In this document: positions 1 through 32,157 of the stretch, one piece after another | How positions within the stretch are numbered: the stretch's first letter is position 1 | How the letters are laid out: each line of letters starts with the position of its first letter | NCBI GenBank assembly: GCA_028281465.1 | Contig: JANQJV010000426.1 | Coordinates: 1-32,157, forward strand | DNA from: Azospirillaceae bacterium | GTDB lineage: Bacteria; Pseudomonadota; Alphaproteobacteria; Azospirillales; Azospirillaceae | Direction: 5' to 3' | Length of the DNA stretch: 32,157 nucleotides | Position numbers and translations under genes: made by a program | The notes under the pieces: model-generated | The model's database searches: none | Seen by the model: the letters and a program-made list of their open reading frames with translations, nothing else | Told to the model about the DNA's origin: nothing

Positions 1-143
1 TTCGGCGCTGAACGAGGAGCGCCGGCATCCTTGCCGGCTGGACCGCCGGCTTCCAGCCGGCCCGGACCACGCCCAGCAGCTGGCCGCCAAGATGGCGGCG
101 GTCCAGCCGGCAAGGATGCCGGCGCTCCTCGTTCAGCGCCGAA
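1..143. repeat. Large nested palindrome with 48-bp perfect arms (REPIN/MITE-like)
   Basis: Positions 1-48 are the exact reverse complement of 96-143, with a spacer of about 47 bp. The arms are modular. Smaller inverted repeats lie inside them: GGCGCT/AGCGCC at 4-9 and 18-23, GCCGGCTGGA/TCCAGCCGGC at 33-42 and 52-61, and GCCGGC/GCCGGC at 106-111 and 118-123. The spacer holds CCAGC-A-GCTGG at 73-83 and GCCGCC/GGCGGC at 83-88 and 94-99. The outer arm begins at the first base of the window, so the true boundary may lie further left. Such a structure could extrude as a cruciform or fold as a long RNA hairpin. A REP doublet (REPIN) or a miniature inverted-repeat element is the likeliest class. No target-site duplication can be judged because the left flank is missing. 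Confidence 0.85.
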
Positions 144-587
144 ACCGACCTGTCAATGCGGGCCATGGGTATGATTGCCCCGTCTCGGTGCTTTGGGCAG
201 AATACGCCGGCGGACGTGCAGAGATCAGTGAGCCTTTGGCCGTGAGCATCGACCGCGTCTTGTGGTCGGCGATCGCGTTCCGGTCCGTCTGATTGGTGGC
301 TGGGTCCTGCCGATCCCGTGATCTGGTGTTTTTCCGACATGGCGAGCTGAGCCGCCGTTGCCGTGCTCGATGTCAATCTCCTCCGCTGGCCTCCGATAGC
401 CGCTAGCGTGGGAGCGATGATGTCGTGCAGCGCAGGCACTATCAGATCGTCTGGCTGATTGCGCAGGGTGGGACGACAACCCAGGTTTTGCGGAGTACAG
501 CCTCCAATCCCTGCTGGAGTCGGGAGTTCGTTGTCCTCTGATTCCAAGAGCGGTCCTGCGACCGCCCCACGCTTTCGGATTGTCGCC
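144..587. other. Non-coding stretch between the palindrome and the transglutaminase gene
   Basis: About 440 bp without a convincing intact gene. The short open frames here (for example 92-292 + and 225-479 -) have no recognisable domain or ribosome-binding site. The only coding-like signal is a transposase fragment near 407-505. At 550-565 a 6-bp hairpin (GCGGTC/GACCGC, 4-nt loop) follows the stop of the transglutaminase gene on the minus strand and could be a weak terminator, although the trailing T-run is short. Confidence 0.5.
407..505 (+). pseudogene. Relic of an IS630-type transposase N-terminus
   Basis: The frame through 419-505 reads with RRHYQIVWLIAQG followed by GTTTQV. This resembles the start of the N-terminal helix-turn-helix of IS630-family transposases (typically a QRRYQIVWLLAQG-type segment, then a second helix). 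A stop lies just upstream at 404-406. After about 30 codons the frame loses resemblance, and a shift to another frame would be needed to continue the second helix. No catalytic DDE region follows, since the transglutaminase gene starts its coding region at 588 on the other strand. I therefore call it a truncated, frameshifted remnant. The family assignment is from memory of the motif only. Confidence 0.4.
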
Positions 588-1469
588 CTAGAGTGCGGTC
601 ACGTCGACCTGCACGTCGAGGGCCTGGAATGCGTCGGGGGCACCAAAAAACGTACCGGCGATCGGGACAGCCTGGGTCGGTTCCCGGGCCACAGCGACGC
701 GGATCAGGCTCTGGCCACCGACCAGGCCGTTGGTCGGATCGTATTCCACCCAGCCGGCCCCAGGTAGGTACACCTGCACCCAAGCATGGGTCGCCCCGGC
801 CGTGGCTGCCGACAGCACGCTCGGGTCGGCGTACGGATCATAGAGGTAGCCGGATACGAAACGGGCGGCAAAGCCCAGGCTGCGCGCTGCTTCCATGAAG
901 AACAGCGCATAGTCGCGGCATGACCCACGCCGGGTTGCCAAGGTTTCCCCAGGGGCCTGAGTGCCGGGTTCGTGTCGCACCACGTAGGCGAAGTCGTCCT
1001 TGATCGCCTGGTTCATGATGCTGAGCAGGGACTGGGTGTCGCAGGGCACGCCGGCGGCCGCGACGAAGCGCTTGGCCCATTGCTGCACCGCACCGTCGCT
1101 GTCGTCGTAGTGGCGTTCTGCTGTTCGGCCGAGGTCGGGAATCTGGTCGGCCGGATAGCTGAACGGATAGGTGGCGGCGAACTCGTCGATCGGGCAATCC
1201 GGGTGCTGATAGCCGTAGTGCTCGAGTGTGATCTCGCTCTCGATGACCAGCTCGCTGGTGGTCTGGTCCTGGAAGCGGGCCACGGCAATGGAGTTGGAAA
1301 AGACATCATGCATCCAGCGCACGTCGGCCGGCGGCGACAGGGTCAGCCGCGTGGCCAGCAGGCGGATATCGTGGCTGTCGCGCGGTCGGATCATGGCGCG
1401 GTGTTCCCCCAGGCGGACCGGCTGATTGTAGCGGTAGGTGGTGTTGTGTCGGATGCGCAGGGTCTGCAT
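588..1469 (-). CDS. Transglutaminase-like cysteine peptidase family protein
   Basis: The protein has 293 residues with two parts: a bacterial transglutaminase-like N-terminal beta domain (about 1-85, with TTYRYNQPVRLGEHR) and a transglutaminase core (about 145-250). The expected catalytic triad is visible: Cys184 in RRGSCRDYA, His228 in ATHAWVQVY and Asp244 in VEYDPTNG. Members of this widespread family are predicted to be cysteine proteases or amidases rather than cross-linking enzymes, and the substrate is unknown. I chose ATG at 1469 because the product then begins MQTLRIRH, as homologues do. A TTG at 1541 would add 24 low-complexity residues. It is divergent from the PAP2 gene at 1713. 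No signal peptide is seen, so it is probably cytoplasmic. Confidence 0.85.
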   Translation of the reverse strand: MQTLRIRHNTTYRYNQPVRLGEHRAMIRPRDSHDIRLLATRLTLSPPADVRWMHDVFSNSIAVARFQDQTTSELVIESEITLEHYGYQHPDCPIDEFAATYPFSYPADQIPDLGRTAERHYDDSDGAVQQWAKRFVAAAGVPCDTQSLLSIMNQAIKDDFAYVVRHEPGTQAPGETLATRRGSCRDYALFFMEAARSLGFAARFVSGYLYDPYADPSVLSAATAGATHAWVQVYLPGAGWVEYDPTNGLVGGQSLIRVAVAREPTQAVPIAGTFFGAPDAFQALDVQVDVTAL

Positions 1470-1712
1470 CGGCTGGCCTGTGTTGCAACGCTCAGAACCG
1501 CCCGGAAGCCGCGCCGCCGCGGCGATTGGGGTCTGGGACAATCATGGGGGCGCCCAGTTTATGCCGGCTTTGCTATCGGCGGCATGCCCCAATGGGGCTA
1601 TGCGCTGGCTTGGCACGGTCCGACAGCACGCCGCGGCAATAGGGGGCTGTTGCACATTGGAAGTAAACCACTAGAGTACCGCGGCGCGACCCCGCAAACA
1701 ACCCGGAGACCC

Positions 1713-2510
1713 ATGTCCCTTCCGATCCGGCCCCTGGAGAGGCACAGATCACGGCGCATTCGGCCGATCGGTCGAATCAAGGCATCCTGGCTTTGGCGCG
1801 GTGGCATCGTTCTTGGTCTCCTGCTCGTCATGTTCCCAGGGATCGATCAGACTGTCTCGGGCGTCTTCTTCAACCCGGATCACACGGATCCGATGAACAA
1901 TTTCCACTTCCGACGATCGCCCGTGCTCGAGGTGGCGCACGACACCGTACAGATTCTGGGATGGGTTGTTGGTCTGTCTGCGTTGGCCGCGTTGCTATAC
2001 ACCGGGGTGCGCTTGCGCCGTCTGCTCGGATTGCCGAGCCGGGCCTGGTTGTTCTTGGTCGTGGCCATGTTGCTCGGACCAGTCATCATGACCAATGCCG
2101 TCTTCAAAAATCTATGGGATCGGGCCCGTCCGCACCAGTTGGAAATGTTCGGCGGCTGGGCACAATACACGCCACCGTTGATGATGGCTGATCAGTGCGA
2201 CAGAAATTGTTCTTTCGTGTCGGGTGATGCGGCACTGATGTTCTATTTTCATTCATTTGCCTATTTGGTTGGCCAACGGCGCCGACGCGCCGTGTTCTAT
2301 GGCGGGCTTGTCCTTGGTGGTTTGGCGGGAGTGATGCGCATCATGATGGGGGCGCATTTTTTCAGCGACGTGGTGTTTGCCGGCATCCTGGTGGTCGGGA
2401 CGACAGCAGCCAGTCACGCGCTTGTCTTCGGGCCACGCGCCACCGTCCAATGGTGGCGAGAGACGGTTCTCGCGCCAGCGTCGGCGGCAGCGGCAATCCG
2501 CCACGGGTAA
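1713..2510 (+). CDS. PAP2-family membrane phosphatase, lipid A phosphatase-like
   Basis: The protein has 265 residues and several hydrophobic segments (about 29-45, 80-100, 110-128, 195-212, 220-240), consistent with an inner-membrane enzyme with a periplasmic active site. The phosphatase signature is present in order: K132-x6-R139-P140 (KNLWDRARP), SFVSGD at 167-172, and R209-x5-H215-x3-D219 (RIMMGAHFFSD). In the middle motif the usual SGH histidine is Asp172. The surrounding NCSFVSG text is typical of the LpxE/LpxF-like and related PAP2 proteins of alphaproteobacteria. The likely role is dephosphorylation of lipid A or another lipid phosphate; the substrate is inferred. ATG 1713 follows GGAG four bases upstream. 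The frame is open far upstream to 972, but that part is antisense to the transglutaminase gene. Confidence 0.82.
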   Translation: MSLPIRPLERHRSRRIRPIGRIKASWLWRGGIVLGLLLVMFPGIDQTVSGVFFNPDHTDPMNNFHFRRSPVLEVAHDTVQILGWVVGLSALAALLYTGVRLRRLLGLPSRAWLFLVVAMLLGPVIMTNAVFKNLWDRARPHQLEMFGGWAQYTPPLMMADQCDRNCSFVSGDAALMFYFHSFAYLVGQRRRRAVFYGGLVLGGLAGVMRIMMGAHFFSDVVFAGILVVGTTAASHALVFGPRATVQWWRETVLAPASAAAAIRHG

Positions 2511-2634
2511 CCGGGGCTTCACGTTATTTTGCTGTCCGTTGCGGAATGGCGTCGCATGAAACCCCGTGCGGATTGGCTGCGCCAGGGTAACCTAGGAGCA
2601 GTAAGATGCCTCGATGGCATGCCAGGAGGAACTG

Positions 2635-3270
2635 ATGCAGGCAAGGCTCCAGACTATCGGCATGGTCGCTCTCGGGTTGTTGGTTTGGGCGCTCTGTTGC
2701 GCCGGCCCGGCCACGGCTGCCGATCCTGTCGGCGAGATCATTCGCCAGCGCGGCAGCGTGTCAATCTCCCGCGATGGTCGGGCATTCCCCGCACAGGTCG
2801 GGAGTATGGTGCGCGAGGCCGATGTTGTGGTGACCGGTGACACCGGCCGGGTTCGAATCCGCTTCGTGGACGGCACCGTGTTCACGCTCGGCCAACGCAG
2901 CGCCTTTCGCGTTGCCGAATACGGGTTCGACGCCGACGCGGGTGACCGAGACGTGCGCCTGACCGCACTCAACGGCATTTTCGGCGCTACGGTCGCAGCG
3001 GTTGCCGGTACGCCCAGTTTCGATATCGAGCTAATGAGTTCGGTCGCATCGGTGCGGTCGACCAGCCTGATGTTCGACGTGACCTCGATGCGGTGTGAGA
3101 TTTTCGTCGAAGAGGGTCGTGTCATCGTTGCGCACAAAGCTGGTGCTTATGAAAGCATTGAGCTGGTCGATGGCGAAGGCACGGATGTCATGCCCGATAC
3201 ACCGCCGACACCGGCAAAAATGTGGGGCACCGCACGGGTCGATGCCTTCCGAACCCGATTGGCCATGTAG
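2635..3270 (+). CDS. Exported FecR-domain protein
   Basis: The protein has 211 residues. It starts with a Sec-type signal peptide (MQARLQ, a hydrophobic stretch, cleavage likely after ATAA near residue 29), followed by a FecR-type beta domain: GEIIRQRGSVSISRDG, then GDTGRVRIRFVDGTVFTLG and GIFGATVAAVAGTP. It is not a full-length anti-sigma FecR, because there is no cytoplasmic sigma-binding N-terminus. Stand-alone periplasmic FecR proteins are often encoded next to CHASE2-domain sensors, as here, and may act as ligand or partner of the CHASE2 domain. I chose ATG 2635 because AGGAGG at 2624-2629 lies five bases upstream; an ATG at 2614 lacks this spacing. The CHASE2 unit begins 10 bp after its stop, indicating one operon. 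Confidence 0.85.
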   Translation: MQARLQTIGMVALGLLVWALCCAGPATAADPVGEIIRQRGSVSISRDGRAFPAQVGSMVREADVVVTGDTGRVRIRFVDGTVFTLGQRSAFRVAEYGFDADAGDRDVRLTALNGIFGATVAAVAGTPSFDIELMSSVASVRSTSLMFDVTSMRCEIFVEEGRVIVAHKAGAYESIELVDGEGTDVMPDTPPTPAKMWGTARVDAFRTRLAM

Positions 3271-3280
3271 GGAGAAGATC

Positions 3281-3325
3281 ATGGCGGTTCGCGGCGAAGG
3301 CGCCGCCGGCGTGGCGGCGGTATGA
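3281..3325 (+). CDS. 14-codon leader ORF overlapping the CHASE2 gene start
   Basis: ATG at 3281 has a strong Shine-Dalgarno (GGGAG at 3270-3274, six bases upstream) and reads MAVRGEGAAGVAAV before TGA at 3323-3325. The last codons overlap the ATG of the large sensor gene at 3322 as ATGA. The sensor's own ATG has no good ribosome-binding site, and its frame has no alternative start back to the FecR stop. Translational coupling through this mini-ORF is the simplest reading. A single-base sequencing error that would fuse the 14 residues to the sensor is the alternative. Confidence 0.5.
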   Translation: MAVRGEGAAGVAAV

Positions 3326-6300
3326 TCGGTCGGTTTTGGTTCTTCGGCCTCACATTGCTGATCGTCGCCACCGTCGTTGTGCTGTACCGGTCAACGCGCA
3401 GCGTTCCGCTCATGCGGAATATCGAGGCGCTGACTCTTGACTTCCGGTTCCAACTTCGCGGCGTTCGGCTGGCTGGCGTGGAAACGGCCATCATCCTCAT
3501 CGATGACGCGACCCTGGCCGCACTCGGTCGTTGGCCGGTGTCGCGCCGCCATTTCGCCCGGTTGGTCGATCGGCTGGCAGCCGCTGAGGCCCGCGTTATC
3601 GCCTTCGATCTTCTGTTCAGTGAGGCCGAGCCACCCTATGCCCGGCCGGTGATGGATGCCCTGACCGCCGCTCGTCCGATCCTGCCAGCGGACTCGCCGG
3701 AGGCGGCGGATATCGACCACCTGCTAAGCCAAAGCACACCCGATCGGTTGTTTGCCGACGCGTTGAGGCGAGCGGGAAACGTCCTCATCCCTTATGCCTT
3801 TACCTATGGACAAAACGGACCGGAGGCCGTACCACCCGCAGCACCGGATTTCATTTTGGATACGGCGATCCAGGTTTACCGCGAGCCGGACTGGGGTGCA
3901 CCCCTGTTTCCAGTGACACCGACCGGGCTTCTGCCGCCCTTGTCGGAGCTCGGCCAGGCCGCGGCGAGCGGTGCCTACGTCAACGTGGTATTCGATACTG
4001 ATGGGGCGTTGAGATTCGACTATGCCGTGCTGCCCTATGACTGGGATTATATGCCGTCTTTTGCGATCGAGGTGATGCGTCTCTATCTAGGCGTGCCGCG
4101 CGATCAGGTACTCGTCGAGTTCGGTCGCGGTGTGCATATCGGTCCCTTGTTTCTGCCGACCAACCGGTTCATGGGACATGTGGTCAACTACCATGGCCCG
4201 GCTGCCACTTTTCCGACCTACAGCTTCATTGACGTGCTGGAAGGCCGCGTGCCGCCCACACTGTTCCGCGACCGCATCGTGCTGATCGGTGCCACGCCGC
4301 TCGGTATCGAGGACGTCTTCCAATCACCGTTCACCAATTTGCTACCGGGGGTTGAGCGCTTCGCCACGCTGATCGATACCATGCTGCACGGCGATCACTT
4401 GATCCGCGATGATCGCACCACGCTGCTCGACTTGGTGATGATCGCGCTGTGTGGCTTGGCGGCCGGGTTGGTGCTGTATTCCATTCCGCACATGTGGATG
4501 ATCCCGGCCGGCGCGGGGCTGTTGGTCTTGTGGAGTCTTGGCAATCATCTGGCCTTCGCTGAGCTTGGGCTCTGGCTCAACTACGTCTATCCGACCCTGA
4601 GCGCCATTCTCGCCATGACCTCCGTGTTTGGCATCCGGGTGGCCAGTGCCGAGGTGCAGCGTCGGCGGGCCCAGCGGGCCTTGCGGGCCAGCGAGGAGCG
4701 CTATGCCCTTGCGGCGCGCGGGGCTAACGATGGGTTGTGGGATTGGGATCTCGATCAGCAGTGTGTCTACTACTCTCCGCGCTGGTTGGCCATGGTCGGT
4801 GAAGCCGATGGACGTAGCCATGACGCTCCGTCATATTGGTTCGATCGTGTACATCCATTCGATCTGCCATTGTTGCATGCCGCCATCGATGCCCATCTGG
4901 TCGGGTCGTCGGCGCACTTGGAGGCGGAGTACCGCATCCGCCACACCGACGGGGCAGAGCGATGGATGTTGGCACGCGGCCTCGCAGTGCGCGACCAAAC
5001 GGGACGGCCCGTACGCATGGCCGGCTCGCAGACCGACGTGACCGAGCGCCGGCGCACCGAAGAGAAGCTGCTGCGCGATGCGGTTCAGGACGGCTTGACC
5101 GGGCTGGCCAACCGGGCCCTGTTTTTGGATCGTGTCAACCAGGCCATCGCACGGCACGCCATGGAGCCGGACTGGCGCTTTGCCATTTTTCGTATCAATT
5201 TGGACGGGTTCCGTCAGATCAGCGATACCTTGGGCCAAGCGGTGGCAGATCGGTTGCTAATCGCGGTCGCCCGGCGTCTGGAACAGCTCATCGACCGGCG
5301 CACCGACGGGCTAGCGCGCCTTGGTGGCGACGATTTGGCGGCGCTCGTGGAAGGATTCCAAGTCGGAACCGACCTGGAATCCCTGGCGCATCGATTTCAG
5401 GAGGCCATCGCGGTGCCGATCGGGATCGACGATCGCACGGTGCAGATCACCGCCACGGTCGGGATCGTTCGGCACGACCATGCCGGCGGCAACGCCAATG
5501 ACGCATTGCGCAACGCTGATCTGACCGTGACACGGACACGCCGCGATGGCCCGGGTCTGGCGGCGACGTTCGATCCAAGCTTCGATGCCGAAGCGGCCAA
5601 GCGGTTCGATTTGGAGGTTGCGCTGCGCGAGGCGATTGAGGCCGGCGACCAATTGGAGCTGTTTTATCAGCCGATCGTCACCCTGCCGGCTCGCCGGCTG
5701 GCCGGTTTCGAGGCACTGATGCGCTGGCGTCATCCCAGCCGCGGATTGATCTCTCCGGGAGATTTCATTCCGATTGCCGAGGAAACCGGACTGATTGTGC
5801 CGATGGGCAACTGGGCGATCAAGCGGGCGTGCCGGCAGATCGTGGAATGGCGCCGGCTGGCAGCCCAGCCGTTCACCATTGCGGTGAACGTTTCCGGGCG
5901 GCAGTTCAGCGATGCCGACCTGGCACGGCGGGTGCACCGCGAACTCGCGCGCAGCGGGGCGCCGGCCGACCACCTAAAACTGGAAGTCACCGAGAGCATG
6001 ATGCTCAACAATCCGGAGCAGGTGATCGAGGTGCTGCGCCAGATCGTAGCCCAGGACGTTAACCTGTCGATCGACGATTTCGGCACGGGCTATTCATCGC
6101 TGTCCTATCTACACCGTCTGCCGTTCCACACGCTCAAGATCGACCGCTCCTTCGTCATGCAGATGGGTGATACGCTGGAAAGCTTGGAAATTGTGCGCGT
6201 GGTCGTGTCCTTGGCCCGCAGCCTGGGGCGCGATACGGTGGCGGAGGGGGTTGAGACAGAAGAGCAGATGTGCCGGCTGGTGGCGCTTGGTGTCACGCAC

Positions 6301-6360
6301 GGTCAAGGATATCTGTTCGCCAAACCCTTGCCCGCGCTGGAGGCGGCTCGTTTCCTGTAA
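3322..6360 (+). CDS. CHASE2-PAS-GGDEF-EAL c-di-GMP signalling protein
   Basis: The protein has 1012 residues. An N-terminal membrane helix (about 5-22) leads into a periplasmic CHASE2 domain (about 25-340; IILIDDATLAALGRWP, RVIAFDLLFSE). Two to three membrane segments follow at about 370-440, then a PAS domain (about 455-580), GGDEF (about 585-745) and EAL (about 760-1005). The GGDEF site is degraded: GGDDL at 668-672, ISDTLG instead of IND, and GQAVAD instead of GHxxGD. Cyclase activity is therefore unlikely. The EAL domain keeps E797-A-L, NVSGRQF, EVTES, DDFGTGYSS, KIDRSF, EGVE and QGY, so it should be a c-di-GMP phosphodiesterase. The degenerate GGDEF may bind GTP as an allosteric input. 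The gene is downstream of the FecR protein and coupled to a leader ORF, and it ends 14 bp from the convergent hypE. Confidence 0.92.
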   Translation: MIGRFWFFGLTLLIVATVVVLYRSTRSVPLMRNIEALTLDFRFQLRGVRLAGVETAIILIDDATLAALGRWPVSRRHFARLVDRLAAAEARVIAFDLLFSEAEPPYARPVMDALTAARPILPADSPEAADIDHLLSQSTPDRLFADALRRAGNVLIPYAFTYGQNGPEAVPPAAPDFILDTAIQVYREPDWGAPLFPVTPTGLLPPLSELGQAAASGAYVNVVFDTDGALRFDYAVLPYDWDYMPSFAIEVMRLYLGVPRDQVLVEFGRGVHIGPLFLPTNRFMGHVVNYHGPAATFPTYSFIDVLEGRVPPTLFRDRIVLIGATPLGIEDVFQSPFTNLLPGVERFATLIDTMLHGDHLIRDDRTTLLDLVMIALCGLAAGLVLYSIPHMWMIPAGAGLLVLWSLGNHLAFAELGLWLNYVYPTLSAILAMTSVFGIRVASAEVQRRRAQRALRASEERYALAARGANDGLWDWDLDQQCVYYSPRWLAMVGEADGRSHDAPSYWFDRVHPFDLPLLHAAIDAHLVGSSAHLEAEYRIRHTDGAERWMLARGLAVRDQTGRPVRMAGSQTDVTERRRTEEKLLRDAVQDGLTGLANRALFLDRVNQAIARHAMEPDWRFAIFRINLDGFRQISDTLGQAVADRLLIAVARRLEQLIDRRTDGLARLGGDDLAALVEGFQVGTDLESLAHRFQEAIAVPIGIDDRTVQITATVGIVRHDHAGGNANDALRNADLTVTRTRRDGPGLAATFDPSFDAEAAKRFDLEVALREAIEAGDQLELFYQPIVTLPARRLAGFEALMRWRHPSRGLISPGDFIPIAEETGLIVPMGNWAIKRACRQIVEWRRLAAQPFTIAVNVSGRQFSDADLARRVHRELARSGAPADHLKLEVTESMMLNNPEQVIEVLRQIVAQDVNLSIDDFGTGYSSLSYLHRLPFHTLKIDRSFVMQMGDTLESLEIVRVVVSLARSLGRDTVAEGVETEEQMCRLVALGVTHGQGYLFAKPLPALEAARFL

Positions 6361-6374
6361 CCTCCGCCGGGTGA

Positions 6375-7418
6375 TCAGCAAATCCGTGGTAGTTGTTCGC
6401 CGGCGATCCAATCGACGATGCGGGTGCCACCAAAGCGAGTTTCCAATTCGACGAAGCACTCCGGGTCTTCGACCACCGTACCAATGATGGCCGCCTCGGC
6501 GCCGTGCGGATCGGTGCGCATGGCGCCGAGCAGGCGGTCGGCGTCGGCGGCCGCGCACATGGCGACCAGCTTACCTTCATTGGCGATGTGCAACACATCC
6601 AGCCCCAGGAGTTCGCAGGCGCCTAGCACCGCCGGGCGAACCGGCAGGCTTACTTCGGTGAGCCGCATGCCGACGCGGCTCGCCTGTGCGATCTCATTCA
6701 ACACCGCCGACAAGCCACCGCGCGTCGGGTCGCGCAGGCAATGCACGTCGGGCACGGCCGCGACCATGCGTGCGACCAGGCCGTGCAAGGCGGCGGTGTC
6801 GGAGACGATGTCGGTTTCGAAGCTAAGCCCGGACCGTTTCGAGAGGATGGCGACACCATGGTCGCCGATCGGACCGCTGACCAAGATAGCATCACCGGGG
6901 CGGGCACGGGTTGCCGAGGGCGCAATGCCGTCGTCGACGACACCGAGGCCGGTGGTGTTGATGAAGACGCCGTCGCCTTTGCCTTTCTCCACCACCTTTG
7001 TGTCACCGGTGACGATTCCGACCTTGGCCGCCGCAGCCGCCCGGGCCATGGTGCGCACGATGCGCTCCAGGTCGGGTAACGGAAAGCCTTCCTCGATGAT
7101 GAAGCCGGCAGTGAGATAGAGTGGCCGGGCGCCGGCCATCGCCACGTCGTTGACCGTGCCATGCACGGCCAAGTCGCCGATGTTGCCGCCGGGAAAGAAT
7201 AGCGGCGACACGACGTAGCTATCGGTCGACACCACAAGGCGGCCGGGTGGCAGCGCCAGCACGGCTTGGTCTTCCTGGCCGGTCAGCACCGGGTTGGCGA
7301 AGGCTGGCACGAACAGCCGCTCGATCAGCTCGGCCATCAGCCGGCCACCGCTACCGTGCGCCATTTCCACGACGCCGGAGGTGAACACCTGGTTCCGACT
7401 TGTCGCCGTGGCGCTCAT
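6375..7418 (-). CDS. hypE: HypE, carbamoyl dehydratase of NiFe hydrogenase maturation
   Basis: The protein has 347 residues and belongs to the PurM-like ATP-dependent family. HypE accepts a carbamoyl group from HypF on its C-terminal cysteine and dehydrates it to thiocyanate, the source of the iron cyanide ligands. The sequence ends in the family's hallmark PRIC, so the acceptor Cys347 is the last residue. Other family text includes EMAHGSGGRLM near the N-terminus, VTGDTKVVEKGKGDG and DPTRGGLS. ATG 7418 gives the usual start and overlaps the hypD stop as ATGA (7415-7418). An upstream open frame to 7706 is antisense or out of frame to hypD and is ignored. It is the last gene of the operon and is convergent with the EAL protein. 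Confidence 0.96.
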   Translation of the reverse strand: MSATATSRNQVFTSGVVEMAHGSGGRLMAELIERLFVPAFANPVLTGQEDQAVLALPPGRLVVSTDSYVVSPLFFPGGNIGDLAVHGTVNDVAMAGARPLYLTAGFIIEEGFPLPDLERIVRTMARAAAAAKVGIVTGDTKVVEKGKGDGVFINTTGLGVVDDGIAPSATRARPGDAILVSGPIGDHGVAILSKRSGLSFETDIVSDTAALHGLVARMVAAVPDVHCLRDPTRGGLSAVLNEIAQASRVGMRLTEVSLPVRPAVLGACELLGLDVLHIANEGKLVAMCAAADADRLLGAMRTDPHGAEAAIIGTVVEDPECFVELETRFGGTRIVDWIAGEQLPRIC

Positions 7419-8554
7419 GCCGCTGCGGCCGCAGGCTGCCGGGTCCGCCCATACTTGTAGTAAGCGGCGCAGGCGCCTTCGTCGGACACCATGCAGGAGC
7501 CGAGCGGCGTTTGCGGCGTACATTGCCGGCCGAACAGACGGCAGTCGGTTGGGCGGGCGAGGCCGCGCAGGATCGACGGACAGGCGCACGCCTTGTTTTC
7601 GGGCGCCATGCGGTAGGTCATGGTGAACCGGCGCTCGGCGTCGAAATCGGAATAGGGCTCCGAAAGGGCCAATGCACTGGTGGGGATCGTGCCAAGGCCA
7701 CGCCACTCGAAGGCCGGACGGAGCACGAACACCTCCTCCATCAGCGCCTGGGCGGTGCGGTTGCCCCAGCGGTCGACGGCACGCGTATATTGGTTTTCCA
7801 CATCCGCGCGGCCTTCGTTGAGTTGCCGTACCAGCATGAGGATCGAGTGCATGACATCCAGTGGTTCAAACCCTGAAATCACCACAGGTTTGCCAAGCGG
7901 GCCGGCGAAGCGCTCGTAGGCCTGGCTGCCAATGACGATGCTGACGTGGGCCGGTCCGAGAAAGCCGTCGATCTGGACCGCCTGTGCCGGATCGTCGGCC
8001 TGTACGTCCAGGATGGCATCCATCGCCGCCGGGGTCAGCACATGGTTGCAGAATACGCTGAAGTTGCGGACGCCGCGGCTCTTGGCGGCGCGCAGCACCG
8101 CGGCCGTCGGCGGGGTGGTGGTCTCGAAGCCGATGGCAAAGAAGACCACTTGACGGTCCGGATGCGCCTCGGCCAGGGCCAGGGAGTCCCGGGCAGAATA
8201 GACCAGACGGATGTCGGCTCCTTCGGCTTTGGCCTTGAGCAGGCTCCGCCTCCGCGATCCGGGAACGCGCATCATGTCGCCGTATGTGCACAGGGTAACG
8301 GCATGGTCCCGTGACAAGTCAATTGCCATGTCGAGCCGACCGATGGGCAGAACGCAGACCGGGCAGCCAGGTCCGTGCACCATGCGGATAGTGGTCGGCA
8401 GGAGGTCGGGGATGCCATAGCGAAAGATGGTGTGAGTATGGCCGCCACAGAACTCCATCAGGCGGTACTGTCGGTCCGGGCGGGCCTCGGCGACCAATTG
8501 GCGGGCAAGCGACTGGGCAAGGGTGCCATCGCGGAAATCGTCGATGTACTTCAT
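7415..8554 (-). CDS. hypD: HypD, Fe(CN)2CO assembly scaffold
   Basis: The protein has 379 residues. HypD is an iron-sulphur protein that, with HypC, holds the iron while CN and CO ligands are attached. Visible hallmarks are MEFCGGHTHTIFRYG, HGPGCPVCVLP, FFAIGFETTTP and the C-terminal cysteine cluster that binds the 4Fe-4S centre (NKACACPSILRG, DCRLFGRQCTP, GSCMVSDEGACAAYY). ATG 8554 begins MKYIDDFRDG, the usual N-terminus. It overlaps the hypC stop as ATGA (8551-8554), and its own stop overlaps hypE in the same way. Translational coupling of C, D and E is therefore expected, matching their joint action. Confidence 0.96.
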   Translation of the reverse strand: MKYIDDFRDGTLAQSLARQLVAEARPDRQYRLMEFCGGHTHTIFRYGIPDLLPTTIRMVHGPGCPVCVLPIGRLDMAIDLSRDHAVTLCTYGDMMRVPGSRRRSLLKAKAEGADIRLVYSARDSLALAEAHPDRQVVFFAIGFETTTPPTAAVLRAAKSRGVRNFSVFCNHVLTPAAMDAILDVQADDPAQAVQIDGFLGPAHVSIVIGSQAYERFAGPLGKPVVISGFEPLDVMHSILMLVRQLNEGRADVENQYTRAVDRWGNRTAQALMEEVFVLRPAFEWRGLGTIPTSALALSEPYSDFDAERRFTMTYRMAPENKACACPSILRGLARPTDCRLFGRQCTPQTPLGSCMVSDEGACAAYYKYGRTRQPAAAAA

Positions 8555-8796
8555 GCTGTCGTCTCCAGAACCTGCGGTGATGGAGAGCCGAGGTGACGCA
8601 GCGCCGCCAGGGTCGCTTCGGCTTCGTCGGGGTCGAGCTTGCCTAGCGCGAAGCCGACGTGGACGACCAAATAGTCGCCAACGGAAACCGGACCGACCAA
8701 TTGGGTGTCGATGCACTGGCGAGTGCCGTCAAGGCTGACCACTGCTTGGTCCCCTGGCAGCACCTCGACCACAGGAGCTGGCAAGGCATGGCACAT
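8551..8796 (-). CDS. hypC: HypC/HupF-type hydrogenase maturation chaperone
   Basis: This small chaperone has 81 residues and starts MCHALPAPVVEV. The essential Cys2 exposed after Met removal is present. HypC proteins ferry iron between HypD and the hydrogenase large-subunit precursor. The start at ATG 8796 is favoured over GTG 8805 because GAGGAG lies eight bases upstream of the ATG, and because Cys must be the second residue. That ribosome-binding site sits in the last codons of hypF, whose stop is five bases upstream. The protein is slightly divergent from the classical MCLAIP start (MCHALP). Confidence 0.93.
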   Translation of the reverse strand: MCHALPAPVVEVLPGDQAVVSLDGTRQCIDTQLVGPVSVGDYLVVHVGFALGKLDPDEAEATLAALRHLGSPSPQVLETTA

Positions 8797-8801
8797 GGCG
8801 T

Positions 8802-11117
8802 TCACTCCTCAATAGTCAGGGTGATCGGGTCAACCGGTGGTGTGTTGGTCGACCCGGTGGCCACTTTTTGTGCGGCGACCCAGGCCTGGCCCAGGCTCAG
8901 ACCACCATCGTTGGTCGGTGCCTTGCGCGGTACCAGCAAGCGGAGTCCGTACCCAGCCAGGGACTCAGCCAGGGTTTCCACCAGCACACGATTACTGGCA
9001 CAGCCGCCACTCAAGGCGAGCTCGGTTTCCCCATTGCTGCGCACGATGGGGCCCGCCCAATCGGCCAAGGCTGCGGCCAGGGTGCCGTGGAACAGGTTGG
9101 CACCGCTGCGCGGGTTCATCCCGTCCAGGGCGGCCAGCAATGGCCGGAGATCCAGCACACCATCGTCCAGGTGCCAGCCGCCTGCCAACACGGTGGGTGT
9201 ATCGACCAATCCTTCCAGTGCCATGGCGGCTTCGCCCTCGAAGCTGGTGACGGGGCGGACGCCGAGCAGACCGGCGGCGGCATCGAACAGGCGGCCGCAC
9301 GAGGTGGTCGGCGGGGCATTGATGCCAAGCGACAACATCTGCGCCACCCGTCCGGCATCGGGTCGGTCGGCGAAGCGTTGGCCAAGGCTGTCGCCACGCC
9401 CCAAAGCATGGAGAGCGGCGGCGGCCATGCGCCAGGGCTCGCGCGCGGCTCGGTCGCCGCCCGGTTGCGCCAGCGGTGCCAAGTGGCCAAGTCGTCGGCA
9501 GTCCGTACCGTCGAGCCGGAGCAGTTCGCCGCCCCAAGCCGAGCGACCATCTGCCCCGAGGCCGTAGCCGTCCAGCACCAGTCCGGTCAATGGCGTCATG
9601 ATGCCGGATTCGGCGGCCAGTGCGGCCAGATGCGCCTGATGGTGCTGAACCGCCACGCAGGGCAGCTTGGTTTCGCGGGCAAACCGCGTGGTCATGAAGT
9701 CGGGATGGCGGTCGTGTGCGACGGCCACCGGGGCGACCGCCAGCAAGCCGGTCAGATGGGCCACGGTCTCCTTTAGAAAGCCATATGTGGCGCGGTCGTT
9801 CACGTCGCCGATGTGCTGCGAAAGGAAGGCTTCGGTGCCCCGAGTCAGGCACACGGTGACCTTCTTCTGCCCGCCGACCGCCAAGATCGGCGGCACGGCG
9901 TGGGGCAAGGCGATGGCGCGTGGTGCGTGGCCGCGGGCGTGGCGCAGGATGGCCGGGGCGCCGGCGATCACCCGCATAACGGAGTCATCACATCGGGTCA
10001 GGATGGCGCGATCGTGCCCGACCACACTGTCGGCGATGTCGGCGAGGCGCCACTGCGCTTCGGCATCGTCGATCACCAACGGTTCGCCGCCGGGATTGGC
10101 GCTGGTCATGACCAGGGCCAAGGTGTGCGGCGCGTCGAGCCAGTCGGTTCCGCATGGCCGACCAGCCGCTTCATGAAACAGGAGATGGTGCAGTGGGGTG
10201 TACGGCAACAGGAGACCGACTGTGCCCAGGTCCTCGGAGACCCCCGGAGCGAGGTCGGCGTCCAGGCGCTGGGGGAGGACCACGATCGGTCGGTGTCGAT
10301 CGGCCAGCAGGGCCGCTTCGGCCGCATCCAAATGTGCCCATTGGTGCGCGGCGGCGAGGCCGGCGACCATGACGGCAAAGGGTTTGGCATCGCGCTGTTT
10401 GCGTTGCCGCAGACGAGCAACCGCGACCTGGTTTCGGGCATCGCAGGCCAGATGGAAGCCGCCGATGCCTTTCAGGGCGACGATCCGGCCATCCAGGAGC
10501 TGCTGCAGGATGTCGGCTGGGTCGTGGCTGAGCTGTGGACCGCAGACCGGACAGGCCGTCGGTTCGGCGTGGAAGCGCCGGTTGGTTGGGTCGGCATACT
10601 CACGCGCGCAGTCCGGACACATGGGAAAGGTGGCCATGCTGGTCCGGCTTCGATCGTACGGAAGGCACCGAGTCAGCGTGTAGCGGGGGCCGCAGGCCGT
10701 GCAGTTGATGAAGGCGTAGCGGTGACGTCGATCGGCCGGATCGAACAACTCCGCCAGGCAGTCCGGGCAAACGTCGTGGTCCGGTCCAATCATCGTGGCC
10801 GCTGCACCGCCCGCATGGCTCGCTTCGATGGCGAAGCCGCGGCTGTGCTGCGCCGGCACCGGGTGAACATCAATGGTGTCGATGCGGGCCAGGGCTGGGG
10901 CTTGACCGCGCAGATCGCTCAGGAACTCGGCCCAAGCGGTGCCTTCGACCTCGAGCACCAGACCTTGGTCGTCATTCCGCACCCAACCGGACAGGCCATG
11001 GTGCCGGGCAAGGTGCCAAACAAAGGGCCGGAATCCAACTCCTTGCACCACGCCACGCACGCGGGCGCGGTGTCGCGGCACAGTCGCCGGGCTCGGGGGC
11101 GCCACGCCGCAACTCAT
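8802..11117 (-). CDS. hypF: HypF carbamoyltransferase
   Basis: The protein has 771 residues, the normal length for HypF. It uses carbamoyl phosphate and ATP to make carbamoyl-adenylate and passes the carbamoyl group to HypE. Domains in order: acylphosphatase (about 15-105, GVVQGVGFRPFVW), two zinc-finger-like units (about 115-190, CPDC...CTACGP and CPDC...CPVCGP), a YrdC/Sua5-like domain (about 205-385, LKGIGGFHLACDA, KQRDAKPFAVMV) and a Kae1-like carbamoyltransferase domain (about 400-765, VQHHQAHLAAL, LDGYGLGADG, SGGCASNRVL). ATG 11117 is 12 bp after the hypB stop. It is the second biosynthetic step gene in the hup/hyp operon. A long plus-strand open frame across this gene is only its antisense shadow. 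Confidence 0.96.
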   Translation of the reverse strand: MSCGVAPPSPATVPRHRARVRGVVQGVGFRPFVWHLARHHGLSGWVRNDDQGLVLEVEGTAWAEFLSDLRGQAPALARIDTIDVHPVPAQHSRGFAIEASHAGGAAATMIGPDHDVCPDCLAELFDPADRRHRYAFINCTACGPRYTLTRCLPYDRSRTSMATFPMCPDCAREYADPTNRRFHAEPTACPVCGPQLSHDPADILQQLLDGRIVALKGIGGFHLACDARNQVAVARLRQRKQRDAKPFAVMVAGLAAAHQWAHLDAAEAALLADRHRPIVVLPQRLDADLAPGVSEDLGTVGLLLPYTPLHHLLFHEAAGRPCGTDWLDAPHTLALVMTSANPGGEPLVIDDAEAQWRLADIADSVVGHDRAILTRCDDSVMRVIAGAPAILRHARGHAPRAIALPHAVPPILAVGGQKKVTVCLTRGTEAFLSQHIGDVNDRATYGFLKETVAHLTGLLAVAPVAVAHDRHPDFMTTRFARETKLPCVAVQHHQAHLAALAAESGIMTPLTGLVLDGYGLGADGRSAWGGELLRLDGTDCRRLGHLAPLAQPGGDRAAREPWRMAAAALHALGRGDSLGQRFADRPDAGRVAQMLSLGINAPPTTSCGRLFDAAAGLLGVRPVTSFEGEAAMALEGLVDTPTVLAGGWHLDDGVLDLRPLLAALDGMNPRSGANLFHGTLAAALADWAGPIVRSNGETELALSGGCASNRVLVETLAESLAGYGLRLLVPRKAPTNDGGLSLGQAWVAAQKVATGSTNTPPVDPITLTIEE

Positions 11118-11129
11118 CGAACCGATCCG

Positions 11130-12008
11130 CTATTCCGCCGCGGCCGCTTGGCGCAGCGCGCGGGCTGTATCGATCCAGGCAAGCCAACAGTCGAATCCCT
11201 CGCCGGTACTGGCCGACACGCGCAGCACGCCAATATCTGGGCGGATGCGCCGGGCGTTGGCGATCAAGGCCTCGACGTCGAAGGCAAGATGCGGCAACAG
11301 GTCGCACTTGTTGACAAGCATCAGATCGGCGGCGGCAAACATGTGTGGGTACTTCAGCGGCTTGTCTTCGCCCTCCGTGACCGAAGCAACCACCACCTTG
11401 TGCGCCTCGCCCAGGTCGAAGCCGGCCGGGCAGACCAGATTGCCAACATTCTCGATGAACAAGACTCCGCCCGTCGGCAGCGGCAGCCGGTCGAACGCCT
11501 GCGCCACCATCTCCGCGTCCAAGTGGCAGCCGCGGCCGGTATTGACCTGGACGGCCGGGGCGCCTGTGGCGCGAATCCGATCGGCATCCGCACTGGTCTC
11601 CTGGTCGCCTTCGATCACTGCCACCGGTAGCCGCTCCATCAGGGCGGACAAGGTCCGTACCAGCACGGTGGTTTTGCCCGCTCCGGGGCTGGAGACGAGG
11701 TTGAGGGCCAAGATTTGGTGTGTCGCCAGGTGGCGCCGGTTGTGCATGGCCAAGGCGTCGTTCTTGGCCAAGATGTCACGCTCGATGCTGACCAGGCGCG
11801 GCTCACTGGAGAGCACCGGTGCCGCACCGCCCGGGTGTTCCAGGGCGTGCGCATCTTGGTGGGATCGGGGGTGGTGCGCGGCGTGTGGATGAGGGTGGGG
11901 GCTGTGGTGATGGTCTGGTCCCGAAGGAGCGTGGACATAATCTCCGCTCATCGGCGTTTCACCGGAAATCGTTGCGTCGTCCGCCGCGCATCCGCACACC
12001 GTGCACAT
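11130..12008 (-). CDS. hypB: HypB nickel-binding GTPase
   Basis: The protein has 292 residues. HypB delivers nickel to the hydrogenase large subunit in a GTP-dependent step, normally with HypA. The N-terminus carries the high-affinity nickel motif Cys2-x2-Cys5-x-Cys7 (MCTVCGC) and a histidine-rich stretch at about 26-57 that can store nickel. The G domain has the P-loop SSPGAGKTT at 106-114, a metal-binding GRGCHLDA segment and NKCD for guanine recognition. ATG 12008 has AAGGAAG upstream. It follows hupK by 21 bp. No hypA is adjacent, so HypA must be encoded elsewhere or be replaced. Confidence 0.96.
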
Positions 12009-12029
12009 GTTGCTTCCTTTCCGTTTGCC

Positions 12030-13382
12030 TCACGTGATGGGGCCGCTGCGAACGCGGATCGTCGTCGGCACGCAGGGATTGAGCGCGGCAACCAAGAGTT
12101 GTCCGGCCCGATGGGCGTCGGCAACGGTCCGCCGCTTTAGGCCGTGGACGAAGACTCCATTCGGATGAAAGTTCCATTCCGTGGGTGCCACGGTGCGATA
12201 GTCGATGATCCGGTCGTCCTCCAGGCGGAGCCAGTGGGCGACGGGGCCCCGGATCGTATCCGCGACACCGCAGCCGCTGCCTTGGCTTTTCAATGCGGCG
12301 GATGGCACACCGGGGCGCGCCGGTATCTCGGACAGGAGTCCATTGAGCCGGCCCGGCAGCAACAAGGCATCCAGAACGGCGGCCAGAAGGCGCGCCGGCA
12401 GACCGTCGCCCCACCGATGCCTCGCCTCTTGCAGCACCGGGTGATGCAGCGTGGCAAATGGTCCGGTTTCCGCCGGCAGTCCATCCACGCTGGGGGCAAC
12501 GCCAAACAGGGGATCGCCTTCCAGATGGGCGCCGAACCACTGTGGATCGGTTTTGCTCAGCATTGGCAGGCCATGGGTGCCCACGGTGCGCATGGGCGGC
12601 GCCAGCGCTTCCCGGACCAGCAGCGCAGCCGCGGTTTCGCCCTGAGCGGCCCAGAGTTCGACAGCATCCACGCTGTCCAGGCTGGCTGTCGCCGGTCCGA
12701 GAATCTGTCGTCGCAGGCTACGGCCGGCGCGGTTGACCCGATCGATGGCTTGGCCGATGCGCCCCGCCGTTTCACCGCCTCCGGGGTGTCGCCAATCGAC
12801 TTCGCCAAATAGATCGTGGGCCAGCCCGGCCAGAGTATCGCGCACCGACTTGACCACGGTCAGGTCGACCGGCAGGTCCGCCAAAGCATGCCAATCGACC
12901 GCAAAACGCCATACCTGGCTTGTCAACATTTCCGACACGACCAGGCTTCGGCGTGCATGGTGCACGGCTGGTGCGGCGATGCGACCGGTTGCTGTTTCGG
13001 CTGCCGCGAGTCCGGCCAAGGTCTGCGCCGTGCCGCACACCGGAAACAGGGTCGAGAGGAGACGCAGTGCCTCGTCCAACGTACAGCCGCACAGAGCCCG
13101 TGCGGTACCGACCGGCCGGCTGGAGTGGATCTCGACCGAAACCACTGCGGTTTCCGCCAAGGTCAGTTCGATACCAAGTCCGCCGGCCATATCTGCGTGC
13201 CTGGCCTTCGTGGCGGGACCATTCAACTCCATGCCGTATGCGCCTTTTTGCCACACTTCGGGGACATGCGGCAGCATCGCGGCAAGTATGGGTTCGGTGC
13301 ATTGACATAGCTCAGGACTCAAGTGCTGGTGATAGACCCGGGCCTCGGAATGGATAGCCGGTTGCACCGTTGCCGGTTGCAT
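12030..13382 (-). CDS. hupK: HupK-like accessory protein related to NiFe hydrogenase large subunit
   Basis: The protein has 450 residues and resembles the [NiFe] hydrogenase large subunit without its metal ligands. In place of the N-terminal RxCGxC motif it has LFPVCGTAQ around Cys116. The C-terminus reads TEWNFHPNGVF and ends AALNPCVPTTIRV instead of DPCxxCxxH. HupK proteins of this type occur in hup/hyp clusters of alphaproteobacteria and are thought to act as a scaffold during iron-cofactor transfer; the exact role is unresolved. It is the promoter-proximal gene of the operon, 58 bp from the divergent MDR gene. ATG 13382 gives a full-length product, although internal starts cannot be excluded. 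It could be annotated simply as a hydrogenase large-subunit paralogue. Confidence 0.8.
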   Translation of the reverse strand: MQPATVQPAIHSEARVYHQHLSPELCQCTEPILAAMLPHVPEVWQKGAYGMELNGPATKARHADMAGGLGIELTLAETAVVSVEIHSSRPVGTARALCGCTLDEALRLLSTLFPVCGTAQTLAGLAAAETATGRIAAPAVHHARRSLVVSEMLTSQVWRFAVDWHALADLPVDLTVVKSVRDTLAGLAHDLFGEVDWRHPGGGETAGRIGQAIDRVNRAGRSLRRQILGPATASLDSVDAVELWAAQGETAAALLVREALAPPMRTVGTHGLPMLSKTDPQWFGAHLEGDPLFGVAPSVDGLPAETGPFATLHHPVLQEARHRWGDGLPARLLAAVLDALLLPGRLNGLLSEIPARPGVPSAALKSQGSGCGVADTIRGPVAHWLRLEDDRIIDYRTVAPTEWNFHPNGVFVHGLKRRTVADAHRAGQLLVAALNPCVPTTIRVRSGPIT

Positions 13383-13440
13383 GGGACGGTTGCCATGGTG
13401 CGCTGGCGCGTGCTGGCCGACGAAAGTCGAGGACAGGGTA

Positions 13441-14418
13441 ATGAAAGCATTGGTGATCGAACGGCAAGGCGGTCCTGAGGGCTTGGTCTACCGGGAATGG
13501 CCCGATCCCGAGGTGCGGCCGATGGATGTTCTGGTGCGGGTGCGCGTATGCGGCCTCAACCATTTGGATATCTTCGTGCGTCGAGGCATGCCGGGATTTC
13601 CCGTACCCATGCCGTTCATCTCCGGCGGCGATATTGCTGGTGAGGTTGCCGCGGTGGGGGCTTCCGTGACCCGCTTTGCCATCGGCGACCGCGTGGTGCT
13701 GAACCCGGTCACGCCGGAAGGCATGCTGGGCGAAGAGCTGCCCGGCGGTCTTGCCGAGTTCGTGCGGTGTCCAGAGAGCCACGTCATCCCCATTCCGGAC
13801 GGCGTTGATATGGAACAGGCCGCCTGTCTGCCGGTCGCGTATGGCACCGCCCGGCGCATGCTGTTGGATCGGGCACGGCTGCAGGATGGGGAAACGATTC
13901 TCGTTCTCGGGGCGAGTGGCGGCGTTGGCAATGCCGCGGTGCAGATTGCGCGCAACTTGGGGGCGACGGTCATTGCGTGTGCGGGGTCGGACGAGAAGTG
14001 TGCCCGGCTCGCTGAGATGGGCGCGCACCACACAATCAATTACACCATCGTCGATTTCAGCCGTGAGGCATGGCGCTTGAGTGGCAAACGCGGGGTCGAT
14101 GTGGTCGTCAATTACACTGGTGGCGAAACGTGGGTTCCCTCCTTGAAGACATTGCGCAAACAAGGACGTTTGGTCACTTGCGGAGCCACCGCTGGTTTCG
14201 ATCCACCGACTGATCTCCGATACATCTGGGTGCGGGAGCTCTCGATTCTTGGGTCCAATGGTTGGACGACCGCAGACATCGAGGCCTTGCTCGACGATGT
14301 GGCGGCTCAGCGGATCACGCCGGTGATCAGCCATCGCTTTGCGTTGTCGGAGGGGCGAGCGGCTGAGGAGATGATGGAGCGGCGAGCGATGTTCGGGAAG
14401 GTCTTGGTGCTGCCATGA
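13441..14418 (+). CDS. MDR-family zinc-type alcohol dehydrogenase / quinone oxidoreductase-like
   Basis: The protein has 325 residues and belongs to the medium-chain dehydrogenase/reductase fold. The N-terminal GroES-like domain contains CGLNHLDIFVRRG, a typical catalytic-site segment, and SGGDIAGEVAAVG. The Rossmann domain carries LGASGGVGNAAVQIA for NAD(P)H binding. The four-cysteine structural-zinc loop found in many relatives is missing: the text runs from VVLNPVTPEG almost directly to LPGGLAEF. Substrate is unknown; enoyl or quinone reduction and alcohol oxidation are both possible. ATG 13441 follows a GAGGACAGGG-type ribosome-binding site, and open frame upstream to 13381 overlaps the divergent promoter. 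The stop overlaps the thioesterase ATG as ATGA, so the two are coupled. Confidence 0.85.
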   Translation: MKALVIERQGGPEGLVYREWPDPEVRPMDVLVRVRVCGLNHLDIFVRRGMPGFPVPMPFISGGDIAGEVAAVGASVTRFAIGDRVVLNPVTPEGMLGEELPGGLAEFVRCPESHVIPIPDGVDMEQAACLPVAYGTARRMLLDRARLQDGETILVLGASGGVGNAAVQIARNLGATVIACAGSDEKCARLAEMGAHHTINYTIVDFSREAWRLSGKRGVDVVVNYTGGETWVPSLKTLRKQGRLVTCGATAGFDPPTDLRYIWVRELSILGSNGWTTADIEALLDDVAAQRITPVISHRFALSEGRAAEEMMERRAMFGKVLVLP

Positions 14419-14855
14419 CGTTGGAAACGGACACACCAGCGCCGTTGCGGTCGCTTGAGGAGTGGCAGGCGTTCATCGCTGCCCCGCCGTTGCACCGGTT
14501 CTTGGCGCTGCAGGCCGTGTCGTTCGACGCCGATCGGGGCGAGGCCATCCTGCGCTTGCCGCTGCGCCCGGAGTTCTCCCGATCCGCCGAACGCCTAGAA
14601 TGGCATGGGGGCATGACCGCGACCTTGATCGACATCGCCGGCGATTATGCCATTGCGGCCCTGACCGGCCACGGTGTCCCGACCATCAATTTGCGGATCG
14701 ACTTTCTGCGCATGGCCGGACCATCACCTTTGACCGCCACGGCACGTGTGCGCAAGGCCGGACGGACCATCGGCACCGTCGACGTGGAGGTACACGACGA
14801 TATGCATCGCGTGATTGCACTCGGACGCGGCACGTACAGACTGTTCCAGGGGTGA
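14415..14855 (+). CDS. PaaI-type hotdog acyl-CoA thioesterase
   Basis: The protein has 146 residues with the single hotdog domain of the PaaI/YdiI group. The active-site region is EWHGGMTATLIDIAGDYA (HGG motif with the following Asp on the central helix), and later TINLRIDFLRMAGPSPL and ATARVRKAGRTIGTVDVEV complete the fold. It should hydrolyse acyl- or aryl-CoA thioesters in the cytoplasm as a homotetramer; the acyl group cannot be read from the sequence. It is coupled to the MDR gene by a 4-bp overlap. The convergent neighbours encode a CoA ligase and a VOC protein, which fits a shared CoA-thioester pathway. Confidence 0.87.
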   Translation: MTLETDTPAPLRSLEEWQAFIAAPPLHRFLALQAVSFDADRGEAILRLPLRPEFSRSAERLEWHGGMTATLIDIAGDYAIAALTGHGVPTINLRIDFLRMAGPSPLTATARVRKAGRTIGTVDVEVHDDMHRVIALGRGTYRLFQG

Positions 14856-15069
14856 GGTCGGTGATGCCGTGTGGGGGACGTGCATCCCATACGACTACAA
14901 TACCGCTTTGAAGGACTTGTTGTGTCGGGAGGGGCCGGTTCTGCTTGAGCCCTTAACCGGCTCGTGGGCCGAACACCTGGATTTGAAGCCGGGTCCGTCC
15001 ATACGCAACCGGCATCCGGATTTTGTCGACCGCACGCTTGCAGGATGGGACGTCGACCCATCTGGACCT

Positions 15070-15978
15070 TCAGGGCGATCCGGATATGCGGAGGGATTGG
15101 CGCATTGGGTCCGCTTCGAACAGAACGATCGCGCCACATCCAAATGCTGGCGCAACCGCGACCGAGCCGGCGTCGATCCACCGTGTTGCCACCGCATTGG
15201 CCGCAAGCAGCCGGCTGGTCGCCTCAAGGTCCGATACCGAAAACCGAACCGCGGCGAGACCTTGGGATGGCACGGACTCTGTTGCAAACATCTTGGCGAA
15301 CAGATCCGGCCGCATCGCTTCGATGCATCCTTGGTCCAACGGCAGGCGATACACGCCGTTTCGCGGCGGTTCGGACCGAAGTCCGGTGATGGATTGCAAA
15401 CGGTGCATCGTGTCCGCCGGTTCGGTGGACACCAGGACGGCGGCCGACAAGGCGCGTGTCCCGTTGTCGTGCGCCAAGAGTTGTGGCTGCCAAAGGACCT
15501 CAGGGGTTGGGTGTTCGATGAAGAACAGATCGGTTTCCGGGAACACGCCGTCCTCGAGGTGCACGAAACGGAACCGGGCGGTGGTTTGGCTGTGACCGGC
15601 CCGCACCGACCGGCCCAGCTCGGTGACCTCCGGTTGGACACCCGCCACGTGTCGCCGCAAAGCCTTGTGGGTCGCGATCGCATCGCGGCAGCGCAGGGCC
15701 AGTAGGCACCAACCGGGGCCGCGCACCAATCGATCGAGAACGTATTGGTGCGGGCGGGTTGGGTCCGTGACGCCAAGGATTTCCAGGTACCCGGCCTGGA
15801 ACATGGCGCAGTGGTTGCCGCCGCCCCAAACCGTTGGGGCGTCACCGGGTTGTAGCGGCCCCTGATGGGAGCTCTTCGCGGTCAATTGGAATCCAAGGCG
15901 TTCAAACGCCGTCCGAGCCTGGTCCAGGTCGGGCACAACGATGGCAACGTGATCGAGGGTAGGGGACGAGGGCAGCAT
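15070..15978 (-). CDS. VOC (glyoxalase-like) family protein
   Basis: The protein has 302 residues with two vicinal-oxygen-chelate halves. The first starts LDHVAIVVPDLDQARTAFE and contains GGGNHCAMFQAGYLEILGV; the second contains LSAAVLVSTEPADTMHRL. This arrangement matches the glyoxalase-like group in which one half carries the metal site. The reaction is unknown; lyase, dioxygenase and isomerase members exist. It starts six bases after the CoA ligase stop, so they are almost certainly co-transcribed. The 214-bp gap to the convergent thioesterase contains only a weak 7-bp hairpin at 14934-14961. Confidence 0.75.
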   Translation of the reverse strand: MLPSSPTLDHVAIVVPDLDQARTAFERLGFQLTAKSSHQGPLQPGDAPTVWGGGNHCAMFQAGYLEILGVTDPTRPHQYVLDRLVRGPGWCLLALRCRDAIATHKALRRHVAGVQPEVTELGRSVRAGHSQTTARFRFVHLEDGVFPETDLFFIEHPTPEVLWQPQLLAHDNGTRALSAAVLVSTEPADTMHRLQSITGLRSEPPRNGVYRLPLDQGCIEAMRPDLFAKMFATESVPSQGLAAVRFSVSDLEATSRLLAANAVATRWIDAGSVAVAPAFGCGAIVLFEADPMRQSLRISGSP

Positions 15979-15984
15979 GGCGGA

Positions 15985-17553
15985 TCAATGAGCCTGTGCC
16001 AGGTCACCACCAAAGGCGTCGTGCAGCCGTTTGGCAACTTCCCCACGATCCACCTTGCCGGCACCGTTCAACGGCAGGGCGTCGACCACCAGGATGCGCC
16101 GAGGATGGGCGTAGGCTGGGCCCTTGGCAAGGCAGTGCGCCTTAAGCGCCGCTTCGGTGACACCATCACCGTGCCGAGCCATGACCAGGGCCACGGGTAC
16201 CATGCCTTTGACCGGGTGTGGGAGCGGCACCACCGACGCGTCGTACACTGCGGGGTGTCGGAGGAGCAGATCTTCGACTTCTTTCGGATATATGTTCTCT
16301 CCGCCGCAGTTGAACATGTCGTCCGTTCGGCCGCGGAAGTAGAAGAATCCATCATCGTCGACCTCGAACAGATCGCCGGTGGCCAGCCATCCATCCTTTA
16401 GGCGCCTGGCATTCACATCGGGGAGATTATGGTAGCCCGGTGTCACACCCGGATTGCGCACCCACAGTTCCCCGAACCTGGAGTCTGCCGTGCCGTCATC
16501 CCGGACCAATTTCACCTCGCCTTCGGGCCAGGCAACACCGCAACTACCGATCGGGACGACCCGTCCGTCGACCGGCGGTCCGATCATCACCGGGCCACCC
16601 TCAGTGAGGCCATAGCTTTCGCCGACCTTGACACCAAAGGCCGTTTCGACAGCACGCATCAACTCTTCTTGGACGGGGGCCGACCCTAGTTTGAGGCTCT
16701 TGAGCGCAGTGAAATCCAGTCGATCGATTAGGTCACGGTGTTGCAACAGTTTTGTGAAGACCGCCGGTACGGCACCAGCCTGGGTGCACCGGTATTCAGA
16801 GAGAACGGTCAGGAACCGCCGCGGCTCGAAATCCGGCAGCAGCACGACGGAGCCGCCAGCGTACAGCATGGGCTTGATGGCGCCGGCCATGGCATTCTTG
16901 TGGTACAACGGCACTGCCACCAGTGCCCGGGCGGCCGTGTCTGCAGGCCAGTATTTTTGTGTCGTCCGGATCCACCAAAGCTGTCCGGCGTGGGTTAGGA
17001 TCACCCCTTTGGGACGGCCCGTCGACCCGGACGTGTAGGGTTGAAATGCCGGATGGTCGCCCGGAATCGGTGGCGGGTCGAAGTGGGCCGGCGTGGCCGC
17101 CGTGGCAGCATGGTAGTCTTGCCAATCCGGAGGAACCGGTTGGAAGGCCCACCGATGCGCCAGGTCGCAACCTGACAGGACAGGGAGCGCGTGTGGTGCG
17201 CAGGACGGATCGACGACAGCCGCGAGACACCTGGCATCTCGGATGATGTAGTCCAGAGCATCGGCGCCCAGCTTGGTGTTGATCGGCACCGGCACGATAC
17301 CGGCCCGCATGGCGCCGAACATGATGTCGACGAACTCGTGGCGGTTGCCCACCACCATCGCCAGTCTGTCACCGGGAACCAGACCGCTGCCACTCAGAAG
17401 AGCGGCGAAGCGGTCCATCCGGTCCTCAAGAGCCGCATAAGTCAATTGAACTGGCCGAGGACCGCACAGGTCGATGAGTGCAATCGCGTCGGGCCGGCAG
17501 GACGACGCGGGCCGAAGCCAGTATCCCAGATTGTTCACGATGCGGTCATGCAT
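15985..17553 (-). CDS. Class I adenylate-forming acyl-CoA synthetase
   Basis: The protein has 522 residues of the ANL superfamily and should activate a carboxylic acid to its CoA thioester using ATP. Core motifs are clear: YTSGSTGRPKGVILTH (phosphate loop), SYGLTEGGP, ATGDLFEVDDDGFFYFRGR (A8 hinge Asp/Arg), NCGGENIYPKEVE and LNGAGKVDRGEV with the catalytic Lys. The size and motifs fit medium-chain, long-chain or aromatic ligases rather than acetyl-CoA synthetase; the substrate is not readable by eye. ATG 17553 gives the homologue-like start MHDRIVNNLG. A GTG at 17625 would add 24 residues without a domain. TATAAA at about 17644-17649 on the minus strand may be part of its promoter, but no good -35 is seen. 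Confidence 0.88.
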   Translation of the reverse strand: MHDRIVNNLGYWLRPASSCRPDAIALIDLCGPRPVQLTYAALEDRMDRFAALLSGSGLVPGDRLAMVVGNRHEFVDIMFGAMRAGIVPVPINTKLGADALDYIIRDARCLAAVVDPSCAPHALPVLSGCDLAHRWAFQPVPPDWQDYHAATAATPAHFDPPPIPGDHPAFQPYTSGSTGRPKGVILTHAGQLWWIRTTQKYWPADTAARALVAVPLYHKNAMAGAIKPMLYAGGSVVLLPDFEPRRFLTVLSEYRCTQAGAVPAVFTKLLQHRDLIDRLDFTALKSLKLGSAPVQEELMRAVETAFGVKVGESYGLTEGGPVMIGPPVDGRVVPIGSCGVAWPEGEVKLVRDDGTADSRFGELWVRNPGVTPGYHNLPDVNARRLKDGWLATGDLFEVDDDGFFYFRGRTDDMFNCGGENIYPKEVEDLLLRHPAVYDASVVPLPHPVKGMVPVALVMARHGDGVTEAALKAHCLAKGPAYAHPRRILVVDALPLNGAGKVDRGEVAKRLHDAFGGDLAQAH

Positions 17554-17744
17554 ACCGGTCGGTCCGACTGACAGCTGTTGAAAAGCACCGGTCAGACCGG
17601 GCCGATGACAAGACATCCTGACCACAGGGTGACAGTACTTAATTTATAATGAAAGTTCCGGGCCGGATGGATTGTGTCTCCACGTAGGGGCCGGCCGTGG
17701 AGATCGACATGCGGCGACGGCCACTGGTCGCCGCGCTGCCGCGG

Positions 17745-17978
17745 TCAGGTGCGTTTGTGATGAATGATCGGGGTCAATTGGTCGCCCCAATTGCCTTGTC
17801 CATCATGGTACCGCGTGGCCCGAATGAGTTCCACCGACACGCCGGCATCGACCGCTTTGACCACGGCCAGATTGAGCCGGTGCAGGGAATTGGCGAGCAT
17901 CCGAATCGCGCTGTCCTGGGCGCCGGAACGATCGGACTCGGGATCGGCCGGGGCATCATGGTAGCCGCTTTCGCTCAT
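17745..17978 (-). CDS. Small protein of unknown function (77 aa)
   Basis: ATG 17978 begins MSESGYHDAPADPES and is preceded by AAAGGAC nine bases upstream. An acidic N-terminus is followed by a helical, weakly amphipathic stretch (about 24-50, IRMLANSLHRLNLAVVKAV) and a polar tail ending HHKRT. No membrane segment, metal motif or known domain is recognised. The frame continues open upstream to 18128, but that extension crosses the strong hairpin at 18057-18095 and reads as low-complexity Arg/Pro text. It stands alone between the CoA ligase and the receiver protein. The clear ribosome-binding site and sensible composition favour a real gene. Confidence 0.55.
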   Translation of the reverse strand: MSESGYHDAPADPESDRSGAQDSAIRMLANSLHRLNLAVVKAVDAGVSVELIRATRYHDGQGNWGDQLTPIIHHKRT

Positions 17979-18056
17979 GTGACGGTTGTCCTTTCGATCG
18001 CAGCGAAGGGTAGGGGGGCTGGCTGCGCAGCCGATGACCCCATTCATGTCATACCG

Positions 18057-18104
18057 CCGACTCCGCGGCAAGCCCGGGGCCCGCCGCGGAGTCGGTTGCT
18101 TTTT
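18057..18104 (+). terminator. Strong Rho-independent terminator, orphan on the plus strand
   Basis: A 13-bp perfect stem (18057-18069 with 18083-18095, CCGACTCCGCGGC type) with a 13-nt loop is followed on the plus strand by TTGCTTTTT. On the minus strand no T-run follows, so termination is for plus-strand transcription. No plus-strand gene lies upstream until 14855, so the transcript it ends is not evident. A palindrome GGCTGCGCAGCC at 18021-18032 lies just upstream. Confidence 0.7.
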
Positions 18105-18213
18105 GAAGCCGTCGCGCCGATTTGTCACAACCAGTCTTCAGTGAACGTCCCAGGTTTTTGCGTGGGTTCAGTGAGCGGAGGCGCGCTGTGGCGAGGAAGG
18201 CGGAAACCTGGTC

Positions 18214-19404
18214 ATGAAACGGGCCGACAAACGGCTATCCCTCAAGCTGCTCTACGTTCACAACGACAGCCTTGTGCAGAACGTGGTGAGCCCTGCGGTC
18301 AACGCGATGGACGATTTGAGCGTCGGTGTGGAGATCGATCGGGCCGCCGAGAACGCCATGGAACGACTTAAAGTCGGCAAATTCAGCCTCTTGTTCACGG
18401 ACATTGATGTCGCTCGGGATGCCGAGGGGGACGGCTTGTCTCTGGTGCGTGAGGTCCGCGGTGAGAGTGGCCTATTCCATTTGCCAGTGTCGATCATCAG
18501 TGCCTCCGGGTTGGAAGCCGACGTCGATGCAGCGCTCGCACTGGACATCGACGACTACGTCAAACTACCAGCAAGCATGCGCCGTGTGCAGAACACGGTG
18601 CGTCGGTGGGCCTTGGCGTTCGAAGGACAGAATATTGATTGGTCGGCGTTGTCTCCACATCAGGCCAAACTGCTGCGCAAGAGCCTGTCGACCTGCGTCC
18701 GCATCTTCTCCAAGGCACAATCGATCCGACATCCAGGCGGCACGGTCGAGGTCGGTTCCCTCGATTTTGCAATGGTGAAGAGCAATTGGCACGCGCTACT
18801 GCAGGCGCATAATGACGAAAGAGTATCCCACGTCGTGGCCGACCTGCAGGGCAAGGATCTGCATCGCTACCGCATCAGCCTTAAAGTGGCAGTCTATTTG
18901 ACCGATTTTTTCGTACGCGTCACGGATACCGGGGCCTACGAGCAAGCGGCCTTGATCAATCTTCTGGGAGACGTGTTCACAGGTGGTCTTTTGTCTTGCG
19001 CCGGTTTTTCCAATTTGAGCGGTCCACTGTTGGAAAAGCCCAAACCATTGAACGAGGAAGAACGGTATAACATCGAAGAAACCAATGTGGCCGAAATTCG
19101 GAAAGTACTGGAGAAACAGCCGGAGGATTATCCGGAGGTGGTCAAGCAGATCTGCCTCTATCAGGCGGAGAAATGCGACGGCAGCGGTCCCATGCAGCTA
19201 CGGCGTGAAGAGATTCCACAGTTGGCTCTGATGACCAGTATCGTGCGCGCGTATCTCGATCTCGTACATGGTGTGCGGAGCCACGACACAAAACTTTCCA
19301 AGAAGCAAGCTATCGTTTATTTGAAAGAACGATCGCACAAATTCGACCGTGAATTGCTCGAGATCTTTATCCACCAGGTATTGCCGAGTTCCGGCGGGCA
19401 ATGA
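18214..19404 (+). CDS. Receiver-domain protein with degenerate HD-GYP output
   Basis: The protein has 396 residues. An N-terminal receiver (about 10-130) has a plausible phospho-acceptor Asp63 in LLFTDIDV, Ser96/Ser98 in SIISASG and Lys117 in DDYVKLP. The C-terminal half (about 145-390) follows HD-GYP architecture but lacks catalytic residues. The HD pair reads Gly252-Asp253 (INLLGDVF), HHE is replaced by QAE at 317-319, and the GYP motif reads CDGSGP at 321-326 without the Tyr. The terminal helix LSKKQAIVYL...KFDRELLEIF still matches the family. It is therefore unlikely to hydrolyse c-di-GMP and may act as a protein-protein output. The Shine-Dalgarno is weak (GGAAA, with GAGGAAGG further upstream). 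No kinase gene is adjacent. Confidence 0.78.
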   Translation: MKRADKRLSLKLLYVHNDSLVQNVVSPAVNAMDDLSVGVEIDRAAENAMERLKVGKFSLLFTDIDVARDAEGDGLSLVREVRGESGLFHLPVSIISASGLEADVDAALALDIDDYVKLPASMRRVQNTVRRWALAFEGQNIDWSALSPHQAKLLRKSLSTCVRIFSKAQSIRHPGGTVEVGSLDFAMVKSNWHALLQAHNDERVSHVVADLQGKDLHRYRISLKVAVYLTDFFVRVTDTGAYEQAALINLLGDVFTGGLLSCAGFSNLSGPLLEKPKPLNEEERYNIEETNVAEIRKVLEKQPEDYPEVVKQICLYQAEKCDGSGPMQLRREEIPQLALMTSIVRAYLDLVHGVRSHDTKLSKKQAIVYLKERSHKFDRELLEIFIHQVLPSSGGQ

Positions 19405-19568
19405 TGCGGTCGCCGCCAATGGAGGGCCGCATCCGACGTCGATAAAGGGGAGCAAAACCCCACCGGAGTGCTGGCGATGTCACGCTGCTTGCGGCACAGT
19501 GGCCACGGAACTCATGCGAAGCGCCTGGCCACCGCTGTGGCGCCGTTCACCCTGGGAGGTTCGTCGCC

Positions 19569-20678
19569 ATGCAGGTTCGAGCCGCCGTTGCCTACGAGGC
19601 CGGTAAGCTGCTCAGTATCGAGACTGTGACCTTGGAGGGCCCCAAGGCGGGTGAAGTCTTGGTCGAAATCAAGGCGACCGGCATCTGCCACACAGACGCC
19701 TTCACCTTGTCCGGTGCCGATCCGGAAGGATTGTTCCCGGCCGTGCTTGGCCACGAAGGGGCCGGTGTCGTGGCGGACGTCGGCGCCGGAGTTACCTCGG
19801 TGCGTCCGGGTGACCATGTGATCCCGCTGTACACACCGGAATGCCGGCAATGCGAGTATTGCCTCCACCCAAAAACCAATTTGTGCCAGGCGATCCGAGC
19901 GACGCAGGGCAAAGGCGTCATGCCCGACGGCACCAGCCGGTTTTCCGTTGATGGTACCCTGCTGCACCACTACATGGGCACCTCCACCTTTGCCAATTTC
20001 ACCGTGTTGCCAGAGATCGCCGTTGCAAAAATCCGCCCCGACGCGCCGTTCGACAAAGTCTGTTACATCGGTTGCGGCGTGACGACCGGGATTGGTGCGG
20101 TCATCCATACGGCCAAGGTGGAGCCGGGTGCCAAGGTCGTCGTGTTCGGTCTGGGTGGAATCGGTCTCAACGTGGTGCAGGGCGCGCGCCTGGTCGGCGC
20201 CGACATCATCGTGGGCGTCGACATCAATGCCGACCGCAAGGCCATGGCCGAGCACTTCGGTATGACCCATTTCGTCAACCCTCAGGAGTTGGACGGCGAT
20301 CTGGTCAAGTATCTGGTCGACTTGACCGGCGGCGGTGCCGACTACAGCTTCGAATGCATCGGTAATGTCACGACCATGCGCCAGGCTTTGGAATGTTGCC
20401 ACAAGGGTTGGGGCGAATCGGTCATCATCGGCGTGGCCCCGGCCGGAGCGGAGATTTCCACGCGGCCGTTTCAGCTTGTCACAGGCCGGAGCTGGCGAGG
20501 CACTGCGTTCGGCGGGGCCCGTGGTCGGACCGATGTGCCGCGGATCGTCGACTGGTACATGGACGGGAAGATCGAGATCGACCCCATGATAACCCATACC
20601 CTACCGCTGGAGCGCATCAACGATGCCTTCGATCTTATGCACGCGGGCAAATCGATCCGCTCGGTTGTCGTGTATTGA
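19569..20678 (+). CDS. frmA: S-(hydroxymethyl)glutathione dehydrogenase (class III alcohol dehydrogenase)
   Basis: The protein has 369 residues, the usual length. The enzyme oxidises S-hydroxymethylglutathione, formed from formaldehyde and glutathione, with NAD+; it can also act in S-nitrosoglutathione reduction. Catalytic zinc ligands are seen in TGICHTDAF (Cys) and GHEGAGVV (His), with the third Cys in IGCGVTTG. The structural zinc site has [17 protein letters not shown]. The nucleotide fold carries [25 protein letters not shown] near the C-terminus is typical of class III. GGGAGG lies upstream of ATG 19569. No fghA (S-formylglutathione hydrolase) follows directly. The gene is also called adhC, flhA or adhI in related bacteria. 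Confidence 0.95.
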
Positions 20679-20861
20679 TGCGGCCACGACGGTCGGCCAT
20701 CGGCGTCAACACCGGGCGTTACCGGGACACCGACCGGTAGGATAAAACTTAAGAATCAATGCGTGAGAGGGATGCTGCGAGTCTGGTATGGAGATGAGCG
20801 GATCGGTAACATGATGGTCTGATCGGGATTGGGCCCAGCAGGATCGGAGCGGAGACGCGCC

Positions 20862-21692
20862 ATGGCTGAACCACAATACGCCCTTGTCACGTGTGATCCG
20901 GTTTGGTCGCGCATCCGCGACGAGGCCGAAGCGATGGCTCGGGAAGAGCCGGTGATGGCGAGTTTTTTGTATGCGACCGTGCTCAACCACGACCGGTTCG
21001 AACAGGCGCAGACGTATCATCTGGCTCAGAAACTGGGCAATGCCGACGTGTCGGCCATGTCGCTGCGCGATGTCTTCGACGAAGCCATGGTCGACGACGA
21101 TACGCTGGGTGCGGCGGCGCGGGCCGATATCGTTGTTGTGTTCGACCGTGATCCGGCGTGCCTGCGTTACGTCGAGCCGTTGCTGTTCTTCAAGGGCTAC
21201 CATGCGCTGCAGTCACACCGCATTGCCCATTGGCTGTGGCGCCACAACCGGCGGACCTTGGCTTTGCATCTGCAGAGCCGCGCGTCCCAGGCCTTTGGCG
21301 TGGATATCCATCCCGCCGCGCGCATTGGGCGCGGTGTCTTCATGGACCATGCCACAGGCATCGTGATCGGCGAGACCGCCGTGGTGGAAGATGATGTGTC
21401 GATGTTGCACAGCGTCAATCTGGGCGGCACCGGCAAGGAGACCGGTGATCGTCACCCCAAGATTCGCCGGGGCGCTCTCATAGGGGCCGGCGCCAAGATT
21501 CTGGGCAACATCGAAGTCGGCGAATGCGCTAAAGTCGGTGCGGCGAGTGTGGTTCTGAAGGATGTGCCCGCGCGGTGCACCGTTGCTGGCGTGCCTGCCC
21601 GGGTCATCGGCTGCGTCGACTGCGACCAACCATCCCGCTCCATGGACCACCACTTGCCGCCGACGGTCTTGGAGGAACAGATCCAGCCATGA
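20862..21692 (+). CDS. cysE: Serine O-acetyltransferase
   Basis: The protein has 276 residues. It makes O-acetylserine from serine and acetyl-CoA, the first committed step of cysteine synthesis. The N-terminal helical domain contains PVWSRIRDEAEAMAREEP and FFKGYHALQSHRIAHWLW, followed by the left-handed beta-helix of hexapeptide repeats with the catalytic text DIHPAARIGRGVFMDHATG, GETAVVEDDVSMLHSVNLGG and GVPARVIG. ATG 20862 gives the conserved start MAEPQYA; the frame is open 11 codons further up, but with no better ribosome-binding site. The upstream 183 bp separates it from frmA. Its stop overlaps the ATG of the decayed nucleotidyltransferase frame (21689). Confidence 0.95.
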   Translation: MAEPQYALVTCDPVWSRIRDEAEAMAREEPVMASFLYATVLNHDRFEQAQTYHLAQKLGNADVSAMSLRDVFDEAMVDDDTLGAAARADIVVVFDRDPACLRYVEPLLFFKGYHALQSHRIAHWLWRHNRRTLALHLQSRASQAFGVDIHPAARIGRGVFMDHATGIVIGETAVVEDDVSMLHSVNLGGTGKETGDRHPKIRRGALIGAGAKILGNIEVGECAKVGAASVVLKDVPARCTVAGVPARVIGCVDCDQPSRSMDHHLPPTVLEEQIQP

Positions 21693-21870
21693 CGCTCCGC
21701 GGCGGGTGTCGCGGGACAAACGGGACTCATAGGCTGCGGCTGGCGGCGTCACGCGACGCCCGGAACCTCAGCATTTTCGGCTCCGTCGCCCGTGGCGATG
21801 CCCACGATCGCAGCGATCTGGTTTTCCTTGTCGACTGGAGGTCGGACGGTCCCTGCCGACGACCCCCCCC
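21689..21870 (+). pseudogene. Decayed MntA-type nucleotidyltransferase (antitoxin) fragment
   Basis: The frame from ATG 21689 reads NLSIFGSVARGDAHDRSDLV then FLVDW, matching the GSxARG(x)nSDxDxxVD signature of minimal nucleotidyltransferases of MntA/HepT toxin-antitoxin pairs. The second metal Asp (SDLD in active members) is Val. Homology stops about 50 residues in, at a run of eight C at 21863-21870, where a frameshift or deletion is likely. The C-terminal half of the domain is missing, and the frame runs into HEPN-like sequence. I read it as a dead antitoxin gene fused by deletion to the remains of its toxin. Confidence 0.65.
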
Positions 21871-21880
21871 TTGCAGGAAT

Positions 21881-22207
21881 CCGGAGGAGCGCCGTCGGGC
21901 CATCCTTGAAGCGATGGCCGCGATGGACCGTCGCCGTCCGCCGAACCGCGGCAGATTCGAGAATGATGAGCTTGTTCAGGGATGGAGGTGGTGGCGCCTG
22001 CAAATCATCAGCGAGGTGGTTCGCGTCTTACCGGCCGAGGTTCGCGCTGGTGCCCGGGACATACCCTGAGGCGAGATTTTCGGCATCGAGACCATCCTGG
22101 GTCTCGATAACTTCAGAAGTGAGGCCGAAATTGTTTGGGCTGTGGCAACGCATGACGTCCCGGTACTCAAGGCTGCCATGGAGCGATTGTTGGCATCATT
22201 GGTGGAT
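21881..22207 (+). pseudogene. Decayed HepT-type HEPN toxin (DUF86-like) fragment
   Basis: The same frame continues with ERRRAILEAMAAMDR, then FENDELVQGWRWWRLQIISE and VRVLPAEVRAGARDIP before an in-frame TGA at 22067-22069. Reading through, GEIFGIETILGLDNF, then SEAEIVWAVATHDVPVLKAA and MERLLASLVD give the rest of a HEPN (HepT/DUF86) domain. In intact members the stop position is commonly Trp (IPW), so TGG to TGA is the likely nonsense mutation. The RNase motif RNxLVHxY has become ETILGLDN, losing both Arg and His. The product is therefore both truncated and inactive. The convergent O-methyltransferase stop at 22248 lies 40 bp further on. Confidence 0.68.
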
Positions 22208-22247
22208 CGGTCGCAGGTTGTTGCGCAGCGCCACATCCCCTGCGGGA

Positions 22248-22931
22248 TCACGGCCGCTTGCGCGCGAGGGTCAGCCCGTCACCGATGGGGACTAGGCTGA
22301 GGGTGACGCGTTCATCGCGGTGCAGTTTCTCGTTCAATGCCCGGATGGCGACGGTGTTGTCGGCTTGATCGGTTGGGTCGGCGACGCCGCCACTCCACAA
22401 CACGTTGTCGACCATGATCAGACCGCCAGGACGCACAAGCTCCAGGCAGCGCTCATAATAATAATCGTAATTGCGCTTGTCCGCATCGATAAACGCCATG
22501 TCGAAACGGCCGGCTTCGGATCCGTCGGGCCGGGCCGGGTCAAGCAGGGCATCCAGGATATCGCGCGCCAAGCCTAGATGCAGCGCGATCTTGCCGTCGA
22601 CGCCAGCTTCGCGCCAGTACCGCTTGGCGATGTTGGTCCAGGCCTCATTGGCATCGCAGCACACAATGCGGCCCTTCGGCGGCATGGCCAGTGCACAGCA
22701 CAGGGACGAATAACCGGTGAAGGTGCCAATCTCGATCATGCGCAGAGCACCGGTCAGCTCGACCAGGAGCGCCATGAACTGCCCTTGCTCTGGGCTGATC
22801 TGATAGCGTGCCGCTTCGCCCAGCGTTTCCGTCTCGCGGCGCAACCGGACCAGAAGGTCGGGCTCGCGCAACGAAGAGTCGAGCAAATAGCGGTACAGCT
22901 TATCGTTTAGGTTGAGGGAGGTACGAGACAT
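22248..22931 (-). CDS. SAM-dependent O-methyltransferase (CCoAOMT-like)
   Basis: The protein has 227 residues of the caffeoyl-CoA/catechol O-methyltransferase type (class I Rossmann fold). Motif I is MIEIGTFTGYSSL, followed by VCCDANEAW, the metal-binding FDMAFIDADKRNYDYYYE and VRPGGLIMVDNVLWSGGV with Asp and Asn ligands. The substrate is unknown; bacterial homologues methylate catechols and other diphenols. ATG 22931 gives MSRTSLNLND, matching homologues. The longer frame to 22991 runs across a hairpin and is rejected. The gene lies downstream of acsA on the same strand with a 67-bp gap, so they may be co-transcribed. Confidence 0.88.
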   Translation of the reverse strand: MSRTSLNLNDKLYRYLLDSSLREPDLLVRLRRETETLGEAARYQISPEQGQFMALLVELTGALRMIEIGTFTGYSSLCCALAMPPKGRIVCCDANEAWTNIAKRYWREAGVDGKIALHLGLARDILDALLDPARPDGSEAGRFDMAFIDADKRNYDYYYERCLELVRPGGLIMVDNVLWSGGVADPTDQADNTVAIRALNEKLHRDERVTLSLVPIGDGLTLARKRP

Positions 22932-22962
22932 CGTGGGCGGGCCAGGTCTAGAGGTTGCACAG

Positions 22963-22985
22963 GGGCAGGCCTGACGGGCCTGCCC
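22963..22985. other. 9-bp hairpin between acsA and the O-methyltransferase
   Basis: GGGCAGGCC at 22963-22971 pairs with GGCCTGCCC at 22977-22985 around a 5-nt loop. There is no T-run on either side, so it is not a classical terminator. It could stabilise the acsA mRNA end or reduce read-through into the methyltransferase gene. Confidence 0.5.
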
Positions 22986-22998
22986 GCGCATCCATACG

Positions 22999-24936
<1,938 letters not shown>

Positions 24937-25032
24937 GGGCTGTTTTCTCCCTTATTTCGAACGCTTGTTGCCTGGAGGGCTTGGTCATACCGATGGGCCC
25001 TGCCCAACGGCCAGTTCCTGAAACAACCGCGG

Positions 25033-25061
25033 ATTATCTATAGGTATCGTAAGACTGACAA
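25033..25061 (-). promoter_or_regulatory. Sigma70-type promoter of acsA
   Basis: On the minus strand TTGTCA (25061-25056) and GATAAT (25038-25033) are separated by exactly 17 bp, each one base from consensus. Transcription should start near 25026, giving an acsA leader of about 90 nt. No operator could be recognised. Confidence 0.6.
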
Positions 25062-25071
25062 GGGCAACCAC

Positions 25072-25533
25072 ATGCGCAACTCCAAACAGCGTAAGGGTTT
25101 GGCCAAGGCTGCCGCCTCTTTGGGCTCATCTGGCATCTTCATTTTCGCCGGGCTCGCGATCGTTTGGGTGTGCGACGATGCCGTCCGCGGCGATGGTGAG
25201 GGCGACACGCCGTTCTCGGGCCGGGAGCGGGCGCCATGGGTGGCGCACAGTCGGACATGGCGGTACGGGTTCATGGGCCGATTCGGTTCCCCAACCAGCG
25301 GGGTCTCTCCATGCGGGCAGGCGTTCTTACCGCCGACCAGACGTTCGTCCATGCGCATGGCGAGACCATCGCGTGGCAGTTTGCCGGGTCTGAGAGTGTG
25401 CGCCATGGCTTGGGCCGTTAGGGAGATCGCCGATCCGGCAGAGGGCCACACCGGTCACGGTTCGACTCCAGCCAGATGGCAGATGTGCACCCATTCCGCC
25501 TCGGTCACGGGGGACACGGAGAGGCGCGACTGA
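25072..25533 (+). CDS. Doubtful small ORF with one membrane segment (153 aa)
   Basis: ATG 25072 follows AAGGG seven bases upstream and starts MRNSKQRKGLAK, then a hydrophobic segment (about 20-36, SGIFIFAGLAIVWVC). Beyond about residue 60 the text is Arg/Pro/Ser-rich and looks non-coding. The last 79 bp overlap the EVE gene in antisense. Shorter frames at 25236-25421 also exist. The start region overlaps the acsA -35 box. I list it only because of the ribosome-binding site and hydrophobic helix. Otherwise the interval 24937-25454 holds only the acsA promoter, and nothing else was recognised. Confidence 0.22.
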   Translation: MRNSKQRKGLAKAAASLGSSGIFIFAGLAIVWVCDDAVRGDGEGDTPFSGRERAPWVAHSRTWRYGFMGRFGSPTSGVSPCGQAFLPPTRRSSMRMARPSRGSLPGLRVCAMAWAVREIADPAEGHTGHGSTPARWQMCTHSASVTGDTERRD

Positions 25534-25868
25534 CGGACCAATGCCATCGTCTGCAGGGCCGGGTCGGCCTTGATCTGTTTCAAGGTCACCGGTGTTTTGG
25601 CCGCCATGACCGGACGTACGGTTACCATACCCCATTTCCCGGTCGCATCGGTTGGGTCGGGATGGTACTCGGCGGCCACCTCGACCACGCCCACCACGGC
25701 CAGTCCTTCGTTGGAATGGTAAAAGAAGCCGCGGTCCCCGATGCGCATGGCCCTCATGTTATTGGATGCTTGGTGGTTGCGCACGCCGTCCCAGCCGGAC
25801 TGCCCCTCCGCGACCAGTTGATCCCAGGAGTAGGTCGATGGTTCGGATTTGAAAAGCCAATAGGCCAT
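25455..25868 (-). CDS. EVE-domain protein
   Basis: The protein has 137 residues, one complete EVE domain related to the PUA/ASCH/YTH folds that read modified bases. The hallmark start MAYWLFKSEPSTYSWDQL is followed by WDGVRNHQASNNMRAMRIGD, FYHSN, GVVEVAAEYHPDPT and a basic C-terminal part ending VHICHLAGVEP. EVE proteins are thought to recognise modified DNA or RNA. Stand-alone ones are common in proteobacteria, and their role is unsettled. ATG 25868 matches the conserved N-terminus; the open frame to 25976 crosses a hairpin and is rejected. The ribosome-binding site is weak. The neighbouring xylB is divergent. Confidence 0.9.
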   Translation of the reverse strand: MAYWLFKSEPSTYSWDQLVAEGQSGWDGVRNHQASNNMRAMRIGDRGFFYHSNEGLAVVGVVEVAAEYHPDPTDATGKWGMVTVRPVMAAKTPVTLKQIKADPALQTMALVRQSRLSVSPVTEAEWVHICHLAGVEP

Positions 25869-25913
25869 GGGCACATCGCCGCGTTGGTTACCGCCTTTGC
25901 ATGGCGTAACACG

Positions 25914-25940
25914 GCGCTGCGGTCGCGAAAACCGCAGCGC
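25914..25940. other. 10-bp perfect hairpin upstream of the EVE gene
   Basis: GCGCTGCGGT at 25914-25923 pairs with ACCGCAGCGC at 25931-25940 around a 7-nt loop (CGCGAAA). It lies 45 bp upstream of the EVE start and 126 bp upstream of xylB, with no T-run on either side. It may be an operator-type palindrome or a leader hairpin in the EVE mRNA. Confidence 0.55.
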
Positions 25941-26066
25941 GCAAGGGGGTATGGCTGCCGTTTGCCGGCTTGCCAAGAGCCTGCGGGCGGGCGTAGCGTT
26001 CCGCCCAAATACGGAACAGCCGCACCATCTGAGGGCTGACGGCTGCGAGAATGGGAGCGCCGGCCC

Positions 26067-27559
<1,493 letters not shown>

Positions 27560-27563
<4 letters not shown>

Positions 27564-28876
27564 CCGCCGCTTATTGGGACGCTATTCCGCCGATCCGTTT
27601 CGAAGGTCCGGGCACGGACAACCCGCTTGCCTTTCGGTTCTACGATAAAGACCGCACGGTGCTGGGCAAACCCATGGCCGATCACCTGCGCGTGGCCGTG
27701 TGCTACTGGCATTCATTCTGCTGGCCGGGCAGCGACGTGTTCGGTCCGGGCACCTTCGCGCGGCCGTGGCATCAGGACGGTGACACCCTTGCTGCCGCCG
27801 AGGCCAAGCTGGCGGCCGCTTTTGCCTTCTTCGAGAAACTCGGTCAACCGTTCTTCTGCTTCCACGATGTTGACGTCGCGCCGTTGGGGGAAACCCTGGC
27901 GGAGGGCCGGCATGCGCTGGAGCACATCGCTGAACGCATGCAGGCGGCCATGGCGCGCACGGGCACCAAGCTCTTGTGGGGCACCGCCAACCTATTCTCG
28001 CACCCGCGCTACATGGCCGGTGCGGCGACGAACCCGGACCCGGACGTGTTTGCCTTTGCCGCCGGCCAGGTCCGTGCAACCTTAGAGGTCACGCATCGGC
28101 TGGGCGGGGTCAACTATGTGCTCTGGGGCGGGCGCGAGGGCTACGAGACCCTCCTCAACACCGACCTGCGCCGCGAGGCAGACCAACTCGGCCGTTTCAT
28201 GGCCATGGTGGTCGAGCACAAGCACAAGATCGGCTTTCCTGGCACGATCCTGATCGAACCGAAACCGTGCGAGCCAACCAAACACCAATACGACCACGAC
28301 GCTGCCACTGTGCATGCCTTCCTGCTCAAATATGGGCTGGAAAAGGAGATCCGCCTCAACATCGAGGCCAACCATGCCACTCTGGCGGGTCATGCCTTCG
28401 AGCATGAAATCGCCTATGCCATCGCCAACGATCTGCTCGGCTGTTGCGACATCAACCGTGGCGACCCGCAGAACGGTTGGGACACCGACCAGTTTCCCAA
28501 TGATGTGGCCGAAGCCACGGCGGTCCTCACGCGCATCGTGTCGGCCGGTGGCTTCACCACAGGCGGTTTCAATTTCGATGCCAAACTGCGACGCCAGTCG
28601 ATCGATCCGGAGGATCTGTTCCACGCCCATATCGGCGGTATGGATATCTTGGCACGCGGTCTAATCGCCGCGGAACGCATCCTCACCGAAGGGCGTCTGG
28701 CGCGCTTCGTTGCCGATCGCTATGCCGGCTGGGACCAGGGACGTGGCCGGGCAATCCTGGCGGGCGGCCTGAGCCTGGCCCAACTGGCCGACGAGGCCAT
28801 GGCGGAAAACCTCAAGCCGGCACCCCGCTCGGGCCGCCAAGAGTACCTGGAGAATCTCCTTAGCCACCATGTCTAG
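27560..28876 (+). CDS. xylA: Xylose isomerase
   Basis: The protein has 438 residues (class II type length). It interconverts D-xylose and D-xylulose with two divalent metals. Family motifs are complete: [15 protein letters not shown] (catalytic His), [38 protein letters not shown] (metal Glu and Lys), [17 protein letters not shown] and [19 protein letters not shown]. In the last motif the usual SIDANRGD is CCDINRGD, a mild variation. ATG 27560 overlaps xylB by 4 bp. The 3' end overlaps the diheme cytochrome gene by 8 bp. Frames running upstream to 27410 are inside xylB. Confidence 0.96.
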
Positions 28877-30293
28877 CGTTTGGCACCGTTCCGGCATAGC
28901 GGCGGCCTTGGTGATGATGCTGGCGTCGGACGTCAGCGTGGCCGACCTGCCAGCGCGGATCGGCGACGAACGGGTGTTGACCGGGCCTCTGGATCATGAT
29001 GCCCTGGCCACGGGCACGCTGTCGGTGGCCGAGATGATCGCGGCGGGGCGGCACCTGTTCGTGGCGCGGTTTACCAAAGCCGATGGCGCCGGGCGGCCGG
29101 CGGCGACGGCTGCGGAGGTACCAACCCGGCGCCAGCTTGGTGATACGCCCGCCTTCCACCGCACCTCGGGGCCGGACGCCAATGCCTGCGCCGGCTGCCA
29201 CATCCAGCAAGGTCCTGGTGGTTCCGGTGACTTTGCCATGAATGTCTTCGTGGCGCCGCAGGACATGGAATGGGCCTTCGACAGTGTGGCCCCGGACCTG
29301 TCCATGGAGCGTGGCACCACGGCCATCCATGGCGCCGGGTTGTTGGAACTGCTGGCGCGCGAAATGACGCGAGACCTACAGGCGCAGCGCGCGAGTGCCG
29401 TGGCCGAGGCGCGGCGCACGGGCGACACCGTGCGTGTCGGCTTGGCCAGCAAGGGTGTGTCATTTGGCTCGCTGGCGGTGGATCCGGACGGGTTTCTTGA
29501 TGTTTCCGACCTCGCCGGGATTCACCCGGACCTGATCGTCAAACCGTTCTCCCAGAAGGCGGTGACCCGGTCCCTTCGGCAATTCACCGTGACCGCCTTC
29601 AACACCCACCACGGTCTTCAGGCGACCGAGCGTTTCGGTACGCGATGGACCGGCGGGGCGGATTTCGACAAGGACGGTGTCGCTGACGAACTGGGCCCGG
29701 GCGACGTGACTGCCGCGGTGTTGTTCCAGGCCGCCTTGCCACCACCGAGGCAGAGGTTGCCGGATCATCCCGTTCTGCGCGCTGCCGTTGAGGAGGGGGA
29801 ACGACTTTTCGATTTGGTCGGCTGTACGTCTTGTCACGTTCCGGCCTTGGAACTGGAGTCGGCGCTGTTCACCGAGCCAGGCCCGTATAATCCGCCGGGG
29901 ACGCTGGGAACCGCCGATACCGACGCCGTGGTGGCGGTTGACCTGGTGGCGCTGTGGCCGGAGCGCGTGACCCGGTCGGCCAATGGCAAGCTGCTGGTAC
30001 AGGCATACACTGATATGAAACGTCACCGCATCGCCGATGCTGACCGACCGCATTTCGCCAACGAGCTGCTGACGCAGAACTTCGTTCCTCGCGATCAGTT
30101 CCGTACAGCCCCTTTGTGGGGCGTCGGGTCCACGGCGCCTTATGGTCACCGAGGCGACCTGACCACCCTGCGCGAAGCCATTCAGCACCACGGTGGCGAC
30201 GCCACGGCCGTCCGTCAAGCCTACGACGCTTTGTCGCCAGACGACCGAGCAAAGATCATCGAGTTTCTGAAGAGCCTGAAGATAGAAGGTTGA
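28869..30293 (+). CDS. Diheme c-type cytochrome oxidoreductase (DUF1111 family)
   Basis: The protein has 474 residues. A signal peptide (about 1-25, ending DVSVA) directs it to the periplasm. Two heme c attachment sites are present: C107AGCH111 and C319TSCH323, spaced as in the MauG-like di-heme oxidoreductase family annotated DUF1111. Other conserved text is [67 protein letters not shown] and the C-terminal EFLKSLKI. Electron acceptor and substrate are unknown. It overlaps xylA by 8 bp and is followed two bases later by the CRTAC1 gene, so all belong to one transcript. A periplasmic redox protein in a xylose operon is unusual. Confidence 0.9.
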
Positions 30294-30295
30294 AG

Positions 30296-31939
30296 ATGAA
30301 TAACAAAAAGAATAGGCTTATTAGTGACATAAATCATTTTGCTTTGTTTTTAGCATTTCATCTTTATTTCGCTGTTGCAGAGGCTGGGGAGGCTCCGCGT
30401 TTCGTATTGGAACGCGTGCCGATGCATGCCTATGAAGGTGGATGGGAGCATTTCGTCGGTGGCGGTGTGGCCGTTTTCGACTGTTCCGGCGATGGCTTTC
30501 CGGAACTGTACGTCTCTGGCGGGACGGCGCCGGCCTCACTGCTGCGTAACCGCAGCGGTGTGGCCGAGGCATTGGATTTTGTCCCGCTCGCCGACACGCC
30601 GTTGGCCCTGAAGGGGGTTACCGGAGCTTATCCCCTTGATGTCGACGATGACGGACACATGGATCTTGCCGTTCTGCGCGTCGGCCCGGATGCATTGTTT
30701 CGGGGATTGGGTGGATGTCGGTTCGCACTCGCCAATGAGGCCTGGGCGTTCGACCCGGGGCGGGCCTGGACGACCGCGTTCAGCGCGATGTGGGAGCCGG
30801 GCCAGCGGCTGCCGACTCTGGTCTTCGGCCATTATGTCGACCGGCAGCGTCCTGGCGCGCCGTTTGGCACCTGCCACGACAATGCCCTGCTGCGCCCGAT
30901 CGACGGGGAACGCCGATATGGTCCGCGTGTGGCGCTACGGCCCGGCTACTGTGCGTTGTCCATGCTGTTCAGCGATTGGGACCGTGACGGCACGCCCGAC
31001 CTGCGCGTCAGCAACGACCGGCAGTATTATCGCGGTGGCCAGGAACAGCTCTGGCGGGTGCCGCCTGGTCTCCGACCGCGCGCGTACACTTTGGCCGATG
31101 GCTGGCGGCCCTTGAAGATCTGGGGCATGGGCATCGCCAGCCATGACCTGACCGGCGACGGCCTGCCGGATTATTTCTTGACCAGCATGGCCGACAACAA
31201 GCTGCAGACTTTGGCGCCTCAACCCTTTGGCGCGGACCGTCGGCCCGAGTTCACCGACATCGCGTACACTCTGGGGGCGACGGTGCACCGGCCGTATACC
31301 GACGGCGCCATTCGCCCGTCGACGGCCTGGCATGCCGAATTTGCCGACGTCAACAACGACGGCCGGATCGATTTGTTCGTCGCCAAAGGCAATGTGGAGG
31401 GCATGGTCGATTTCGCCCAGCGCGACCCGAACAACCTGCTGATCGGCCAGGCTGACGGCGGATTTGTCGAAGGGGCGCCGACTGCCGGGATCGTGACCTT
31501 CGAAAAAGCCCGGGGCGCCGCAGTCGCAGACCTCAACCTGGACGGCATGCTCGATCTGGTGGTGGTCAACCGTGCTGCGCCGATGGAACTCTGGCGCAAT
31601 GTTGGTTTTGGTGAGCGCGACCGGCCGCGCCGCTTGGGCGCCTGGTTGATGCTCCACCTGCACCAACCGTCTCCGCGCAGCAATCGCAAAGGCATCGGCG
31701 CCTGGGTCGAGGTGCGCAGCGGCGCCCATATCTGGCGCCGTGAGGTGACCGTGGGCGGGGGCCACGCCGGCGGCCAAGCCGGCTGGCTGCATTTCGGCCT
31801 CGGCACGGCGGAGCGCGTGGACGTGCGCGTGCAATGGCCCGATGGCCAATGGGGCCCCTGGCTGCGCAGCTTCACCAACCATTTCATTCAGGTCCGCCGC
31901 GGCGCCGAGCGGCCGAGGTACTGGTTGCCGGGGGCGTGA
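30296..31939 (+). CDS. Exported CRTAC1-type FG-GAP/VCBS repeat protein with ASPIC/UnbV C-terminus
   Basis: The protein has 547 residues. A short basic start (MNNKKNR) and a hydrophobic stretch (about 15-27) form a signal peptide ending near AVAEA. At least six Ca-binding-type repeats follow: DCSGDGFPELYV, DVDDDGHMDLAV, DWDRDGTPDLRV, DLTGDGLPDYFL, DVNNDGRIDLFV and DLNLDGMLDLVV, as in beta-propeller FG-GAP/VCBS proteins. The C-terminus (about 465-530, GIGAWVEVRSGAHIW, HFGLGTAERVDVRVQWPDG) matches the ASPIC/UnbV module of CRTAC1 proteins. ATG 30296 has AAGG six bases upstream; the open frame to 30116 is antisense or shadow to the cytochrome gene. The first 28 codons are strikingly AT-rich compared with the rest. 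Function is unknown, probably periplasmic or surface exposed. Confidence 0.87.
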   Translation: MNNKKNRLISDINHFALFLAFHLYFAVAEAGEAPRFVLERVPMHAYEGGWEHFVGGGVAVFDCSGDGFPELYVSGGTAPASLLRNRSGVAEALDFVPLADTPLALKGVTGAYPLDVDDDGHMDLAVLRVGPDALFRGLGGCRFALANEAWAFDPGRAWTTAFSAMWEPGQRLPTLVFGHYVDRQRPGAPFGTCHDNALLRPIDGERRYGPRVALRPGYCALSMLFSDWDRDGTPDLRVSNDRQYYRGGQEQLWRVPPGLRPRAYTLADGWRPLKIWGMGIASHDLTGDGLPDYFLTSMADNKLQTLAPQPFGADRRPEFTDIAYTLGATVHRPYTDGAIRPSTAWHAEFADVNNDGRIDLFVAKGNVEGMVDFAQRDPNNLLIGQADGGFVEGAPTAGIVTFEKARGAAVADLNLDGMLDLVVVNRAAPMELWRNVGFGERDRPRRLGAWLMLHLHQPSPRSNRKGIGAWVEVRSGAHIWRREVTVGGGHAGGQAGWLHFGLGTAERVDVRVQWPDGQWGPWLRSFTNHFIQVRRGAERPRYWLPGA

Positions 31940-32091
31940 ACCGGTGGCGTCCCGTCCAAATAGCGCAAGAGCAAGGACTGAGCGCGGCTCGGAGGGCATG
32001 CCTTTGCGTGGAGACCGGAAGTCATGGGTGGGACTGCCGCGATCATCGAGCTTTCTGACTAGTCCCACACCGGTCTTTCGACCGACCCACC

Positions 32092-32157
32092 ATGACCGAA
32101 ACGGTGGCTTTTCGACGGCGTGCCCTCCTTTATAGCACGGTTGTCGGCATGAAGATC
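32092..32157 (+). CDS. Start of a gene running off the window (partial)
   Basis: ATG 32092 reads MTETVAFRRRALLYSTVVGM and stays open to the last base. A short basic segment followed by hydrophobic residues suggests the N-terminus of a membrane protein. The 22 visible codons do not identify a family. There is no strong ribosome-binding site. The 152 bp before it contain only an 8-bp inverted repeat (32028-32035 with 32061-32068). Confidence 0.35.
   Translation, partial: MTETVAFRRRALLYSTVVGMKI

Follow-up and report, generated by a model that had tools for sequence, protein, structure and literature searches.

Palindromic MITEs of bacteria, such as ERIC, NEMIS/Correia and RUP, have been described in general terms (PMC3733652, PMC10969869). 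REPINs, inverted REP doublets dispersed by a RAYT (REP-associated tyrosine transposase), are defined by the 5′ tetranucleotide GT[A/G]G (PMC3686654), and REP dimers are also found within larger palindromes, exemplified by GTAG-15 of Anabaena variabilis and CGTC-1 of Halothiobacillus neapolitanus; in these two genomes, that study reports none of these palindromes lacking REPs (PMC3733652). Among insertion sequences, a 3-bp TNA target duplication is customary in the IS1031 subgroup of the IS5 family (PMC12016507).

The window, i.e., the whole stretch of 32,157 nt that was analyzed, corresponds to contig C190 of a draft genome of 6.33 Mb in 426 contigs, and opens with a palindrome. This palindrome is real as the earlier note described it, with arms 1–48 and 96–143 that are perfectly complementary over 48 bp, and nested inverted repeats do occur in it (e.g., 28–42/52–66). 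Over the longer arms 1–62 and 82–143, of which the outermost 48 bp pair without mismatch, complementarity is 92%; the longest perfect pairing in 30 shuffles of the window was 14 bp vs. the 48 bp observed. DNA folding of the palindrome gave −84.7 kcal/mol vs. −36.8 ± 3.1 kcal/mol in shuffles (z = −15.7). The coordinates 1–143 hold for the palindrome but are too short for the element to which it belongs, whose right end is at 171: window 1–171 represents the right-hand portion of a truncated copy of a MITE-like, non-autonomous transposon with a high copy number, designated here element A. Base 1 of the window is also base 1 of the contig, so the left part of the element is absent and the perfect left arm is uncheckable here. 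This copy has R-type sequence on both sides of its core (R-R form) and contains the following features:

1–171, no strand assigned: MITE-like element A, R-R form, left-truncated by the contig start (defined from copies in its own genome and their ends)
1–48, plus strand: left arm of the palindrome, perfect complement of 96–143; its outer 15 bases are of the R type, not of the usual L type
96–143, plus strand: right arm of the palindrome
16–128, plus strand: REP-like core of 113 bp, an inverted hairpin pair GGAGCGCCGGC...GCCGGCGCTCC with hairpins in the spacer
129–171, plus strand: R end of element A, aligned to the consensus
158–171, plus strand: terminal inverted repeat GCGGGCCATGGGTA, which reads TACCCATGGCCCGC inward
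172–174, plus strand: target-site trinucleotide TGA, which is the right-hand member of the TNA target duplication; the other member lies beyond the contig start

Comparison of window positions 1–143 with the rest of its genome, a check proposed in the earlier note, revealed several dispersed copies with conserved ends, with at least 41–42 matches in plus orientation, nearly all of them at 93% identity or higher. Likewise, an 18-mer from the hairpin (up to one mismatch) occurs 367 times in the genome vs. none for the reversed pattern. Reading the copies outward from these matches showed that the repeat extends beyond the palindrome. For 26 full-length copies, whose mean pairwise identity is 93%, the consensus is 206 bp, folds end to end, and comprises an L end (TACCAACGGCCCGAAACAATGACCGGTCCTCGGGCCGCCCTGTTTC), a core (GGAGCGCC...GGCGCTCC) and an R end (TCGTTCAGCGCCGAAACCGAACCTGTC[AG]TCAATGCGGGCCATGGGTA). 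The unit reads TACC[ACG]A[CT]GGCCCG...CGGGCC[AG]T[GT]GGTA, and its L and R ends are unlike each other. We recovered 63 complete copies with TACC[ACG]A[CT]GGCCCG at both termini, 62 of them with one L and one R end; they are non-coding, dispersed and range from 85 to 206 bp. The exact end pattern with a flanking C was found 91 times in the genome vs. 0 in controls and fits 36 of 126 known ends, which extrapolates to ~318 ends or ~150 copies, a figure that may fall short of the true copy number because the 63 copies behind it were partly chosen by the same end pattern. Internal repetition was seen in two places: half of the core is tandemly repeated in units of ~80 bp in L056 (1477–1683), and the terminal segment CCCATGGCCCGC of the R end of one copy is present three times in tandem in L089 (contig C127, minus strand from ~1503).

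Nearly all complete copies are flanked by TNA...TNA, and N is identical on both sides in 27 of the 43 scorable copies, a number not reached in any of 20,000 shuffles; an earlier test on 22 copies only was not significant (p = 0.22), and the 43-copy test is decisive. The unequal N of the other 16/43 copies must be ascribed to mutation, recombination or mis-assembly. Additionally, two paralogous empty sites were found by comparing a transposase gene carrying two A copies (L061, contig C1) with its uninterrupted paralog (L140, contig C192): the latter has a single TGA, whereas one filled site has TGA on either side and the other has TGA and CGA. Both loci belong to a broken DDE_Tnp_1 gene family, and the two insertions lie ~110 bp apart in one copy. 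Insertions are mostly intergenic, with a median spanning open frame of 177 codons vs. 395 at random positions (p = 3e-11). The terminal inverted repeats and the TNA duplication, supported by the end statistics and the two empty sites, identify element A as a MITE-like non-autonomous transposon; of the readings offered in the earlier note, this is the one borne out by the dispersed copies and their conserved ends. The unit of 206 bp inserts at TNA and duplicates it, as these data show.

Element A is presumably moved in trans by a DDE-type transposase acting on its inverted repeats, and the most likely mobilizer would be of the IS5/IS1031 type, with which it shares the 3-bp TNA duplication. In contrast to those elements, it has no transposase gene of its own, and no IS5-type locus with element A ends was found here. 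At the 12 DDE_Tnp_1, 8 DDE_3 and 4 DUF4096 loci examined in the part of the draft genome that was read, we found no transposase with such ends, and no match to the inverted repeats of element A was found at the four DUF4096 loci; nor is the inverted repeat of ISLrh (GAACCTGTC...) like that of element A. A search of 1.29 Mb of its own genome, overlaps included, for termini of the element A type not belonging to A found none.

The sequence downstream of the palindrome led the earlier note to propose an IS630 relic 260 bp away, and a peptide at window 425–490 (VQRRHYQIVWLIAQGGTTTQV) is indeed readable there that, judged by eye, we take to resemble the start of an IS630 transposase. If element A were a non-autonomous IS630/Tc1 derivative, kin to this relic, the eight DDE_3 loci of the genome could be invoked in its favor, but no inverted-repeat pair with element A ends was seen around these, and the 30 residues at 425–490 have no Pfam match, which leaves the relic unconfirmed. 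IS630 elements duplicate TA, and a duplication of TNA rather than TA, with matching N, argues against such an origin. This reading is largely contradicted by the identity of N on both sides and by the empty sites, and we regard it as extremely improbable; a TA duplication, and an IS630 origin with it, was rejected on the same two grounds, and IS630 is unlikely as the mobilizer of element A.

Two other dispersed repeats were noticed. Repeat B (L152–L169, L230–L259; AGTTCCACACCGTG...CGTTTCTTGTTAG, also with GGAGCGCCGACGCC hairpins) has ~40 copies and was rejected as an autonomous partner, being a separate repeat of ~275 bp; about 11 of the 18 B copies with a left end adjoin an element A end exactly at GGTA-TNA. 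A third repeat, GAGCAAATCCCGAGCAGATTGA...GAGCGTTTTCCGCGAACCAGTGTGAGCGGAAAACGCTC, was found in L027, L211 (9775–9875), L194, L224 and others, and its copy in L027 contains an insertion of A.

In the 113-bp core, two hairpins in inverted orientation have the tetranucleotide GGAG, present in nearly all copies, on their outside, and a further two hairpins lie in the spacer. The sole Y1 transposase found in the genome (C136:362–1021, locus L106) is a RAYT by NCBIfam NF047646 (93.4 bits, cut-off 80), related to E. coli TnpAREP (PDB 4er8). An inverted pair of core-like hairpins with 94% complementarity over 50 nt is found upstream of its gene; one more similar hairpin, into which the RAYT open frame extends, is located at the 3′ end of the gene. 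The suggestion of a REPIN in the earlier note therefore stands for the core, an inverted hairpin pair like those flanking the RAYT gene, and fails on the tetranucleotide and on dispersal as a duplication-making unit; we call the core REP-like, not REPIN, because GGAG stands where a REPIN would have GT[A/G]G. That the whole of element A is a REPIN dispersed by the RAYT, with incidental outer repeats, has in our view a slim chance of being correct. It would agree with the inverted GGAG hairpins on the flanks of the one RAYT gene and with the layout of the core as an inverted REP doublet, but GGAG is not the tetranucleotide expected (PMC3686654), nearly all cores lie within a 206-bp unit with TNA duplication, and ten copies have the ends and no core. 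Such cores are seldom seen outside family A: of 127 core-like regions in ~1.0 Mb, eight were interior to contigs and had neither element A end. The RAYT gene is flanked by three of the eight, and another two (L212 and L219) are core-like units with altered ends. The target duplication also speaks against mobilization of the whole unit by the RAYT; Y1 enzymes are not known to generate target duplications.

The REP-like core was probably acquired by the MITE on a single occasion and has since been dispersed as a passenger; either a smaller MITE captured the core, or the full-length form came first and was followed by deletions. A related possibility, which we consider rather unlikely, is that element A is driven by two enzymes, as a DDE-mobilized MITE carrying a captured RAYT-type REP doublet as cargo, on whose core the RAYT may still act. 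A transposase unrelated to RAYT would then have amplified the REP-like hairpins more than 100-fold in number, to over 100 copies. The suggested spread of a REP-like doublet inside a classical inverted-repeat transposon would mean that REP abundance need not stem from a RAYT.

Shorter copies of element A form a ladder. Approximately 29 of the 36 shorter copies have at their junction a direct repeat of 6–10 bp that derives from the consensus hairpins, and in the remaining ones the junction repeat is of 4 bp or less. These repeats include AGCGCCG, in ten 85-bp copies, as well as GCCGGCA, TGCCGGC, TCCAGCCGGC, CGCCGGC, CAGCCGGCC and others, although several copies share one junction and the counts do not represent independent events. 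The ladder is consistent with slippage at hairpins or with misalignment of the template there. The hairpins are deletion-prone, and the shorter copies constitute a natural record of hairpin instability. The claim of the earlier note that long arms are unstable agrees with this ladder, but arms that pair perfectly over 48 bp are absent from most copies in the first place. The duplication is kept in 10 of 11 copies of 85 bp, indicating that these are either mobile themselves or formed in place; a test for a single origin of this class by common end variants gave p = 0.16, while the 117-bp class looks like one lineage.

Perfect arms were found in a minority arrangement. Of 57 distinct core records, 41 have L on one flank of the core and R on the other, and eight have R on both. 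These eight correspond to five distinct loci, three of them at contig edges (the window copy in C190 and those of C67 and C130) and two interior (C235 and C125). These two interior copies have no matching duplication, and none of the five loci has a demonstrated one. The 48-bp perfection is probably particular to the R-R form and not a trait of family A, and is likely a chimera of two right halves, which would have been joined by mis-joining or fold-back at contig ends or by recombination between copies. Additionally, a matching duplication is present in 11/27 full-length copies vs. the 10/11 of the 85-bp class (Fisher p = 0.01); the less frequent conservation in full-length copies makes mis-joining in assembly, or recombination, likely. 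Draft contigs break at repeats of the element A type, where mis-joins may arise; the 3-bp duplication provides an internal check of such joins.

Template switching is known to homogenize the arms of other inverted repeats (PMC8604942), and the window palindrome could be genuine and made in place if such a switch had overwritten the L arm with a copy of the R arm (quasipalindrome correction). The two R-R copies inside contigs would be accommodated in this way, as would the C67 copy, in which private variants are mirrored in both arms (GGGGCGCC/GGCGCCCC). We nevertheless consider this origin unlikely: contig ends host three of the five R-R loci, and the missing duplication in the interior R-R copies points to two joined copies. 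Moreover, analysis of arm covariation over the 57 copies revealed two mirrored double deviations vs. 1.0 expected, so that homogenization is no habit of the family. Habitual homogenization of the arms in situ was rejected on this basis; the lack of covariation indicates that pairing is inherited by copying and that neither selection on the hairpin nor template switching upholds it.

The same result bears on the folded RNA element considered in the earlier note, which found no support, with neither arm covariation nor a family matched in an Rfam search of the window. A structured RNA under selection, be it a terminator, an mRNA stabilizer or a regulatory hairpin, would be in line with the very stable fold and the mostly intergenic copies, but the arms show no compensatory change, the core is freely lost in many copies, there is no Rfam family, and the repeat is confined to one lineage; we consider it very improbable. 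A conserved RNA was rejected as a candidate, given that compensatory changes are absent among the 57 copies.

Searches with the window copy in 38 relatives retrieved short, weak matches only, and the GGAG-hairpin pattern has 388 matches in this genome vs. near-background numbers in 58 relatives of the same family. Family A looks like a lineage-restricted expansion. Element A is also present in two places of the Chromatiales MAG PL25a_bin.61, as a full-length copy at 83% identity, in addition to a partial one at 95%, and a copy in this MAG has TTA on either side; in the literature on purple sulfur bacteria, we found nothing usable on repeats of this kind.

Together, we are confident in a joint explanation that comprises a MITE mobilized in trans, a REP-like core as passenger, a ladder of deletions, and an R-R form made from joined right halves. 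Like ERIC, NEMIS/Correia and RUP, element A is short, non-coding, intergenic and high-copy, with terminal inverted repeats and long hairpins. ERIC, Correia and RUP have a TA duplication, whereas element A has a TNA duplication, and it also differs from these MITEs in its unrelated sequence, its REP-like core and its ladder of core deletions. With REP, REPIN and RAYT systems it shares the inverted hairpin pair, a conserved tetranucleotide outside of it, and similar hairpins next to a RAYT gene; conversely, it has GGAG for GT[A/G]G and is dispersed within an inverted-repeat, target-duplicating unit. As in GTAG-15 and CGTC-1, the REP doublet of element A is placed inside a longer repeated palindrome but, unlike these, element A has core-less copies of 85 bp and an outer unit with a demonstrated target duplication.

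Follow-up and report, generated by a model that had tools for sequence, protein, structure and literature searches.

What does a strong hairpin with a T-tract do in the space between two divergent genes, when no gene on its own strand stands behind it? This question is raised by a locus in a stretch of 32,157 nucleotides from an Azospirillaceae bacterium (assembly GCA_028281465.1, contig JANQJV010000426.1), referred to here as the window. An initial annotation had read the locus as an orphan plus-strand terminator and had proposed that it ends a short plus-strand RNA at about position 18104, possibly antisense to the leader of a small gene on the other strand. The site occupies the 235 bases that separate the divergent starts at 17978 (minus strand) and 18214 (plus strand), and comprises or adjoins the following features:

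17618-17645, plus strand: weak promoter-like site, CTGACC-16-TAATTT, the best on this strand in 17600-18060 (score 10.1)
17745-17978, minus strand: small gene of 77 aa, SMc00767 family (NF050174, 100.1 bits), with its ATG at 17978 and AAAGGA upstream
18021-18032, no strand assigned: 12-nt palindrome GGCTGCGCAGCC, at chance level
18056-18096, plus strand: predicted terminator hairpin, found by folding, with 13 Watson-Crick pairs, one G-U pair and a 3-bp inner helix
18096-18104, plus strand: T-tract TTGCTTTTT, seven T in nine positions, split by GC
18214-19404, plus strand: divergent gene of 396 aa with receiver-like and HD_5 domains, from profile matches

The hairpin and its two neighbouring genes

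The 13-bp stem with a T-run that the initial annotation had described was recovered in full: the arms at 18057-18069 and 18083-18095 form 13 Watson-Crick pairs, to which the G-U pair 18056/18096 adds a fourteenth, and TTGCTTTTT follows as the tail. Folding of 18050-18104 as plus-strand RNA gave -35.4 kcal/mol (z -5.2), a value that none of 200 shuffles equalled, and the locus thus possesses the stable G+C-rich hairpin of an intrinsic terminator. As in other intrinsic (Rho-independent) terminators, the DNA is intergenic and a GC-rich stem-loop leads into a T-tract; the window hairpin differs from them in its stem of 13-14 bp, which is longer than usual for this class, in a loop region of 13 nt, in the GC that splits the T-tract and in the lack of a preceding gene. 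The previous plus-strand gene stops at 14855, 3.2 kb away, in agreement with the 3 kb given before, and the two plus-strand ORFs that cross the region are non-coding by their scores (-18.2 and -42.8). In both custom scans the hairpin and tail at 18057-18104 were the top T-tailed hairpin of the window. The runner-up reached only -16.3 in the stricter scan, and in the looser one a near-equal runner-up (-34.7, at 30573) lies within a predicted gene with its T's distant from the stem. A stock terminator scan overlooked the hairpin because it limits loops to 3-8 nt.

The small gene on the opposite strand, previously regarded as unknown, belongs to a known family: its match to NF050174 scores 100.1 bits against a curated cut-off of 95, which makes it a member of the SMc00767 family, named 'acetate metabolism repressor' by NCBI. 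A 2007 paper in the Journal of Bacteriology reportedly deals with aceA, SMc00767 and glcB. Of 82 genomes of the bacterial family, 47 contain a member of the protein family (46 above the cut-off), spread over 3 of 13 genera, and 45 of the homologues were found in genus g11; from one named record (A. oleiclasticum) we infer the genus to be Azospirillum and the bacterial family to be Azospirillaceae. The start assigned to the small gene is in accord with those of 31 homologues from this genus. In A. oleiclasticum the homologue is surrounded by other ORFs, in a neighbourhood unlike that of the window. The window also contains an acetate-CoA ligase gene, AcsA (22999-24936, minus strand; TIGR02188, 1041.6 bits, cut-off 724.95); some 5 kb separate it from the gene of the SMc00767-type repressor.

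The divergent gene at 18214 matches HD_5 with 47.8 bits and Response_reg with 29.7 bits, the latter just below the cut-off of 30.2. By eye, the motif region of its product looks degenerate when held against what we take to be the HD-GYP motif. No close relative of this gene was found in 81 other genomes of the family, where the best-scoring match has 28% identity; a search of 384 other genomes of the class, with up to four candidates scored per genome, gave no relative at E 1e-20, and within the order, represented by the same 82 genomes as the family (its own included), no orthologue at E 1e-15 was available for a comparison of leaders. Upstream of the gene lie a direct repeat, TTCAGTGAACG and TTCAGTGAGCG, at 18137-18147 and 18167-18177 (30 nt from start to start), and an 8-bp inverted repeat at 18150-18157 and 18204-18211, which together are possibly a regulator site.

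T-tailed hairpins and known RNAs in the same genome

The setting of the hairpin was compared with a genome sample of 1,149,108 of 6,326,300 bases (18%) in 81 stretches including the window, a non-random sample made up of contigs already met in matches, of low contig numbers and of contigs taken in steps of ten or twenty. Genes were called with a custom caller that may miss small genes, which makes counts of orphans approximate; the first calling (threshold 12) did not contain the small gene, which scores 11.3 in the later model, and the second used a threshold of 10. Among 123 T-tailed hairpins of -15 kcal/mol or lower, 17 were intergenic behind an opposite-strand gene, and at -18 kcal/mol or lower this was the case for 3 of 47. 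At -20 kcal/mol or lower 33 hairpins were left: 21 in intergenic DNA behind a gene on the same strand, 9 within predicted genes, 2 at contig ends and a single one in intergenic DNA behind a gene on the opposite strand. This last one is the window hairpin at 18056-18096, itself the second strongest of the 123. Strong T-tailed hairpins with no gene behind them are rare in this genome.

Whether the T-run belongs to the hairpin can be judged from its base rate, which at intergenic positions is 2.2% per side for a loose T-run and 0.13% per side for a tail with seven T in nine. The sample holds 30 hairpins with perfect arms of at least 12 bp, of which 19 are intergenic; a T-run adjoins four of these 19 against about 0.85 expected, and the other 15 are without one. 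From the low rate of the tail and the excess of four over 0.85 it follows that the T-run in the window is unlikely to be accidental. A score in the style of d'Aubenton-Carafa, set up from the general rules and giving weight to T near the stem, yielded 51 positive sites, among which the window hairpin takes rank 19 with 14.9, a low place owed to the GC that interrupts its T-run. Calling it as good as any terminator therefore holds for the hairpin, which comes first in the window, and fails for the U-tract. Five intergenic orphans score at least 10, namely mmgR (39.6), L080 (34.7), L083 (19.5), L085 (15.7) and, in last place, the window; L083 is the back face of a bidirectional hairpin.

The first of these served as a positive control, as the second, U-tract-weighted scan brought out as an orphan terminator the known sRNA mmgR (suhB, RF00519; L094:15496-15567, minus strand, 59.4 bits, gathering score 41), which ends in a seven-pair terminator stem and eight T. 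It shares with the window locus an upstream neighbour gene on the strand opposite to the terminator. It differs in its 7-pair stem, its eight uninterrupted T and its Rfam family, whereas the window region has neither a family match nor a relative found. At the 3' ends of the genome's 6S and RNase P RNAs no T-tailed hairpin was seen by eye, so that mmgR alone of the three known RNAs inspected ends in one; an orphan terminator is therefore neither required for an RNA gene nor proof of one. A further orphan terminator of this genome, at L080:7462-7482 (minus strand), consists of an 8-bp stem and ten T and marks a candidate RNA gene; the neighbouring gene upstream lies on the opposite strand at a distance of 348 nt, and no Rfam match was found in L080, which was among the 22 of 80 sampled stretches besides the window on which Rfam was run.

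Conservation and signs of a plus-strand RNA

At the DNA level no homologue was found of 17950-18150 among 58 other relatives (two short unrelated matches), of 17979-18213 among 81 other genomes of the family, or of 17979-18213 among 384 other genomes of the class, a selection from a larger group (one short unrelated match); the three sets of genomes overlap, and in the class search up to two first-look candidates were scored per genome, and a weak homologue could escape it. The short matches were discarded as unrelated: that in L010 falls within an open frame of 319 aa, LysR-like by eye, that in L160 within a long open frame, and that in L011 has flanks unlike those of the window. Plasmids and phages held no homologue of 17900-18260, and viral contigs no copy of the exact stem pattern. 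The conserved sequence or structure expected of an sRNA was thus not seen in the 58, 384 and 81 other genomes.

Within the genome itself a loose form of the stem pattern occurs at 23 places, with CCGCGGAGTC confined to the window's own two entries, and a DNA search with 17950-18150 returned only the region itself; on these two grounds we rejected a dispersed repeat. Repeats of that kind are present elsewhere in this genome: an intergenic palindromic repeat, GCTAGAGCnnTTTC...GAAAnnGCTCTAGC, is exact at L124:1378-1423 and L137:9247-9292 and looser at L094:16395-16440, L134:7634-7679 and L146:8826-8869, and a hairpin GGAGCGCCGGCa...TGCCGGCGCTCC recurs with an identical flank at L084:41-68, L118:8315-8342 and L123:13103-13130.

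Upstream of the small-gene homologues in genus g11 the window hairpin was found in none of the 31 examined, a count that covers T-tailed hairpins at 31 of the 45 homologues, with the A. oleiclasticum locus and a weak match in G029 outside it. One of these upstream regions (L055) carries a T-tailed hairpin distinct from that of the window, weaker (-16.5) and located on the opposite strand.

A promoter for a plus-strand RNA was sought with a stock scan, which returned none upstream of the hairpin on that strand in 12500-22500, and with a custom matrix based on general promoter rules. In 17700-18060 the best plus-strand score was 7.1 at 17872, which falls short of the 75th percentile (7.55) for shorter stretches. 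Extending the search to 17600-18060 gave the site at 17618-17645, whose 10.1 lies between the 90th and the 95th percentile (10.4) of 1986 stretches of 235 nt; an RNA from this site would be about 450 nt long and would run antisense across the full length of the small gene. The fold of the 71 nt before the hairpin (17979-18049) is no more stable than that of shuffled sequences (z -0.11). Rfam 15 gave no match at gathering score anywhere in the window, and with the E limit raised to 5 the region 17600-18300 gave three matches, all far below that score. The palindrome that the initial annotation had placed just upstream is indeed at 18021-18032, at a frequency that does not exceed chance: perfect 12-nt palindromes number 14 in the window and 0.49 per kb in the genome sample. 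A search of the literature returned no publication on the locus.

The short plus-strand RNA that was proposed to end near 18104 therefore finds its argument in the orphan position, one of 33; it is not helped by the promoters nearby, none of which is good, by Rfam, by the chance-level structure upstream, by the homology searches or by the 31 homologues without the hairpin.

What the hairpin may do

A plus-strand terminator with no gene behind it implies that RNA is made from this strand, and our preferred reading, held tentatively, is that of a plus-strand intrinsic terminator that perhaps ends a short or antisense RNA. The hairpin and T-tract would act as a predicted Rho-independent terminator on the plus strand and would most likely end a short untranslated RNA whose 5' end lies across from the start of the SMc00767-type gene or shortly before it. 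If such an RNA overlaps the leader and start codon of the small gene it might act in cis as an antisense RNA, and if released it might act in trans as an sRNA. The plus-strand terminator is located upstream of the minus-strand start codon at a distance of 78 nt, as in cis-antisense RNAs that cover a gene start, a likeness of geometry alone, and antisense action on the small gene is possible on account of this position. The locus is most simply explained by a plus-strand RNA with its end at 18104, and the odds that this is a small RNA are at best even. In the longer version an antisense RNA of about 450 nt, specific to the lineage, would run from about 17652 to 18104, span the SMc00767-type repressor gene and tune it; this we hold to be quite improbable.

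The terminator could also be real and have no functional RNA to end, either shielding the divergent gene from stray antisense transcription that comes out of the minus-strand genes or remaining as a relic of a lost plus-strand gene. Somewhat unlikely in our judgement, this account agrees with the absence of a convincing promoter and of a conserved RNA among the searches above, with a neighbourhood that A. oleiclasticum does not share, where other ORFs surround the small-gene homologue, and with a divergent gene that has no close relative in the 81 family and 384 class genomes (at best 28% identity in the family). ORF scores, the sole means by which a lost gene was looked for, revealed no trace of one, and insulation alone leaves the strength of the stem unexplained. 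The inverted repeat may instead act on the minus strand, as a hairpin in the 5'-leader of the small gene that affects stability or translation, or as a protein-binding palindrome in the DNA, in which case the plus-strand T-run would be the A-rich beginning of the minus-strand leader. The fold is indeed better as minus-strand RNA, at -42.0 kcal/mol (z -6.05) compared with -35.4 (z -5.20), with an uninterrupted 18-bp helix in which two G-U pairs take the place of two A.C mismatches on the plus strand. This pattern fits a structure kept in the RNA of the small-gene leader and, as one case of two adjacent pairs, is only a hint. Strong intergenic hairpins without a T-run are the majority in the genome sample (15 of 19), and a weak minus-strand promoter-like site, GTGACA-17-CAAAAA, predicts an RNA start at about 18093. 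The score of that site is 6.6, between the median of 5.7 and the 75th percentile of 7.55, a seven-of-nine T tail would have to have arisen by chance at its rate of 0.13% per side, and among the 31 genus g11 homologues, in which T-tailed hairpins were counted, none has the hairpin upstream; we consider a role in the leader or as a DNA palindrome unlikely.

Regulated attenuation of the 18214 gene in its leader, with a plus-strand start before the hairpin and release under some condition, would suit the strand and the distance of 110 nt between hairpin and start codon. Attenuation needs a competing antiterminator, and the strongest pairing that the 5' arm can make with 17979-18054 reaches -15.8 kcal/mol, which 71% of 500 shuffles equal or beat; on this ground we rejected the attenuator, and rate it as very improbable. 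Rfam also gave no riboswitch match, and the leader 3' of the hairpin folds at chance level (z -0.65).

As it stands, the feature is a good predicted terminator with a putative transcript. Should an RNA end at 18104, as in our preferred reading, the gene of a small regulator of acetate use would have a species-specific RNA opposite it. Orphan terminators are moreover a usable lead to RNA genes in genomes such as this one, in which the second scan also recovers a known sRNA.
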